From NCBI GenBank assembly GCA_001897995.1, contig MKRV01000256.1, positions 1-64,000 of the forward strand: 64,000 nucleotides of DNA, given 5' to 3'. Made by a program: the position numbers and the translations under genes. The notes beneath the pieces were generated by a model. It was not told where the DNA came from. It saw only the letters and a program-made list of their open reading frames with translations, and ran no database searches. Positions within the stretch are counted from its first letter, which is position 1. Each line of letters starts with the position of its first letter. Shown one piece after another: positions 1 to 64,000 of the stretch. The DNA is from Alphaproteobacteria bacterium 65-37 (GTDB lineage Bacteria > Pseudomonadota > Alphaproteobacteria > Reyranellales > Reyranellaceae).

Positions 1-1
1 C

Positions 2-688
2 AACCAGTTCGGCGGCCCCGTGAAGGTGACCATCGACGGCAAGCTCAACGCTGGCGGCATCACGGTCCGCGGCAGCGGCAGCACGGCCGACCAGCTCAAG
101 GCCTCGATGGCGGGCGGCACGCAGCTCGGCGGGCACATCTTCGTCGGGGCCGACAAGACCCTGCAGGTATTGGGGACGGCGGCCACGGGCGTGGCAGGGG
201 GCGCCATCGACCGCACGCTGGGCAATCTGCTGGGCGCCGTCGGGCAGAAGGGGGGTGTCGGGGCCGGCAATCTCCTCAACGCCATTGCGCTGGTCCTCAA
301 CCGCTTCGTGAACCACGACAACCCGATCGCCGGTCGCATCGATATCGCGGGGGGTGTCGTCACCGACAAGGGGCTGACGGTGCAGGGCAATCGCGCCACG
401 GCGCAGATCGCCACCCGAACCAACCTCGGCAATTCGACGACCGACACCACGATCAATTTCATCATCGCCGAGGATCCGTCGGCGCCGTACCTGATCACAA
501 CGGCGCGAGGCTCGACCTCGTCACCGTCGCTGAACGTCGTGCGCGGCAGCGCCAAGGATCCGCCGGGCATGGCCAGCACCCTGCCGGGCGCCTCGAACAT
601 CCTGCCGGGCCAGCAGCAGGCGCCGAGCGGTCAGCCGTCGCGCTCGCCGCTCCCGAATATTCCCCTTCCCAACATCTTTGGTCGCTGA
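2..688 (+). CDS. AsmA-like C-terminal region protein (5' end outside window)
   Basis: The reading frame is open to the left edge, so only about the last 228 residues are visible. The visible part is rich in Gly, Thr and Asn, with alternating beta-strand-like stretches and a hydrophobic Gly/Ala/Leu segment near its middle, as in the C-terminal domain of AsmA/DUF3971 envelope proteins. It ends in a Pro/Gln/Ser-rich tail. Family members are large, membrane-anchored periplasmic proteins linked to lipid transport and outer-membrane homeostasis. The stop lies 9 bp before the next gene, so the two are probably co-transcribed. The family call is from overall character, not from a sharp motif. Confidence 0.6.
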   Translation, partial: NQFGGPVKVTIDGKLNAGGITVRGSGSTADQLKASMAGGTQLGGHIFVGADKTLQVLGTAATGVAGGAIDRTLGNLLGAVGQKGGVGAGNLLNAIALVLNRFVNHDNPIAGRIDIAGGVVTDKGLTVQGNRATAQIATRTNLGNSTTDTTINFIIAEDPSAPYLITTARGSTSSPSLNVVRGSAKDPPGMASTLPGASNILPGQQQAPSGQPSRSPLPNIPLPNIFGR

Positions 689-697
689 GGAGTTGAC

Positions 698-1528
698 GTG
701 CTCGATCGTCTCAAAGCCGTGCTCAAGGCGCGGTTCGGTACCGCGCCTGACCTGAACGACGCCCCCAAAGGCGTCGATGTCCTGGCCGAAATGGCCAACC
801 GTCGGGTCGTCCGGCGTTACGCCGACAAGCCGATCGACCCGGCGCTGCTCGACACGCTCTGTGCCGTGGCACTTTCCGCCCCGTCAAAGAGCGACCTGCA
901 GCAGGCCGACATCGTGATCGTCACCGATCCGGGGCAGCGCGAAAAGCTGCAGGCGCTGATCCCGGAGAACCCCTGGGCCAAGGCCGGACCGGCCCTGCTG
1001 GTCTTCTGCGGCAACAACCGCCGTCATCGCCTGCTGTTCGAATGGCGCGGGCGGCCCTTCGTGAACGACTATCTCGATCCGTTCTTCAATGCCGCGGTCG
1101 ATGCCGGCATCGTGCTGGCGACCTTCATCGCCGCCGCCGACAGGGTCGGGCTCGGTACCTGCCCGATCAGCCAGATCCGTAACCATGCCGCGAAGGTTTC
1201 CGAGATCCTCGGCCTGCCGCAACACGTGTTTCCCGTCGCCGGGCTGGGAATTGGCTGGCCGTCCTTCGAGGGGGTGATGAGCCCACGCCTCGGCCTCGAC
1301 GTGTCGATTCACCGCGACCGCTACGACGAGACGGGCCTGCGCGACAAGATCGCCGCCTACGACCGGCGGCGCAACGAGACCCAGCCCTACAAGAGCCAGC
1401 GTTTCGTCGACAGGTTCGGCGAGGACGCTGCCTATGGCTGGTCCGAAGACAAGGCTCGGCAATATTCGGTGCCTGAGCGCGCCGATTTCGGCGCATTCGT
1501 GCGCGCCAAGGGCTTCAAGCTCGACTGA
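698..1528 (+). CDS. Nitroreductase family flavoprotein
   Basis: A 276-residue protein starting at GTG with GAGGAG just upstream. The N-terminal block around residues 34-65 (RRVVRRYADKPID, then ALSAPSKSDLQ) is the FMN-binding signature of the nitroreductase fold, and the Gly-rich stretch near 145-190 (VGLGTCPISQIRN and VAGLGIGWP) forms the second half of the flavin site. These enzymes reduce nitro compounds, quinones or related electrophiles with NAD(P)H, usually as cytoplasmic dimers. The physiological substrate cannot be read from the sequence. It follows the AsmA-like gene by 9 bp. Its last 14 bp overlap the convergent ribbon-helix-helix gene. Confidence 0.85.
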   Translation: MLDRLKAVLKARFGTAPDLNDAPKGVDVLAEMANRRVVRRYADKPIDPALLDTLCAVALSAPSKSDLQQADIVIVTDPGQREKLQALIPENPWAKAGPALLVFCGNNRRHRLLFEWRGRPFVNDYLDPFFNAAVDAGIVLATFIAAADRVGLGTCPISQIRNHAAKVSEILGLPQHVFPVAGLGIGWPSFEGVMSPRLGLDVSIHRDRYDETGLRDKIAAYDRRRNETQPYKSQRFVDRFGEDAAYGWSEDKARQYSVPERADFGAFVRAKGFKLD

Positions 1529-1748
1529 TATTAGCTGCGGCTTTTTTCAGCTCGGCGAGCACGTAGAGGCGCAGCGTGCTCGACAGGTTGCCGGCGTCGG
1601 TCGTGCCGCGGGCATGGTCGATTTCGGCCACCAGGGCATTCAGGGACAAGCCGCGGGCACGGGCAATCGCCGAAAGTTCAGCCCAGAAGGCATCCTCCAG
1701 CGAGATGCTGGTCCGGTGACCGTCGATGGTGACCGAGCGTTTGCGCAT
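1515..1748 (-). CDS. Ribbon-helix-helix domain protein
   Basis: A small protein of 77 residues if it starts at the ATG whose complement is at 1746-1748. An upstream start at 1814 would add 22 residues of low-complexity character, so the shorter form is preferred. The sequence begins [21 protein letters not shown], a basic beta strand followed by a helix ([20 protein letters not shown]), matching the ribbon-helix-helix pattern of small alphaproteobacterial DNA-binding proteins (RHH_4-like). Such proteins bind DNA as dimers. It is divergent from typA, with 116 bp between the two start codons, and convergent with the nitroreductase gene. The target is unknown. Confidence 0.7.
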
Positions 1749-1864
1749 GGCCGGACTGTGACAGTGCTGCAACGCAGCGGCAACACGTCTCCCCGGCCGC
1801 CTTGCCGCCGTCACAGAGCGTGCGTATAAGCGCGCCCAACCAACCCCCTCCGGACAAACATTTT

Positions 1865-3694
1865 ATGGACATCCGTAACGTCGCGATCATCGCGCACGTC
1901 GACCATGGCAAGACGACACTGGTCGACTGCCTGCTGAAGCAGAGCGGCACCTTCCGCGAGAACCAGCAGGTCGCCGAGCGCGCCATGGACTCAAACGATC
2001 TCGAGCGCGAGCGCGGGATCACCATCCTCGCCAAGGCGACGTCGGTCGTCTGGAAGGGTACGCGCATCAACATCGTCGACACGCCGGGCCACGCCGACTT
2101 CGGCGGCGAGGTCGAGCGCATCCTGTCGATGGTCGACGGCGTGGTGCTGCTGGTCGACGCCGCCGAAGGCCCGTTGCCGCAGACCAAGTTCGTGCTCGGC
2201 AAAGCCCTTCGGCTGGGCCTGCGTCCGATCGTGCTGATCAACAAGGTCGACCGCTCCGACGCCCGTGCCCATCAGGTGCATGACGAGGTGTTCGACCTCT
2301 TCTCGGCCCTCGAAGCCAACGACGAGCAGCTCGATTTCCCGACGCTGTTCGCCTCGGCCCGCCAGGGTTGGGCGGCGACGTCCCTCGAAGGCGAGCAGAA
2401 GGACATGGAGCCGCTGTTCGACCTGCTGGTGAAGCACGTGCCGCCGCCCAAGATCGACAGCGATCCGGCGTTCCGCATGCTGGTGACGACGCTCGAATCG
2501 GATCCGTTCCTTGGCCGCATCCTGACCGGTCGTATCCAGTCCGGCACGGTGAAGCCCAACACGATCCTGAAGGCGCTGAGCCGCGACGGTAAGGAACTCG
2601 AACAGACCCGCATCACCAAGGTGCTGGCGTTCCGTGGACTGGAGCGCCAGGCGCTCGACTCGGCCGAAGCGGGCGACATCGTGGCCGTTGCCGGCCTCAA
2701 GATCGCGACCGTCGCCGACACGATCGGCGACATGACTCTCGAGACGCCGTTGCCGGGCCAGCCGGTGGATCCGCCGACACTCGCCATGACCTTCTCGGTC
2801 AACGACTCGCCGCTCGCCGGCAAGGAAGGCGACAAGGTCACGACCCGCATGATCCGCGGCCGCCTGATGCGGGAGGGCGAGGGCAACGTCGCGATCCGCG
2901 TCAGCGATACCGAGAACGCCGACTCCTACGAGGTCGCCGGCCGTGGCGAACTGCAGCTCGGCGTGCTGATCGAGACCATGCGCCGCGAGGGCTTCGAACT
3001 CGCCGTTGGCCGACCGCGCGTGCTGTTCCAGACCGATCCGCAGACCGGCCAGCGGCTGGAGCCGATCGAGGAAGTGGTGATCGACGTCGACGATGCCTAC
3101 ACCGGCACCGTCGTCGAGCAGATTTCGCTGCGCAAGGGCGAGCTGCAGGACATGCGGCCCTCCGGCGCCGGCAAGACGCGCCTGGTCTTCTACGCCCCGT
3201 CGCGCGGCCTGATCGGCTATCACGGCGAGTTCCTGACCGACACGCGCGGTACCGGCGTGATGAACCGCATCTTCCATGAGTACGGCCCTTATCGGGGCCC
3301 GATCTCCGGTCGGCGCAACGGCGCGCTGATCGCCAATGCCGAGGGTGTTTCGGTGGCCTACGCGATGTGGAACCTCGAGGATCGCGGGCCGATGTTCATC
3401 GATCCCGGCGTGCCGGTGTATCAAGGGATGCTGATCGGCGAGCACAGCCGCGGCAACGATCTCGAGGTCAATGTCCTGAAGGGCAAGCAGCTCACCAACA
3501 TCCGCGCCGCCGGCAAGGACGAGGCCGTCCGCCTCACGCCGCCGCGCAAGATGTCGCTCGAGCAGGCGATCGCCTATATCGAGGACGACGAGTTGGTCGA
3601 AGTGACGCCCAAGTCGATCCGGTTGCGCAAGCGCTTCCTCAATCCGGAGGATCGCAAGCGCGCCAAGAAGCAGGCCGCCGCGGCGGCCGAGTAA
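1865..3694 (+). CDS. typA: Ribosome-associated translational GTPase TypA/BipA
   Basis: A 609-residue protein, the normal length for TypA. The start chosen is the ATG at 1865, giving [19 protein letters not shown], the usual N-terminus; the open frame extends to 1802 but that part is not conserved in character. GTPase motifs are plain: G1 [10 protein letters not shown]2 region RGITI, G3 DTPGH, G4 NKVD. EF-G-like domains III and V and the TypA-specific C-terminal domain follow, ending in a basic Lys/Arg-rich tail. TypA binds the 70S ribosome and supports assembly and stress or cold growth. A DUF6481 gene follows 25 bp downstream and may be co-transcribed. Confidence 0.97.
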
Positions 3695-3719
3695 GACAAC
3701 AGAGGAACAAGAGCGGAAG

Positions 3720-4088
3720 ATGAGCGGAAGGAACGTTGATTTCGGCGACCGACTGGCAACAGCGGCCGCAGCCAGGCAGGCCTTGCTCGATAAGGCGCGA
3801 GCGAAAGCCAACGATCCGGAATTGGCGAAGCGGCAGGCGGAACGCGCCGCGATCGCCGCCGCCCGCGAAGCCCGCGAGGCCGAGCGCCGCGCCGCGAAGA
3901 AGGCTGAAGAGGAGCGGATCGCCGCCGAGCGCGAAGCGGCGCGGGCTGCGGCGCTGGCTGCAGAAGAGGCAGCGCGGGCCGAAGCTGAGGCCAAGCGACA
4001 GGCGGCCAAGCCCCAGCTCACCGAGGCCGAGAAGAAGGCCGCGCGCGACGCCCGTTACGCTGCCCGCAAGGCCCGCAAGAAGAGGTAA
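3720..4088 (+). CDS. DUF6481-type Ala/Arg/Glu-rich helical protein
   Basis: A 122-residue, highly charged protein made almost entirely of A, R, E and K, predicted to be one long coiled helix. The N-terminus (FGDRLATAAAARQALLDKAR) matches the small DUF6481 family common in Alphaproteobacteria. There is no signal peptide or membrane segment. It follows typA by 25 bp. The role of the family is unknown. The low-complexity composition means matches to other helical proteins should be treated with caution. Confidence 0.7.
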   Translation: MSGRNVDFGDRLATAAAARQALLDKARAKANDPELAKRQAERAAIAAAREAREAERRAAKKAEEERIAAEREAARAAALAAEEAARAEAEAKRQAAKPQLTEAEKKAARDARYAARKARKKR

Positions 4089-4100
4089 GCGCTTATCCGT

Positions 4101-4256
4101 CCTCTCCCGCTACAGCGGCTTGGTTACAAGCCGCTGTAGCGGGAGAGGAAGGGGCCCCATGCGAAGCATGGGGGAGGTGAGGGCGTAAGCGACCGAGACG
4201 GCGCTTGCGTCGAGAGCCCCCCCCTCACCCGGCCTCTCCCCCGAAACGGGGGAGAG
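4101..4256. repeat. Palindromic intergenic repeat, family A copy 1
   Basis: The region begins with a perfect inverted repeat with 22-bp arms at 4101-4122 and 4127-4148 and a GTTA loop. A smaller hairpin follows, CCCCATGC-GAA-GCATGGGG at 4155-4173. The 42 bp at 4141-4182 recur with one difference at 34655-34696. Toward 4225-4256 there is an inverted partial copy built of CCTCTCCCCC and GGGGGAGAG. It lies between the convergent DUF6481 and VOC genes, so it may terminate or stabilise both transcripts. Confidence 0.85.
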
Positions 4257-4278
4257 CAGAATGAAAGAACAGGCTGCT

Positions 4279-4959
4279 CTACAGCGTTCCGCCGGTCAGC
4301 GAGGCGCGCTGGCTGATCTCGATGTGATTGCCGTCGGGATCGCAGACGAAGGCGTACCGCACCGTATCGCCCAGCACCCGAGGTTCGCCACCCGACGCGC
4401 CGCCGCGCGCCAGGATGCCGTCATACTCGGCAAGGCAGTCCCAGACCTGGACCGTCATGTAGCGATAGCCCGGCCCCCGCCACTGGCCGATGCTGGGCTC
4501 GACCCTGCCGCGCTCGGCGACCACGACCAGGGAATCGCCGCAGCGGTAGCGGCCCTCGCCCATGCGCTCGAACTGCATGGCGTGCGTCCAGAAGCGGTCG
4601 TGCTCGGCGGGGTCGTTGACCCTGAGCAGGATCGCGATGCCCTCGACGCCCCCGAAGCCCCTGGGGACCAGGGCGACCTTGTTGCCGTCGGGATCCGCCA
4701 GGTTCTGCGGAGCGGCGAGCCCGTCGCGGGCGATCTCCAGGCCGACGATGCCGGAGGGCGGCACGTCGGGCAGCGGCCCGCGGGCGTGGTTCATCTTCAG
4801 GATGGAGCCGTTCATGTGGTGGCGGTGCTGCTGCATGCCGCCGCCCAGCTTGCCCATATGGTCGTAGGGCAGGCCGACGGTCTGCTGCCAGAAGGCGAGC
4901 TGACCGTCGCGGTCGTTCGAGAAAAGCCCGATATCGAGATGCTGCTTGGCGAGGTTCAT
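4279..4959 (-). CDS. VOC superfamily (glyoxalase/dioxygenase fold) protein
   Basis: A 226-residue protein with two vicinal-oxygen-chelate modules. The first begins KQHLDIGLFSNDRDGQLAFW and ends NLADPDGNKVALV; the second ends AFVCDPDGNHIEISQR. The paired DPDGN motifs are typical closing strands of VOC domains, and His and Glu residues near these strands are candidate metal ligands. VOC proteins include glyoxalases, ring-cleavage dioxygenases and isomerases, and this one cannot be assigned a substrate. It lies 16 bp downstream of the fumarase gene on the same strand and may share its transcript. Confidence 0.8.
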   Translation of the reverse strand: MNLAKQHLDIGLFSNDRDGQLAFWQQTVGLPYDHMGKLGGGMQQHRHHMNGSILKMNHARGPLPDVPPSGIVGLEIARDGLAAPQNLADPDGNKVALVPRGFGGVEGIAILLRVNDPAEHDRFWTHAMQFERMGEGRYRCGDSLVVVAERGRVEPSIGQWRGPGYRYMTVQVWDCLAEYDGILARGGASGGEPRVLGDTVRYAFVCDPDGNHIEISQRASLTGGTL

Positions 4960-4975
4960 GCGCCAAGCATAACGC

Positions 4976-6592
4976 CTAAAGCTTTAGTTCGCTGAAGAAG
5001 TCGTTGCCCTTGTCATCGGTGACGATGAAGGCCGGGAAGTTCTCGACCTGGATGCGCCAGATCGCTTCCATGCCGAGCTCGGGATACTCCAGCACCTCGA
5101 CCTTCCTGATGCAGTTCTTGGCGAGGATCGCGGCCGGTCCACCGATCGAGCCGAGATAGAAGCCCCGGTGCTTCTTGCAGGCGTCGACGACCTGCTTGCT
5201 GCGATTGCCCTTGGCCAGCATCACCATCGAGCCGCCATTGGCCTGCATCAGGTCGACGTAGGAATCCATGCGGCCGGCGGTGGTCGGGCCGAACGAGCCG
5301 GAAGCCATGCCTTCGGGCGTCTTGGCGGGACCCGCGTAGTAGACCGGGAACTGCTTGAAGTAGTCGGGCAGGCCCTCGCCGCGGTCGAGTCGCTCCTTGA
5401 GCTTGGCGTGTGCCGAATCGCGGGCGACGATCAGCGTCCCGGTCAGGTTGACGCGCGTCTTCACCGGGTGCTGCGTCAGCACCGAGAGCGTGTGCGCCAT
5501 GCCCTTGTTGAGGTCGACCGACACGACGTTGCCGGAGAGTTGCTGCGGCTCGACCTCGGGCAGGAAATGGGCCGGATTGGTCTCGAGCTGCTCGAGAAAG
5601 ACGCCGTCCCTGGTGATCTTGCCCATCGCCTGGCGATCGGCCGAGCAGGAGACGCCGATGCCGATCGGCACCGAGGCGCCGTGGCGGGCGATGCGGATCA
5701 CGCGCACGTCGTGGCAGAAATACTTGCCGCCGAACTGGGCGCCGATGCCCATCTGGCGCGTCAGCTCCAGCACCTTCTGCTCCATCTCGCGGTCCCGGAT
5801 GGCCACGCCTTTGTTGTTGCCCTCGCTCGGCAGGTCGTCGAGGTAGCGCGTCGAGGCGAGCTTCACCGTCTTGAGGTTCATCTCGGCCGAGGTGCCGCCG
5901 ACCACGATGGCAAGGTGGTAGGGCGGGCAGGCCGCAGTGCCGAGCGTGCGGATCTGGGTGTCGAGGAACTTCAGCAGCGAGGCCTCGTTCAGCACCGCCG
6001 GCGTCTGCTGGTGCAGGTAGCTCTTGTTGGCCGAGCCGCCGCCCTTGGCGATGAACAGGAATTTGTAGGCATCGCCATCGGTCGCATAGATGTCGATCTG
6101 GGCCGGCAGGTTGGTGCCGGTCTGCACTTCCTTGAACATCGAGATCGGCGAGACCTGGCTGTAGCGCAGGTTGGTCTCGGTATAGGTCTTGAAGACGCCC
6201 TTGGAGATTGCCGCCTCGTCGCCGCCGCCGGTCCACACCGACTGACCCTTCTTGCCCATGACGATGGCGGTGCCGGTGTCCTGGCACATCGGCAGCACGC
6301 CGCCGGCCGAGATGTTGGCGTTTTTCAGGAGCTCGAGCGCCACGTACTTGTCATTGGGCGAGGCCTCGGCATCGTCGAGGATGTTGCGCAGCTGCTGGAG
6401 ATGGCCCGGTCGCAGGAGGTGGGAAATATCGTGGAAGGCCGCCGCCGTGAGCGTGGTGAGCGCCTCGGGATCGACCGTCAGCACGTCGCGGCCGTTGAAT
6501 TTGGCGGTACCGACGAAGTCCGAGGTGAGCTTGCGGTAAGGAGTGGTGTCCTCGTGGCTCGGGAACATCTCCTGGAACTGGAATTCGGGCAT
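4976..6592 (-). CDS. fumA: Class I (iron-sulfur) fumarate hydratase
   Basis: A 538-residue protein, the length of single-chain class I fumarases. Conserved blocks include [26 protein letters not shown] and GVSCSADRQ, whose cysteines are the expected ligands of the [4Fe-4S] cluster, plus the C-terminal [28 protein letters not shown] region. The enzyme interconverts fumarate and malate in the TCA cycle in the cytoplasm and is usually oxygen-sensitive. The start [11 protein letters not shown] is the first Met of the frame. A long antisense open frame over the same region is a shadow of GC-rich codon bias. Confidence 0.95.
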
Positions 6593-6702
6593 GGCACTCT
6601 CCTGGCGACCCTCTCGGGGCGCGCATTCCCTGCCGCAGCCGGGGCGCGGCGTCTAGAGCCTTTTGCGCGCGGGCAGACCCCGCCGAACGCCGGCTCTGCG
6701 GG

Positions 6703-7248
6703 CTACTTCTTTCGGAAGCTGTCGAGCTTGACGACCTTGGAGGCAGCATCCTCGGGCTTGGCGGCGGTCTCGGCCGTCGCCGCGCCGGTTTCCGCCTTCG
6801 CCTCCTGATCGGCCGCAGCGGCCGGCTGCGGATGCTTGTCCGGCACTGGCAGCGAGGTCGGCGCAGCAGCTTCCGGCTTGTCGCCGGCTGCCTTGTCGCC
6901 CCGGTCGAACTGCAGGCCGAAGCGCACCGAGGGATCGACGAACGCCGAGAGCGCCGCGAACGGCACTTTTATGCGTTCCTGCTGCTTGTTGAAGCTCACG
7001 GTCACCTCGAAGGAGGTGTCGCCGATGATCAGATCCCAATACTGATGCTGCAGTACGATCGTCATTTCTTCCGGGTATTTGGCGCGCAAATACTCGGGCA
7101 GCTCCACGCCGGGATCGGTGCTGCGGAAGCTGATGTAGAAGTGGTGCGAACCGGGCAAGCCCTTCTCTGCCACTTGCGTCAGCACGCGGCGCACGACGCT
7201 GCGCAGCGCATCGTCGACGAGAGCGTCGTAGTGAAAGCGATCGTTCAT
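6703..7248 (-). CDS. sspB: ClpXP protease specificity-enhancing factor SspB
   Basis: A 181-residue protein starting at MNDRFHYDALVDDALR. The frame is open to 7320 but the upstream residues do not resemble the family. The core (SHHFYISFRSTDPGVELPEYLRAKYPEEMTIVLQ is the start of it; no more quoted) and the following FEVTVSFN strand are the alphaproteobacterial SspB fold that binds ssrA tags. A low-complexity Ala/Pro linker leads to the C-terminal KVVKLDSFRKK, a plausible ClpX-docking tail. It lies beside the tmRNA gene on the same strand, about 85 bp downstream of it, so tag donor and tag adaptor are genetically linked. Confidence 0.92.
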   Translation of the reverse strand: MNDRFHYDALVDDALRSVVRRVLTQVAEKGLPGSHHFYISFRSTDPGVELPEYLRAKYPEEMTIVLQHQYWDLIIGDTSFEVTVSFNKQQERIKVPFAALSAFVDPSVRFGLQFDRGDKAAGDKPEAAAPTSLPVPDKHPQPAAAADQEAKAETGAATAETAAKPEDAASKVVKLDSFRKK

Positions 7249-7332
7249 GGCCTGTCGGAAGATTTCGGAAAAAGCATCGGCCCGCATCGCGGGAGAGTCA
7301 ACGATGCCAATAGCGGGCAAATGAGGAGAAGG

Positions 7333-7630
7333 AAAGTGGGGGGCTTCTGTTGCCCGGTGCCCCCCGAACCGCGCTTACGTCCGCTGTTTAGGCGGCAGCA
7401 GCGAGTGTAACGGTGTTATCGTTAGCACTTGTGAATGGCCCGTCACGGCGGAACCATACCGAGCAAAAACCGCGCCTTTACCACGCTCGTCGATCCTGGT
7501 TCGCCCCCATTGGCTCCGCCCGGCGGGTAACCCCGACGGAGGGAGGAGAATGGTGGAGGCGCCGGGTACTGCCCCCGGGTCCGAAACGCTTATTCCACGC
7601 GGCGTTTATCGCCATAGTCGGTTACCCGAC
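7333..7630 (-). ncRNA. ssrA: Transfer-messenger RNA, circularly permuted two-piece form
   Basis: Read on the minus strand, the acceptor piece comes first and ends GGCGCCTCCACCA (its CCA at 7551-7553). A short intervening segment at 7509-7550 follows, then the coding piece beginning GGGGGCGA at 7508-7501 and GGATCGACG. The acceptor strands GGGGGCG and CGCCTCC pair over 7 bp with a G-U pair at the third position, the identity element for alanyl-tRNA synthetase. The tag frame at 7426-7388 encodes [12 protein letters not shown] and then TAA. A GC-rich hairpin at 7338-7365 closes the 3' side. The outer ends are estimates; the order of pieces and the tag are read directly. Confidence 0.93.
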
Positions 7631-7636
7631 AGGCTC

Positions 7637-7665
7637 TATATAAGCGCTTCCGTCGACTTTTTGAA
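7637..7665 (-). promoter_or_regulatory. Probable sigma-70-type promoter of ssrA
   Basis: On the minus strand there is TTCAAA (complement of 7660-7665) and TATATA (complement of 7637-7642), separated by 17 bp. This places a start near 7630, just before the acceptor piece of the tmRNA. It is a sequence match only. Confidence 0.5.
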
Positions 7666-7750
7666 GGCGTGCCGCGGGGCCCCCGATTTTCCCCATGGTG
7701 ACCTTGCCCGGCGGCTCATAGAGTCCGCGGCCAACGTAGGACAACGAACA

Positions 7751-8686
7751 ATGCCCCTCTCCACCGACCAACAGGCCGAGATCGACCAGGCCCGGGCCGG
7801 CGCCCAGTCGACCCTGCGGCCGATCGCGCCGGCCCTGGAGGATATCCTCTACCAGGCGCTGCCGGTGCTCGATCACGGCTTCGTCCGCGTCGTCGACTAC
7901 ATGGGTGACGACGCCGCCGTCGTGCAGGCCGCGCGCGTGAGCTACGGGCGGGGCACCAAGAAGGTCAGCGAGGATCGCGGGCTGATCAACTATCTCATGC
8001 GGCACCGCCACACGACGCCATTCGAGATGTGCGAGATCAAGTACCACGTGAAGCTGCCGATCTTCGTGGCCCGGCAGTGGATCCGCCACCGCACCGCCAA
8101 CGTGAACGAGTATTCGGCGCGCTATTCGATCCTCGACAACGAATTCTACATTCCCAGGCCCGAGCATCTCGCGGCACAGAGCCAGCAGAACCGGCAGGGC
8201 CGCGACGCCGTGCTGGTCGGCCAGGAGGCGGAGCGCGTCTTCTCGCTCCTGAAGAAGGACGCCGAGCTGGTCTACCAGCACTACATGGAGATGCTGAACG
8301 AGGGCGAAACCGGCGAGCCGCTCGATGCGGAACGGTCCGGCCTGGCGCGCGAGCTTGCGCGCATGAACCTGTCGCTCGGCTTCTATACCCAGTGGTACTG
8401 GAAGACGAACCTGCACAATCTCATGCATTTCCTGTCGCTGCGCGCCGATGCGCATGCGCAGTACGAGATCCGCGTCTATGCCGAAGCCATGCTCGACACG
8501 CTGAAGCGCTGGTGCCCGATCAGCCACGACGCCTTCATGGAATACCGCATGGGCGGCGCGCATCTGTCCCGGACGGGACTTGCGATCGTCAAACGCCTGT
8601 TGGCGGGCGAGGCGGTCGACCAGAAGTCGAGCGGCATGAGCGCGCGCGAATGGCGCGAGCTGATGGCCGCGCTCGGCCGGTCCTGA
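7751..8686 (+). CDS. thyX: FAD-dependent thymidylate synthase ThyX
   Basis: A 311-residue protein. The start used is the ATG at 7751 ([17 protein letters not shown]); the frame is open to 7550 but that part overlaps the tmRNA gene. The ThyX signature [15 protein letters not shown] follows QWI near residue 115, and [11 protein letters not shown] precedes it. The enzyme makes dTMP from dUMP using methylene-tetrahydrofolate and NADPH via FAD, as a cytoplasmic tetramer. It is divergent from ssrA. A GNAT gene follows 13 bp downstream, suggesting co-transcription. Confidence 0.95.
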
Positions 8687-8699
8687 CGGCGGGCGGGCG

Positions 8700-9254
8700 A
8701 TGGCGACACCGATCCGCGATCCCGGCCGGTTGCGGCTGCTGCGCGAGCGGGCGCGCGACGACGAGGCGATCGAGGCAATGAACGAGGCGGCCTTCGGGCC
8801 GGACCGCCAGCACAAGACGGTCTATCGCCTGCGCGAAGGCGTGAAGCCGATCAAGGAGCTCTGTTTCGTCGCCATTGACCAGAAGGGTCGCATGGTGGCC
8901 TCGATCCGCAACTGGCCGATCCTGATCAACGAGCGCTGGCCGGCGGTGCTGCTGGGCCCGCTCGCCATCGCGCCGGAGTTGCGCGGGCTGGGCTACGGCA
9001 AGGCCCTGATGTGGCATTCGATGGCGCAGTCGCGCATGCTGGGCCACAGCCGCATCATCCTGGTCGGCGATCCCGAGTACTACAATCAGTTCGGCTTTCG
9101 CCGCGATCTCGCCCTCAACATCCAGCTGCCCGGCTGGGTCGAGGAACGCCGCTTCCTCGCCCTCGAGCTGGTCGCGGGCGCCATGATCGGCGTGCACGGC
9201 ATGATCGGTCCCTGGCAGCCCGCCCGGCGCGCGGGCGGCAAGCGGAAGAAATAG
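8700..9254 (+). CDS. YhbS-like GNAT N-acetyltransferase
   Basis: A 184-residue protein with the GNAT core. A substrate-side strand (MVASIRNWPILIN) is followed by the acetyl-CoA pyrophosphate-binding loop LAIAPELRGLGYGKALM, near residues 84-101, and by the typical VGDPEYYNQFGFRR segment of YhbS-like members. The tail is basic (RAGGKRKK). The acceptor molecule is unknown. It starts at an ATG 13 bp after the thyX stop and is probably its operon partner. Confidence 0.85.
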   Translation: MATPIRDPGRLRLLRERARDDEAIEAMNEAAFGPDRQHKTVYRLREGVKPIKELCFVAIDQKGRMVASIRNWPILINERWPAVLLGPLAIAPELRGLGYGKALMWHSMAQSRMLGHSRIILVGDPEYYNQFGFRRDLALNIQLPGWVEERRFLALELVAGAMIGVHGMIGPWQPARRAGGKRKK

Positions 9255-9260
9255 TTTCTT

Positions 9261-9343
9261 TGGATCGCGGGCCTCCCGGCCCGCCTCATGATCACGAGCG
9301 GGCTCCGCGCGGGGTAACCCCCGCGCTTTGAGGCCCGCGGTCC
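9261..9343. repeat. GC-rich inverted repeat, family B copy 1
   Basis: Starts with GGATCGCGGGCCTCCCGGCC and closes with AGGCCCGCGGTCC, so the outer ends are complementary. A related element with the same ends and the same internal TCATGATC lies at 24236-24299. Both sit between convergent genes (here GNAT and mrp), suggesting bidirectional termination or mRNA 3'-end protection. Confidence 0.75.
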
Positions 9344-9347
9344 CAGC

Positions 9348-10499
9348 CTACTGCACCACGATCCGCGGCGCGGCGCGGGGGCCGCGCTGGTTGGCGGTGA
9401 GCTGCTTCCAGACGCGGCCGGCGATGTTCTTGTAGACCTGCGCGTGGGCGCTTTGGGGCTGAGCCACGACGATGGGATGGCCGCTGTCGGACGTCGTGCG
9501 GATATCGAGATGCAGCGGCACTTCGCCGAGGAAGGGCACGCCGAGCTTGTCGGCCTCCTCGCGGGCGCCGCCATGGCCGAAGATCTCCGACCGCTCGCCG
9601 CACTTGGGGCAGAGGAAGTAGCTCATGTTCTCGACGATGCCGAGCACCGGCACCGCGACCTTGCGGAACATGTTGAGGCCTTTGCGGGCGTCGACCAGCG
9701 CGATGTCCTGTGGCGTGGACACGATGACGGCGCCGGCCAGCGCCACGCGCTGCGCCAGGGTGAGCTGGGCATCGCCGGTGCCGGGCGGCATGTCGACCAC
9801 CAGCACGTCGAGATCGCCCCACTGTACGTCGCGCAGCATCTGCTCCAGCGCGCTCGACACCATCGGGCCGCGCCAGATCATCGGCGTATCCTCGGCGACG
9901 ATGTAGCCGATCGACATGGTCTTGATTCCGTAGCGCTCGATCGGCTTCAACTGCTTGCCATCGATCGACTCGGGCTTCTCCTTGACGTCGAGCATGCGCG
10001 GCATCGAGGGGCCGTAGATGTCGGCGTCGAGCAGGCCGGTCGAGACGCCGTTGGCGGCGAGCCCCAGGGCAAGGTTGACCGCCGTCGTCGACTTGCCGAC
10101 GCCGCCCTTGCCCGAGGCGACGGCGATGATGTGCTTCACGCCCGGCACCTCGATGCGGCCGCCACCGCCGGTGGTCTTGCTGCCGGGGGCATGCGAATGA
10201 CCGCGCGCCTGGCCGCCGCCGCCCGGTGCGGGCGGTGGTGCTGGAGCGGCCCGTTCGGAGGTCATCACGGCCGTCGCCGACAGGACGCCGGGCATGGCGC
10301 GGACGGCCTGTTCGCAGGCCTGGCGCAGGGGTTCCAGTGCCGTGCCGCGGGACGGATCGACATCGAGCGTGACGGCGACGTGACCGCCGCGTGTGGCGAT
10401 GCCACCCACCATGCCGAGCGCCGTCACACTGCGGCCGGTTGCCGGATCTATGACGGTGTCGAGAACCTCACGGACCGCCGATTCACTTATTTCCGACAT
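9348..10499 (-). CDS. apbC: Mrp/ApbC-type iron-sulfur cluster carrier ATPase
   Basis: A 383-residue protein with an N-terminal MIP18/DUF59 domain (residues 1-90), a Gly/Pro/His-rich linker, and a P-loop ATPase domain starting at KHIIAVASGKGGVGKSTTAV. Further motifs are DADIYGPSMPRM and VVDMPPGTGDAQLT. The CPKC motif near residue 285 is the Fe-S-binding pair at the dimer interface. Mrp proteins bind and transfer Fe-S clusters in the cytoplasm. It is divergent from hflK, with 140 bp between the starts. Confidence 0.93.
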   Translation of the reverse strand: MSEISESAVREVLDTVIDPATGRSVTALGMVGGIATRGGHVAVTLDVDPSRGTALEPLRQACEQAVRAMPGVLSATAVMTSERAAPAPPPAPGGGGQARGHSHAPGSKTTGGGGRIEVPGVKHIIAVASGKGGVGKSTTAVNLALGLAANGVSTGLLDADIYGPSMPRMLDVKEKPESIDGKQLKPIERYGIKTMSIGYIVAEDTPMIWRGPMVSSALEQMLRDVQWGDLDVLVVDMPPGTGDAQLTLAQRVALAGAVIVSTPQDIALVDARKGLNMFRKVAVPVLGIVENMSYFLCPKCGERSEIFGHGGAREEADKLGVPFLGEVPLHLDIRTTSDSGHPIVVAQPQSAHAQVYKNIAGRVWKQLTANQRGPRAAPRIVVQ

Positions 10500-10639
10500 G
10501 ATCCGATGCTTCCGCTAGCGGGCAATTTTGTGTCGCCGCTTGATTGATGGGCACTCGGCGTCACATATATGCAGCGCGGCGTGAAATCAAAAGCGACAAT
10601 GCGCCGAAGTGAGGCAATGAGAGCGGCCCTGAGGTGAAC

Positions 10640-11863
10640 ATGGCGTGGAATAACAACGGCGGCGGCGGCGGCGGTCCTTGGGGCGGCGGCGGCGGCGGCG
10701 GTGGTGGCGGTCCCTGGGGCGGCGGCAGTGGCGGCGGCGGCGGTGGTAATCGCGGCGGCGGCGGTGGCGGTCCCTTCGGGTCGCGGCGGCCACCCGATAT
10801 GGAAGACGTCATCCGCAAAGGCCAGGAGCGTCTCAAGAATCTGATCCCCGGCGGCTTCGGCTCGTTCAAGGGGATCCTGCTGGTCGTCGTGGCGGCGGTG
10901 GCGGTCTGGCTGGCGACCGGCTTCTTCCGGGTGCAGCCCAACCAGCAGGCCATCCAGCTCGTGTTCGGCAAGCCCTACGGCAAGCCGGTCGAGCCTGGCC
11001 TGCACTACAACCTGCCGAGCCCGATCGGCAACGTCGTCGTGGTCAATGTGCAGGACCAGCGCCGCACCGTGATCGGCTCGCGCGGCAATCAGGTCAGCGC
11101 TCCGTACAATCGCGGCCCGCGTCCGACATCGACGGAAAACCTGATGCTGACCGGCGACGAGAACATCGTCGACATCGAGTTCGCCGTCCTCTGGCAGATC
11201 AAGGACGTCTTCAAGTACGCCTTCGACGTGCGCAATCCCGAAGAGAACGTTCGCGCCGGCGCCGAGGCGGCGATGCGCGAGGTCATCGGCAAGTCGAACC
11301 TGCAGTTCGCCCAGACCGAGGGACGCAGCCGCATCGAACAGGACACCAAGGACCTGCTGCAGCGCATGCTCGACGAGTACGGGCTGGGTGCGCGCATCTC
11401 GCAGATCCAGCTTCTGCGCGTCGACCCGCCGCAGGAAGTGATCGCGGCCTTCCGCGACGTCCAGGCGGCGCGCGCCGACAAGGAGAGGCTGATCAACGAA
11501 GGCAATACCTACCGCAACCAGCAACTGCCGCGCGCCAAGGGTGAGGCGGAATCGATCGTGCAGCGCGCCGAGGCCTACAAGGCCGAGATCGTCGCCCGCG
11601 CCAGCGGTGACGCCCAGCGCTTCACGCAGGTCTACGAGCAGTACGCCAAGGCCAAGGACATCACCACCGAGCGCCTCTACCTCGACACGATGGAAGAGGT
11701 GCTGCGCAACGTGAACAAGGTGCTGGTCGATAAGAACACCTCGGGGACGGGCGGCGTGCTGCCCTACCTGCCACTGCCCGAGCTGCGGTCGGGCCAGCCG
11801 GCCGCCCCGTCCGGAAGCGGCTCCAGGCCGCCGCAACAGCCGCTGCCGGGAGCCACGCGATGA
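10640..11863 (+). CDS. hflK: FtsH modulator HflK
   Basis: A 407-residue SPFH/band-7 protein. The start is taken as the ATG at 10640 (MAWNNNGGGG), with CTGAGG upstream; a GTG at 10634 is a minor alternative. The first 50 residues are extremely Gly-rich, encoded by near-repeats of GGC, as is normal for HflK. A single membrane span (ILLVVVAAVAVWLATGFF) precedes the SPFH domain, and a long helical region and Pro-rich tail follow. HflK and HflC form a large periplasm-facing assembly that surrounds and restrains the FtsH protease. Its last bases overlap the hflC start by 4 bp, so the two are translationally coupled. Confidence 0.95.
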   Translation: MAWNNNGGGGGGPWGGGGGGGGGGPWGGGSGGGGGGNRGGGGGGPFGSRRPPDMEDVIRKGQERLKNLIPGGFGSFKGILLVVVAAVAVWLATGFFRVQPNQQAIQLVFGKPYGKPVEPGLHYNLPSPIGNVVVVNVQDQRRTVIGSRGNQVSAPYNRGPRPTSTENLMLTGDENIVDIEFAVLWQIKDVFKYAFDVRNPEENVRAGAEAAMREVIGKSNLQFAQTEGRSRIEQDTKDLLQRMLDEYGLGARISQIQLLRVDPPQEVIAAFRDVQAARADKERLINEGNTYRNQQLPRAKGEAESIVQRAEAYKAEIVARASGDAQRFTQVYEQYAKAKDITTERLYLDTMEEVLRNVNKVLVDKNTSGTGGVLPYLPLPELRSGQPAAPSGSGSRPPQQPLPGATR

Positions 11864-12747
11864 GCAACCGTTCGATCATCGCGCTGATCGCGCTCGCCAT
11901 CGTGGCGTTCCTCGCGACCCAGACCTTCTATACGGTCGACCCGACCAAGCAGGTTCTGGTGCGCCAGTTCGGCGCCATCGTCGGCGATCCCAAGATCGAT
12001 CCCGGCCTCTACGCCAAGATCCCGCTGGTGCAGGACATCCAACGCATCGACCGCCGCCTGCTCGACTACGAAGCCGAGGAGTTCGAGGTCATCGCCGGCG
12101 ACCAGAAGCGCCTCGTGGTCGATGCCTATGCCCGCTACAAGATCACGGCGGCCAAGCTCTACGCCCAGACGGTGCCGGGCGGCGAAGCGGCCCTGCGCGG
12201 CCTGCTCGACTCGCTGATCAACTCCGAGATCCGCGGCGTTCTGTCCTCGGTGCCGCTGCATGCGGTGCTGACCGACCAGCGCGCCAACCTGATGGACGAG
12301 ATCACACGGCGCGTGAACTCCAAGACCAAGGAGCTGGGCGTCGAGACGGTCGATGTCCGCATCAAGCGTGCGGACCTGCCGCAGGCCAATTCGCAGTCGG
12401 TCTACAATCGTATGAAGACCGACCGCGAACGGGAAGCCGGCCAGCTGCGCGCCGAGGGCGACGAGGAGAATGCCCGCATCAAGGCAACGGCCGACCGCGA
12501 GGTCGCCGTCATCAAGGCGGAAGCCGGCCTCAAGGGCCAGATCCTGAAGGGCGAGGCCGATGCCGACGCCACCCGGATCTACGCCCAGGCCTTCGAGAAG
12601 GATAAGGACTTCTACGCCTTCTATCGGCGTATGGAGGCCTACAAGCAGGCGTTCGGCTCAGGCGGCTCGACCATGCTGCTGAGCCCGGACAGCGACTTCT
12701 TCCGCTACTTCAACGACCCGGCCGGCCCGGCGGCGCCCCGGAAGTAG
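11860..12747 (+). CDS. hflC: FtsH modulator HflC
   Basis: A 295-residue partner of HflK. An N-terminal membrane anchor (SIIALIALAIVAFLATQTFY) is followed by an SPFH domain and a long charged helix (RMKTDREREAGQLRAEGDEE), the family hallmark. The ATG overlaps the hflK stop as ATGA. A strong hairpin with a T run follows the gene at 12781-12823, closing the hflKC unit before degP. Confidence 0.95.
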   Translation: MSNRSIIALIALAIVAFLATQTFYTVDPTKQVLVRQFGAIVGDPKIDPGLYAKIPLVQDIQRIDRRLLDYEAEEFEVIAGDQKRLVVDAYARYKITAAKLYAQTVPGGEAALRGLLDSLINSEIRGVLSSVPLHAVLTDQRANLMDEITRRVNSKTKELGVETVDVRIKRADLPQANSQSVYNRMKTDREREAGQLRAEGDEENARIKATADREVAVIKAEAGLKGQILKGEADADATRIYAQAFEKDKDFYAFYRRMEAYKQAFGSGGSTMLLSPDSDFFRYFNDPAGPAAPRK

Positions 12748-12780
12748 CACCGCCAGAGAGCGTACCGAACGAGCGTACCG

Positions 12781-12823
12781 AACCGGCGGCTGTGGCAGTC
12801 CTGCCACGCCGCCGGTTCTTTTT
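12781..12823 (+). terminator. Rho-independent terminator after hflC
   Basis: Perfect 10-bp arms AACCGGCGGC and GCCGCCGGTT enclose an inner stem GTGGCAG-TC-CTGCCAC, and CTTTTT follows. It ends the hflKC transcript. Confidence 0.9.
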
Positions 12824-12969
12824 GGGAAAAGCCCGAAAATCACAGAAAGTACCGGCAAGATAACGGCCTCTTTATTTGCGCCACAATCTGCCGACATGTA
12901 GAGAGTCACTCTAACGCGCGGCGCCGGCCGTTACCGACCGTTTGGCCTGAGCGCCGTTGGAGGTCGGAC

Positions 12970-14466
12970 GTGATTCTGGCTGATTCTCATCATTTTCTTC
13001 GAGGGGCCGTCCTGACGGCCGTCGCAGCTTTCGGCCTCTTGGCGGCAGAGCCCGTCCTGGCGCGCCAACCCAATCAACCCAATGAGAGCTTTGCCGACCT
13101 GGTCGACAAGCTGATGCCGACCGTCGTCAACATAACGACGACGCAAAGCATGCCCCAGCAGGGGTCTCGGCTGCGCGACATGCCGCAGCTGCCGCCCGGC
13201 TCGCCGTTCGAGGAGCTCTTCAAGGAGTTCTTCGACCGCCGCGGTGGCGAGGAGCAGCAGAAGCGGCGCGGCACGTCGCTCGGATCGGGTTTCGTGGTCG
13301 ATGGCGATGGCTACATCGTCACCAACAACCACGTGATCCAGGGCGCTGAGGACATCACCGTCGTCTTCAAGGATGACACCCAGCTCAAGGCCAAGCTGAT
13401 CGGCTCCGACAGCCGCATCGACGTCGCCCTGCTCAAGGTCGAGCCGCCCAACAAGAAGCCGCTGCCGGCGGTGAAGTGGGGCGATTCCGACAAGGAGCGG
13501 GTGGGTGACTGGGTGATTGCCATCGGCAACCCGTTCGGCCTCGGCCATTCGGTGACGGCCGGCATCATCTCGGCACGCGGCCGCTCGCTGAACGATTCGC
13601 TCGACGACTACCTGCAGACCGACGCCGCCATCAACAAGGGCAACTCGGGCGGTCCGCTGTTCAACCAGGACGGCGAGGTCATCGGCGTCAATACGGCGAT
13701 CTACTCGCCGTCGGGCACCAACGCAGGCCTCGCCTTCTCGATCCCGTCCAACCTCGTGAAGCAGGTCGCCGACCAGCTGCGCGAGTTCGGCCGGGTGAAG
13801 CGCGGCTGGATCGGCGTCAGCTACCAGAGCGTCACCGACGACATCGCCGACTCGTTCGGCCTCGACCGTGCCCGCGGCGTGCTGGTGGCCAATGTCACGA
13901 CCGACAGCCCGGCCGCCAAGGCGGGGCTCAAGCGCAACGACATCATCATCTCCTTCGGCGGCCAGGACGTGCTCGACCTGCGGCGCTTCCCGCGCGTGGT
14001 CGCCAACTCCCGGGTCGGCAGCACCGTCGACGTCGTGGTCTGGCGCGGGGCCAAGGAAGTGCCGCTGAAGCTGCGCATCGGTGAGCAGGAGGAGGCGGAC
14101 AAGCAGAACGCCTCGGCCCAGGGCAATTCCAAGAAACAGGCCGAGCCCGATCAGCAGATCACCTCGACCATCGAGCAGCTCGGCCTCACCCTGCAGAAGG
14201 TCACCGATCAGCTGCGCGAGCGCTATGGCCTCAGCGACCAGGTCAAGGGCGTGGTCATCACCAAGGTGGCGGCCAACAGCCCGGCCGCCGAGAAGCAGCT
14301 GCAGGCCGGCGACGTCATCCTCGAGGTCGACCAGAAGCCGGTCACGACGCCGCAGGAAGTCACCGACCTCGTGACCAAGCTGCAGCAGCAGAAGAAGCGC
14401 TCGGTCCTGCTGTTCGTCGAACGCCAGGGCGACCCGCGCTTCGCCGCGCTCCGGCTGACGAAGTAG
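12970..14466 (+). CDS. degP: Do-family periplasmic serine protease (DegP/DegQ/MucD type)
   Basis: A 498-residue HtrA-type protease starting at GTG. A signal peptide (AVLTAVAAFGLLAAEPVLA) directs it to the periplasm. The trypsin-like domain carries the triad as His in VTNNHVI (about residue 121), Asp in SRIDVALLKV (about 151) and Ser in NKGNSGGPL (about 226). Two PDZ domains follow, each closing with the expected hydrophobic groove strands. It degrades or refolds damaged envelope proteins. It lies after hflKC but behind a terminator and so probably has its own promoter. A bidirectional terminator follows. Confidence 0.94.
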   Translation: MILADSHHFLRGAVLTAVAAFGLLAAEPVLARQPNQPNESFADLVDKLMPTVVNITTTQSMPQQGSRLRDMPQLPPGSPFEELFKEFFDRRGGEEQQKRRGTSLGSGFVVDGDGYIVTNNHVIQGAEDITVVFKDDTQLKAKLIGSDSRIDVALLKVEPPNKKPLPAVKWGDSDKERVGDWVIAIGNPFGLGHSVTAGIISARGRSLNDSLDDYLQTDAAINKGNSGGPLFNQDGEVIGVNTAIYSPSGTNAGLAFSIPSNLVKQVADQLREFGRVKRGWIGVSYQSVTDDIADSFGLDRARGVLVANVTTDSPAAKAGLKRNDIIISFGGQDVLDLRRFPRVVANSRVGSTVDVVVWRGAKEVPLKLRIGEQEEADKQNASAQGNSKKQAEPDQQITSTIEQLGLTLQKVTDQLRERYGLSDQVKGVVITKVAANSPAAEKQLQAGDVILEVDQKPVTTPQEVTDLVTKLQQQKKRSVLLFVERQGDPRFAALRLTK

Positions 14467-14488
14467 CGTCGCGACTTTCAGGAAAGAA

Positions 14489-14525
14489 AAAGGGCCCTGC
14501 TCTCGCGAGCAGGGCCCTTTCCTTT
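14489..14525. terminator. Bidirectional terminator between degP and the MDR oxidoreductase gene
   Basis: Perfect 14-bp arms at 14489-14502 and 14507-14520 (AAAGGGCCCTGCTC and its complement) with loop TCGC. There are A-rich bases on the left and CCTTT on the right, fitting termination from both convergent genes. Confidence 0.9.
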
Positions 14526-14542
14526 GACTATTCCGTAAGGCG

Positions 14543-15544
14543 TCAGACCTTCACGACCAGCTTGCCGAAATTTTCACCCTTGAGGAGCCCCATGAAGGCC
14601 TGCGGGGCGTTGGCCAGGCCGTCGATCACGGTTTCCCGGGCCTTCAGCTTGCCCTGCTTCAGCAGGCCGCCGACCTCGTTCACGAAATCGCCCATCAGGG
14701 CGACATGGTCGGAGATGATGAAGCCCTGCAGGTTCAGGCGGCGCTGCACGATCGTGAACATCTTGGTCGGGCCGGCGATCGGCTCCTTGTCCTGATATTC
14801 CGAGATGGCGCCGCAGAAGGCGATGCGGCCGAAGTCGTTCATCCGCGCGAACACGGCGTGGAAGATCCTGCCGCCGGCATTCTCGAAGTCGGCGTCGATG
14901 CCCTTGGGGCAGAGCTTGTCGAGCACCGCGCCGTAGTCGCGCTCGGTCCGGTGATTGAAGCAGGCGTCGTAGCCGGCCTCGCGCACCGCCCATTGGCACT
15001 TCTCCTCGTCGCCGGCGCAGCCCACGACCGTGGCACCGGCCAGCTTGGCGAGCTGGCCTGCCACCTGGCCTACCGCGCCGGTCGCGGCCGAAACGAACAC
15101 GGTCTCGCCCGCCTTGGGCTTGCAGATATGCTTGATGCCGTACCAGGCGGTGAAGCTCGGCATGCCCAGCACGCCGAGATGGGCGGAGAGCGGCACGCCC
15201 GTCGCGTCGATCTTGCGCAGGCCCCGGCCGTCGTGAAGCGTGTGCGTCGCCCAGTTCAGCAGGCCGTTCACGATATCGCCCTTGGCGAAGCGCGGGTTCC
15301 TGGTCTCCACCACCTCGCCGACGGCGCCGCCGGTCAGCGGCTTGCCGAGCTCGAAGGCCGGCACGTAGGAATTGAGCTCGGTCATGCGCGGCCGCATGTA
15401 GGGATCGAGCGACAGGAACAGCGTGCGCACCAAGATCTGGCCGTCGGCCAGGACCGGGGAGGCGGCTGTCTCGGCGCGGAAGCAGTCGGCCGTGACATCG
15501 CCCTCCGGGCGCTTGGCCAGCACGATCTGTCGGATCTCGGTCAT
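14543..15544 (-). CDS. Zinc-independent MDR oxidoreductase (CurA/leukotriene-dehydrogenase-like)
   Basis: A 333-residue medium-chain reductase starting MTEIRQIVLAKRPEGD. It lacks catalytic and structural zinc cysteine clusters. The NADPH-binding signature is VFVSAATGAVGQVAGQLAK, near residue 150. Other family motifs are FLSLDPYMRPRM, and an ENAGG block near residue 225. Relatives reduce the double bond of alpha,beta-unsaturated carbonyl compounds. The start codon overlaps the serB stop as ATGA, so it is the second gene of a serB operon, although a functional link to serine synthesis is not obvious. Confidence 0.88.
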   Translation of the reverse strand: MTEIRQIVLAKRPEGDVTADCFRAETAASPVLADGQILVRTLFLSLDPYMRPRMTELNSYVPAFELGKPLTGGAVGEVVETRNPRFAKGDIVNGLLNWATHTLHDGRGLRKIDATGVPLSAHLGVLGMPSFTAWYGIKHICKPKAGETVFVSAATGAVGQVAGQLAKLAGATVVGCAGDEEKCQWAVREAGYDACFNHRTERDYGAVLDKLCPKGIDADFENAGGRIFHAVFARMNDFGRIAFCGAISEYQDKEPIAGPTKMFTIVQRRLNLQGFIISDHVALMGDFVNEVGGLLKQGKLKARETVIDGLANAPQAFMGLLKGENFGKLVVKV

Positions 15545-16422
15545 GGATCTTTCCTTTCTTCGAAGTCGCTGCGGCGATAGCCCTGCAGGTAGAGCAGCGC
15601 CGTAAGGTCGCCGTGGCCGATGCGGGCCGCCACCTGGGCGGCAACCGTGGGCTTGGCATGGAAGGCGACGCCAAGTCCGGCAGCCTGCAGCATCGGCAGG
15701 TCGTTGGCGCCGTCGCCGACCGTGATGGCGTCGGCCGCCGTGAGGCCGCGTTCGCCGGCCAGCCGCTGCAGGGCGGCGAGCTTCGCCTCCTTGCCGAGGA
15801 TCGGCGGTTCGACCGTTCCGGAGAGCGTCTTGCCGTCGTGCACGAGGACGTTGGCGGCATCGAAATCGAAACCGAGCGTGCGGCGGACCATCGCGGTGAA
15901 GTAGGTGAAGCCGCCCGAGACCAGGGCGCAATGGGCGCCGTGCTTCTTCATGGTGGCAATCAGCGTGGCGCCGCCCGGCATGTAGCGGATTCGGGTCGCC
16001 GCCTCGTCGAGCTTCGCCACCGAGAGGCCCCTCAGCAGGCCGACGCGCTCGGTCAAGGCGCCGGCGAAGTCGATCTCGCCGTTCATCGCTCGGGCGGTGA
16101 TGCCGGCGATCTTCTCGCGCAGGCCCAGGAAGTCGGCCAGCTCGTCCAGCATCTCGTTGTGGATCATGGTCGATTCCATGTCGGCCACCAGCAGCCTCTT
16201 GCGCCGGCCGCCGGACGGCAGGGCCACGGCGTCGGCGCCTGCCAGATCGACCGGCGCAGTCGGTCCGTCGAACGGCAGGTCGCAGGCAATGCCGGGCGCC
16301 AGCCAGTCAGGGGCGCCGACTGTGGCGCCGCCAGCGCGAAGAGTGTCGGTCGCGGAAGCGACAAGGGCGTCGTTCAACGCCGGACGGGTGGGATCGGAGA
16401 TCAGGACCAGGACGTTTTTCAC
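15541..16422 (-). CDS. serB: Phosphoserine phosphatase SerB
   Basis: HAD-family enzyme for the last step of serine synthesis. Motif I is LLVADMESTMI (DxE rather than the commoner DxD), motif II is LVSGGFTYF, and motif III is TVGDGANDLPML. An ACT-like N-terminal region precedes the HAD core. The start is placed at a GTG (complement at 16420-16422) giving VKNVLVLISDP, 293 residues, preceded by GAGGG. The frame is open to 16611 and an ATG at 16491 is possible but would overlap the divergent miaA start. The translationally coupled MDR gene follows. Confidence 0.9.
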   Translation of the reverse strand: MKNVLVLISDPTRPALNDALVASATDTLRAGGATVGAPDWLAPGIACDLPFDGPTAPVDLAGADAVALPSGGRRKRLLVADMESTMIHNEMLDELADFLGLREKIAGITARAMNGEIDFAGALTERVGLLRGLSVAKLDEAATRIRYMPGGATLIATMKKHGAHCALVSGGFTYFTAMVRRTLGFDFDAANVLVHDGKTLSGTVEPPILGKEAKLAALQRLAGERGLTAADAITVGDGANDLPMLQAAGLGVAFHAKPTVAAQVAARIGHGDLTALLYLQGYRRSDFEERKDP

Positions 16423-16489
16423 GCCCTCGGCTCTAGCGGCGGGGTCGCGGATTTGCAATCTGTGCGCCCGTTCCAGGATTGCCAGGGTC

Positions 16490-17425
16490 ATGAACGGTCG
16501 GCCAAGGGATCTCGTCATCGTCGTCACCGGACCGACGGCCAGCGGCAAGTCGGCGCTGGCGCTGGCCCTTGCCGAGCGTCGCGACGGCACGGTGATCAAT
16601 GCCGACGCCATGCAGACCTACGATGCCTTTCCGATCCTGACGGCGCAGCCCAGCGCTGACGAACGGGCACGCGTGCCGCACACCCTGTACGGCGTCCTGC
16701 CGTTGGCCGAGACGCTCACCGCCGCACGCTGGCGCGATTTGGCCGCGGCCGAAATCGCGCGCGTCCACGGCGCCGGTGGCGTGGCGATCCTGTGCGGCGG
16801 CTCGGGCCTCTATCTCCGCACCTTGATGCAGGGCATTGCCGCTATTCCCGATGCGCCCGCCGAACTGCGCCGGCAGGCCAACGACGACTGGCAACAGATG
16901 GGTGCCGATGCGTTTCGGGCCCGGCTCGCCGAAAAGGATCCGACGATCGTGGCGCGCCTCAAGCCGGGCGACCGGCAGCGGCATGTGCGGGCTTGGGAGG
17001 TGTGGCAGGCGACCGGCCGCCCGCTCAGCGCCTGGCAGGAAGGCGAGGGGAGGCCGGCGCCCTGGCGGTTCGTGCGCCTGCTGCTCGCGCCGGAGCGCGG
17101 CTGGCTGCGGGCACGGATCGAACGGCGGTTCGACGCGATGCTGGAAAACGGCGTGCTGGCCGAAGTGCGGACCGTGTTCGATCGCCAGCCCGATCCCGCC
17201 TGGCCCGGCCTTAAGGCGCACGGTGCACCCGAGCTCTTTCGCCACTTCCGAGGCGAGTTGTCGCTGGCCGAGGCACGCCAGATCGGTATCGACCATACCC
17301 GCCAATATGCCAAACGCCAGATGACGTGGTTCCGGCATCAAATAATACCAGATCTGGTGCTCGATCCTGAGGTCGACGGAAATTTGAGCGCCGCTGAGAA
17401 ATTTTTGGACAATTCTGGGGTCTGA
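16490..17425 (+). CDS. miaA: tRNA dimethylallyltransferase MiaA
   Basis: A 311-residue protein beginning MNGRPRDLVIVVTGPTASGKSALA. The P-loop GPTASGKS is at residues 14-21. The following block VINADAMQTYDAFPILTAQPS is the tRNA/substrate motif, and HTRQYAKRQMTWFR near the C-terminus is the family signature. It prenylates A37 of tRNAs reading codons starting with U. It is divergent from serB. The open frame upstream of 16490 is antisense to serB and is not used. Confidence 0.95.
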   Translation: MNGRPRDLVIVVTGPTASGKSALALALAERRDGTVINADAMQTYDAFPILTAQPSADERARVPHTLYGVLPLAETLTAARWRDLAAAEIARVHGAGGVAILCGGSGLYLRTLMQGIAAIPDAPAELRRQANDDWQQMGADAFRARLAEKDPTIVARLKPGDRQRHVRAWEVWQATGRPLSAWQEGEGRPAPWRFVRLLLAPERGWLRARIERRFDAMLENGVLAEVRTVFDRQPDPAWPGLKAHGAPELFRHFRGELSLAEARQIGIDHTRQYAKRQMTWFRHQIIPDLVLDPEVDGNLSAAEKFLDNSGV

Positions 17426-17486
17426 AACTTTACGTTTCGTGCATTTCGAGTTGACCCCCTCCGGCTCGGCCTCTATCTTCCGCCGC

Positions 17487-17511
17487 GCCGCAAAACGCCC
17501 CGTTTTGCGGC
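17487..17511 (+). terminator. Hairpin between miaA and ilvB (terminator or attenuator)
   Basis: An 11-bp perfect stem GCCGCAAAACG / CGTTTTGCGGC with a 3-nt loop, followed by ATATTTGT rather than a strong T run. It lies 26 bp before the ilvB ATG and could end the miaA transcript or act as a leader hairpin of ilvB. No branched-chain-rich leader peptide was found. Confidence 0.55.
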
Positions 17512-17537
17512 ATATTTGTCATAGGGAGACCGCTGCC

Positions 17538-19307
17538 ATGAAGCCCGAGGAGTCCGCCACGACCGGCGCCGATCTGTTGGTGAAAGCCTTGATCGACGAG
17601 GAAGTCGAGGTCGTCTTCGGCTATCCCGGCGGCGCTGTCCTTCCGATCTACGATTCGATCTTCAAGCAGAACCGGCTGCGCCACATCCTGGTGCGCCACG
17701 AGCAGGCGGCCGTGCACGCTGCCGAGGGTTATGCGCGGTCGACCGGCAAGGTCGGCGTGGTGTTGGTGACCTCCGGCCCCGGCGCCACCAATGCCGTGAC
17801 CGGCCTCACCGACGCGCTGATGGATTCGATCCCGATCGTCTGCCTCACCGGCCAGGTGCCGACCCACCTGATCGGCAATGACGCCTTCCAGGAAGCGGAC
17901 ACGACCGGCATCACGCGGCCCTGCACCAAGCACAATTACCTGGTGAAGGCGGTGGGCGACCTTGCCCGCACCGTCCACGAGGCCTTCTACGTGGCGCGCT
18001 CCGGCCGTCCCGGGCCGATCGTGATCGACCTGCCCAAGGACGTGCTGATGAACAAGCACGACTACGAGGCGCCGAAGAAGCCGGTGCAGCACAAGAGCTA
18101 TCGTCCGCAGACCAAGCCCGATCCGAAGAAGATCGAGCAGGCGGTCGAGATGATCGCACGCGCCAAGCGGCCGATCTTCTATGCCGGCGGCGGCATCATC
18201 AATTCCGGGCCCAAGGCCTCGAAGCTGCTGACGCAGTTCGTCCACATGACGGGCTATCCCATCACCAACACGCTGATGGGCCTGGGCGCCTTCCCGGCAT
18301 CCGACAAGCAGTTCCTCGGCATGCTGGGCATGCACGGCACCTACGAAGCCAATCTGGCGATGCACGGCTGCGACGTGATGATCAACATCGGCGCGCGCTT
18401 CGACGATCGCATCACCGGCAATCTCAGCAAGTTCTCGCCGGGCTCGAAGAAGATCCATGTCGACATCGATCCCAGCTCGATCAACAAGAACGTGCGCGTC
18501 GATCTGCCCATCGTGGGCGATGCCACGCTGGTCCTCGAGGAGATGATCAAGGTCTGGAAGGCCAAGCAGCCGAAGACCGACCAGAAGGCACTGAAGGCCT
18601 GGTGGGCCGAGATCGAGACGTGGCGCGCCCGCAACTGCCTCGCCTACAAGTCCGAGAAGGGCACGATCAAGCCGCAATACGCGCTCGAGCGGCTCTATCA
18701 CCACATCAAGGACAAGGACCACTACATCACGACGGAGGTGGGCCAGCACCAGATGTGGGCGGCGCAGTTCCTGAAGTTCGAGCAGCCCAACCGCTGGATG
18801 ACGTCGGGCGGGCTCGGCACCATGGGCTACGGCTTCCCGGCTGCCATGGGCGTGCAGATCGCCCATCCCGACGCGCTCGTCATCGACGTGGCGGGCGAGG
18901 CTTCGATCCTGATGAACATCCAGGAGCTCTCGACGGTGGCGCAGTATCGCCTGCCGGTGAAGATCTTCATCCTCAACAACCAGTACATGGGCATGGTCCG
19001 CCAGTGGCAGGAGCTGCTGCACGGCAGCCGCTACTCCGAGAGCTACATGGAATCGCTGCCCGATTTCGTGAAGCTCGCCGAGGCGTTCGGTGCCAAGGGC
19101 CTGCGCTGTCACGAGCCCGAGAAGCTCGACGACACGATCAAGGAGATGATCGCGCTGAAGCATCCCGTCGTGGTCGACGTCATCGTCGACCAGAAGGAGA
19201 ACTGCTTCCCGATGATCCCCTCGGGCGCGGCGCACAACGACATGCTGCTGGGGCCCGACGACAAGGCGCAGAAGCCGGTGTCGGAAGAAGGCATGGTGCT
19301 GGTGTAG
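17538..19307 (+). CDS. ilvB: Acetolactate synthase large subunit
   Basis: A 589-residue ThDP enzyme of valine, leucine and isoleucine synthesis. The start is the ATG at 17538 with AGGGA upstream; the frame is open to 17439 but includes the leader hairpin. The N-terminal domain has VVFGYPGGAVLPIYDS and the ThDP-activating Glu in VRHEQAAVHAAEG. The C-terminal ThDP/metal site reads DVAGEASILMNIQEL, in place of the textbook GDGSF, followed by FILNNQYMGMVRQWQELLH. It carboligates two pyruvates, or pyruvate with 2-oxobutyrate. ilvH follows 2 bp downstream. Confidence 0.96.
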   Translation: MKPEESATTGADLLVKALIDEEVEVVFGYPGGAVLPIYDSIFKQNRLRHILVRHEQAAVHAAEGYARSTGKVGVVLVTSGPGATNAVTGLTDALMDSIPIVCLTGQVPTHLIGNDAFQEADTTGITRPCTKHNYLVKAVGDLARTVHEAFYVARSGRPGPIVIDLPKDVLMNKHDYEAPKKPVQHKSYRPQTKPDPKKIEQAVEMIARAKRPIFYAGGGIINSGPKASKLLTQFVHMTGYPITNTLMGLGAFPASDKQFLGMLGMHGTYEANLAMHGCDVMINIGARFDDRITGNLSKFSPGSKKIHVDIDPSSINKNVRVDLPIVGDATLVLEEMIKVWKAKQPKTDQKALKAWWAEIETWRARNCLAYKSEKGTIKPQYALERLYHHIKDKDHYITTEVGQHQMWAAQFLKFEQPNRWMTSGGLGTMGYGFPAAMGVQIAHPDALVIDVAGEASILMNIQELSTVAQYRLPVKIFILNNQYMGMVRQWQELLHGSRYSESYMESLPDFVKLAEAFGAKGLRCHEPEKLDDTIKEMIALKHPVVVDVIVDQKENCFPMIPSGAAHNDMLLGPDDKAQKPVSEEGMVLV

Positions 19308-19309
19308 TC

Positions 19310-19816
19310 ATGCAGGAACTTGCCTCCAGCCACACCATCTCCGTCCTGGTCGACAACGAGCCCGGCATCCTGGCACGCGTGGTCGGCCTGTTCTCGGGCC
19401 GCGGCTACAACATCGAGAGCCTGACCGTGGCGCAGACCGACGCCAAGGCGAACCTCTCGCGCATCACCATCGTCACCAGCGGCACGCCGATGGTGATCGA
19501 GCAGATCAAGGCGCAGCTCGACCGGCTGGTGCCGGTCCATCGCGTGCGCGACCTCACCGTCGAGGGACCGCACATCGAGCGCGAGCTGGCGCTGGTCAAG
19601 GTCAAGGGCACCGGCGACAAGCGCGTCGAGGCGCTGCGGCTCGCCGACGTGTTCCGCGCCAAGGTGATCGATGCCAAAACCGACTCGTTCGTCTTCGAGG
19701 TCACCGGCAACTCCGACAAGGTGCAGACCTTCGTCGGCCTCATGGAGACGCTCGGTCTGGTCGAGATCGGCCGCACCGGCATCGTCGCCATGTCGCGCGG
19801 CGCCGAGCAGCTCTAA
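19310..19816 (+). CDS. ilvH: Acetolactate synthase small (regulatory) subunit
   Basis: A 168-residue protein with an N-terminal ACT domain (SVLVDNEPGILARVVGLFSGRGYNIESL is its start, here abbreviated by position 10-40) and the family C-terminal domain (ELALVKV, VFEVTGN, GLVEIGRTGIVAMSRG). It binds valine and confers feedback control on the large subunit. It follows ilvB by 2 bp and its TAA shares a base with the ATG of the LysE gene, so the three genes form one unit. Confidence 0.95.
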   Translation: MQELASSHTISVLVDNEPGILARVVGLFSGRGYNIESLTVAQTDAKANLSRITIVTSGTPMVIEQIKAQLDRLVPVHRVRDLTVEGPHIERELALVKVKGTGDKRVEALRLADVFRAKVIDAKTDSFVFEVTGNSDKVQTFVGLMETLGLVEIGRTGIVAMSRGAEQL

Positions 19817-20439
19817 TGGAATACGTCGCGGCCCTCGCCGGCCTCGCGGTGGTCCATCTGCTGGCCGTCGCGAGCCCGGGGCCGTCGACGGTTCTCGTGA
19901 TACAGACGTCAGCCGTGTCCGGCCGACGGGCGGGCCTGCTGGCGGCCTTCGCCATGATGCTGGGGGCGCTGGTCTGGGCGGCGGCGGCGCTCTACGGCCT
20001 GCAGATCCTGTTCGCACGCTTCGAATGGCTCTACGTCGCCTTTCGCATCGCCGGCGGGCTCTACCTGCTCTATCTCGCCTATTTGCTGCTGCGCCATGCC
20101 GGCGCGCCGCTGCCCGAGGCCGATCCGGCGATGACCCAGTCCGGCACCTGGCAGGGCTTCACCAAGGCGTTGCTGCTGCAGCTCAGCAATCCCAAGGTCA
20201 TGGTCTTCATGGGCAGCATCTTCATTTCGCTGCTGCCCGCCCAGACCCCGGCCTGGGTGGACGCGACGGTGCTCGCCATCGTGGCGCTGAACGAATTCTC
20301 CTGGTTCGCCCTGCTGGCGCTGCTGTTCTCCGGCAAGACGGCCCGCGCCTTCTATCGCCGCACCAAGGTCTGGATCGACCGCCTGATGGGCGGCGTGCTG
20401 GGCGTTCTCGGATTGCGTCTGGTGCTGGCCAGCCGCTAG
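19816..20439 (+). CDS. LysE/RhtB-family amino acid exporter
   Basis: A 207-residue inner-membrane protein with about six hydrophobic spans. The first span leads into the family motif ASPGPSTVLVIQTSAVSGRR (residues 20-39), and QLSNPKVMVFMGSIF lies mid-protein. Members export amino acids or derivatives. Translational coupling to ilvH suggests relief of branched-chain or related amino acid excess, but this is inference from position. Confidence 0.85.
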   Translation: MEYVAALAGLAVVHLLAVASPGPSTVLVIQTSAVSGRRAGLLAAFAMMLGALVWAAAALYGLQILFARFEWLYVAFRIAGGLYLLYLAYLLLRHAGAPLPEADPAMTQSGTWQGFTKALLLQLSNPKVMVFMGSIFISLLPAQTPAWVDATVLAIVALNEFSWFALLALLFSGKTARAFYRRTKVWIDRLMGGVLGVLGLRLVLASR

Positions 20440-20449
20440 CCTCTCGGCC

Positions 20450-21919
20450 GTGAGCGATGCAGCACCGTCGGCCCGGCGAACCACTTTCTACGAGGAACTG
20501 ACCCGGCGACGGCGTGCCGGCTGGATCGCCGCCGTCGTCTGCGCCCTGATCGCCGCCGGCGTCGGCCTGGTGCTGAGCACCATCGTGACGCCCCTGGTGC
20601 TGCTGATCCTGGGCGGCCTGCTGAAGCTTGTCGGAGGTTTCGGCGTGGCGACGATCCAGGCCTTCGTGGCCGGCCAGATCGCCAACTTCGATCACCTCTC
20701 GGCCGTGCTCGATCGCGTGCAGGGGCTGGGTGATCTCGGCCTGCTGGTCGGGCCTTTGCTGCGCTTCGCACCCGTTGCCGTGCCGGCCTTGATCACCGCC
20801 TTGCTGGTCTGGCTCTGGCTGCGCGCCCTGTTCGGCCGTGTCGGCAGCGACGCCTTCGTGGCACGGCTCGGCGCCCGGCCGGCGCGCCCCGACGATTTCG
20901 AGGAGCGCCAGCTTGCCAACATCGTCGAAGAGGTAGCGATCGGCGCCGGCGCCCCGGTGCCGCAGCTCTTTCTGATCGACTCAGCCCAGGTCAATGCGGC
21001 GGCGCTGGGGACGTCGCACCGCAATGGCGTGCTCCTGTTCACCCGCGGCCTGCTGGAAACGCTCGATCGCAGCGAGACGGAGGCCGTTGCCGCCCGATTG
21101 ATCTCGACCATCGGTGCGGGTGACCTGCGGGCGGCCGCCGGCATCACCGCCGTTCTGCGGACCCTGGGCTTCTTCCTGACCCTGCTCGACCTGCCGCTGC
21201 GCGGCGGCGCCTGGCGCACCCTGGGCGACCTGCTGCGCGTCTCGGTGACGCCGCGGCCCGGCATCGACGCGCTGGGACGGGTCGGTGACGGCCTGGAGGA
21301 GGGGCTGCAGGCCGAGGCGCTGCCGGATCTCGACAGGCTGGCCAGCGGCGCGCCGCCGATCGTCGGCAAGGTCCTGCGCTTCGCCATCCTGCCCTTCTAT
21401 CTGGCGTCGGCGCTCTACAAGCTCGTGCTGTTTCTCTGGACGTCGCTGTGCCTGGGGCCACCGCTCGCCCTGCTGTGGCGCAATCGCTGCTACTGGACGG
21501 ATGCGCGGGTGGTCCAGCTTGCGCGCAACCCCGAAGCCTTCGCCAAGGCGCTGGAGAAGATCGGCGCCGTCGATCCGCCGCCGGGCGGCGAGGCCTTCGC
21601 CTATCTTTTCATTGCCGCGCCGACGGCCGCGCGTCGCTCGGCCAGCGACCGCCGGACGCTGGCGCTCGCCTTGACGCCGTCGACCAGCGATCGGCTGGCC
21701 CGTCTTGCCGCCATGGGGGCGGAGGCGCGCCCCTCTGGGGCCTTTGATTTCAAGGCTTTCGCGGCGGCGCGTCCGGGCAGCGCGGCGATCGTGGGCGCGC
21801 TGGGGCTGTTGCTGGTGCCGCTGTTCGCGGTTCTGTTCGCCGCGATCGGCTTCCTGACGGCGATCGTCACCTCGATCGGTCTGCTCACCGGCCTGATGAT
21901 CGTGCACGCCCTCATCTGA
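20450..21919 (+). CDS. M48-like membrane protein with lost zinc-binding motif
   Basis: A 489-residue protein beginning at GTG, with hydrophobic segments near residues 24-60, 95-125, 300-335 and 440-485. The middle (IAGAP.. region; VPQLFLIDSAQVNAAALG, then GVLLFTRGLLETLDRSETEAV) is clearly the M48/HtpX peptidase fold. Where active members have A-HExxH, this protein has ARLISTI, so both His and the Glu are gone and it cannot bind zinc in the usual way. It may be a pseudoenzyme that binds membrane clients or a partner protease. It lies 10 bp after the LysE gene. The family call is strong; the function is unknown. Confidence 0.7.
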   Translation: MSDAAPSARRTTFYEELTRRRRAGWIAAVVCALIAAGVGLVLSTIVTPLVLLILGGLLKLVGGFGVATIQAFVAGQIANFDHLSAVLDRVQGLGDLGLLVGPLLRFAPVAVPALITALLVWLWLRALFGRVGSDAFVARLGARPARPDDFEERQLANIVEEVAIGAGAPVPQLFLIDSAQVNAAALGTSHRNGVLLFTRGLLETLDRSETEAVAARLISTIGAGDLRAAAGITAVLRTLGFFLTLLDLPLRGGAWRTLGDLLRVSVTPRPGIDALGRVGDGLEEGLQAEALPDLDRLASGAPPIVGKVLRFAILPFYLASALYKLVLFLWTSLCLGPPLALLWRNRCYWTDARVVQLARNPEAFAKALEKIGAVDPPPGGEAFAYLFIAAPTAARRSASDRRTLALALTPSTSDRLARLAAMGAEARPSGAFDFKAFAAARPGSAAIVGALGLLLVPLFAVLFAAIGFLTAIVTSIGLLTGLMIVHALI

Positions 21920-21947
21920 CGTCAGCGTGTGACGTCGCTGTCCGACG

Positions 21948-22493
21948 TCAGTTGCGTATGCCTTGAATGGCCGCGACCCGGCCTTCGACCTCGGCGAGGT
22001 TGGCCGGCGGTTGCGTGAGCACGAACAGCGCCTGGGTGCGGCCGGCGATACGCAGGGGATCGCCGCTCTCGCGCTGCTGCATTTCGACGAAGAAGGTGCC
22101 GGCCGGGCGGCAGGTCCAATTGCTGCTGAGGCCGCCGACATTGACGCCGGGATAGCGCAGGCAGACCTGGATCAATGATCCAGTGCCACTCTCCGTCGTC
22201 GATTGCGTCTTCCATTCGCCCTTGAAGATGCGTCGCTCGCCGACCAGCCAGACGAAGTCGCGGCCGTCCGCGGTCGTGTAGTGGATCTGCGCCGGCCCGG
22301 GGCCGCGCGTCCACAGCCAGGTCTTGTGGCTCATAGCGCGCTCGGCTTCGCCGGGTGTCGAATTGGCGACGGCATAGTCGATGCCTGGCATGGCCACGGC
22401 CGGCGTCGTGGGCGCCTCTGGATCGGGATTGGAGCAGGCGCCGAGGGCCAGCGCGGCCATGGTGAGGAGCGACGAAAAGCGGAAGATCGACAT
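21948..22493 (-). CDS. Putative lipoprotein, paralogue 1
   Basis: A 181-residue protein with a lipoprotein signal peptide (LLTMAALALGAC, Cys near residue 20). The mature part contains MSHKTWLWTRGPGPAQIHYTTADGRDFVWLVGERRIFKGEW-like strands (quoted only in part by position 55-95) and LIQVCLRYPGVN. The next gene upstream encodes a protein of the same length and pattern, including YSTPDGRDFVWFLERRQVV and KVCLRYPGE, so they are tandem paralogues. Two conserved cysteines in the mature part could form a disulfide. The family is not recognised. Confidence 0.7.
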   Translation of the reverse strand: MSIFRFSSLLTMAALALGACSNPDPEAPTTPAVAMPGIDYAVANSTPGEAERAMSHKTWLWTRGPGPAQIHYTTADGRDFVWLVGERRIFKGEWKTQSTTESGTGSLIQVCLRYPGVNVGGLSSNWTCRPAGTFFVEMQQRESGDPLRIAGRTQALFVLTQPPANLAEVEGRVAAIQGIRN

Positions 22494-22515
22494 GAGCGTT
22501 GAGGTCCTTTGAAGT

Positions 22516-23061
22516 CTAGCGCGGCAGCAGCGCCTGCAACTGGCTGATGCTCTGGTTCTTGTGGCGGGAGACGAACGGCAGCTCGCTCCGGCTGGCGAGA
22601 CCGAGTGGATCGCCGTCTACCCGTTCGCCCACCCATTCGAAGACCGAACCGGCGGCCTGACAGTACCAGTCGGCGCCCACGGCCTTGCTGATCGGATGGG
22701 TCGCCTCGCCGGGGTAGCGCAGGCAGACCTTCGTAACCAAGGCTCCACTAGAACCCGCGGCGCCGGTTTCGACTTTCCATTCGCCCGCGACGACCTGCCG
22801 TCTCTCGAGGAACCAGACAAAATCCCGCCCGTCAGGTGTAGAATAGTGGACGGCTGGACCATAGAGGCTTCCGGTCGCGCGCCAGGTCTTGCCGCTGATG
22901 AGCGCCTGGGCCTGTTGCGGTGTGGTGCTGGCATTGGCCTGGTCGATCCGCCGCATCTGCGACGTCCCGTCCTTGCTGCCGGAAACGGAGGAGCTGTACC
23001 AGCAGCCGCCGAGGAAAAAGGACATGGCAAGCAGGGGCAGGAGGGAATGCAGGGCGGACAT
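22516..23061 (-). CDS. Putative lipoprotein, paralogue 2
   Basis: A 181-residue protein with lipobox FFLGGC near residue 20, starting MSALHSLLPLLAMS. The mature region shares with its downstream neighbour a TWRATGS...VHYSTPDGRDFVW core, a W-K-V-E strand and a KVCLRYPG motif followed by a WYCQAAG cysteine. It is likely anchored in the envelope. The two genes are 22 bp apart on the same strand and probably arose by duplication. It is divergent from ilvC. The frame continues upstream to 24093, antisense to ilvC, but that part is not coding. Confidence 0.7.
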   Translation of the reverse strand: MSALHSLLPLLAMSFFLGGCWYSSSVSGSKDGTSQMRRIDQANASTTPQQAQALISGKTWRATGSLYGPAVHYSTPDGRDFVWFLERRQVVAGEWKVETGAAGSSGALVTKVCLRYPGEATHPISKAVGADWYCQAAGSVFEWVGERVDGDPLGLASRSELPFVSRHKNQSISQLQALLPR

Positions 23062-23112
23062 GCGAAGAGGCAGGATTCCAGACTGGTGTTTGTGGGCTGG
23101 GTTGTCTAGTAA

Positions 23113-24177
<1,065 letters not shown>

Positions 24178-24204
24178 GCGCGTCGAGCTGATCGGACTAA
24201 GAAG

Positions 24205-24235
24205 GAGGCGCCGGTTTCGGCGCCTCTATTCTTTT
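24205..24235 (+). terminator. Rho-independent terminator of ilvC
   Basis: Perfect 9-bp arms GAGGCGCCG and CGGCGCCTC with loop GTTT, followed by TATTCTTTT. Confidence 0.88.
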
Positions 24236-24299
24236 GGACCCGCGGGCCTCCAGGCCCGCTCATGATCTTTGAATGTGGGCCTGGAGGCCCGCGGTCCGA
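24236..24299. repeat. GC-rich inverted repeat, family B copy 2
   Basis: Starts GGACCCGCGGGCCTCCAGGC and ends GGCCTGGAGGCCCGCGGTCC (20 bp), the two ends being nearly exact complements, with TCATGATC between. It is related to the element at 9261-9343 and again separates convergent genes. Confidence 0.8.
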
Positions 24300-24305
24300 T
24301 GAGTT

Positions 24306-25073
24306 TCAGATCCTGTATCCCCCACCTGACGCATCGACGATCGCGCCGGTGATGAAGGAGGCTTCGTCCGACAGGAGCCACAGCGCCGCGTCGGCGATCT
24401 CGCCGCTTCGCCCGATACGGCCCATCGGGATCGACGCCTCGATGCTTTCGCGAAACGCCACGTCATTCAGCCGGCCTTCCGTCATCTCGGTCAGCACCAT
24501 GCCGGGCCGCAGGCCATTCACACGAATGCCTTCGGCCGCCACCTCGCGGGCAAAGCCCTTGGTGAAGGCGTCGACCGCGCCCTTGCTGGCGGCATAGGCT
24601 GACGACCCGGGCCGCCCGCCGAGCGTGCCGGCCATCGACGAGACATTGACGATCGCGCCGCCCTTTCCGCCGTGGCGGGTCGACATGCGCCGGGCGGCTT
24701 CGCGGCAGCAGAGCATCAGGCCGACCACGTTCACCGTGAGGACATGCACCAGATTGGCCGCGTCGTATTCTTCGACCCGGCCCCGCCGGCCATTGATGCC
24801 GGCGCTGTTGAGAAGGTGGGTGACCGGGCCCAGGGCGCGTTCGGTCTCGTCGAACAGGCGCACGATGTCGGCCTCGCGCGCCATGTCACCTGGAAGGGCA
24901 ACGGCCTGGCCGCCTTTGCCGATGATCTCCGCCACGACCGCCTTGGCCTCTGCCTCGCGCGAGCGGTAGTTGACGGCGATCCGGTAGCCCCGCGCGGCGG
25001 CCCGGCGGGCGGTTTCGGCGCCGATGCCCGATCCGCCGCCGGTGATCAGCAGGACCTTGGCCTCAGATGACAT
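24306..25073 (-). CDS. SDR-family oxidoreductase, tandem copy 1
   Basis: A 255-residue short-chain dehydrogenase. It starts at the ATG whose complement is 25071-25073 (MSSEAKVLLITGGGSGIGAE); a longer open frame is antisense to the next gene. It has the TGGGSGIG cofactor motif, LLNSAG, the catalytic Ser in VNVSSMAG and the YAASK Tyr-Lys pair. Its sequence is very close to that of its upstream neighbour over the whole length. The start overlaps the end of that gene by 11 bp. It is the last gene of a five-gene ABC-transporter/SDR run, and probably oxidises or reduces an imported polyol or sugar. Confidence 0.88.
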   Translation of the reverse strand: MSSEAKVLLITGGGSGIGAETARRAAARGYRIAVNYRSREAEAKAVVAEIIGKGGQAVALPGDMAREADIVRLFDETERALGPVTHLLNSAGINGRRGRVEEYDAANLVHVLTVNVVGLMLCCREAARRMSTRHGGKGGAIVNVSSMAGTLGGRPGSSAYAASKGAVDAFTKGFAREVAAEGIRVNGLRPGMVLTEMTEGRLNDVAFRESIEASIPMGRIGRSGEIADAALWLLSDEASFITGAIVDASGGGYRI

Positions 25074-25821
25074 AGCCGCCTCCGGACGCATCGAGCATGG
25101 CACCGGTGATGAAGGACGCCTGGTCCGACAGCAGCCACAGGATCGCGTCGGCGATCTCGTGCGCTTCGCCGATGCGCTGGATGGGGATCGAGGCGGCGAT
25201 GGCATCGCGCACGGCCGTGTCGCTCAGCCGATCCTGGGTCATCTCGGTCGTGACCGCGCCGGGCCGGATCGAGTTGACCCGGATACCTTCGGCCGCGACC
25301 TCGCGGGCGAAGCCCTTGGTGAAGGCATCGACCGCGCCCTTGGTCGCGGCATAGGCCGAGGCGGCCTTGCGCCCGCCCAAGGTGGCGGCCATCGACGAGA
25401 CGTTGACGATAGCGCCGCCCTTGCCGCCATGCCTGGTCGACATGCGGCGGGTGGCTTCCCGACAGCACAGCATCAGGCCGACGACATTGATCGCGAACAG
25501 CCGTTCGAGGGTGGCCGTGTCGTATTCGTCGACGCGGCAGCGGACAGGATCGATGCCGGCGCTGTTGACGAGGTGGGTGATCGGCCCCAGGGCACGCTCC
25601 GTTTCGGTGAACAGGCGCACGATGTCGGCTTCCTGCGCCATGTCGCCGGGCAGGGCGACGGCCTTGCCGCCCTTCGCCTCGATCTCGGCGACCAGTGCCT
25701 TGGCCTGGCCGTCGCGTGAGCGATAGTTGACGGCAATCCGGTAGCCCAGTGCCACGGCCCGGCGGGCGGTCTCGGCGCCGATGCCCGAGGCGCCGCCGGT
25801 GATCAGCAGGGTATTGGTCAT
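25063..25821 (-). CDS. SDR-family oxidoreductase, tandem copy 2
   Basis: A 252-residue paralogue of the downstream gene, sharing long identical stretches (GAVDAFTKGFAREVAAEGIR and others). It has TGGASGIG, LVNSAG, VNVSSMAATLG and YAATK. The divergence is spread along the length, suggesting an established but not ancient duplication. It is 7 bp downstream of the permease gene. NAD or NADP preference is suggested by the basic residues in NYRSRDGQAK after strand 2, favouring NADP. Confidence 0.88.
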   Translation of the reverse strand: MTNTLLITGGASGIGAETARRAVALGYRIAVNYRSRDGQAKALVAEIEAKGGKAVALPGDMAQEADIVRLFTETERALGPITHLVNSAGIDPVRCRVDEYDTATLERLFAINVVGLMLCCREATRRMSTRHGGKGGAIVNVSSMAATLGGRKAASAYAATKGAVDAFTKGFAREVAAEGIRVNSIRPGAVTTEMTQDRLSDTAVRDAIAASIPIQRIGEAHEIADAILWLLSDQASFITGAMLDASGGGYVI

Positions 25822-25828
25822 GAAACGG

Positions 25829-26674
25829 CTATCCCTTCAACGCACCGCCGGTCAGGCCGTGGACGAGGTAGCGTCGCACCACGAAAGAGAAGATCAGGAC
25901 AGGGAGCATGATCATGGTGCCGCCGGCGGCAATGCGGCCCCACTCCCATCCCTCGTAATTCATAAAATTGACGACCGCTACAGGCGCCGTCATCGCTTCC
26001 GTTCGGGTGAGGATCAGGGCGAAGAAGAAGTCGTTCCAGGCGAACAGGAAGCAGAGGATCGCCGTCGCGGCGAGCCCCGGCCCGGACAGCGGCAGGATGA
26101 TGCGGGTGAAACCCTGCCAGAGCGTGGCGCCGTCGATCCAGGCCGCCTCCTCGAGGGAGCGCGGCAGCTGGTCGTAGAAGGGGCGCATCATCCAGATCAC
26201 CAGCGAGAGATTGAAGGTGAGATAGATGATGATCAGGCCGGTCAGCGTGTCGAGAAGCTCGAGGTGGCGATAGACCAGGAAGTAGGGGATCGTGAAGGCG
26301 ATTGGCGGCGCCATGCGGCTGGCCAGGATCCACAAGGTGATCGTGCCGCTTCCCCGTGAGGTCCAGCGCGACAGCGCATAGGCGGCCGGCACGCCGATCG
26401 CCAGCGACAACAGGGTCGAGACGACGCTGACGATCAGGCTGTTGGCGAAGGAATTGCGGAACTCCGAGGTCCAGAGCGCACCGTAGTTGGCCATAGTGGC
26501 CTCGAAGAAAAGCCGTGGCGGAAACCGGAAGATCTCGGCATTGGTCTTGAACGACATCAGCAGCAGCCACAGGAACGGCGAGAGGGCGAGCAGCGCCAGC
26601 ACCACGGCCAGCGCCTGCAGGGCCCACCGGTCGCCTCGCCCGGCGCGCTTTCTTGAGGGACGGCGGTCAGTCAA
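25829..26674 (-). CDS. Carbohydrate ABC transporter permease (MalG type)
   Basis: A 281-residue inner-membrane protein with six predicted spans. The EAA loop EEAAWIDGATLWQGFTRIILP near residue 190 contacts the ATPase and is the CUT1 family signature. It pairs with the upstream MalF-type permease, whose end it overlaps by 8 bp. No ATPase gene is present nearby, so a shared or distant MsmK/UgpC-type ATPase is presumably used. Confidence 0.92.
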   Translation of the reverse strand: MTDRRPSRKRAGRGDRWALQALAVVLALLALSPFLWLLLMSFKTNAEIFRFPPRLFFEATMANYGALWTSEFRNSFANSLIVSVVSTLLSLAIGVPAAYALSRWTSRGSGTITLWILASRMAPPIAFTIPYFLVYRHLELLDTLTGLIIIYLTFNLSLVIWMMRPFYDQLPRSLEEAAWIDGATLWQGFTRIILPLSGPGLAATAILCFLFAWNDFFFALILTRTEAMTAPVAVVNFMNYEGWEWGRIAAGGTMIMLPVLIFSFVVRRYLVHGLTGGALKG

Positions 26675-27572
26675 TCTTGTTGCCCCAGCCGACCAGGCGG
26701 ACGATCAGCCAGCTCAGCGCGACTGTCGCGGCGAGCAGGGCGACCGTGATGGCGCTCGAGAAGCCGAGATAGGAGAAATTGAAGGCCTGCAGGAACGAAT
26801 AGTAGTTGGTGACCTCGGTGACGTTGCCCGGGCCGCCTTCGGTCAGGATGAAGATCAGGGGGAAGGCCTTGATCGAATCGATCAGGCGAAACAGGCCGGC
26901 GACCAGCAGCACGCCTTTGATGAAGGGCAGGGTGATGTGCCAGGTGAGCTGCCAGGGCGAGGCGCCGTCGACCTTGGCGGCATCGAGCAGCTCCTGCGGC
27001 ATCATCTGCAGGGCGGCCAGCACCATCAGCATGGTGAAGGGAAACCACTCCCAAGTGTCGGCGATGATGATCGCGGTAAGCGCCCAGTCGGGATCGGTGA
27101 TCAGGGCCGGCACGTTCCAGCCGAGCAGGCCGAGAAGGCCGTGCAGCGGGCTGATGTCGGGGGTGTAGATCACCTTCCAGATGATCGCGACGACGATCGG
27201 CGGCAGGACCATGGGGATCAGGAACACGGTCCTGAGCGCTTCCAGCAGGCGCGATCTGATGTTGAGCAGCAGGGCGAGCGCCAACCCGATCAGGAGCTGC
27301 AGCAGGACCGTCCAGAAGGACAGCTTGATCTGCACCCAGACCGAATTATGCAGGCGCGAGTCCTGTAGCAGATGGGAGTAATTTTCCAGTGGCGTGGAGA
27401 AGTCCCACAAGGTCTCGGGGCGCGTGAGGCTGAGCGGCGTGAAGCTCGTCGCGAGAAGATAGAGCGACGGCAACAAAGTGATCAGCGCCAGCACCGCCAG
27501 CGAGGGCGCGACGCAGAGGATGAAGAAGCGGTGTTGCGCCCGCGTGGTGCCGGTACCTGTGCCGGTTTCCAT
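26667..27572 (-). CDS. Carbohydrate ABC transporter permease (MalF/UgpA type)
   Basis: A 301-residue inner-membrane protein with six spans. The start is METGTGTGTT at 27572; the frame upstream reads a low-complexity Arg-rich stretch antisense-like in character and is not used. The EAA motif is LLDAAKVDGASPWQLTWHITLP. It lies 22 bp downstream of the binding-protein gene. It forms the transport channel with the MalG-type partner. Confidence 0.92.
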   Translation of the reverse strand: METGTGTGTTRAQHRFFILCVAPSLAVLALITLLPSLYLLATSFTPLSLTRPETLWDFSTPLENYSHLLQDSRLHNSVWVQIKLSFWTVLLQLLIGLALALLLNIRSRLLEALRTVFLIPMVLPPIVVAIIWKVIYTPDISPLHGLLGLLGWNVPALITDPDWALTAIIIADTWEWFPFTMLMVLAALQMMPQELLDAAKVDGASPWQLTWHITLPFIKGVLLVAGLFRLIDSIKAFPLIFILTEGGPGNVTEVTNYYSFLQAFNFSYLGFSSAITVALLAATVALSWLIVRLVGWGNKID

Positions 27573-27594
27573 GGGGGCGCGGCCGGCGAGGGCG

Positions 27595-28947
27595 CTAGAG
27601 GTCAACCTTGATCCCGGCCTTCTGCAGGTCTTGCAGGGCTTCGGTCTGGGCCTGCTTGAACGCCGCCGGCGCCGCCTGCTGGCGGGTGGCGACACGCTCC
27701 ATCGCCTTGTTGATCTTGTCGCCGACCTGCGGATAGACCGGAACGGTGCGGTATTTCATGTAGCCGGTCTTGCCGCCGAGCTGCAGCACCTCGAGGAACA
27801 GCGACGCGACGTCCTGGCCGTTCAGGGTCAGGACCTGCTTGAATTCCGGACCGTTGATCACCGACAGCCGGCAGACGCTGGGATAACCGTGGTTCTTGAC
27901 GATCATCGAGACCGTCTCCTTCGACAGCGCCCACTTGATGAACTCCCAGGCCGCTTCCTTCTTGCGCGAGCCGGCGGGAATGCCGAGGCCGTGGCTGTTG
28001 GAGCCGGGGAAATTGCCCTTCGGTCCCTCGGGCATCAGGCCGTAGCGCACCGTCTTCTGCACCGTGCTTTCGGCATGCTTGGCAAGCGGCACCATCCAGG
28101 TGATCGCCTGGGTGCGGATATTGGCCCGGCCCGACATCTGTGACCGCATCGACTGGTCGTCGGAATAGGAGAGGATGCCGTCGGGGCCGTACTTGGTCAG
28201 GAGGTTGGCGTACCATTCCGCCGACTGCGCCGCCTCCGGCGTGTCCAGGGTCGGTGTCAGGTTCTCGGGCGGCGCCTTGAAGACATTGCCGCCCACGCCC
28301 ATCAGGTAGGGAATCCAGTTCCAATGATGGAGCTTGTCGGCCGTGAAGGCCGCGACATTGTCCTTGTTGTGGACGGCGTCGCAGACCTTGATCAGCTCGT
28401 CGAAGGTCCGCGGCAGGCCGAGGCCCTGCTTCTCGATCAGATCATAGCGTGCGGCCGCCAGGATCATGGCGCCCGCTTCCCAGGTGAAGCCGAAGGTCTC
28501 GCCCTTGGCATTCTGCATCGCCGATTGCGGGCCGCCGGCGAAGTCCTCCGGTGCCCAGTCCGCCGGCGTCAGCTTCGGATCCTTGGTGAAGCTGTCGAGG
28601 CTGGTGAGCCACCCCGCACCGATCCAGCGTCCGGAATAGATGAAGGTGACGTTGCAGACGTCGAGCGCCGACCCGCGCGTCGACAGTTCGAGGTCGGTGC
28701 GCTGGTTGTAGACGGGGAAGGCCTGCATGGTGAAATTCACCTTGATGCCGGTCTTCTGCTCGAACTCGGGCAGGTAGGCCTTGAGATATTCGAAGTAGGT
28801 CGTCTGGAAGCACGACGCGTTGATGGTCGTGCCGGCGAAGGCCGACTTGGTCTGGGCCAGGATCGGTGGCGCCGCGAGCAGTCCGGAAGCAAGCACCGAA
28901 GCGCCGCCGGCACTGCGCAAGATGGCTCGACGGTTCGGTCCGCGCAT
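27595..28947 (-). CDS. Extracellular sugar-binding protein of ABC importer
   Basis: A 450-residue family 1 solute-binding protein. Its N-terminus MRGPNRRAILRSAGGASVLA has a twin-arginine-like RRAILRS followed by a hydrophobic stretch ending PILAQ, so export is likely via Tat. The mature protein has a YLPEFEQKTGIKVNF domain 1 motif and WEFIKWALSKE near the C-terminus, typical of sugar or polyol binders. It is the first gene of the operon (binding protein, two permeases, two SDRs), divergent from the alcohol dehydrogenase gene. Confidence 0.9.
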   Translation of the reverse strand: MRGPNRRAILRSAGGASVLASGLLAAPPILAQTKSAFAGTTINASCFQTTYFEYLKAYLPEFEQKTGIKVNFTMQAFPVYNQRTDLELSTRGSALDVCNVTFIYSGRWIGAGWLTSLDSFTKDPKLTPADWAPEDFAGGPQSAMQNAKGETFGFTWEAGAMILAAARYDLIEKQGLGLPRTFDELIKVCDAVHNKDNVAAFTADKLHHWNWIPYLMGVGGNVFKAPPENLTPTLDTPEAAQSAEWYANLLTKYGPDGILSYSDDQSMRSQMSGRANIRTQAITWMVPLAKHAESTVQKTVRYGLMPEGPKGNFPGSNSHGLGIPAGSRKKEAAWEFIKWALSKETVSMIVKNHGYPSVCRLSVINGPEFKQVLTLNGQDVASLFLEVLQLGGKTGYMKYRTVPVYPQVGDKINKAMERVATRQQAAPAAFKQAQTEALQDLQKAGIKVDL

Positions 28948-29056
28948 CTTCGTCTCCTCCCCAGGAGAATTTCGACGAGTTGAACGTGCTTCCCGGACCC
29001 GGTCAAGCCGCTACTATGCGCGCACCACCGATGGAAGAAATGCGAGAGGAGACGCC

Positions 29057-30157
29057 ATGAAGGCCGCGGTTCTGTTCAAGCCCAACGAACCCCTGCAGAT
29101 CGTCGAGTGCAAGCTCGATCCGCCGAAGGCGATGGAAGTACGCGTGAAGATGAGGGCGTCGGGCGTGTGCCAGAGCGACTGGCACGTCATCAATGGCGAC
29201 TGGCCGTCGCCCATGCCGATCGTGCCGGGCCACGAAGCGGCCGGCGAGATCCTCGAATGCGGCCCCGGCGTCACCACCGTGAAGCCGGGCGATCATGTGA
29301 TCTTCTCCTTCCGGCCGCATTGCGGCCGCTGCCGCTACTGCACGCAGGGCCGCACCGTGCTCTGCATCGGTCGCGCGTCAGTGCCGCCGGGCTCGCTCTA
29401 CGACGGCACCCTGCGGCTGAAGCACAAGGGCCAGGGCATCAACCAGATGGCGCGCATCGGCACCTTCGCCGAGGAGGTCGTCGTGCCGGAAGAGATGGTG
29501 GTGCCGATCCGCAAGGACATGCCCTGGCCGCAGGCCGCTCTGGTCGGCTGCTGCGTGGCGACCGGCGTCGGCGCGGTGACGCGGCACGCCAAGATCGAAG
29601 CAGGCTCGACGGTGCTGGTGATCGGTTGCGGCGGCGTCGGCCTCAATGCTGTGCAGGGCGCCATGCTCTCGGGCGCCTCGAAGATCATCGCCGCCGACAT
29701 TCTCGACAACAAGCTCGAGATGGCCAAGACCTTCGGTGCAACCCACACCGTCAACACCGCGACCGACAACGACCCGGTGAAGAAGATCAAGGAGATCACC
29801 GGCGGCCTCGGCGTCGACTATTCCTTCGACGCAGTCTCGATCGACAGGACGCAGGCGCTGGGCATCGACGCCCTGGCACCGGGTGGCCATGCCGTGGCGG
29901 TCGGCGTGCCAAGACCCGACATGCGCGCGCAGTACTCGCCCTTCGCCATGGTGTTCAGCGAGAAGAAGGTGAGCGGCACCTTCTACGGCTCAGTGCGGCC
30001 CGACCTCGATTTCCCGGTGCTGGTCGAGCACTACATGAACAAGCGGCTGAACATCGACGGCCTGATCAGCCGTACCTACAAGCTCTCGGAGATCAACGAG
30101 GGCTTCAAGAAGATGATGGCCGGCGAGGTCGCGCGCGGCGTCGTGGTGTTCGACTGA
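29057..30157 (+). CDS. Zinc-dependent alcohol dehydrogenase
   Basis: A 366-residue MDR enzyme. The start is the ATG at 29057 after GAGAGGAGACG. Catalytic zinc ligands are Cys in GVCQSDWH and His in GHEAAGEI; the structural zinc loop is CGRCRYCTQGRTVLC near residues 94-108. The Rossmann motif is VIGCGGVGLNAVQGA. It oxidises an alcohol with NAD. The neighbouring sugar-importer operon reads away from it. The last 53 bp overlap the 3' end of the convergent LysR gene. Confidence 0.92.
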   Translation: MKAAVLFKPNEPLQIVECKLDPPKAMEVRVKMRASGVCQSDWHVINGDWPSPMPIVPGHEAAGEILECGPGVTTVKPGDHVIFSFRPHCGRCRYCTQGRTVLCIGRASVPPGSLYDGTLRLKHKGQGINQMARIGTFAEEVVVPEEMVVPIRKDMPWPQAALVGCCVATGVGAVTRHAKIEAGSTVLVIGCGGVGLNAVQGAMLSGASKIIAADILDNKLEMAKTFGATHTVNTATDNDPVKKIKEITGGLGVDYSFDAVSIDRTQALGIDALAPGGHAVAVGVPRPDMRAQYSPFAMVFSEKKVSGTFYGSVRPDLDFPVLVEHYMNKRLNIDGLISRTYKLSEINEGFKKMMAGEVARGVVVFD

Positions 30158-31052
30158 CGCGCCGTGTCTCGGCCATCGTGAGGATCTTGCCGTCGTCGAT
30201 CAGGCGGCGGCAGACCTCCTTCAGAGCCGACACGGTCTCGCGTGTCGGCCGGCCGACGGGGCGGCCGCGCGGCAGGGCGATCACGCGGTTGGCGTGCATC
30301 CAGGGCAGGCGTGCTGCCGCGAGCGTTCCGGCGGCGACCTCCTGGTGGATGCCGGAGTAGGGCAGCAGCCCGTAGCCGAGGCCCGCTGCCACCATCTGCT
30401 TCAAGGGCGTCATGCTCTCGACGCGCAATGACGAGGGCGTGTCCGACCGGAACGGGCTGCGGCCGAGCGGCAGCACGGCGGCCGGCAGCTCGTCGAACTC
30501 CTGCCGCGTAATCGATCCACGGCCCAGCAGCCGGTCGCCGGGCGGGCCGATCAGGAAGATCTGTTCGACGACCAGGGTTTCGTAGTCGAGATGGTCGTTG
30601 GGCCGCGGCGCCGAGACGATGGCGACGTCGAGGTCGCCGCGCAGCAGGCGGTCGGTCATCTCCTCGGTCAAGCCGTCGCTCAGCTCCAGCTTCACGCGCG
30701 GGAAGCGCTCGGCGAAGAGCCGGGCCAACGGAAAATAGAAGATGTCGGCCAGGCTCGATGGTGCGCCCAGCCGCACCGTGCCGCTCGGCTCGCGATTCTC
30801 GGTCAGCACGGCGGTCTTGATGTCGTCGAAGGCGCCGAGCAGCCAGCGGCCGCGCGCCAGCAGCACCTTGCCGGCTTCGGTGACCGCCACGCCGCGCACG
30901 CTGCGTTCCAGCAGGGCGCCGCCCAGCTCGTGCTCGAGCAGCTTGATGTGACGGCTGAGCGCCGACTGCGCCACGTTGAGGGCGCTGGCGGCGGCGCCGA
31001 AGCCGCCGCGTTCGGCGACCGTCACGAAGTAGCGCAACTGACGCAGATCCAT
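30105..31052 (-). CDS. LysR-family transcriptional regulator
   Basis: A 315-residue protein. Its N-terminal winged helix-turn-helix (MDLRQLRYFVTVAERGGFGA, then ALNVAQSALSRHIKLLE) is typical, followed by an effector-binding domain. The last 20 residues (RVSRTPRRRARPRRP...) are basic and encoded antisense to the end of the alcohol dehydrogenase gene; this is an unusual tail, possibly from loss of an original stop. It is divergent from a flavin monooxygenase operon and is its probable regulator. A T-N11-A box lies between the two. Confidence 0.9.
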   Translation of the reverse strand: MDLRQLRYFVTVAERGGFGAAASALNVAQSALSRHIKLLEHELGGALLERSVRGVAVTEAGKVLLARGRWLLGAFDDIKTAVLTENREPSGTVRLGAPSSLADIFYFPLARLFAERFPRVKLELSDGLTEEMTDRLLRGDLDVAIVSAPRPNDHLDYETLVVEQIFLIGPPGDRLLGRGSITRQEFDELPAAVLPLGRSPFRSDTPSSLRVESMTPLKQMVAAGLGYGLLPYSGIHQEVAAGTLAAARLPWMHANRVIALPRGRPVGRPTRETVSALKEVCRRLIDDGKILTMAETRRVSRTPRRRARPRRPSSS

Positions 31053-31065
31053 GGATCATCCCAAT

Positions 31066-31082
31066 CATCTCGAAATGAGATG
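31066..31082. promoter_or_regulatory. Probable LysR-type operator
   Basis: Inverted repeat CATCTC-N5-GAGATG containing TCTCGAAATGAGA, an exact T-N11-A LysR box. It lies 13 bp upstream of the lysR start, in the divergent promoter region with the monooxygenase gene. Confidence 0.6.
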
Positions 31083-31163
31083 GAGACTATATCAAACATA
31101 TTCTTGTGAGATAGGATGCCGCGCGCAAACTTCTCCCGACGACAAGGACAGGGAGGAGCGTGC

Positions 31164-32783
31164 ATGGGCGACGCCGTGGAAACGCCGCGCAGGACGTCGG
31201 TACTGATCGTGGGCGGCGGACCGGTTGGCCTGGCGATGGGGCTGCTGCTCGACCGTTTCGGCATCGACGCGCTGATCGTCGAGAAAAGCCCGACCACGAC
31301 CGACCATCCCAAGTCGCGCGGCTGCTGGGTGCGCACCATGGAGATCTTCCGGCAGTGGGGGATCGAGCAGCGCATCCGCGACCGCGGCCTGCAGGACAAC
31401 TCCGACATGTTCGTCCAGGTCGAGAGCATCGCCGGCCGCGAGATCGGCCGCTCGCGGCCCGAACCCAATCTCGGCCAGACGCCGGCCTGGAAGTGCCTGG
31501 TCGCCCAGGACGCGGTCGAGGAGGAGATCTACCGCGTCATCGAGCATTCGAACCTGGTGCAGGTCCGCTTCTCCACCGAGTTCCTGGGCTTCGAGGAGAC
31601 CGACGACGGCGTGATCGCCGAGATCCGCTCGGTCGAGAGCGGAGAGAGCGAGCGCTGGCACGCCAAGTATCTCCTGGCCTGCGACGGCGCCGGCAGCCAG
31701 ACGCGACGCACTGCCGGCATCGACATGGTGGGGCCGGCGACCCTTGCCGTGCTGCTGAACGAATATTGGCGCGCCGACCTGTCGCGCTTCCCGCTGGCGC
31801 GCGAGGCCGCCGGCTATCAGGTCTATTCCAAGACATCCAAGGCGCGGCGGGCCGGCATCCTCAACACCAACGGCCGCGACCGCTGGCTGAGCGTCATCCA
31901 GATCGGCGATCAGAAGGACGACCGGCCGCGGCCTTGGACCGACGCCGAGACGATCGAGATCATCCGCGATCATGTCGGCGTGCCCGATCTCGATGTGACC
32001 TTGCTCAACCGCTCGATCTGGCGGATGAGCAAGCAGGTCGCGGCGCAGTTCCGAAAGCAGCGCGTCTTCCTGGTCGGCGATGCCGCTCACCGCTTTCCAC
32101 CGACCGGCGGCTTCGGCCTGAACTCCGGCGTGCAGGACGCGCACAACCTCGCCTGGAAGCTGGTCTACGTGCTGCGGGGCTGGGCGTCTGACCGGCTGCT
32201 CGACAGCTATGACAGCGAGCGGCGCCCGGTGGCGCAGTCCAATGCCGATTTCAGCTACGGCAACCGCATCCGCTTCCTGCGCATGGACCAAGCGATCCGC
32301 GCCGGCAACGAGGACCATATCCGTTTCTGGATCAACGACCTCGACAATCACCTGCACAGCATCGGCCAGGCGCTGGGTTTCTCCTACGAAGAGGGCGCCG
32401 TGATTCCCGACGGCACGCCGCGCGGCGGCCATCTCACGCGTGTCTACACGCCGAGCGACCGGCCGGGTGGGCGCTTTCCCCATCTCTGGCTCGATGCCGC
32501 GCGCAAGCGTTCGACGCTCGACTGGTTCGACCAGGACTTCACGGTGGTCGCGGGTCCGATGGGCGGCGACTGGCTCGAAGCCGGCCGCAACGTTTCCAAC
32601 AAGCTCGGCATTCCGCTCAACCTGCAGCACCTGCCCAACGCCCATCCTGCCGACGGCATCCAGATGGGGCTGCGCGGTGCGGCGCTGGTACGGCCGGACG
32701 GCCATGTCGCCTGGCGCATGCCCTACCTGCCGGCCGATCCGGCGCGCGAACTGGCCGGTGCGCTCGGGGGAGTGCTGCATTGA
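31164..32783 (+). CDS. FAD-dependent aromatic monooxygenase (phenol hydroxylase/MhpA group)
   Basis: A 539-residue class A flavoprotein hydroxylase. The ATG at 31164 follows GGGAGGAG. It has the FAD motif LIVGGGPVGLAMGLLL at about residue 13, the CDGAGSQTRRTAGI region near 170, and the second FAD motif LVGDAAHRFPPTGGFGLNSG near 310. It hydroxylates an aromatic ring using NAD(P)H. With the following hydrolase gene it suggests a short aromatic catabolic route. It is probably regulated by the divergent LysR protein. The precise substrate is unknown. Confidence 0.88.
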   Translation: MGDAVETPRRTSVLIVGGGPVGLAMGLLLDRFGIDALIVEKSPTTTDHPKSRGCWVRTMEIFRQWGIEQRIRDRGLQDNSDMFVQVESIAGREIGRSRPEPNLGQTPAWKCLVAQDAVEEEIYRVIEHSNLVQVRFSTEFLGFEETDDGVIAEIRSVESGESERWHAKYLLACDGAGSQTRRTAGIDMVGPATLAVLLNEYWRADLSRFPLAREAAGYQVYSKTSKARRAGILNTNGRDRWLSVIQIGDQKDDRPRPWTDAETIEIIRDHVGVPDLDVTLLNRSIWRMSKQVAAQFRKQRVFLVGDAAHRFPPTGGFGLNSGVQDAHNLAWKLVYVLRGWASDRLLDSYDSERRPVAQSNADFSYGNRIRFLRMDQAIRAGNEDHIRFWINDLDNHLHSIGQALGFSYEEGAVIPDGTPRGGHLTRVYTPSDRPGGRFPHLWLDAARKRSTLDWFDQDFTVVAGPMGGDWLEAGRNVSNKLGIPLNLQHLPNAHPADGIQMGLRGAALVRPDGHVAWRMPYLPADPARELAGALGGVLH

Positions 32784-33601
32784 TGCGCCGAATTGATGCC
32801 AACGGCACCTCGATCGCCTTCAAGCAGAGCGGCGAGGGCCCGCCGCTGCTGCTGATCCACGGCGCCGAAGCCGACCATTCGATGTTCGATACCTTTGGGG
32901 TGCTGCTGGCGGCACACTTCACCGTCATCGCCTACGATCAGCGCGACTCCGGCGGCACGACCAATCCGGCGTCGGCGTACGGTGTCGCCGAGATGGCGAA
33001 GGACGCGGCCGAGCTGATCGCGGCGCTCGGATATCGCCGGGCGCATGTCTTTGGCACGTCGCTGGGTGGGGTCGTTGCACAAGTCCTGGCGGCGCATCAC
33101 CCCACGCGCGTCGATCGGCTGGTGCTGTCCAGCACCTTCCGACCGGGCGCGCCGCCCACCGCGCTCAATCCGGACGTGTTCGCCCGGCTGGCGACCTTGC
33201 GCACCGGCCTGCCGGGCACGGCATCCGAGATCGCGACCTATTTCTTTCCCGCCGAGCATATCGCGGCCCATCCCGAGGTCGTCGAGATCTTCAACGGCAG
33301 CAAGCGCAATACCGCGCAACGCCAGCGCCGCGCCGGGATCCTGGTGCAGCCCCTGGTCTACGCCCCGGCGGCGATTGCAGCGCCGACCCTGGTGCTGGCA
33401 GCGGCCGAGGATCGGCTCATTCCGCCGGCGCACACGCTGTCGCTGGCCCGCGAGATCGCCGGCGCCCGCACCGTGACCGTCCCGGGAGCCGGCCATGTCG
33501 CCACGCTGCAGAAGCCCGACGCCGTGGCGCACGAAGTGCGGACCTTTCTTCAAGCAAGAACAGGAGGAAGCGAACATGACCACGGGGGAGGCGGCCTCTA
33601 G
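32783..33601 (+). CDS. Alpha/beta-hydrolase
   Basis: A 272-residue hydrolase. The ATG at 32783 shares its A with the preceding TGA. The nucleophile elbow is GTSLGG at about residues 93-98. An Asp in AAAEDRLIPP and a His in PGAGHVATLQ complete the triad. The oxyanion region is LLIHGAEADHSMF. Sequence and position suggest a 3-oxoadipate enol-lactonase-like or ring-cleavage-product hydrolase, acting after the monooxygenase. The end overlaps the following TctC gene by 26 bp. Confidence 0.85.
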   Translation: MRRIDANGTSIAFKQSGEGPPLLLIHGAEADHSMFDTFGVLLAAHFTVIAYDQRDSGGTTNPASAYGVAEMAKDAAELIAALGYRRAHVFGTSLGGVVAQVLAAHHPTRVDRLVLSSTFRPGAPPTALNPDVFARLATLRTGLPGTASEIATYFFPAEHIAAHPEVVEIFNGSKRNTAQRQRRAGILVQPLVYAPAAIAAPTLVLAAAEDRLIPPAHTLSLAREIAGARTVTVPGAGHVATLQKPDAVAHEVRTFLQARTGGSEHDHGGGGL

Positions 33602-34586
33602 CCCGACGCGCCGTCGCACTTTGGGGTTCATCGGGTCGGCGGCTCTCGGCCTGTCGGCGATGCCGGTGGGCGGTGCGCGTGCGACCGACTGGCCGGCCAG
33701 GACGGTGCGCGTCGTCTCGCCCTCGACCGGCGGCATCACCGATACGCATGCGCGCATCGTGTTCGAGGCCCTCTCCGACCGGTTGGGACAGCGCTTCTAC
33801 CTCGACGGCAAGCCGGGGGCGGGCGGCGGCATCTCGGCCCAGATCGCGGCCCGTTCGCCGGCCGACGGCTACACGTTGCTCTTCTGTATCGCGAGCCTGG
33901 TGGTCACCAATCCCTTTGCCTATCAGAACCTGCTCTACGACGTCGAACGCGATTTCGATCCGGTGGCGGCGCTCGCCTATGCGCCTTTTGCCATCCTGGT
34001 CCGCGATGGCCTGCCGGTGCGGACCATGGCCGAGTTCGCCGACTATATCCGCGCCCATCCCGGCAAGGTGACGATCGCCAACGTCTCGCCGGGAAGCCTC
34101 GCTCATCTGGTGGGAGAACTCTATCTGCAGACGATCGGCGGCCGTGCCGAGATGGTGCCCTATCGCAGCGTGCCGCAAACCATCCTGGCGCTGTCCAGCG
34201 GCGAGGTGGATGCCTTCGTCTCGCCGATGGGAGAGGCGCGGGCGGGGATCGCCGGCGGCAAGATCCGCGGCCTCGCCGTGACCATGGCCGAGCGGCACGA
34301 GACCCTGGCCGGCGTACCGACGATGATGGAGCAGGGGCTCGCCGGCTTCGACATCGCCGGCTGGTACGGCGTGCTGGCGCCCAAGGGCACACCGCGGCCG
34401 ATCGTCGACAAGGCGAACCGCGAGCTGCTCGCCATCACGCAGAGTGCCGCCTATCGCGCGCGCATCGCTGAGCTCGGCGCGGTGCCGGCACCGCCGCTGA
34501 CGCCGGACGCCTTCCGCGACACCTATCGCGGCGAAGCCGAACGATGGGGCGGCCTCATCCGCAAGATCGGCCTGACGCTCGACTGA
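33576..34586 (+). CDS. Tripartite tricarboxylate transporter binding protein (Bug/TctC family)
   Basis: A 336-residue protein starting after CAGGAGGAAG at 33576. A RRRTLGFIGSAALGLSAM signal with paired arginines may use Tat. Bug-family motifs include WPARTVRVVSPSTGG, KPGAGGGI (phosphate/carboxylate loop) and the KVTIANVSPGS region. Such proteins capture carboxylates in the periplasm. No membrane partner genes (TctA/TctB) are nearby, which is common for the family. Placement suggests uptake of the aromatic or acidic substrate for the upstream enzymes. Confidence 0.88.
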   Translation: MTTGEAASSPTRRRTLGFIGSAALGLSAMPVGGARATDWPARTVRVVSPSTGGITDTHARIVFEALSDRLGQRFYLDGKPGAGGGISAQIAARSPADGYTLLFCIASLVVTNPFAYQNLLYDVERDFDPVAALAYAPFAILVRDGLPVRTMAEFADYIRAHPGKVTIANVSPGSLAHLVGELYLQTIGGRAEMVPYRSVPQTILALSSGEVDAFVSPMGEARAGIAGGKIRGLAVTMAERHETLAGVPTMMEQGLAGFDIAGWYGVLAPKGTPRPIVDKANRELLAITQSAAYRARIAELGAVPAPPLTPDAFRDTYRGEAERWGGLIRKIGLTLD

Positions 34587-34630
34587 CGTTTGCGAGGCGC
34601 AGTGTTGGATCCGCGCATCGCGTTTTTCGT

Positions 34631-34800
34631 CCTCTCCGCCCGCGTCATCGCGGGGGGAGAGGAAGGGGCCCCATGCGCAGCATGGGGGAGGTGAGGTGGG
34701 TCAGGCCGTCTCAACGCGCAGACCCCTTCCCGGATCGACAGCCCTCACCTCCCCGTTGCTGCGCAACGGGTCCCTTCCTCTCCCGCGAAGCAGGAGAGGA
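34631..34800. repeat. Palindromic intergenic repeat, family A copy 2
   Basis: A near-perfect hairpin (CCTCTCCGCCCGCG, loop TCAT, CGCGGGGGGAGAGG) is followed by the 42-bp core shared with 4141-4182 (here 34655-34696, one difference). An inverted relative of the core lies at about 34744-34790, with GTTGCTGCGCAAC in its centre. This copy separates two genes on the same strand. Confidence 0.85.
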
Positions 34801-34888
34801 CACATGAGCGATGCGTGAACGCGACACTGCGAAACGCGAGCGAGGCACGGGGTTCACTTCTCGCGCGCGCTCGTTGCACAATCGCGAG

Positions 34889-36040
34889 ATGACCGATCTC
34901 GACGAATTCGGCCTGACCGAAGAGCAGAAGCTGATCCGGCGCAACGTCGCCGAACTCCTGGCGCGCGTGTTGCCGGCGGAGGAAGTGCGACGCCTCGATG
35001 CCGAGTCGGAGTTTCCGCAGGCTGCGTTCAAGGCGCTGGCCGAAGCGGGCTACATGGCGCTGCCTTACGATCCTGCCTATGGCGGCATGGGCGGCAGCCG
35101 CAAGGATCTGGTGATCCTGGTCGAGGCGCTGGCGCGGCATTACAGCGGCGCCTCCTCGCTCTACCTGCCGACCGTCGTCTATGGCGGCATGCACTTGCAG
35201 CTCACTGCCGGCGAGCATCTGCGCCGCCGCTACCTGCCGGAGATCTGCGCCGGTCGCCTGAAATCGGCCTTTGCGCTCTCGGAACCCGACACCGGCTCCG
35301 ATGCGTCGGGCATCAAGACGCGTGCCGTGCGCGACGGCAACGGTTACCGGCTCACCGGCCAGAAGCTCTATATCAGCGCGGCCCACGTCGCCGACTACCT
35401 GATGGTGGTGGCCAAGACCGACAGCGAAGCCAAGCACAAGGGCGTCACGCTGTTCTGGGTCGACGCGCGGGCGGCGGGGCTCACCATGAAGCCGCTGGAA
35501 ACGCTCGGCCGGCGCACCACGCACCCCAACGAGATCTTCTTCGACGGCGTCTTCGTGCCGGCGGACCATGTGATCGGCGAGGAGAATCGCGGCTGGTCCG
35601 GCCTGATGAAGGGGCTGAACCTCGAGCGGCTCTGTCTTGCCGCGCAGGCCTGCGGCAACATGCATTTCGCCATCGAGTACGCCAAGCGCTTCGCCCAGGA
35701 GCGCGTGCAGTTCGGCCAGCCGATCTCCAAGTTCCAGGCGATCCAGCACAAGTTCGCCGACATGCGCATCATGCTGCGCTCCACCCAAGCGCTCACCTAT
35801 CGCCTGGCCGACATGCTCGATGCCGGGCTCGATCCCGTCGAGGAAACGGCGATCGCCAAGATCCAGGGCACCGACGGCGAATTCAAATGCGCCCACCTCG
35901 CCATGGAGATCATGGGCGGCGCCGGCTACACGATGGCGCACGATATCCAGCGCCTGTTCCGCGACACGCGCGTGGGTTCGATCGGCGGCGGCACCAACGA
36001 CATCCAGCGCAACACCATCGCCAAGATGATGGGGCTCTAG
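34889..36040 (+). CDS. Acyl-CoA dehydrogenase
   Basis: A 383-residue flavoenzyme. The start is taken at the ATG at 34889 (MTDLDEFGLTEEQKLIRRNV); the frame is open to 34811 but lies against the repeat. It has FALSEPDTGSDA, the FAD-binding block RLTGQKLYISAAHVADYLMV, RVQFGQPISKFQAIQHKFADM, and a C-terminal GGAGYTMAHDIQRLFRD with GGGTNDIQRN. It introduces a trans-2 double bond in an acyl-CoA. The chain specificity is not readable. It probably forms its own unit. Confidence 0.92.
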   Translation: MTDLDEFGLTEEQKLIRRNVAELLARVLPAEEVRRLDAESEFPQAAFKALAEAGYMALPYDPAYGGMGGSRKDLVILVEALARHYSGASSLYLPTVVYGGMHLQLTAGEHLRRRYLPEICAGRLKSAFALSEPDTGSDASGIKTRAVRDGNGYRLTGQKLYISAAHVADYLMVVAKTDSEAKHKGVTLFWVDARAAGLTMKPLETLGRRTTHPNEIFFDGVFVPADHVIGEENRGWSGLMKGLNLERLCLAAQACGNMHFAIEYAKRFAQERVQFGQPISKFQAIQHKFADMRIMLRSTQALTYRLADMLDAGLDPVEETAIAKIQGTDGEFKCAHLAMEIMGGAGYTMAHDIQRLFRDTRVGSIGGGTNDIQRNTIAKMMGL

Positions 36041-36208
36041 ATGCCGCGACTCCATGCAGTCGGCGCGCCTGTTCTTGCCATCGCACGAAAGAGGAACACG
36101 CCGGCGTCGTGGTTGCAGGCCGCATGGCCTGAATCGCCTTGCGAGCGTTGGTCCGCCGGTCTAAACCCGGTCGCACCTCGGCGCCGGACCCAGGAATGGC
36201 GCCAATAA

Positions 36209-37285
<1,077 letters not shown>

Positions 37286-37364
37286 AGGGATTTCCTCCCC
37301 TTCGCAGACTCCCCGACAACGCCGGAGAGGAGAAGCCGGGCGAGTTGGAGTAGAATAGCCGAGC

Positions 37365-38258
37365 ATGGCGATTCGGGACGACTTCGAGGTGGTCGCGGGC
37401 CAGGTGCGCACGGTGGTGCAGCGCTTTGCCCTGGGCCTGCTTGTGGTCGCGGCCTTCGTCATCATGCTGATCGGCAAGGCCGACACCGTCCTGGTCGAGC
37501 ATGCCCGTGTCGTGGCGCTCGACTTCGCGAGCCCGGTGCTCGAGGCGATCGCCCGGCCCGTTGCCTATGCCAACCGCGCCATCGCCGACCTCAAGGAGTT
37601 CGCCTCGCTGCGCGAGGAGAACGCCCGGCTGCGCGAGGAGAACAGCCGGCTGCTCGCCTGGCAGACCGCCGCCCGCCGCCTCGAGAACGAGAACGAGGGA
37701 CTGCGCGGGCTCGCCAATTTCCGCGAGGGACCGGAGGCCTCCTTCATCACCGCGCGCATCGTGGGTGACAGCGTGAGCGCCTATGTGCGCGGTGCATTGC
37801 TCAATGTCGGCCGCCAGGTCGGCGTGGCGCCGGGGCAGGCGGTCGTCACCGGCGAAGGTCTGGCCGGCCGCATCGCCGAAGTCGGCGACAACAGCGCGCG
37901 CGTCCTCTTCGTCACCGACGTGAATTCGCGCCTGCCGGTGCTGATCGAGCGCACGCGCGAGCGCGCCATCCTGGCGGGCGACAACTCGCCCCGTCTGCGG
38001 CTCACGCTCCTGCAGAGCGTCGCTGGCGTGCAGCGCGGCGACCGAATCGTGACCTCGGGCCATGGCGGCAGTTTCCCGGTCGGCATTCCGGTCGGCGAAG
38101 TGGTGGAGACCAGCGAGGGCGGCGTCCGCGTCCGGCCCTTCGCCGACTTCTCGCGACTGGAATTCGTGCGCGTCGTCGATTACGGCGTCACCGGCCTGGT
38201 GGGCGGTACGGGCAGCTCGCAGCCGGTGGCACCGATGCCCGGCCAGAAGGCGCGTTGA
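37365..38258 (+). CDS. mreC: Rod-shape-determining protein MreC
   Basis: A 297-residue protein with one N-terminal membrane span (ALGLLVVAAFVIMLIG), a coiled coil (LREENARLREENSRLLAWQ, about residues 80-110) and a periplasmic beta domain. It links MreB filaments to the PBP2-RodA synthase. It lies 79 bp after mreB. Confidence 0.94.
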   Translation: MAIRDDFEVVAGQVRTVVQRFALGLLVVAAFVIMLIGKADTVLVEHARVVALDFASPVLEAIARPVAYANRAIADLKEFASLREENARLREENSRLLAWQTAARRLENENEGLRGLANFREGPEASFITARIVGDSVSAYVRGALLNVGRQVGVAPGQAVVTGEGLAGRIAEVGDNSARVLFVTDVNSRLPVLIERTRERAILAGDNSPRLRLTLLQSVAGVQRGDRIVTSGHGGSFPVGIPVGEVVETSEGGVRVRPFADFSRLEFVRVVDYGVTGLVGGTGSSQPVAPMPGQKAR

Positions 38259-38259
38259 G

Positions 38260-38832
38260 ATGCGCGCGGATGGTGCTCTTGCCGCTCTCGACCGCTGGGG
38301 CAGGGCTGCTCTGCCGGGCTCGGTCCTGCTCTTCTTCGTGCTGCTGACCCTGGCGCCGCTGCGTGCGCCGTATCTTTCCGATACCTTGCCGCTTCTGCCG
38401 GCCCTGGTCGTCTTCCAGTTCAGCCTCGCCACGCCGGAGCGGCTGCCCGGGCCGCTGCTGCTGGCGATGGGAGTGCTGCTCGACCTGCTGCTAGGCGGGC
38501 CCGGGGCGCCGGTCGGCGTCAGTGCGCTGGGCTTCGTGCTGATTCGCGCCGCCGTGGTCGCCAACCGTCGCTACCTGGTCGGCGTGCCGTTCCTCTTCCA
38601 ATGGGTCGGCTTTTGCATCCTGATGTTCGGCTTCGTCGCGCTGGTCTGGGCTTTCACCACCCTGTGGACCTGGACCGCCATCGATCCGGTGCCGGCGCTG
38701 ATGCAGTATATCGTCACGGTCGTCATCTACCCCCTCCTGGCACCGCTGCTCGCGCGTGTGCGGGCGCGCGATCCGCTGAACGTGCCGGAACTGTCGCGCG
38801 GCACGGCGCGGCCGGGCGAGACGACGTCGTGA
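38260..38832 (+). CDS. mreD: Rod-shape-determining protein MreD
   Basis: A 190-residue membrane protein with about five spans, starting at the ATG at 38260 just after the mreC TGA. The LLAMGVLLDLLLGGPGAPVG segment matches MreD. It is small and weakly conserved; placement between mreC and mrdA secures the call. Confidence 0.9.
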   Translation: MRADGALAALDRWGRAALPGSVLLFFVLLTLAPLRAPYLSDTLPLLPALVVFQFSLATPERLPGPLLLAMGVLLDLLLGGPGAPVGVSALGFVLIRAAVVANRRYLVGVPFLFQWVGFCILMFGFVALVWAFTTLWTWTAIDPVPALMQYIVTVVIYPLLAPLLARVRARDPLNVPELSRGTARPGETTS

Positions 38833-38839
38833 GGGAGGC

Positions 38840-40750
38840 ATGACGAAGCATTTCCGCAAAGGCGACGGGGAGCGCAGCGGCCTCTTCACCCGCCGTGCCC
38901 TGCTGCTGGGCGGTGCCCAGGTCGGGCTGCTGGCTGCCCTGGCCGGCCGTCTCTACCAGCTGCAGGTCGTCGAGACCGAACGCTTCGCCACGTTGGCCGA
39001 CGAGAATCGCATCAATCTCCGGCTGCTGCCGCCATCGCGCGGCCTGATCTTCTCGCGCGGCGGCGAGCCGCTGGCCGTGAACCGCAACAATTTCCGCGCC
39101 ATGGCGACGTCCGACCGCGGCCGCGGCGCCGATCTCCTGGTCGAGCGGCTGGACCAGATCCTGGGCCTGGGCGAGGCCGACAAGACCCGCCTGCTGCGCG
39201 ACCTGCGCCGCAGCCGCAACTCGCAGCCCGTCGTGGTGCGCGAGAATCTCGGCTGGGAGGAGGTGGCGCGGCTGGAGTTCAACGCCCCCGACCTGCCCGG
39301 GGTGTTCATCGATCTCGGCCAGTCGCGCGACTATCCCGAAGGCGAGCTGATGAGCCACATCATCGGCTACACCGGTCGCGTCGCCGACGAGGACCTGGCC
39401 GGCCGCGACGATCCCGTGCTCAGCCTGCCGACCATGCGCTTCGGCAAGAAGGGCGTGGAGCGTTCTCTGGAGGACGATCTGCGCGGCCGCGCCGGCGCCG
39501 TCCAGGTCGAGGTCAACGCCGTCGGCCGCGTTGTCCGCGAGCTCGACCGCACCGAAGGCCAGCCCGGCGACAATGCCCTGCTGACCATCGATATCGACCT
39601 GCAGCGCTTCGTCGCCGAGAAAGTGAAGGAGCATCAGTCGGGCTCGGTCGTGGTGATGGACGTGATCACCGGCGATGTCCTCGCCATGGTCTCGACGCCG
39701 GGCTTCGATCCGTCGACCTTCGCGCGCGGCATCAGCCAGAGCGAATGGCGCGACCTTTTGGAGAATCCCGAGAGGCCGCTGCACAACAAGGCGATTGCCG
39801 GCGTCTATCCGCCCGGTTCGACCTACAAGATGGTGACGGCGCTGGCCGCGCTCGAGGCCAAGGTGATCGATCCCTGGACGCGGCTGCCCTGTCCCGGCTT
39901 CCTCGAACTCGGCAGCATCAAGTTCCATTGCTGGCTGAAGGGCGGCCACGGCTCGACCAACGTCACTGAGGCGATCGCCTGCTCCTGCGATTGCTTCTTC
40001 TACGAAGCTTCGCGGCGCGCCGGTGTCGATCGCATGGCCGACATGGCCAATCGGTTGGGCTTCGGCCGGGTGAGCGACCTCGGCCTGCCGGGCGAGTCGT
40101 CCGCCAACCAGCCGACGCGCGCCTGGAAGCAGGAGAAGGTCGGCAAGCCCTGGCAGCCGGGCGATTCCTTCAACCTCGGCATCGGCCAGGGGTTCATGAC
40201 GGCGACGCCGCTGCAGCTCGCCATCATGACGGCGCGCATCGCCAATGGCGGCTACGAGGTCCAGCCCAATCTGCTGCTGGCCAAGGCGACGCCGCGAGAG
40301 GAGCTGGCGCCGCCGGCGCCGCGCGACAAGCCGACCGCGCCGTCGCTGCGCCTCAATCCGCAGCACCTGCAGATCGTCCGCCAGGGCATGGTCGACGTGG
40401 TCAACAGCAGCCTCGGCACCGCCGGCGCCTTGCGGCGCGATGCGAGCGGCAAGCTGCTCGACTTCACCTTCGCCGGCAAGACGGGCACCGCCCAGGTGAA
40501 GCGCATCACCGAGCGCGAGCGTGAGCTCGGCATCACCCAGGCGCAGCTCCCCTGGCATCTGCGCCATCACGCCCTGTTCGTCTGCTTCGGTCCGGCCGAC
40601 AAGCCGCGCTATGCCTGCGCCGTCATCATCGAGCACGGCATGGCCGGCGGTACGACCGCGGGGCCGATCGGTCGCGACGTGCTGGCCGAGACCATCAAGC
40701 GCGATCCGTCGCGCCGCACCGATGGCTTCAAGAAGATGGCCTCGCGGTGA
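38840..40750 (+). CDS. mrdA: Penicillin-binding protein 2 (elongasome transpeptidase)
   Basis: A 636-residue class B PBP with an N-terminal membrane anchor and a dimerisation domain (RGLIFSRGGEPLAVN). The transpeptidase has the catalytic SxxK in PPGSTYKM (Ser near residue 333), the second motif SCDCFF in the SxN position, and KTGTAQ. It crosslinks lateral-wall peptidoglycan together with RodA. The end overlaps the rodA start by 4 bp. Confidence 0.96.
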   Translation: MTKHFRKGDGERSGLFTRRALLLGGAQVGLLAALAGRLYQLQVVETERFATLADENRINLRLLPPSRGLIFSRGGEPLAVNRNNFRAMATSDRGRGADLLVERLDQILGLGEADKTRLLRDLRRSRNSQPVVVRENLGWEEVARLEFNAPDLPGVFIDLGQSRDYPEGELMSHIIGYTGRVADEDLAGRDDPVLSLPTMRFGKKGVERSLEDDLRGRAGAVQVEVNAVGRVVRELDRTEGQPGDNALLTIDIDLQRFVAEKVKEHQSGSVVVMDVITGDVLAMVSTPGFDPSTFARGISQSEWRDLLENPERPLHNKAIAGVYPPGSTYKMVTALAALEAKVIDPWTRLPCPGFLELGSIKFHCWLKGGHGSTNVTEAIACSCDCFFYEASRRAGVDRMADMANRLGFGRVSDLGLPGESSANQPTRAWKQEKVGKPWQPGDSFNLGIGQGFMTATPLQLAIMTARIANGGYEVQPNLLLAKATPREELAPPAPRDKPTAPSLRLNPQHLQIVRQGMVDVVNSSLGTAGALRRDASGKLLDFTFAGKTGTAQVKRITERERELGITQAQLPWHLRHHALFVCFGPADKPRYACAVIIEHGMAGGTTAGPIGRDVLAETIKRDPSRRTDGFKKMASR

Positions 40751-41880
40751 GCCTGTCGCTCGACGCACCGGCGCCGATCGGCTTTGCCGAGAAGATCTGG
40801 CGCATCAACTGGGGCCTCGTCCTGGTGCTGACCGCCATCGCCGGCATTGGCGTGCTGGCGCTCTATTCCGCCGCCGGCGGCCGTTTCGAGCCCTGGGCGG
40901 CGCGCCATGCCGTGCGCTACGGCGCCGCCTTCGGGTTGATGCTGGTGGTGGCGCTGATCCATCCCAAGGTCTGGCTGGCGATGGCCTGGCCGATCTACAT
41001 CGTTTCCGTACTGCTGCTGGTCGCCGTCGACGTCATCGGCAAGATCGGCATGGGCGCCCAGCGCTGGTTGGTGATCGGTCCGCTGCAGATCCAGCCCTCG
41101 GAGATTGCCAAGGTCGCCGTGATCTTGGTGCTGGCACGCTACTATCACGGCCTGCGCAAGGAGCAGGCCTCACAGTTCCTCTACACCCTGCCGCCGCTCG
41201 CCATGATCCTGGTGGTGGTGGCGCTGGTCATGGTGCAGCCCGACCTCGGCACCGCCATGATGGTGCTGATGGGCGGCGGAGCGTTGCTCTTCGTGGCGGG
41301 CGTGCGGCTCTGGATGTTCCTAGCCGCTGCCGTCACGGCGGTGGCCTGCCTGCCGGTCGCCTGGTCGTTCATGCACGAGTACCAGCGCAAGCGCGTGCTC
41401 ACGTTCCTCGACCCCGATCGCGACCCGCTGGGCGCCGGCTACCACATCACCCAGTCCAAGATCGCCATCGGCTCGGGCGGCCTGTTCGGCAAGGGCTTCC
41501 TGAAGGGGACCCAGTCGTCGCTGAACTTCCTGCCCGAGAAGCAGACTGACTTCATCTTCACGACCTTCGTCGAGGAATGGGGCATGGTCGGTGCCTGCGC
41601 CCTGCTGGCGCTGTTCGCCCTGGTGGTGCTCTGGGGGTTCTCCATCGCCTTCCGCTGCCAGCATCATTTCGGCCGCCTGCTGGCGCTCGGCGTGACCTCG
41701 CTGATGTTCCTCTATGTGTTCATCAACACCGCCATGGTGATGGGGCTGCTGCCCGTGGTGGGCGTGCCCCTGCCGCTGGTCAGCAACGGCGGCACGGCGC
41801 TGGTGTCGGTGATGTTCGCCTGCGGCCTGCTGATCGGGGTCAACGTCTACCGCGATGCGCAATTGCCGCGCACGCGGTAG
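40747..41880 (+). CDS. rodA: Peptidoglycan glycosyltransferase RodA (SEDS family)
   Basis: A 377-residue protein with about ten membrane spans, starting at GTG inside the mrdA stop (GTGA). It has SEDS motifs GAQRWLVIGPLQIQPSEIAKV, QPDLGTAMM, the KQTDFIFTTFVEEWG loop and PLPLVSNGGTALVS. It polymerises lipid II for the elongasome. It ends the shape operon. Confidence 0.96.
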   Translation: MSLSLDAPAPIGFAEKIWRINWGLVLVLTAIAGIGVLALYSAAGGRFEPWAARHAVRYGAAFGLMLVVALIHPKVWLAMAWPIYIVSVLLLVAVDVIGKIGMGAQRWLVIGPLQIQPSEIAKVAVILVLARYYHGLRKEQASQFLYTLPPLAMILVVVALVMVQPDLGTAMMVLMGGGALLFVAGVRLWMFLAAAVTAVACLPVAWSFMHEYQRKRVLTFLDPDRDPLGAGYHITQSKIAIGSGGLFGKGFLKGTQSSLNFLPEKQTDFIFTTFVEEWGMVGACALLALFALVVLWGFSIAFRCQHHFGRLLALGVTSLMFLYVFINTAMVMGLLPVVGVPLPLVSNGGTALVSVMFACGLLIGVNVYRDAQLPRTR

Positions 41881-41986
41881 GCAGATTTCTTCCGGGCTGG
41901 ACACAAGGGACGTCGAGACGACTCGACAAGGGGAAAACACCTTGGTATAGCCCGCCCCTCGCCGGGCAATGCCTCCCGTCCACGGA

Positions 41987-42062
<76 letters not shown>

Positions 42063-42076
42063 TTCCCGGAAACACG

Positions 42077-42102
42077 AAAGCCCCGCAATTTGGGGCTTTT
42101 TT
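42077..42102 (+). terminator. Terminator after tRNA-Lys
   Basis: AAAGCCCC / GGGGCTTT 8-bp stem with a 7-nt loop, followed by a run of six T that starts at the end of the stem. Confidence 0.9.
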
Positions 42103-42148
42103 GCTTTTTCTAGTCAAACAAGACGCCCCAAGTGCTCGCCATTTTGAG

Positions 42149-42184
42149 GGAGTTTACACACGGGCTAGGACAGGAGTTTACACA
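42149..42184 (+). repeat. Pair of 12-bp direct repeats next to the tRNA
   Basis: GGAGTTTACACA occurs at 42149-42160 and 42173-42184, starts 24 bp apart, just inside the accessory region. They could be integrase arm-type sites or iterons, or remains of an inserted element. Confidence 0.6.
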
Positions 42185-42227
42185 TTTGCCATTCTGGGCT
42201 TCTTTCAGAGGAAGCTGAGGAGCGTCT

Positions 42228-42440
42228 ATGATGTCGAGAAGCGACGCATTGCATGAATTTGCTGTCGACGTAACCAATGAGGGTCAGATACTAACTTACA
42301 CCGTCATTGCGACATCCGAGATCCAAGCTAGGGACCTCCTTGTTCGTCATTTCGGGGCGAACACGAAGTGGGAGCGCATTCGGGCGCGACATGTCGAGAA
42401 GGCACCCAACGAAACCGAAGCACGAGTCGTAACGGTTTAA
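42228..42440 (+). CDS. Small hypothetical protein, first of a three-gene cluster
   Basis: A 70-residue soluble protein, starting ATG-ATG after a TGAGGAGC. It is mixed alpha/beta in character (LHEFAVDVTNEG, TYTVIATSEIQARDLLVRHF) and is not recognised. It lies 6 bp before the beta-flower-like gene, and the three genes at 42228-43444 look like one operon. Codon use has lower GC than the core. Confidence 0.5.
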   Translation: MMSRSDALHEFAVDVTNEGQILTYTVIATSEIQARDLLVRHFGANTKWERIRARHVEKAPNETEARVVTV

Positions 42441-42446
42441 GACGCG

Positions 42447-42776
42447 GTGACCCAACACCTGTTTAATTCCAGTGGGGTTTGGATCGCATTCCGCCGTGCT
42501 GCAACGGACAAGTATGTCTTTGCGCCTTCTGGCAAATGGATCGGCTGGCTGCCGTGGAGCGACAACACGGTTGTCAGTACATCCGGTCAATATCTGGGAA
42601 CGATTTTTCCGAATGGTCGCTTTTACGCGCTCGTTTATCCGCCTTATCGTGGCTACCCCGGCTATCCTGGCTATCCCGGCTATCCTGGCTACCCGGGGTA
42701 CCCGGGGTACCGAGGGCATTCGAAGCTACCTCCTGGAACTCAAGATATTCAAAGTCTCAGTGAGGATGGAGAATGA
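42447..42776 (+). CDS. 4-fold beta-flower-like protein with GYP repeats
   Basis: A 109-residue protein read from GTG. Residues 1-65 hold repeated short strands (LFNSSGVWIAF, VFAPSGKWIGWL, VVSTSGQYLGTIF, FPNGRFYALVY) each of the form xFxxxGxxIxxx, which is the pattern of the bacterial 4-fold beta-flower family. A tail of seven Gly-Tyr-Pro units follows. It has no signal peptide. The family has no settled role. Its stop overlaps the start of the HEPN-like gene as ATGA, implying coupled translation and a shared function. Confidence 0.6.
   Translation: MTQHLFNSSGVWIAFRRAATDKYVFAPSGKWIGWLPWSDNTVVSTSGQYLGTIFPNGRFYALVYPPYRGYPGYPGYPGYPGYPGYPGYRGHSKLPPGTQDIQSLSEDGE
42651..42713 (+). repeat. Seven 9-bp tandem repeats encoding Gly-Tyr-Pro
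   Basis: Units of the form GGCTAYCCN, from 42651, with the last two degenerating to GGGTACC. The copy number could vary between strains without frameshift. Confidence 0.85.
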
Positions 42777-43444
42777 CTTCTAAGTTCCACCATACGCCTT
42801 CGAAGCCCGGAAACACTGCGTGCGATAAAGCCTATACCATTCTAACCAATGCTCATGCCGTAGCTTCTTCGTTCTATCACTCATACACGCAACTTCGCGC
42901 GGGTAAGTCTAGAGGCACTACAACGGATGAAGAGCAAGATCTGCTTCGAGCGATGCTAGTCTTCGCAAGCGCCGGACTTGACTCGCTAGTCAAGCAGCTT
43001 GTCCGTGATGCGCTGCGGCCTGTTATCGAGCGGTCCGAAGGAGCAGACGCCCAGTTCCGACTATTCGTACAGACGAAGATCAAGCGCGGTGACGGCTTAT
43101 CTGATCGACTAATCGCGGATGTATTGGTCAGCCGAAAGCCCAGGGATAGTCTTTTGGATGTGCTTATCAACGATATTACTTCTGAAAGTTTGCAATCGGC
43201 CGAGCAGATTTTTCGTGTAGCGGCGGCGTTCGACATTGCAACGAGCGTCATTTGTCCAGACATCAAAGCATTTAAGGACGTTTTCAAGGTTCGCAATCAA
43301 ATCATCCATGAGATGGATGTTGCGTTTGATCAGTCAAACCGGACTCGACGCCCTCGGAAACACGCCGATATGGTATCCTTTACGAATACTCTTTTTGACG
43401 TATCTGCTCGTTTTTTATCTGCAGCTGACCAAAAGTTGGCATAG
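42773..43444 (+). CDS. HEPN-like helical protein
   Basis: A 223-residue all-helical protein. It contains RNQIIH (Arg174, His179) in a KVRNQIIHEMD context, matching the Rx4H motif of HEPN ribonucleases and of RiboL-PSP-HEPN-type proteins. An upstream helix AMLVFASAGLDSLVKQLVRDA (about residues 60-80) resembles the first HEPN core helix. HEPN proteins are often RNA-cleaving toxins or phage-defence effectors. Its start overlaps the end of the beta-flower-like gene by 4 bp, and the integrase gene converges on it. The HEPN assignment is a motif-level inference. Confidence 0.55.
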   Translation: MTSKFHHTPSKPGNTACDKAYTILTNAHAVASSFYHSYTQLRAGKSRGTTTDEEQDLLRAMLVFASAGLDSLVKQLVRDALRPVIERSEGADAQFRLFVQTKIKRGDGLSDRLIADVLVSRKPRDSLLDVLINDITSESLQSAEQIFRVAAAFDIATSVICPDIKAFKDVFKVRNQIIHEMDVAFDQSNRTRRPRKHADMVSFTNTLFDVSARFLSAADQKLA

Positions 43445-43461
43445 GTAAACACTCTTTACGA

Positions 43462-44604
43462 TTAAGGGTTCGTTACAGTCGTGGATCGATGTGATTTGGA
43501 TCGCCTTCGATCAGCGCGTTCCTGTCGCTTGATCGCTGTTGCCGCCATTCGCTCGTTGCGAGGGATGTAAGTTTCGAGAATTCGGGTGGTCTGCTCGATG
43601 GAATGCCCCGAGACAGCGCTGATCTCGACTGCCGTTGCCCCAGCTTCCGCCATTCGGACCATGCCTGTGCGTCTCAAGTCCCGGAACTGCAGGCCGTCGA
43701 GGCCGGCTGCCAGCGTCACATGTCGCCATTCATGGCGCAGGTAGTTCTCGTCCATCGGCCCGCCCGAGCGGGTGGTGAGAAAGGCCGATTGGCCATTCGG
43801 CATCTGCGCGATGTGAGCATCCAGCACGGCCTTTAGCCGCTCGTGACAGGGGACCCAAATGCGCTTGCCCGTCTTGGACTGAGACAGCGCAATTCGCTTC
43901 CCATCATAGTGTTCGCGCCCGAGCGTCAACACGTCGGTCTGGCGCTGCACCGTATAAACGGCGAGGCTGTAAGCCAGCCGTATGTGGGGCCGCGCCGGTC
44001 GATCTTCGGCCGCGTCGCAGGCTGCGAGGAACTTGATCTCGTCGTCGCTCTTCCAGACCTGATCTCTGGGCTTGTTTTGGCGCAGTTCTGGCTTTTCGGC
44101 TGGATTGTCCTTTCGCAGGCCGTAGTTGATGGCCTGGTAGAGCAGGCGACGCAGCACCACGATGCGATAGGCCGCCGTGCGCAAACCATGGTCACGGGTA
44201 AGCCGGTCCCGATACTCGAAGACGAATGCTCGTGACATCCGCTTGACTTCGAGGTCCCCGAATTCCTGGCGCATCTTCTCGATGTGCTTACGATAGTCAG
44301 TCTGCGACCGCGAAGCCAACTCGGTAAACGCCTGTGAGGCATAGTACCGAATGGCCAAGGCATCGAATGTCCCAGCGAGTGCGGGCCGTAGGCTGGAGCC
44401 TGGTAACGGCTTTTGCAGCTTCTGGGCATCGGCGTAGGCAACCCAGAACTCCGGATCGCTGAAGGGGGGAAGCTCGACGCGCGGATACCCCCGCCGTCGG
44501 AAGTAGTTGTACGTCCGACCGTTAGGCTTTTTGATAGTCTGTACGTGAGGCGGTGCTTTCACTGCGGCGTCGTTCCCGGGCCAGGAACGGATCGGTTGAT
44601 CCAT
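43462..44604 (-). CDS. int: Tyrosine-type site-specific recombinase (integrase)
   Basis: About 380 residues if started at MDQPIRSWPGND; the frame is open to 44718. The N-terminal arm- and core-binding region is followed by the catalytic domain: Arg in YTVQRQTDVLTL, Lys in SQSKTGKRIWVP, Arg in LQFRDLRRTGMVRMAEAG, His in SGHSIEQT and the nucleophile Tyr in RILETYIPR. The first residue of the usual HxxR motif is Arg here (RDLRR). It sits 1.4 kb from tRNA-Lys and is transcribed toward it. It overlaps the excisionase-like gene by 83 bp, so the two are coupled. Confidence 0.9.
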   Translation of the reverse strand: MDQPIRSWPGNDAAVKAPPHVQTIKKPNGRTYNYFRRRGYPRVELPPFSDPEFWVAYADAQKLQKPLPGSSLRPALAGTFDALAIRYYASQAFTELASRSQTDYRKHIEKMRQEFGDLEVKRMSRAFVFEYRDRLTRDHGLRTAAYRIVVLRRLLYQAINYGLRKDNPAEKPELRQNKPRDQVWKSDDEIKFLAACDAAEDRPARPHIRLAYSLAVYTVQRQTDVLTLGREHYDGKRIALSQSKTGKRIWVPCHERLKAVLDAHIAQMPNGQSAFLTTRSGGPMDENYLRHEWRHVTLAAGLDGLQFRDLRRTGMVRMAEAGATAVEISAVSGHSIEQTTRILETYIPRNERMAATAIKRQERADRRRSKSHRSTTVTNP

Positions 44605-44830
44605 CCTCGGCTGCTGCCGCATATCCACCTGCCACCAATCCGGCTTGCCTTGCAAACCATTGATTGAGGGCGTGGCTATCCCACGTGAACGTGTAGGGAA
44701 GGGGTGGAGGGAAACCATGGGAGTGGATCCAGCGCGGCAGAAGCTCCCGTGCGGAGCGCGGGCGCATGCGAAGAAATCGGGCTAACTCTTGGAGTGTCAC
44801 GGCCCGGTCCGTTTGAAAGTGACCAGACAC
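44522..44830 (-). CDS. Excisionase-like small helix-turn-helix protein
   Basis: A 102-residue protein with an N-terminal winged HTH of AlpA/excisionase character (VTLQELARFLRMRPRSARELL, then a FPPPLPYTFTWDSHALNQWF wing). This type sets integration direction and binds attachment sites. The gene lies 1 bp after the replication-initiator-like gene and runs into int, giving a compact rep-xis-int order. The C-terminal 30 residues are disordered in character. Confidence 0.65.
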   Translation of the reverse strand: MSGHFQTDRAVTLQELARFLRMRPRSARELLPRWIHSHGFPPPLPYTFTWDSHALNQWFARQAGLVAGGYAAAAEDGSTDPFLARERRRSESTASRTDYQKA

Positions 44831-44831
44831 T

Positions 44832-46025
44832 TCATGACCTCGGCGGCCTAGCCCCTCGGATAATGTTCAAAATCCGTGGCCTCCTCCGAGCGGAGGCGGC
44901 GGAAAAAGACTGCTGGCATTGGCTTAATTGCCACGCGGCTCGACGGAAACGGAGCGCAAATGTGCTGTGGCCACGCTTCTGGCTCGAAACCAAGACAGGT
45001 GGAGTCATCCGCTTGAGCCGGTCGATGAGTTGTCGGTCGAAGTTGTTTGCGATGCTTCCTTCGCAGACGAGAATGTCGAGAAGCTCTCTGAGCTTGTGAG
45101 TGCTTTTGACAGTGCTGGCAAAGCAGGACAACAGATCGAAGGGCGTTGCCTGGGAATTGCTGTTGATACCTAGGCGATGATCTTGAAGCAGCATATTGAA
45201 GTACCACGCACAGTATTCCGCGCAGTCTTGGAAGAATGCGTTGAAGGTTCGAGCACCTCTTAGACGACGGTCTATTTTCGCGCGTTGAAAGCCATCAAGA
45301 CCAAGCCGGCACTCCAAGCGAATTCGCGCCGAGGTCTTGCAATACGCCTTAAAGCGTTCGTCTGGCCTGCGAACGGCAGACACCATATGGCCCGCTCCAA
45401 TGAGCCGCGTGTACGGCGGAGTAAGTCCGTAGGCACGTTCTTCGACTTCGCCCAGATGGGTCGCAAAACTTGTTACGAGCGCGCGCACGTAGTGTCGAGG
45501 ATTGAGGCATCGCAGGTCGGCGCACACCTCTACCCGTGTGACGTTGGTGGTGCGAAGCACATCCTCCGGTAGGCTTTTGCCGAGTTCACGACAAAAGCCA
45601 GCGAACAAGCGCACAAGCGCATCCTGTATCGACGCTAGGCGGCCGTCGATGAGGCCCCAGATATGCCGATTGTCGGCGCGCGTCTGCCATCCCCGAAGCC
45701 AATTGCGGCTATTGGTCGGGACAGGGATTTCAGGGGGAAGGGAACCGGGATTGGGCGAGTGGAGCTGGCTCAGTATGTTGATTGTCACATAGCAGTTAAC
45801 TACCCCACCTTGCGGGATATATTGAAAGGCAACTGGGTAGCTATGTGCACCAACGGGTAAGCGATAGCTCCACTTGTTGAGCCCCGATGACCTGGCTCCC
45901 AATCTATAGAATGATCCTTGAATGTCCGCTGGTGAAAACCTGGGAACACAGTGAAAGTTAACCTGCACGCTATCGGGAAGCAGATAGGCAGCGGTTATGG
46001 CGCGATATGTATGTGCCAAAGGCAT
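44832..46025 (-). CDS. Possible rolling-circle replication initiator-like protein
   Basis: A 397-residue protein not securely recognised. TRVEVCADL (about residues 163-171) and FKAYCKTSARIRLECRL (about 225-241) resemble the two strand motifs of phage/plasmid initiators such as the Rep_trans (NicK-like) and gene II/X families, where an Asp-rich strand and a K-x-Y-x-K...R-x-E strand build the active site. The ending is Arg-rich. It is directly upstream of the excisionase-like gene. If right, the element could replicate as a circle after excision. The alternative is an unrelated element protein. Confidence 0.45.
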   Translation of the reverse strand: MPLAHTYRAITAAYLLPDSVQVNFHCVPRFSPADIQGSFYRLGARSSGLNKWSYRLPVGAHSYPVAFQYIPQGGVVNCYVTINILSQLHSPNPGSLPPEIPVPTNSRNWLRGWQTRADNRHIWGLIDGRLASIQDALVRLFAGFCRELGKSLPEDVLRTTNVTRVEVCADLRCLNPRHYVRALVTSFATHLGEVEERAYGLTPPYTRLIGAGHMVSAVRRPDERFKAYCKTSARIRLECRLGLDGFQRAKIDRRLRGARTFNAFFQDCAEYCAWYFNMLLQDHRLGINSNSQATPFDLLSCFASTVKSTHKLRELLDILVCEGSIANNFDRQLIDRLKRMTPPVLVSSQKRGHSTFALRFRRAAWQLSQCQQSFSAASARRRPRILNIIRGARPPRS

Positions 46026-46150
46026 TTCAAGTCCTCATACGCAGTATATTGCGACCGGGGTCACTTTCGGTGCGTAGAGACTGCCGTTTGGCGCAGAGCG
46101 ATGCGATGTAGACGCCCCGCAAATCTGCGCAGGCTCAATCCGCCAGTAAT

Positions 46151-46945
46151 CTACGGATTGGGCCAGCTAGATGGAGGCGGATATTTATGGATATTCACTA
46201 TCCCAGCATGAGTAAGGACCGTCTTCTTTATTGTCGCGAACGCTCGCTCAGCAAGTTCTTGGGTTTTCGCCATGCCGTGCTTTCGGCGGTGATAGTGCAA
46301 GTGCTGTCGAATTTCCTCGGAGTACTCCTGCGTATGGTCCCGGCTATGTATGCGGGGCAGACGCATCTCTTCTTGCCTTGATGTTAATAGTCGCTGAAGT
46401 GCCGTGGGCTTGTTGAAGACATCACGTAACAAGGCAGGCTCAATTAACCGCCACAATGCCACTGACTGATCCTTGTATCCGCACTCCAAGGCGAACCCTA
46501 AGCACGCAAGTGCTTGGTAAGTTTTTGCCCAGTTTGTCGTATGGGCTTTCTTTGATGCCTTCACCCGCTCCAGTTCGGTTGGGGAGTTGAAGGTGACCGC
46601 GAGCTTTCGCAGCTTTTCAGCATCCTTCCAAAGTGACTTTCTCACTTCGCTATTGGTACACACCCAGTCTTCAATTCCCTTCATCATCCAAATGAATGTG
46701 ACCAGGGTTGTACGATCGAGCCCCTCCATTTCCGCGTCGGCCAGATCGGCGAGTAGTGTCCGTCGCTTGTCACGGGTGTCATAAAGTCGACGGGCAGCAC
46801 GTAAGATTGCGTTGAATGCGGCTGGTACTCCGTCCTTGTCCAATTCTGGCAACTTGGGCGGTGGGGCTTTGTTCGCTTTGGCCCGCGATTTTGGTACGGC
46901 ACGAGGCTTGGTGCGTCGTCGGAGAGGGGGGAACGGCCTAAGCAC
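46151..46945 (-). CDS. Hypothetical protein of the integrative element
   Basis: A 264-residue soluble protein from a GTG start. The N-terminal 40 residues are basic and Pro-rich, followed by a helical domain (FNAILRAARRLYDTRDKRRT, ELERVKASKKAHTTNWAKTY). The final part has His-rich helices (EEIRQHLHYHRRKHGMAKTQ). I do not recognise it. It is upstream of and in the same direction as rep-xis-int, 125 bp away, and may be the first gene of that unit. A perfect 18-bp palindrome is about 165 bp upstream. Confidence 0.5.
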   Translation of the reverse strand: MLRPFPPLRRRTKPRAVPKSRAKANKAPPPKLPELDKDGVPAAFNAILRAARRLYDTRDKRRTLLADLADAEMEGLDRTTLVTFIWMMKGIEDWVCTNSEVRKSLWKDAEKLRKLAVTFNSPTELERVKASKKAHTTNWAKTYQALACLGFALECGYKDQSVALWRLIEPALLRDVFNKPTALQRLLTSRQEEMRLPRIHSRDHTQEYSEEIRQHLHYHRRKHGMAKTQELAERAFATIKKTVLTHAGIVNIHKYPPPSSWPNP

Positions 46946-47676
46946 TGCAGCATTTGGTGATGGTGAACACGTTAGAAGGTTACGATAGCTGGAAGGATGT
47001 CATCAAATAGCTTTTCCGGCACATGACCCTATGGGTAGGCTGACCAGATGCTCTGAAAATTTTTTGCCACCATCTTCGTGTCTTTGATGAACGGCCTGGA
47101 TTCGGGGTGTTTACAATCGATTGTAAAGCACCATCTCTGAGGTTCGGGGCGGCTCGATACCCGCCGAACTGGCGGACTTCCCTCTAGGTTGGGCTGCGAT
47201 TGTCGGCAGCGGAGTGGCGAGTCACCCAGCTCTAGGCGCAGTTAGTGGGTTACGATCGTCTGCAAGGATAAGACCGCGCTAGTGGTGGAATTCGTAGCGT
47301 GCCGATGTGTGCTGGTGAAGAGGCGGGTTTCTAGGCTACTCGGTTGAGGCCCCCGAATTCGTAACTCGGGGAGGCATGACCTCCGGTCGGAGGAAGTTCT
47401 AAACTCGGGGCCTTCTCGAAAAATTTCCTAGGGATTTTCCGGTTTAGGGAAATGGGGAGGGGGCATTCCCTGTCTGCGGTTTTCGACAGGAAAGTAGCCC
47501 CCGGGTTCGCGCTGGGCTGGTAGCGTGGGTCGGGGCGGGACGGCTGGAGCGATCGACACGGCCATGCGGGCGGGCTGGATCGAAATCGAGGGTGGGCACT
47601 CGATCGGTGGACGGATGAGGGCCGGCGGAAGGTGAAGGGGTAGAAGCGCCCTGTGGCGCCTGCCACACTGCCCGAC
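46946..47676. other. Intergenic region with no convincing gene
   Basis: About 730 bp between the element operon and the SRAP gene. An open frame at 47331-47771 on the minus strand overlaps the SRAP start and has no protein-like character. The notable content is the palindrome at 47110-47127. Confidence 0.6.
47110..47127. promoter_or_regulatory. Dispersed palindrome, copy 1 (perfect, 18 bp)
   Basis: TTTACAATCGATTGTAAA, a perfect inverted repeat. Related sites lie at 51429-51444, 61184-61201 and 61814-61829, with more divergent ones at 53581-53598 and 54180-54199. Confidence 0.7.
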
Positions 47677-48378
47677 ATGTGTGGAAAATTCACGGCCCTG
47701 GCGTCGTGGCGCAATGTCGTCGACTTCTCGCAGCCGCTAACCGGTGATTGTTCCGGGAATGGGGGCGACAACGAGGGCGATGGCGGCGAGGTCTACACGT
47801 ACAGGGTCGGCGGCATGCTACCCGTCGTGGTCTGGGATGCTGAAGAGGCAAAGAGGCGCGTGGTCCCGATGCGGTGGGGATTTCCCAGTCCGCGGGACTG
47901 GCGTCGGCCACAACCGATCCATGCCAGATCGGAGACGATCGACCGGATACATCCCTTCCGTATTCCTTTTGCGGGCCGGCAAACCGGCATTGTCGTCTTC
48001 AGGACGTTCAACGAGGGGCAGGAAGCCAAGAACTCGAAAGGGACACCAATCACCAAGCAGTGGACGGTTGACCCGAAAGATGGTCGCCCACGAGGCTTTG
48101 CCTTCCTGTGGAACCGCTTCGAAATTCCCGATTTGCCGATGCCGATGCTTGCCTGCGTGATGGCGACCGTGCCGGCGAACGAGCTAATCCGGAGGACGAT
48201 CAAAGCCGAAGAAGAGAACCCGCGAATGCCTGCGATCCTCGACGATGGCTACCTGACGTGGGCGACCTGGCTGGGCGAGGCCGGTGCCCCTGATGACGAG
48301 ACGAAGGCCTTGCTCAAGACCGTTGAGGGTGTGACGTGGGAGGCCTTCCCAGAGCCGCCGCGGCCGCGCAAGCAGTGA
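47677..48378 (+). CDS. Divergent SRAP-domain protein (HMCES/YedK family)
   Basis: A 233-residue protein starting MCGKF, so Cys2 becomes the N-terminal catalytic residue after Met removal. This fixes the start at 47677 although the frame is open to 47653. It has MRWGFPSPRDWRRPQPIHARSETID, shown here only in part (WGFPSP, HARSET). SRAP proteins crosslink to abasic sites in single-stranded DNA to protect them. The position of the catalytic His in the HxRMPxIL motif reads NPRMPAIL here, and the Asn of NARxET reads His, so chemistry may be altered. SRAP genes are common on mobile elements. Confidence 0.85.
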   Translation: MCGKFTALASWRNVVDFSQPLTGDCSGNGGDNEGDGGEVYTYRVGGMLPVVVWDAEEAKRRVVPMRWGFPSPRDWRRPQPIHARSETIDRIHPFRIPFAGRQTGIVVFRTFNEGQEAKNSKGTPITKQWTVDPKDGRPRGFAFLWNRFEIPDLPMPMLACVMATVPANELIRRTIKAEEENPRMPAILDDGYLTWATWLGEAGAPDDETKALLKTVEGVTWEAFPEPPRPRKQ

Positions 48379-48383
48379 TAGCG

Positions 48384-48863
48384 CTACAGCGTCGGACTGT
48401 TGTTCGCCTCATAGCCCTTGCTGAAAGGCACTCCGGGAAAGCCGCTCCACTCAATCTTGAGCCCGTCGCCGCATCGCGGGCACGCAATGCCGGTGCCGTT
48501 CGCATTCCACATGGACTTCCAGGGCTCGACGTCACGCCTCGCTTGTGTGATCGCCCAGTAGGGCCAGCAGTTCCGGCAGAACAGCCGGGCACGAGGGCCG
48601 ACCTCACCGGGTAGGATCTCCAGGTCCTTGGGCGGCTCAAGGGAGAGGTTGCCGATACCGGTGCAGGGCTTTGGCGGGTGTGCAGTCCAGAGAGTTCGGA
48701 CCGTCGAGCAGGCGAAGCGCACATGGGTGAAGCGTTTGCCCTTCAGGCACGCGTGGGCGGGATCAAACGGCACCGTCTTTTTGTACACGTCGGAGTAGGC
48801 TTTGATCCGATAGCCGATCGATGCAACGTCGTCGAAAGTCCTGATCGGGAGCGGCGTGAGCAT
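48384..48863 (-). CDS. Hypothetical zinc-ribbon protein
   Basis: A 159-residue protein with FCRNC near residue 97 and ACPRCGDG near residue 128, a likely four-cysteine zinc ribbon. An upstream HACLKGKRFTHVRFACSTV contributes two further Cys. There is no signal peptide. It is convergent with the SRAP gene, 5 bp between the stops. The function is unknown. Confidence 0.5.
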   Translation of the reverse strand: MLTPLPIRTFDDVASIGYRIKAYSDVYKKTVPFDPAHACLKGKRFTHVRFACSTVRTLWTAHPPKPCTGIGNLSLEPPKDLEILPGEVGPRARLFCRNCWPYWAITQARRDVEPWKSMWNANGTGIACPRCGDGLKIEWSGFPGVPFSKGYEANNSPTL

Positions 48864-49024
48864 GAAGTTGATTTAGAGTGACACGGCCCTGTCTGACCTC
48901 GCCCAGCGCCGCACGCCGCCCATCTCGAATTGTCCGACCGTCCGCTGCTATCAGTGATGGCAACCCCATTCCTGGGCTTGCTGTGATTGCTCTTCACGGG
49001 GAGCACAGTGGCTGGGTTCGTTAA

Positions 49025-49287
49025 TTAGCAATAGCCGCAGGCTGACAGGCCATTAAGGCGCGCGATTACCTGGCTCACCTGCACACCTGTCCATCTGCTC
49101 TCGTGGCCGGTTGGGCGTCCCAGGCGGTCATGACTGCCCGTCGTAGGAATGCCCAGCTCGGTAAGGTGGGTCGCAATTGCTCGGAATGATACGATGCCCT
49201 GAGATTGCACCCCGCGCCCGAGCGGCATCGGCTAGGGCCTAGTTGTGCGCTTGCCAAGGCGGATTTGACGGTGAACCAGAGGTCCAT
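49025..49287 (-). pseudogene. Truncated, frameshifted serine recombinase fragment
   Basis: The minus-strand translation QGIVSFRAIATHLTELGIPT and the following TGSHDRLGRPTGHESRWTGV closely follow the C-terminal end of the intact recombinase at 50592-51314 (EGIVSLRAIARRLTQLGIAT, TGSYDKLGKPTGH). The part further upstream (ALASAQLGPSR) matches the same protein (LARAQLADAR) but in another frame, so there is a frameshift as well as loss of the N-terminal catalytic domain. The fragment and the intact gene are direct repeats enclosing the DUF3644 gene. Confidence 0.85.
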
Positions 49288-49401
49288 CGATGCATCGATG
49301 CCGGAAAGCCACGTACGACGCCCATTGTCATCGGGCCAAAATAATTGCCGACTGAAGGATTGCTAACTAACCTCTTATACGACCAGGAGGTGCACTACAC
49401 T

Positions 49402-50595
49402 ATGGCCGTACGAAAGAGGGGAAACACCCTCGAAAAATGGGAGGTCGCAATCATTAAGGCGATGATTGCGGAGAACGCTAGATCAAATGATCAGGATATC
49501 CTCGCGTACTTTACGAGACCGTCCCGATCCATAAACCATAGGGCAATCGCCGAGATACGTAAGGACCTTAAGCATAAGGGAATCAGGGCGGCGACTTCGA
49601 CTGAACTCGACGAGTTTCGAGCGACTTGGCCGGATATCGATCTTCAAACCGGCCTGAGCACGAGGGGGGATGAACTACTTCTTAAAGCCCGAGAAGCGAT
49701 GATTGCCGCAATCAATACATTCAATGGCTTGGGGCTAACCTTTCGATCGGAACTCTTCATCGTTACAGCGATGATTGCATGGACTTATCTTATGCACGCC
49801 TGGTTCAAGCAGAGAGGAATTGACTACCGGTACAAGGTAAGGGGCCAGGTTCAACGGACCCGCAATGGCGCCGAGATGTATTGGGAGCTAGGTCATTGTG
49901 TCCGGCACGACAAATGCCCACTGCCTCGTGGGGTCGTGCAAAACTTGGAATTCCTGCTCGAACTCCGACATGAGATTGAGCACAAGTCGACTAGTCGGAT
50001 TGATGAAGCTGTGAGTGCGAAGCTGCAAGCGTGCTGTATCAACTTCAACGATGCGCTGACGCAGCTGTTTGGGCGCCACTATGCACTAGAGAAGCGAATG
50101 CCAATTGCGTTGCAGTTGGTGACATTCAATACGGAACAGCGAGAGCTATTGAAGCGGGCGTCCAATCTTCCGCAGCACATAGAGACAATGATGACTATTT
50201 TTCAGGGGGCGATGACCGAGGAAGAGCAGATGGATCCCCGGTTCGCCTATCGCGTGGCGTTTGTGCCAAAAGTGAGAAATCGTGCATCCGGCGCGGATCT
50301 TGCGATTGATTTTGTGAAAGAGGGGTCAGAAGAGGCGCGCAATATAGCCCGCGTCTTGCTTAAGGAGGTCGACAAGAAGCGTTTCACCGCTGGACAGATC
50401 GTAAAGTTGATGCAGAAAGAGGGCTTTTCAAAATTCGACATGCATCAACACACTATGCTCTGGAAGAAGCTGAATGCGCGAAAGGAGGAAGTATATGGTG
50501 GACCCGGGCCGTACAGAAACACTTGGTTGTGGTTCGAACCTTGGATTGCTCGAGTGCGTGAACACTGTACGTCTAATAAGAGCCAGTTCGCCTAG
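49402..50595 (+). CDS. DUF3644 HEPN-like protein
   Basis: A 397-residue protein. The ATG at 49402 follows CAGGAGG; the frame is open to 49345. DUF3644 features are LKAREAMIAAINTFNG, ELFIVTAMIAWTYLMHAWF and YWELGHCV, then NLEFLLELRHEIEHKS. Arg189 and His194 in RHEIEH fit the HEPN Rx4H motif. The C-terminal third has a helical domain with a winged-helix-like block (FTAGQIVKLMQKEGFSKFDM). DUF3644 proteins are frequent in defence and mobile regions; an RNase role is inferred, not shown. It overlaps the convergent recombinase gene by 4 bp. Confidence 0.8.
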   Translation: MAVRKRGNTLEKWEVAIIKAMIAENARSNDQDILAYFTRPSRSINHRAIAEIRKDLKHKGIRAATSTELDEFRATWPDIDLQTGLSTRGDELLLKAREAMIAAINTFNGLGLTFRSELFIVTAMIAWTYLMHAWFKQRGIDYRYKVRGQVQRTRNGAEMYWELGHCVRHDKCPLPRGVVQNLEFLLELRHEIEHKSTSRIDEAVSAKLQACCINFNDALTQLFGRHYALEKRMPIALQLVTFNTEQRELLKRASNLPQHIETMMTIFQGAMTEEEQMDPRFAYRVAFVPKVRNRASGADLAIDFVKEGSEEARNIARVLLKEVDKKRFTAGQIVKLMQKEGFSKFDMHQHTMLWKKLNARKEEVYGGPGPYRNTWLWFEPWIARVREHCTSNKSQFA

Positions 50596-51314
50596 GAGCT
50601 TTGGAGAGCGTGCCGGTCAAGCCGGGCGATAATGCGGCGGACCTGAACGCCGGTCCATGCACCTCCGTGCCCAGTCGGCTTGCCAAGTTTGTCGTAGCTT
50701 CCCGTCGTTGCGATGCCGAGCTGGGTGAGGCGCCGGGCAATTGCCCGTAGCGACACGATCCCCTCCGAACGCAAATTGCCAATAGTGTCAGCTAAATCGC
50801 GCGCGCGAGCATCGGCGAGCTGGGCCCTGGCGAGACTAGCGAGTAGGCGGTCCGCGTCACTAGCTGCTCTGCCTCGAAAGCCCCCGAGTTTGATACCCCG
50901 GCGCTTGGCTGCAGCGAGGGCCGCCTTTGTCCGCTCACTGATCATTCGCGCTTCGTGCTCAGCCACAGCGGCTAACATATGGACGGTAAGCCGGCTGGCA
51001 GCGGGCATGTCCGCCGCGACGAACTCGACGCCGCTGTCCATGAGGGCAGAAATGAAGGTGACGTTTCGAGCAAGTCGGTCAAGCTTAGCGATGACAAGGG
51101 TCGCGCGGTGGAGGCGGCAAGCTGCCAAGGCTTTGGCAAGCTCGGGGCGGTCGTTGCGGCGACCACTCTCAATTTCTGTGTATTCGGCTAGTAGCTGAGC
51201 TACCCCCGAGGCGTGGCCCCGAACGGCGTCACGCTGAGCGTCGAGGCCGAGCCCCGAACGGCCTTGGCGCGCGGTGGAGACGCGATAGTAGGCAACGAAG
51301 CGGACGGCGGTCAT
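50592..51314 (-). CDS. Serine-type resolvase/invertase family recombinase
   Basis: A 240-residue protein starting MTAVRFVAYYRVSTARQGRS, with catalytic Ser13 in YYRVSTARQ. LVIAKLDRLARN and the EHEARMISERTKAALAAAK long helix are typical of the resolvase catalytic domain. The C-terminal region is a short recombinase-type DNA-binding domain (GIVSLRAIARRLTQLGIAT). An upstream in-frame extension to 51401 is less likely. It may move or invert neighbouring DNA. A palindrome lies 115-130 bp upstream of the start. Confidence 0.92.
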   Translation of the reverse strand: MTAVRFVAYYRVSTARQGRSGLGLDAQRDAVRGHASGVAQLLAEYTEIESGRRNDRPELAKALAACRLHRATLVIAKLDRLARNVTFISALMDSGVEFVAADMPAASRLTVHMLAAVAEHEARMISERTKAALAAAKRRGIKLGGFRGRAASDADRLLASLARAQLADARARDLADTIGNLRSEGIVSLRAIARRLTQLGIATTGSYDKLGKPTGHGGAWTGVQVRRIIARLDRHALQSS

Positions 51315-51697
51315 GGAGGGAGCCCCGTAGAGTCTGATGGAACATTGCTTGCAACGAGCGTTGGTTGATCTGTCTCTGATCACCATAGGTCTAGCCTGCA
51401 ATTCAAACCGACAGGCTGCCGACGGGTTTTACAATCGGTTGTAAGAACGAGACCGGGACTTGAAGCACCGCCGGAAGCCGTTTTTTGCCTTTTGGCACAA
51501 ATCGAGGGGAGAGGCAGGGGGAGAGCGTCGCACCGGCGAAAAATCGCTGTTAGCGCCTCGCTAGGGCTATTTGGCCAGCTAAAGAGGGGACCCGGCAGAC
51601 GGGACGATGGATTTCACCCAGGGGCGATGCCGCTAGCGGTCTGCGAGCCGAATGCAGACCGCTAATTGGAGGCATTGAGAATTACTGCTGAAGCAGC
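51315..51697. other. Intergenic region with palindrome copy
   Basis: About 380 bp with no gene I can support. It holds the palindrome at 51429-51444 and probably the promoter of the recombinase gene. Confidence 0.6.
51429..51444. promoter_or_regulatory. Dispersed palindrome, copy 2
   Basis: TTACAATCGGTTGTAA, one mismatched pair from a perfect palindrome. It lies upstream of the serine recombinase gene, a fitting position for autoregulation or for a recombination site. Confidence 0.6.
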
Positions 51698-52468
51698 TCA
51701 CGATCGGTCATCGGCTTTACTATGTACTTCCTTGGCATCGACAGGGGAATTAGGCCGGTCCCCACGCTTGCTCGCGGCGGCTAGCTCTTTGAAGCGTTGA
51801 TCTCCGTGAGCGAGGGCCTTTTCAAATTTTTCAAAGAGGAGCGGTTCGCTCAAGCTACCGGGCGCATCTTCGCGGAACGAAAACATTCCAAGCCGGTCGT
51901 TCTTTCTAATGGTGAACCGATTTATCAGGTAGGCCCGATACTCACCCGATGACAGCGTAGGGTCGGGAAACGTCTGAAGACGCTGATAGTCATTGAGATC
52001 TTCAGTTCTAGTTCTAGCTTGCGGAGGGCTAGAAACAGAAAAGCTAATCGCCAATGCTAGCAAGATTAGGCCGACGCCGATCCCATTGAACATTGGCGAC
52101 TTCTCGTCCGGGCACTCATAAGTGCGACCTGTCCGACGACCTCCAAAATCACCTTGTACTCCCGTGAACTTGAATGTCGAAGAATATAGGCACTGATGAT
52201 AGCCCGCCGACTGCGATGGAGTGTTCGAGTGCCAAAAGACTATGCCCAGGACAAGGGAGAGCAAGCCAACGGCTCCAATAAAGGTAGCAAATCTGCCGTA
52301 ATCCAACGTCTTTCTCCCAAGTACCGGGTTCGTAAGTGCGCCTCGACCGAGGCGTTTAAGATAGTGCTGCTGCGTTATCGATTGGGTCGTCTGGAATGCG
52401 CGATCTACATCTTCGCCTTGGTTAGTTCGAGGGTCCCCAGTGGGACTTCTCTCGCCCTCTCGGACCAT
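51698..52468 (-). CDS. Hypothetical two-span membrane protein
   Basis: A 256-residue protein with hydrophobic spans near residues 63-82 (FIGAVGLLSLVLGIVFW) and 128-146 (GIGVGLILLALAISFSV). Between them is a Cys-containing extracytoplasmic loop (QCLYSSTFKF and TYECPDEKS). The C-terminal half is charged and soluble (LFEKFEKALAHGDQRFKELA). Its start overlaps the upstream lipoprotein gene by 64 bp; an internal start would remove this overlap, but none is well supported. It is the last of three genes that read together. Confidence 0.55.
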   Translation of the reverse strand: MVREGERSPTGDPRTNQGEDVDRAFQTTQSITQQHYLKRLGRGALTNPVLGRKTLDYGRFATFIGAVGLLSLVLGIVFWHSNTPSQSAGYHQCLYSSTFKFTGVQGDFGGRRTGRTYECPDEKSPMFNGIGVGLILLALAISFSVSSPPQARTRTEDLNDYQRLQTFPDPTLSSGEYRAYLINRFTIRKNDRLGMFSFREDAPGSLSEPLLFEKFEKALAHGDQRFKELAAASKRGDRPNSPVDAKEVHSKADDRS

Positions 52469-52800
52469 TGAGCTCCAGCCTGGACGAATATCGTCCGGGG
52501 CATCTCCACGCGAATGCAGGTTTCAACTATTGCGTTCGAACGTATGGTTTTGCCGCAATAGACTTTCCCTCGGTCGCTAGTTCGATCGGATATGAACAGA
52601 GAACCAGCCGTGAAAATGAATGTATTGATCGTCGTGTGGTCCACCACCTCGACAGTTTGCTTGAAGAGGACGGCGTCATATCCATCTTCCGGCTGCGCAA
52701 TTGGCCTCAGTGCTTCCGCGCACGCGGTTAGGGTCAGTCCTGCGGCCAGCACGACGCAGTAGCGGATTGGCAATCGCCGCCAGTGAAGTGCTGCTTTCAT
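52405..52800 (-). CDS. Putative lipoprotein (trio, second gene)
   Basis: A 131-residue protein with a signal peptide and lipobox LTLTACAE (Cys near residue 27). The mature part is mainly beta in character and contains VYCGKTIRSNAIVETCIRVE with two cysteines. Its ATG overlaps the stop of the gene before it as ATGA. It is not recognised. Confidence 0.6.
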   Translation of the reverse strand: MKAALHWRRLPIRYCVVLAAGLTLTACAEALRPIAQPEDGYDAVLFKQTVEVVDHTTINTFIFTAGSLFISDRTSDRGKVYCGKTIRSNAIVETCIRVEMPRTIFVQAGAQWSERAREVPLGTLELTKAKM

Positions 52801-53189
52801 GAGCGCTGCCCCGCAACGCAGCGTGTGGCATTTCGGGACTCAATCTCGCGGCCGATCACTGCTCCATTGCTGATGACGAACAGAAACGGCCTTGCGCCGA
52901 CGTAGCCGCCCATGCGGTTCTTGGCGTTCACAGTGCCGCAGACAATCCAGCCGATCTTGGCTCCATCAACCGCATTGCCCGCATAGCCCCTAAACGGCGT
53001 TTGGGTGAACGAGTAGACGGCGCTGTATGGGTCAAAGAGCGACGTGGCGAAGTTATCTTTGACTAACTGCTCGTAGTTTGAAGGGAGCGGCCCGACATCG
53101 GCGGCGGCAAGCTCCTGTCCGGTTGGTGCGGAAGCGCAGGCTCCCACGAGCCCAATAAGCCCCGAAACAAGCAAGCGTAGAAGTATCAA
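52797..53189 (-). CDS. Putative lipoprotein (trio, first gene), TTG start
   Basis: About 130 residues. The start is placed at a TTG (complement at 53187-53189) preceded by GGGGGATCAA, giving a compact signal peptide (LILLRLLVSGLIGLVGAC) with a clear lipobox. Longer starts to 53357 would overlap the divergent XRE gene and lack a signal-like N-terminus. The mature part has YEQLVKDNFATSLFDPYSAV and IGWIVCGTVNAKNRMGGYVG, as in small secreted proteins of alphaproteobacteria. It heads the trio. Confidence 0.6.
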   Translation of the reverse strand: MILLRLLVSGLIGLVGACASAPTGQELAAADVGPLPSNYEQLVKDNFATSLFDPYSAVYSFTQTPFRGYAGNAVDGAKIGWIVCGTVNAKNRMGGYVGARPFLFVISNGAVIGREIESRNATRCVAGQRS

Positions 53190-53284
53190 TTGATCCCCCA
53201 AGTTGGCCACCAGCATCGGTAGCAACCGATATCCTAGGACCATTGTCCGTGGTTTAAAAGTCATCCGAATGGTCGTTCTCGGGC

Positions 53285-53545
53285 ATGGACGCCCGAACGC
53301 TCGTGGCTCGAAACATCCGCCGTATCCGCGTCGAGCGTGGCTTGTCTCAAGAAGCACTAGCTGTCGACGCGGAGATAGATAGGACCTATGTCAGCCGTTT
53401 AGAGCGCAACCTCGAAAACCCTACGATTGGGGTATTGGAACGTGTTGCGCGCGCGCTGGAATGTGAAATCGTCGAATTGTTTGCTTCGGCTGGCAGCGGA
53501 AGGCTTCCAACGCTCAAGCCGGGCCGGAAGCCGATCCGCAAGTGA
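53285..53545 (+). CDS. XRE-family transcriptional regulator
   Basis: An 86-residue protein made of one Cro/CI helix-turn-helix: VARNIRRIRVERGLSQEALA, then VDAEIDRTYVSRLERNLENP. A basic tail PGRKPIRK follows. It is divergent from the lipoprotein trio and is a candidate repressor of that unit. A weak relative of the dispersed palindrome lies 36 bp after its stop. Confidence 0.88.
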   Translation: MDARTLVARNIRRIRVERGLSQEALAVDAEIDRTYVSRLERNLENPTIGVLERVARALECEIVELFASAGSGRLPTLKPGRKPIRK

Positions 53546-53621
53546 TGACGGACTTGTCCAGCGACCAGCCTGAGCAGGGATTTATAGTAAGTTGTAAACA
53601 TCGCAAAGCGGACCAAGTGGC

Positions 53622-54164
53622 CAGACCAGCCTTCACGACCTGATCAATTCGGTGCTGCATGACCTAGAGAAGCTGGCCATTCGCGCGGCCATCACCGGCC
53701 CAATCGTCAATGGTCTGTTCGGCAAAGAGGGGGAGAGCAGCGGCGGGGGCATCGGCAGCTTCCTGAGCAAAGCAGCGAGCTGGGCAGGCAGCCTCTTTGC
53801 CGATGGCGGTATCATGACGGCAGAGGGCAGGGTGCCGCTGCGCAAATACAGCGGTGGCGGCATCGCCAGTTCGCCCCAGCTCGCCATGTTCGGTGAAGGC
53901 AGCACTCCCGAAGCATACGTGCCGGTGCCGTCAGGCCGTATCCCTGTGGAGCTGAATGGCACCAGCCGTGGTAGCCTCGGCATGACGACGAACATCACCG
54001 TGAACGTCAATGAGGATGGCGGCGGCAAGTCCACCGACCCGGCGGGCGCAACTCGTCAGGCTCAGACGATTGCCGCTGCTGTCAAAGCCGCGCTCAACAA
54101 GCACATGCAAAATGAAATGCGTCCGGGCGGATTGCTTAATCCGGCTGGCGGGGCGGTGATGTAG
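53622..54164 (+). pseudogene. Phage tail tape-measure protein, C-terminal remnant
   Basis: About 180 codons in an open frame without a proper beginning. It has SVLHDLEKLAIRAAITGPIV, then a Gly-rich stretch and SLFADGGIMTAEG, with the GEGSTPEAYVPVPSGRIPVE segment and a final MRPGGLLNPAGGAV, all typical of the C-terminus of lambda-like tape-measure proteins. No other tail genes are near, so this is a leftover of a prophage or of illegitimate exchange. Confidence 0.8.
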
Positions 54165-54179
54165 GCCGAGGCGTGAGAG

Positions 54180-54199
54180 TTGTGCAAACGATTGCACAA
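54180..54199. promoter_or_regulatory. Palindrome related to the dispersed family
   Basis: TTGTGCAAACGATTGCACAA: two perfect 8-bp arms with a 4-bp centre, sharing the CGATTG core with the main family but with GC in place of TA. Confidence 0.5.
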
Positions 54200-54332
54200 A
54201 CTTATGAAGGCCTCGCCGGCGACAGGAGCGATTAGCCCTTTTCGGGAGAGGGCTGTTCGGCGCCGGGCGGAGTCACAGCAAGACTTTGCAGGGCCTTCAG
54301 AGACAAGCCCACCCCTCCGGGGTCCTTGATTC

Positions 54333-54758
54333 TCAGGCCAGGAGCAGGCGGATAGTCGCCAAGCTCCGGCATGCCCGTGATGCCAAGCGGGCCGCTACTG
54401 GCCGCTGTGAGGGGCGCAAACCCGTGCCTGAGGCGGTGGTTGGCTGTCGCGCTAGTGTCTGATTTGACCAACCGTGAATCGCAGTTGCTTGAGGATGACA
54501 AGCGCGCAGTGGATTGAATATCAGATGCATTGTTCGCAGTTGGAATTTGCCCTCCTGCAATGCCGAGGCCGGCATCGTCGCAATGGCCAAGGTGACGATC
54601 CGATCATCACGGGTCGTTCCGGTCGTTTCCGTGTCGATGAAGGCCAAGGTTGAATTCGGGCCAATCTCGGCCTGGGGCCTCGTCCGGCGTCGGAAAACGC
54701 GCGGGACGGTTCTGACTGGCGGTGCTGCCTCGCTGGAAGGCCGCCACCGTTCCACCAA
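54333..54758 (-). pseudogene. DnaQ-like 3'-5' exonuclease fragment
   Basis: The frame encodes LAFIDTETTGTTRDDRIVTL, the Exo I motif of DEDD exonucleases with its Asp and Glu, followed by FNPLRACHPQATAIHGWSNQ, the segment before Exo II. The homology then breaks off and the rest is unrelated, so Exo II and Exo III are missing. It is probably a decayed gene, next to phage remnants. Confidence 0.65.
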
Positions 54759-55370
54759 TGGGCGGTTAGCGGGAGGTGGAGTTGGTGGCGGCGCAGCGGG
54801 CGCAGGCGACTGAGAAAACTCCTGCTTTGCCGTTTGATCCTGGGCAGGGCGCTGGTCACGGCAGCGCTACCAAATATAGATTGCCGCGATCACAAGGGCG
54901 GCCACCAGGAACTCGACCAATCCGTCCCCCGTCAGATTGACGAAAAGCACGTCGATGCCGTCGTGCTCCGATCAGGCTTTCGTGGGAAGCTTGGCCAAGC
55001 TGGCCTAGAATTGCAACTCAGGCGGTTAGTGGTAGCGCAAGACCCTTTTTGCCATGGGCTGCCCTACCGAACTCTACAACTCCTAGTACATGGAAGATCG
55101 CAGCGACGCCTCGCCTATGCGCAAGCGATGCTAGCATGGAGTTGAGATGGAGAGCGTAAATCGGATTGAGCATCCGCGCGTCGCCTCGCTATCGTTGCGC
55201 CGTCGCGAGGCAAGCAAATCATGCAGCTCTCGGGCAAAACCCTTTCATGCACTTATCGGCACCCTGCCACTTAGGGAAATATGATCAAATCAGAGCTCGC
55301 AATCACCGATTGCTAACAGTCAACCTTCCATACATGCGAGTGCTGTTCTCCATCCGAAGGCGAAAACCGC
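54759..55370. other. Decayed intergenic region
   Basis: About 610 bp. No complete gene is supported. On the minus strand around 54870-54980 a short frame ends in a hydrophobic FLVAALVIAAIYIW segment, possibly the tail of a lost membrane protein. Confidence 0.4.
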
Positions 55371-55865
55371 TCAACTAACATTGAACCGCACGGTCCGACG
55401 TGCCTTTCGGTTCTGTGAATTCGCAACCTCCACCGTGACCGTGTAGCTGTCTGGTTGAAGCGGGGCCTTCACCAATTTGATCCCTTGGGCAGATATTTCG
55501 CCTCCAAACTCCTTAATGCGGCTTGTAATGTCTACACGCATGAACCCATAAAGAACACGAACGGAGGTTGGATCGATTACGGCCGGCGGAGATGTTCGGA
55601 AGCGAACATCGAAGTCGACGGGGGAAATAATCTTCTCACCTTCCCTGGGCAGCACGATCTCTACAACCGGGTCACTACCGGTGACGTCGTCAGCGGTGAT
55701 CCCCTTTCCGGCGCGGGGCAGTTCGCTTGCCTTCGCCGATGCCGCTCGCTCGTCCGGTGTTATGAACCACCGCTGTTGCGCGATTGCGCCGTCTCGGAGC
55801 GATCCAAGCAAAGTACCAGTAAACATGGCCAGCGCACCTCGCCAAACGGTTGCCCTCCGAAGCAT
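55371..55865 (-). CDS. Secreted Ig-like/beta-sandwich hypothetical protein
   Basis: A 164-residue protein starting MLRRATVWRG with AGGAG 6 nt upstream; the frame is open to 56075. The signal peptide (ALAMFTGTLLGSLRDGAIAQ) predicts export. The mature domain has DPVVEIVLPREGEKIISPVD, then VDFDVRFRTSPPAVIDPTSV and ends YTVTVEVANSQNRKARRTVRF, a single Ig-like beta sandwich. It is divergent from the papain-like protease gene and shares its promoter region, so it may belong to the same envelope system as adhesin, substrate or inhibitor. Confidence 0.6.
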   Translation of the reverse strand: MLRRATVWRGALAMFTGTLLGSLRDGAIAQQRWFITPDERAASAKASELPRAGKGITADDVTGSDPVVEIVLPREGEKIISPVDFDVRFRTSPPAVIDPTSVRVLYGFMRVDITSRIKEFGGEISAQGIKLVKAPLQPDSYTVTVEVANSQNRKARRTVRFNVS

Positions 55866-55922
55866 CGTCGCTCCTTTCTGCGCCACAGCGGAACGGCGCA
55901 TATTGGGACAGGCAGGTTGTAG

Positions 55923-55943
55923 CTGCAACCGAGGTAGTTGCAG
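55923..55943. promoter_or_regulatory. Inverted repeat in the divergent promoter region
   Basis: CTGCAAC-N7-GTTGCAG lies between the divergent starts at 55865 and 56074. It may be an operator for both transcripts. Confidence 0.4.
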
Positions 55944-56073
55944 CCCGCCGGGAGGCGGGGCGGCACGTCTGCGGTTGCTTATGAAAGCGTAAGGTACCTC
56001 TTTTGGTCGGTCTTTACAGCCAAAGCGCTTCCTTAGTATCCTCGTGATCAAAACAAGGAAAAAGGGAGTGAAC

Positions 56074-57660
56074 ATGGGGAGAGCCAGTTTTGCTGTAGTG
56101 CTTTCGCTCAGTTCTATGCTGAGCTTCAGTTGCCTTGCTCAAGGCGCGTCAGATCTCCAACGTTTTGGAACGGGCTCGCGAGAAGTACCGCAAGCGGTGC
56201 TAAACGCTCTTCCCCAAGTGCAGACAACGCGCGGTCCTACTAGAGGACACGCAGAACTATCTGACTACTTTCCCACGCCTAGATTGCAGTTCAACGGCAC
56301 ATGTGTCGCCTGGGCGGTAAGCAATGCTCGCGCTTACTACGCCAGAACTCGAGAAAAAAGACCGGTCGGCGACGCGAACATTCCAAGTCCTGCTTACATC
56401 TACAATACGGCGGTAGAGCCGCTGGGAGATTGCGAAGGCGGCATATCGATTGTTGATGGGCTCAAGGTCCTAAAGTCCGGTAGCTATTCATATTCGGACT
56501 ATCTACCACTTAAGGACAACTGTTGGGCACGGCCCGGCTTGCAACCAAGTGCTGCACACGACTTTCGGATCGACGATGGGGATGCCGTAAAGTTTAGTGA
56601 ATGGACCGATCAAGGATCTCGGATTCGGAACCTGGAAGCTATTAAGCAGTGGCTTGATGAAGACAACCCAGTCATTTTCGACATGAAGGTCGGCACCACC
56701 TTTATGAACCCCACAAACAAGAGGACCGAGTGGAATCCCGGCGGTTATCAAATCTACTATCAACCACGACTCGCGCCGAACGATGAAAAACTCGGTTGGC
56801 ACGCAATGACGATCGTTGGTTACGCCGATCAATTTCGTGCATTCAAGGTCATAAACTCATGGGGTACCGATTGGGCCCAAGGCGGCTTCGGTTGGATTAG
56901 CTATGATGCTATCCGCAACTACGGTCGGCTCGCTTTTGGTATCAAATTGCCAGGGGCGGTTGTGCCATTGCCAGCGCCTAACCCGGTTCCTCCAACTCCT
57001 GTACCCCAGCCCACCCCCAAACCCGATCTGATCTCGGCAGCATTTAGCTTCGTCCGCTGTGGGAAGGTCGATGTCATCCAGGCACCTGGCGGTCGGGAGG
57101 TGCGAGGGTTCGTCGGAACTCAGGCGGAAAAGGATCGCGTAGAGGCACTGGCTAGCGAATATGCTGTGAAGACAGTCAAGGTCGACCTAGCTCCCTATCC
57201 TCAATGCGAGTTGTTGACCACGCTAGCGTCTGGTCTGCGCCTAAGCGACAAGCCGCGCATCAAACTCAATGCGCCTCAAGGAGCTACTTTTACTGAAGAC
57301 ACACAAGTGGAGATTGAAGTTGTCGGTCCGGCGATACAGAGCTTTGTTCATTTGGCATACATCGAATCGAAGGGAGACGTAGTTAACCTACGCTTGCCTC
57401 TGGGGCCAAATGGTGCAGAGCAGTTTGCTCCACAGGAAATCAGGAAGGTTCGGATTACAATTCGCAAGCCGTTTGGCAACGAAATGATTGCCGCAATTGC
57501 GTCCCCAGCTCCTCTCTTCGAGAAGGGGCGCGACAAACGCGAAACGGACCGGGATTTCCTGACCGCACTTCGGATCTCCTTGTCGGCACTCCCGACTCCT
57601 TCGTCTCGGCCGCGAACATTTTCTGCTGACTACTTCCTTCTCAAGACGGTGGAGAAATAG
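56074..57660 (+). CDS. Secreted papain-like (C1) cysteine protease
   Basis: A 528-residue protein; the ATG at 56074 follows AAGGGAG. It has an N-terminal signal peptide (SFAVVLSLSSMLSFSCLAQG). The C1 catalytic residues are visible: Cys77 in FNGTCVAWAVSNARAYY, His243 in GWHAMTIVGY and Asn261 in VINSWGTDWAQGGFGW. A Pro-rich linker near residues 305-325 leads to a C-terminal region of about 200 residues with beta-strand character. It should act in the periplasm or outside. It starts a three-gene run with an OmpA-like protein and a caspase-OmpA fusion. Confidence 0.85.
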   Translation: MGRASFAVVLSLSSMLSFSCLAQGASDLQRFGTGSREVPQAVLNALPQVQTTRGPTRGHAELSDYFPTPRLQFNGTCVAWAVSNARAYYARTREKRPVGDANIPSPAYIYNTAVEPLGDCEGGISIVDGLKVLKSGSYSYSDYLPLKDNCWARPGLQPSAAHDFRIDDGDAVKFSEWTDQGSRIRNLEAIKQWLDEDNPVIFDMKVGTTFMNPTNKRTEWNPGGYQIYYQPRLAPNDEKLGWHAMTIVGYADQFRAFKVINSWGTDWAQGGFGWISYDAIRNYGRLAFGIKLPGAVVPLPAPNPVPPTPVPQPTPKPDLISAAFSFVRCGKVDVIQAPGGREVRGFVGTQAEKDRVEALASEYAVKTVKVDLAPYPQCELLTTLASGLRLSDKPRIKLNAPQGATFTEDTQVEIEVVGPAIQSFVHLAYIESKGDVVNLRLPLGPNGAEQFAPQEIRKVRITIRKPFGNEMIAAIASPAPLFEKGRDKRETDRDFLTALRISLSALPTPSSRPRTFSADYFLLKTVEK

Positions 57661-57663
57661 CCG

Positions 57664-58236
57664 ATGTCGACTATATCGCGACACGGTCTAGCATTTGCGT
57701 TAGCAGCTGTAGCGCTTCTAAGCGAAGCTAATTGGATTAGTACGCTCGCGCAGGTGGCGAGCGAACAAGAGATGCTGAATGCGCTTACTCCTGGAGGCAT
57801 CACGAGGGGAGGCGCCACTAGAGGCGGCGACGCTTGCCCGCAAACAAGAGGCGCGCAACAGGTTGATGATCAACAAGACAATACCACCAAACCGACGTAC
57901 AACCTTACGGTAACCTTCGCTACCGATTCCTCCGATCTCGAGACGGATGGTCGTATGGCTCTGAACGCACTGGCTTCGGTACTAAAGAACCCGTCACTTA
58001 GGTGTTATCGCTTCAACATTGCGGGTCATACCGATGCGGCGGGTAGCTTCGAATATAATCAGGCCCTGTCCGATCGGCGCGCAAGAGCGGTTGTCAAGTA
58101 TCTGACGGAAGAGGGCGGCATCTCATCTGACCGTTTGACCTGGATTGGCTACGGCAAGACTCGGCTTCTTGATCCCGACAATCCGACGTCAAGGGTCAAT
58201 CGAAGAGTGCAGATCACGAACCTTGGGTTTCCGTAG
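57664..58236 (+). CDS. OmpA-like peptidoglycan-binding protein
   Basis: A 190-residue protein 3 bp after the protease stop. A signal peptide (GLAFALAAVALLSEANW) is followed by a linker. The OmpA C-terminal domain covers residues 80-190, with VTFATDSSDLETDG, IAGHTDAAGSFEYNQALSDRRA and NRRVQITN. The conserved Asp and Arg of the diaminopimelate-binding site are present (HTDAAG and NRRVQI). It likely tethers the neighbouring proteases to the wall. Confidence 0.88.
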   Translation: MSTISRHGLAFALAAVALLSEANWISTLAQVASEQEMLNALTPGGITRGGATRGGDACPQTRGAQQVDDQQDNTTKPTYNLTVTFATDSSDLETDGRMALNALASVLKNPSLRCYRFNIAGHTDAAGSFEYNQALSDRRARAVVKYLTEEGGISSDRLTWIGYGKTRLLDPDNPTSRVNRRVQITNLGFP

Positions 58237-58254
58237 GGCTGAAGGGAGACAGTT

Positions 58255-59784
58255 ATGGTGCTGGTCGCTTGCCCGTACGTAGCTGCAGGCTTGCAAGTTG
58301 CATCGCGTACAGTTTCGGTGCGCGTTCTACGTTGCGTTGCCTTGGCGAAACGCGTGCAAGGACTGCTTTGGATTGCACTGGCCCTCGCAACGTCCTTGGT
58401 AAACAGCCCAGCGATGGCGGAAAGGCGGGTGGCGTTGGTAATCGGGAACGGCGAGTATTCGAAGGCAGAAAGTGGATGGGATCCATTGCCAAACGTCGCC
58501 CGTGATGTGACAGCTATTGCGAATATTCTACGACAGCTCGGTTTCGATGTTGTAGGCGGTGCAAGACGCAATCTTGGGCGGGCGGAGTTTATGTCTGCGC
58601 TTCAGGAGTTTGGGAACAAAGCACAGGGAGCCGATTGGGCGTTGATCTACTATGCCGGGCATGGCCACAAGCTTGGGGAAGTAAACTACTTGGTGCCGAT
58701 CGACAGCAAAGTCAGTGGCGACATCACGCTCGATGCGCTTCTCCCCAGCGTGAAGATGGCAAAGAGTGTCAAGTTGATTATCTCTGACGCCTGCCGCGTT
58801 CCAGTGGACCAAAGCTCTAACGCGCAGCCCCTCGGCTTGCCGCCCGACGGAACAGGAGCTGTATTCGTTTATGGTGCTCAGGCCGGGATGTATTCTTACG
58901 ATGGAAACTTTAATCAAAATAGTCCATTCATGAAGGCGTTGCTCAGGCACATAGCAACGGACTATCTAACGCTGGAGACAGTTTTTTCTCGAGTCCATCA
59001 CGATGTTATGGCTGAGACTAAGAACTACCCCCGAGGAATGCAGGTGCCAACTCAATATGGCATATTTCCGGAGGAAGCATCTTTCACCAGCAATCTAGGT
59101 CCTGAACCGATTTTTTTTCCTAAGAATCGAGGTCCGATGAACTTCATTCCAGGAGGTGGTTGGCTTGTTTTTTTTGATTGGAATAACACAAACTTATCTG
59201 CGCAGGCTCTAGCGACCATTGATCAAGTAGCTTCTGCGTATAAGGCAAGTAACGCGTCCAGCATCCTCCTGACGGGAAATTCCGACACCGATGAGGTGGT
59301 GAGATACAAGTCCGGGTTATCACTCGATCGAGCCCGCGCAATTAGAAAGGAGCTTGTTAAGAGAGGCATTTCTGCGCAAGCGATCTTGGTGCAAGCTCGC
59401 AAAGATGAAGATCGGTTAGTTCCAACTGGCGAAGGTGTCAGAGAACCACAGAACCGAAACGTCGAAATAGTCCTTCATGGCGAAACCCCAGCGCCATCGA
59501 TCAGCTGGCAGATTACGAATAGCACTTCGGGTGTCATCGGTTACAAACTCTTTGCGCCTGATCGAAAATGGGTGTGGCCAGGAGCAAATACAGCTTGGAC
59601 GCTAAAGCCCGGGGAGACAGCGAATTTTAAGGAAAAATGCTTACAGGGTGAGAAGGTCTGCTACGGCGCTTGGGACACAAACGGAACTTGGGGTTTAGGG
59701 GCGCATGGTGACCTTGGGTGCTCAAAGTGTTGCAATACCTGTGGTGTCGAAGTTAAAGCATCTCCGATCAACCTAGGTAAGTGA
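58255..59784 (+). CDS. Envelope caspase-OmpA fusion protein with Cys-rich end
   Basis: A 509-residue protein with three parts. After a long n-region and signal core (LLWIALALATSLVNSPAMA) comes a caspase-like (peptidase C14) domain with His136 in YYAGHGHKL and Cys180 in IISDACRVP. Residues 310-425 form an OmpA-like domain (LSLDRARAIRKELVKRGISA, NRNVEIVL). The last 90 residues contain a Cys-rich module (CLQGEKVCYGAWDTNG, CSKCCNTCG). The ATG at 58255 follows AAGGGAGAC. The combination puts a caspase-fold protease on the cell wall, downstream of a papain-like protease and an OmpA protein. Confidence 0.88.
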   Translation: MVLVACPYVAAGLQVASRTVSVRVLRCVALAKRVQGLLWIALALATSLVNSPAMAERRVALVIGNGEYSKAESGWDPLPNVARDVTAIANILRQLGFDVVGGARRNLGRAEFMSALQEFGNKAQGADWALIYYAGHGHKLGEVNYLVPIDSKVSGDITLDALLPSVKMAKSVKLIISDACRVPVDQSSNAQPLGLPPDGTGAVFVYGAQAGMYSYDGNFNQNSPFMKALLRHIATDYLTLETVFSRVHHDVMAETKNYPRGMQVPTQYGIFPEEASFTSNLGPEPIFFPKNRGPMNFIPGGGWLVFFDWNNTNLSAQALATIDQVASAYKASNASSILLTGNSDTDEVVRYKSGLSLDRARAIRKELVKRGISAQAILVQARKDEDRLVPTGEGVREPQNRNVEIVLHGETPAPSISWQITNSTSGVIGYKLFAPDRKWVWPGANTAWTLKPGETANFKEKCLQGEKVCYGAWDTNGTWGLGAHGDLGCSKCCNTCGVEVKASPINLGK

Positions 59785-60599
59785 TCGTCTTCTACCCAGC
59801 GTCCGTCCAGGTTTGGCCGCTTCCGAACTCCCCACGAGTTGCGGGTAATGGGTCACGAGCGCAAATACATAAAAGCGCCGTCGCTGGCTGAACTTACTCT
59901 CATCCTTGCGTCACCCGCGCTAGGAATTTTCGCTACTTCGGATGAGTGACTGGCCGGATGCTCACCTGCCATGTCGCCGAGCGCGGTCTCCCGGTGGGCG
60001 TGCTGCTGCCATCCCGCGTGTGACGCATCGCGACCTCCGCCAACTGTTCGATGGTTTCAGCGAACTGTCGAAAGCATAGATAACCTCAATGGCGGGCCTC
60101 TCAACCCCAATCAAAGGTGCGCATTCTGGAGACGCTGAGCAAGTATAATAGTTTCGAATATGCGCGACGGTGCGGACGCCATGCCTTCTATGAGGAAAAC
60201 GGCTTCGGTGGACGTAGGCTTCATACTGCGGTTCGCCTCGCGGCTGAAAAGATGTCAAAGAAGCGTGGTGGGTCGCGGCGGTAGCACTTCTAAAAGACGC
60301 GCTTTCGCGCACGGGGCTGCAAATCCGCAAGCTCGGTTGTGGGGCGTGCAAAGTGTTTATACCCAGTAGCAATGGAAGGCGATCGATAGCTAAACTGTTA
60401 ACCCACAATCTTGTTACAGCAAATCACCGTAGAAGAAGTTTTGTGGAACAGGACCGCTAACGCCAGACCGGCATATCTCTTCGACGCCAGTAGAAGTCAT
60501 TGTAAAAATCCTCATGCCTGGAAAGTCAGCGACTAACCTGTACTCGGCAATTTCCTCCGCACTGGTGCCTGGCATTTCCGCTGACTGGCAATAGTGAGG
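59785..60599. other. Intergenic region with eroded coding traces
   Basis: About 815 bp with no complete gene. Short frames such as HAFYEENGFGGRRLHT near 60180-60240 and SRTGLQIRKLGCGACKVF near 60295-60360 have protein-like character but are interrupted, suggesting one or more decayed genes. Confidence 0.45.
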
Positions 60600-61091
60600 C
60601 TAGGACACAAGCAAATTGGTGCCAATAAACAAAATACCAAGCACCGTGTAATTGCTTACAGCCCATTCATTGTAGCCGGATCGATGCTTGATAGTATACG
60701 TACATAGATCAATAGATGGCCTACCCATCTGCCTGTGGTACTTGCCAGTCAATGGGTCGCGAAAGTTACCATGATCAGTTTCGAATACGGCAAAAACCGA
60801 ATCATCGGAATTAGGGCGAACGATGATGCCTACTGTCCCTGGGAGATTGGACTTTGACGCATCAAGGTCGAAGTGATCACCTGGACACACCACTGAACAA
60901 CTAAGCTCATAGTTTTGATGGTTGTAGATCGCGCGCCTTAAGTTCTCAGGATAGAACACATGTCGGTTTCCCATACCGGGAATGGGATCAAAATGAACAA
61001 GCAGCGCTTTACTCTCTATGAGTACTTGGCGAATTGCTCGCGCGTGGCCACCAATTCTCAGCAAAGGCGGTTTAACAGTTGCTTGGTTCAT
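60600..61091 (-). CDS. Hypothetical protein
   Basis: A 163-residue protein starting at MNQATVKPPLLRIGG; the frame continues to 61163. It has mixed alpha/beta character with VHFDPIPGMGNRHVFYPENL and CSVVCPGDHFDLDASKSNLP, and a hydrophobic end (NYTVLGILFIGTNLLV) that may be membrane-associated. I do not recognise it. A dispersed palindrome is about 93 bp upstream of the start. Confidence 0.5.
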   Translation of the reverse strand: MNQATVKPPLLRIGGHARAIRQVLIESKALLVHFDPIPGMGNRHVFYPENLRRAIYNHQNYELSCSVVCPGDHFDLDASKSNLPGTVGIIVRPNSDDSVFAVFETDHGNFRDPLTGKYHRQMGRPSIDLCTYTIKHRSGYNEWAVSNYTVLGILFIGTNLLVS

Positions 61092-61183
61092 ATTTCGTCG
61101 TTGGTCACGCTCTCGACCCGTTGCCCTGATTTTTTTGGGGTTAGTGACAGCTTCTCTCAACAACCGCGCAGCATCTCAGCGCA

Positions 61184-61201
61184 TTTACAATCAATTGTAA
61201 A
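61184..61201. promoter_or_regulatory. Dispersed palindrome, copy 3
   Basis: TTTACAATCAATTGTAAA, one central mismatch pair from copy 1. It is upstream of the gene ending at 60600. Confidence 0.6.
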
Positions 61202-61330
61202 ATTGAACCAGGCGCCAAGGGCGATTTCTCAATGCATCTGGAGCGAAGCAGGCACCAGCATCAGATGCGAATGGGGCAAACCTCAGCTGCTTTTAAGATG
61301 GATGGTCGGCAGTGACGGATAAAAATTGTC

Positions 61331-61705
61331 ATGCTCAAGGGCGTCGAAGGACCAGGAGAAGCAACACCTGTCTATCTAGAGAGCAGGCCGGTAAGGGACG
61401 TTGTCGTTATCTCGTTCAAATCGGCGTTCGAGCACGATGCCATCTTGCGGCTGCGCCAACGTGAAATCTGGCGTCGCACCCGGCGCGTCCTGAGGTACGT
61501 CGGGGAACCCTTCGTGAGGGTAGAGGAGAATGCGGTCGAGTTGTCCAGACTGAACGGGTCCGCCGCTCTGATCCATGATCTCCGACGTACTGTTCAGACG
61601 ATCGCGTTGCGCCCCCTTACGCCTGCAATGGTGCAGGAAGTGCTAGGAATTAGTGGCCGCGAGCGTATTCGATGGGCGAAGGACGGTCGGTTTGCGAGGT
61701 GTTGA
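61331..61705 (+). CDS. Hypothetical protein with C-terminal helix-turn-helix-like end
   Basis: A 124-residue protein, basic, with REIWRRTRRVLRYVGEPFVR and VELSRLNGSAALIHDLRRTV. The end PAMVQEVLGISGRERIRWAKDG looks like a short HTH recognition unit seen in excisionase-type proteins. It is not recognised and has no obvious partner. Confidence 0.45.
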   Translation: MLKGVEGPGEATPVYLESRPVRDVVVISFKSAFEHDAILRLRQREIWRRTRRVLRYVGEPFVRVEENAVELSRLNGSAALIHDLRRTVQTIALRPLTPAMVQEVLGISGRERIRWAKDGRFARC

Positions 61706-62178
61706 TGCCGAAGCCTGCACGGACAAGGGCGACGATGAAGGGATGGAGTGCTCGGCTTGGATGAACGGCAAGCGGCTCCTTGGCCGCGTTTCTTGCTCAG
61801 CGGGTTCGCGGCATTACAATCGATTGTAAACGCCTAAGAGGCGATGGGCTTGGGCAGCCGATTGCCGGCGAGTGCGGTCGGCCCCATGACGAGGAAAGTA
61901 GCGTCAGCAGCATGAGGACGCCAAAGACGAATAGGCGATACACGATAAGCCGCCGGCTAGATCGAGCGTCCAGGCGACTGACGAAGCCGCAGCGTAGGCC
62001 AACGTGTCGATGTGCTTACTCTGACCTGGACAGACGATACCTTGTACCGCAGGTGTCACACTAAGCTCAGCAGGACGACAGACCAGTACGGGCAGTAGTA
62101 AGATCGGTCTCCCAGCTCGGGCCTTAGACCTCACGACGCTGACATGCCAACCTCTCTCTGGCGCCTCGTGACCACCCT
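61706..62178. other. Intergenic region with palindrome copy
   Basis: About 470 bp. A frame on the plus strand at 61780-62064 has no protein-like features. The palindrome at 61814-61829 lies here. Confidence 0.5.
61814..61829. promoter_or_regulatory. Dispersed palindrome, copy 4 (perfect, 16 bp)
   Basis: TTACAATCGATTGTAA, identical over 16 bp to the core of copy 1. Confidence 0.7.
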
Positions 62179-63012
62179 CTAAGAAATAGCGCTAAGAACT
62201 CTGACGGCAATAGGACCGCCTATACCGCTGCTCGCCGGTACAGTCGAAGTCATGCGTGAAGCTGCTTCGATGAGATCAGTTGCAGCGTCTATGGCCGTTT
62301 GTCGACTCGTATCGCGCACAGGTGGAAAACGCGGATACGATTGAAAGAAGGCCTTGGTGGAGTTCCGTGGTGTGCCGGCTAGGAAACCCGGCAACACATG
62401 ACGACGGACATACTCACCTTCACCGGCAATGACAGGTTCCGCTGCGTCATCAAGTCCAAATCGCTCGTCCAAGCCTGCTCGCCAGCCAATCCTGTCAATA
62501 GCGGGGACTGATAGCACCGCTGACCGAATGATAGCCACTCGTTTGTCGCGGTCATAGGAAGCCAAGCCCAATTCTGACATATGCGGCGTCGGGGGAAGGA
62601 GGAGCCTACGATTTCTTTCGAGGTAGCCGATAGCAGCAGTCGCGCAATGGTGGCCAAGTGCAACCAAATCGATCTCTGCAATATCAGCGCTGGCCGCCTC
62701 GATGAAGTCTCTGGCAGCTTCTCCAAAATCGACTTCGCGACAAACGTTGTGTACGTGGAGACAAGGATCGGCCACGGTATTGGGGTCTCGCGACCAGAAG
62801 CCACGCCTACCAGTCGTAAATACTAGGCTATCGTTGGGGCTTCTCAGTTCTACGAACTTACTCACTCCATCACAAAAAGTGTGATCGAGCGTAAGCCTAG
62901 AATCGGAAGCAACGACAAGTCCATCATTGCTGGCAATCAAGACGATCAGGGTTCCCTCAGAGATGGGTCGCCTCCCTTTTGAACTGCAGCCATCGCTACA
63001 GCATTGAGGCAT
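62179..63012 (-). CDS. Proteasome-like Ntn hydrolase
   Basis: A 277-residue protein. After 20 residues comes Gly-Thr-Leu-Ile-Val, and the segment TLIVLIASNDGLVVASDSRL matches the N-terminal strands of 20S proteasome beta subunits and HslV. Numbered from the Thr, Asp17, Arg19 and Lys32 fall at, or one from, the catalytic positions 17, 19 and 33, so a Cys-rich propeptide (MPQCCSDGCSSKGRRPISEG) would be removed to free Thr. The C-terminal half has no clear match. No HslU or other partner ATPase is adjacent. The fold assignment is by motif; a non-proteolytic role remains possible. Confidence 0.6.
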   Translation of the reverse strand: MPQCCSDGCSSKGRRPISEGTLIVLIASNDGLVVASDSRLTLDHTFCDGVSKFVELRSPNDSLVFTTGRRGFWSRDPNTVADPCLHVHNVCREVDFGEAARDFIEAASADIAEIDLVALGHHCATAAIGYLERNRRLLLPPTPHMSELGLASYDRDKRVAIIRSAVLSVPAIDRIGWRAGLDERFGLDDAAEPVIAGEGEYVRRHVLPGFLAGTPRNSTKAFFQSYPRFPPVRDTSRQTAIDAATDLIEAASRMTSTVPASSGIGGPIAVRVLSAIS

Positions 63013-63320
63013 ACATCGCTAGAAGACTTGATCATCTACCTACTTTGGGACGAGGCCCCAAAGCACAATGCATATATGGGCTACTAGGCCGAAGTGGGAC
63101 ACTGAGCAAGAAAAGCTATAGTAAGCTACAAAGCTTTTGGAAGTCCCACTTTGTCTTAAGGCATTGAATAGCAACGCTGTTCTGGGTCCGTCTCGGAACT
63201 CTACTTTCGGCGCTTGTGGTGTTTGCATAGACGCGCGTTTAAAAGTACTTTTCTCGCGTTTTCTCTATTGACCTTGTAATTCAAGTAGTTGCAATTTCTT
63301 GCAAATCGCGGGCCGCCCAA
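63013..63320. other. Intergenic region
   Basis: About 310 bp with no gene I can support. It is AT-richer than its surroundings and includes the palindrome AAAAGTACTTTT at 63241-63252. Confidence 0.5.
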
Positions 63321-63995
63321 TCAGTTAGTTTCAGATTCGAGCCCTTTAACGCGCCGATTGAGACGCGCAAGTCCGTCCCATTTCGACGGTGAAGGCGTTG
63401 GCGGCTGCGGAGCCAAAAGCCCGACTTCCTCAAGCGTCCTTTCCATCCGACCGAAATTACACGGGGCGCACGTGACGACCATGTTTTCAAATGTACTCTC
63501 GCCCCCGCGCCCGTTCGGTAGCACATGATCGTACTGGAGCCACATACACTGGAACGCCGCATGCTGATCGAAGTTTTTGGTGCCCCAACAAAGGGCATCT
63601 GGGTACTCGGTTCGCAACAGGACCCGAATGCTGCTGTCAATAACTGGTATTCCGCAGAAGCGGCAGTGATAGCCATCGCGCCCAATTAAGCGCCGCTTCA
63701 GCAGAGCATTGGGGTGTCTTGGAATGGGGCGTAGCGCGACAGGCTGAATGGGCGGTGCGTCCGGCACTTTGCGAATGCGCAACACGCTCGCGTTGTGCCG
63801 CCCCCAAATGCTCTCGGTCCAGTCGCGAATAATTGGGATGTTTGCGGCAGCGATGAGCGCGGCTGCGCGCGCCCGCTTTCCGGAAAGGTGCGCGTTAGCT
63901 GCCTCATCCAGCAGGGCTTGTGCATCTGCTATTTCAGGAATTGGCTCGCGTAAGCAGCGGCGCGGCAGCCAAAACGCCGAATCGTTGCGCCCCAT
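63321..63995 (-). CDS. HNH endonuclease family protein
   Basis: A 224-residue protein if started at 63995; the true start could be outside the window. The N-terminal half is helical. The HNH part runs from about residue 105: RDGYHCRFCGIPV (first Cys pair), QYDHVLPNGRGGESTFENMV (Asp-His of the first HNH strand and Asn of the second), and CAPCNFGR (second Cys pair). It should bind one structural zinc and cleave DNA or RNA. It is on the same strand as the Ntn hydrolase, 308 bp upstream. HNH proteins are common in mobile regions. Confidence 0.85.
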   Translation of the reverse strand: MGRNDSAFWLPRRCLREPIPEIADAQALLDEAANAHLSGKRARAAALIAAANIPIIRDWTESIWGRHNASVLRIRKVPDAPPIQPVALRPIPRHPNALLKRRLIGRDGYHCRFCGIPVIDSSIRVLLRTEYPDALCWGTKNFDQHAAFQCMWLQYDHVLPNGRGGESTFENMVVTCAPCNFGRMERTLEEVGLLAPQPPTPSPSKWDGLARLNRRVKGLESETN

Positions 63996-64000
63996 TTTTC

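Follow-up and report, generated by a model that had tools for sequence, protein, structure and literature searches.

The role of caspases in bacteria is a long-open question, and most of the attention has gone to cytoplasmic caspases. Described orthocaspases and other bacterial Peptidase_C14 proteins carry a His/Cys dyad with accessory domains fused behind it (PMC3501461), and in an EACC1-associated two-gene system a constant caspase is followed by highly variable C-terminal domains (PMC7159879, system 4). A second point of comparison is the T6SS threonine-phosphorylation pathway (PpkA, PppA and the periplasmic activators TagR, RtkS and TssW), in which PpkA receives its input through its periplasmic domain, with which partner proteins in the periplasm or associated with the outer membrane make contact (RtkS, PMC6082577; TssW, PMC12607579). 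In P. aeruginosa this pathway is set off by outer-membrane damage (PMC11881912), and the periplasmic domains of PpkA vary among species (PMC6082577). Here we describe a gene set, assembled from known protein families, that brings together a papain-like protease, an OmpA-family protein and a caspase, and of which no published account was found in the open-access literature.

The set lies in the window, by which we mean the whole stretch of 64,000 nucleotides that was analyzed (Alphaproteobacteria bacterium 65-37, contig MKRV01000256.1). The features at the locus are as follows.

55374-55865, minus strand: small exported Ig-like protein, assigned by homology, divergent from the trio
55866-56073, no strand: divergent intergenic region, 208 bp
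56074-57660, plus strand: papain-like (C1) exported protease, 528 aa; assigned by Peptidase_C1, conserved residues and homologues
57664-58236, plus strand: OmpA-family protein, 190 aa; Pfam OmpA, conserved Asp124 and Arg139
58255-59784, plus strand: exported caspase (C14)-OmpA fusion, 509 aa; Pfam Peptidase_C14 and OmpA

The open reading frames recovered at 55371-56075 (-), 56044-57660 (+), 57664-58236 (+) and 58255-59784 (+) reproduce the tight packing of three genes described by an earlier sequence-only reading of this DNA, with gaps of 3 bp between the papain and OmpA genes and 18 bp between the OmpA and caspase genes. The start of the papain gene was placed at the ATG at 56074, which has GGGAG just before it and from which the catalytic residues are numbered; the OmpA gene begins 3 bp past the papain stop codon, with its GGAG inside the 3' end of the papain gene, and the caspase ATG is preceded by an AAGGGAG ribosome site. 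A single sigma-70-like site (56013-56042, plus strand) was found in the 208-bp region, a number no higher than chance expectation there. An N-terminal hydrophobic segment was recognized by eye in all four proteins, and the products of the trio are apparently all exported and wall-linked.

The papain-like protein consists of a hydrophobic N-terminus, a catalytic domain, a Pro-rich linker and a C-terminal DUF4384 region. Its score against Pfam Peptidase_C1 is 22.2 bits for a cut-off of 20.7, which is weak taken alone; the scores of two homologues, 53.6 and 48.1 bits, nevertheless make the assignment firm. The catalytic residues named earlier, Cys77, His243 and Asn261, were found again in the translation and, together with Gln72 (oxyanion), are invariant across the three papain copies, namely those of the window, of G043 (a genome of the window's genus) and of G352 (a genome of another family in the same class); the Gln-Cys spacing is one residue shorter in the window papain. 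Among solved structures the closest in sequence is 3ois, annotated as 'Cysteine protease', which we take to be xylellain, and a single-sequence AlphaFold2 model of the papain had a mean pLDDT of 34, too low to be of use. The second conserved half of the protein, at about residues 311-528, contains DUF4384, for which the scores (Pfam cut-off 27) are 16 bits in the window, 29.3 in G043 and 34.5 in G352. The window score thus lies below the cut-off; by sequence, the region is clearly homologous.

The separate OmpA protein, which had been read as wall-binding, matches Pfam OmpA at 78 bits with the peptidoglycan-contact residues Asp124 and Arg139 invariant. The caspase likewise bears out its earlier description as a fusion with its own OmpA domain and a Cys-rich end: it scores 108.5 bits against Peptidase_C14, with His136 in a YAGHG motif and Cys180 in DACR, the residues named before; an OmpA domain of 47.9 bits with Asp and Arg kept follows at about residues 300-410, and the Cys-rich tail covers about residues 411-509. 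The single-sequence AlphaFold2 model of the caspase had a mean pLDDT of 40. Two further genomes in the class have homologues of the Cys-rich tail that are small, exported and stand-alone (CYGA...WGVG...C..CC..C), and the tail found no match in a search of plasmids.

A tree of OmpA domains indicated different histories for the two anchors. The window OmpA protein pairs with that of G352 (support 95/83), and the OmpA domain of the caspase clusters with the OmpA porins of the host genome itself (96/92), which suggests that the wall anchor of the caspase was probably grafted from the host lineage. Proteins of the OmpA family from T6SS/kinase loci and from caspase loci join the OmpAs of the trio, apart from the host porins, in a weakly supported group (54/78). 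Both caspases of G352 carry PG_binding_1 instead of an OmpA domain; by their domain content and the tree, then, caspases of different loci bear wall-related parts of different descent.

Co-occurrence of the three architectures in other genomes was the check set in advance, and it was found: in G352 the genes papain, OmpA, caspase, caspase follow one another in the same direction, the first two being 4 bp apart, and in G043 a papain-OmpA pair is divergent from two caspases. Among the genomes searched, these two and the window are the three that carry the full set. The full-length papain is rare, being present in 2 of the 76 genomes of the order, in 2 of 385 genomes of the class sample (the window counted) and in 1 of 398 genomes of the phylum sample, this one being the window; within the order, the OmpA partner is confined to the two genomes that have the papain. 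Caspases are far more widespread in the order (31 of 76 genomes), and the idea that a papain-OmpA pair stands beside every one of them proved false, as those inspected outside the set had neither the papain nor this OmpA. The papains of G043 and G352 are 47% alike and either is 33-36% alike to the window papain, although G043 shares the window's genus, which speaks for transfer. Relatives of the proteins of the set on plasmids are mostly from Alphaproteobacteria, and a scan of a contig collection returned only a Burkholderiales kinase that shares the C-terminal region.

The small number of examples, and C-terminal parts of the caspase that vary by locus, could suggest that unrelated exported proteases share an operon by an accident of island assembly. 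We regard this as highly improbable, because the same gene order recurs in a different family and no complete caspase in the three genomes lies anywhere but at the locus: in PF00656 searches 1/1, 2/2 and 2/3 of the caspases lay there, and the one left over is a 117-bp fragment where a contig ends. If placement were random, a caspase no more than 6 kb from the papain would be expected in each of the three genomes with a probability of about 1e-8. The catalytic residues are also conserved in all papains and caspases of the three sets. From these comparisons we conclude that the genes form a real recurrent unit. The earlier view of the locus as an envelope protease unit thus stands as regards a recurrent group of genes, apparently exported and wall-linked, with catalytic residues kept in all copies; the cascade attached to it stays a model, which is taken up below.

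The fourth gene had been described as a secreted Ig-like gene divergent from the trio. The arrangement holds, and the start has moved: homologues of the protein align from 55865, which makes this the likely start rather than 56075 and leaves the divergent region of 208 bp. The protein is distantly homologous (1.2e-6) to small exported Ig-like proteins whose genes, in three further genomes of the genus (G015, with two copies, G062 and G064), immediately precede a caspase gene. The family has 12 members in the order, 5 of which, including that of the window, are beside a caspase, and the caspases of G015 and G062 retain His and Cys (YFAGHG, DNCR). As no Ig-like gene is found beside the set in G043 and G352, we regard the protein as a likely partner of the set, though an optional one. 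The Ig-like-caspase pair represents a second neighbourhood in which caspases recur; in two of the three relatives a gene for a zinc-ribbon coiled-coil protein lies next to it.

The set is cargo of an integrative island of about 26.8 kb at a tRNA-Lys gene, bounded by a 53-bp perfect direct repeat, with a GC content of 0.50-0.62 inside and about 0.61-0.71 outside. Its features are listed below.

41987-42062: tRNA-Lys gene, overlapping attL
42018-42070, no strand: attL, 53-bp perfect repeat of the 3' part of the tRNA-Lys gene
43462-44718, minus strand: tyrosine integrase (Phage_integrase, 46.3 bits)
49345-50595, plus strand: DUF3644 protein of the candidate phage-defence family PDC-S19 (PADLOC, 363 bits), cargo outside the set
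contig 64071-68518: McrBC pair, the McrB-like protein having a long N-terminal extension
contig 68792-68844: second copy of the repeat, beyond the end of the window

Further island genes encode a serine recombinase, an SRAP protein and an HNH protein. A C-terminal fragment of a phage tape-measure protein (53652-54164; PHROG 1292, 111 bits) stands alone in the island and is probably a prophage remnant.

The company of McrBC and PDC-S19 on the same island raises the question of whether the set is itself anti-phage defence cargo, with exported proteases that hit phage proteins at the envelope, or kill or arrest the infected cell. Its sporadic distribution would fit this explanation, as would a DNA methyltransferase with a restriction-like C-terminus (by eye) that adjoins the set in G352. 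However, the PADLOC caspase model reached just 21.5 bits on a partial match and the papain had no match, so that the PADLOC defence systems were rejected; known caspases of defence systems are cytoplasmic, whereas those described here look exported; viral and phage collections held no relatives of the set; and no defence genes lie next to it in G043. Taken together, these observations make a defence function rather unlikely.

A profile built from the C-terminal halves of the three papains matched the extracytoplasmic C-terminal part of Ser/Thr kinases in G072 (8e-21), in a Burkholderiales genome (1e-20) and in G073 (6e-16), as well as the DUF4384 protein of the Tateyamaria omphalii plasmid pDOK1-4-5 (6e-30). 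With E-values of about 1e-20, these matches show that the C-terminal half of the papain and the portion of T6SS-linked Ser/Thr kinases outside the cytoplasm are homologous. The kinases of G072 and G073 are flanked by PP2C and TssM genes, with ShlB/FhaB-type genes on the other side. A search of the class sample with the C-terminal region gave five loci besides the window, G352 and G072, and four of them encode kinases: that of G427 is beside PAAR and VgrG-like genes and the OmpA type of the trio, that of G205 beside Hcp- and TssB/C/F-like genes, and that of G407 beside TagF, TssM, PP2C and a caspase (T6SS names in all three by eye), and that of G126 has PP2C only alongside; G301 has the non-kinase member. 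In G407 (L116, 736-16998) the caspase forms one run with genes for PAAR, an FGE-sulfatase-like protein (by eye), the DUF4384 kinase, PP2C, TagF and TssM. An OmpA of the trio type also adjoins the kinase in a T6SS-ShlB cluster of Ruegeria, and lies inside a T6SS-ShlB cluster in Rhizobium lentis; in Bradyrhizobium sp. 192 an OmpA gene is divergent from a caspase. No T6SS gene stands beside the trio itself, and no Ser/Thr kinase, PP2C phosphatase or T6SS gene was found among the island ORFs or at the loci of G043 and G352.

The presence of ShlB and FhaB genes nearby in G072, G073 and Ruegeria allows another reading, namely that the proteases serve the maturation of surface or secreted proteins (e.g. 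two-partner-secretion adhesins) and not a response to damage. An example is Paracoccus, where one run of genes encodes a caspase and an adhesin together with a ShlB-type pore and a related OmpA. The sets themselves argue against it: neither a ShlB nor an adhesin gene was seen next to the set in G043 or G352, downstream in the island or among the window's island ORFs, and we consider a maturation role doubtful.

The reading that we prefer, and hold only tentatively, is that the set constitutes an envelope-located proteolytic response unit. By this model, DUF4384 and OmpA would form an envelope input pair with an interchangeable output, which here would be two cysteine proteases. The separate OmpA protein and the OmpA domain of the caspase may hold the proteins on the peptidoglycan, and the DUF4384 region and its OmpA partner would report a disturbed outer membrane or wall, an analogy drawn from PpkA, whose periplasmic part is the input and for which outer-membrane damage is the trigger. 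Such a disturbance would release or activate the papain head, which would then activate or cooperate with the wall-held caspase, the order of papain before caspase being a guess. The caspase would be expected to cleave after Arg or Lys, as orthocaspases do, and the proteases would process periplasmic targets; the whole would travel as cargo of an integrative island. The link to sensing of envelope attack gains indirect support because T6SS threonine-phosphorylation loci feature both the C-terminal region of the papain and this type of OmpA. The response unit stays a model because the periplasmic domains of PpkA vary and no demonstration of damage sensing by DUF4384 was found in the open-access literature, where this domain is rarely mentioned. 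A bolder form of the model, to which we assign a rather small probability, is that the damage-input module of T6SS kinases (DUF4384 with its OmpA partner) was split from the kinase and joined to proteases, giving a mobile, T6SS-independent periplasmic cascade, with the papain acting before the wall-anchored caspase, that would answer an envelope breach by proteolysis, not phosphorylation.

An intact caspase dyad and wall-anchoring domains that place the enzyme at the peptidoglycan could also be read, by analogy with what is often proposed for bacterial caspases, as signs of regulated lysis or cell death. Yet the set includes no lytic enzyme, pore or antitoxin, and the link between caspases and death in bacteria is not established, with no clear correlation (PMC3501461), so that such a role appears improbable here. 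Returning to the envelope response unit, a compact mobile set with an apparently exported, wall-linked caspase allows the function of caspases to be tested genetically in a concrete way. The region held in common with T6SS kinases offers a testable input which, if the model is true, would connect caspases, DUF4384 and T6SS sensing.

Compared with known systems, the set resembles the T6SS threonine-phosphorylation pathway in that the C-terminal half of the papain is similar to the extracytoplasmic half of PpkA-like kinases and that, in Ruegeria and G427, such a kinase has an OmpA of the trio type as its neighbour. Unlike that pathway, it has no kinase, phosphatase, Fha or T6SS gene, and its enzyme head is an extracytoplasmic protease; membership in the pathway was therefore rejected, as the extracytoplasmic module alone is common to both. 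With orthocaspases and bacterial Peptidase_C14 proteins the caspase shares the family by sequence, the His/Cys dyad and accessory domains fused behind, but it looks exported, is OmpA-anchored, has a Cys-rich tail and is linked to papain and OmpA genes. The likeness to the EACC1-associated system lies in a constant caspase followed by highly variable C-terminal domains; the window caspase, however, looks exported rather than cytoplasmic, and identity with that system was rejected given an NCBIfam score of 38.8 bits against a cut-off of 140 and no EACC1 gene upstream. Short bacterial C1A peptidases of the xylellain type include the solved structure nearest to the window papain, which differs from them in its DUF4384 half and its place in an OmpA-caspase operon; a C1-DUF4384 protein also occurs in Persicobacter, without OmpA or caspase neighbours. 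Finally, on the Tateyamaria omphalii plasmid pDOK1-4-5 the DUF4384 protein has no papain head and the caspase no OmpA domain, yet the genes for DUF4384, OmpA and caspase share the order and strand of the window, with a homologous DUF4384 protein and a homologous caspase.
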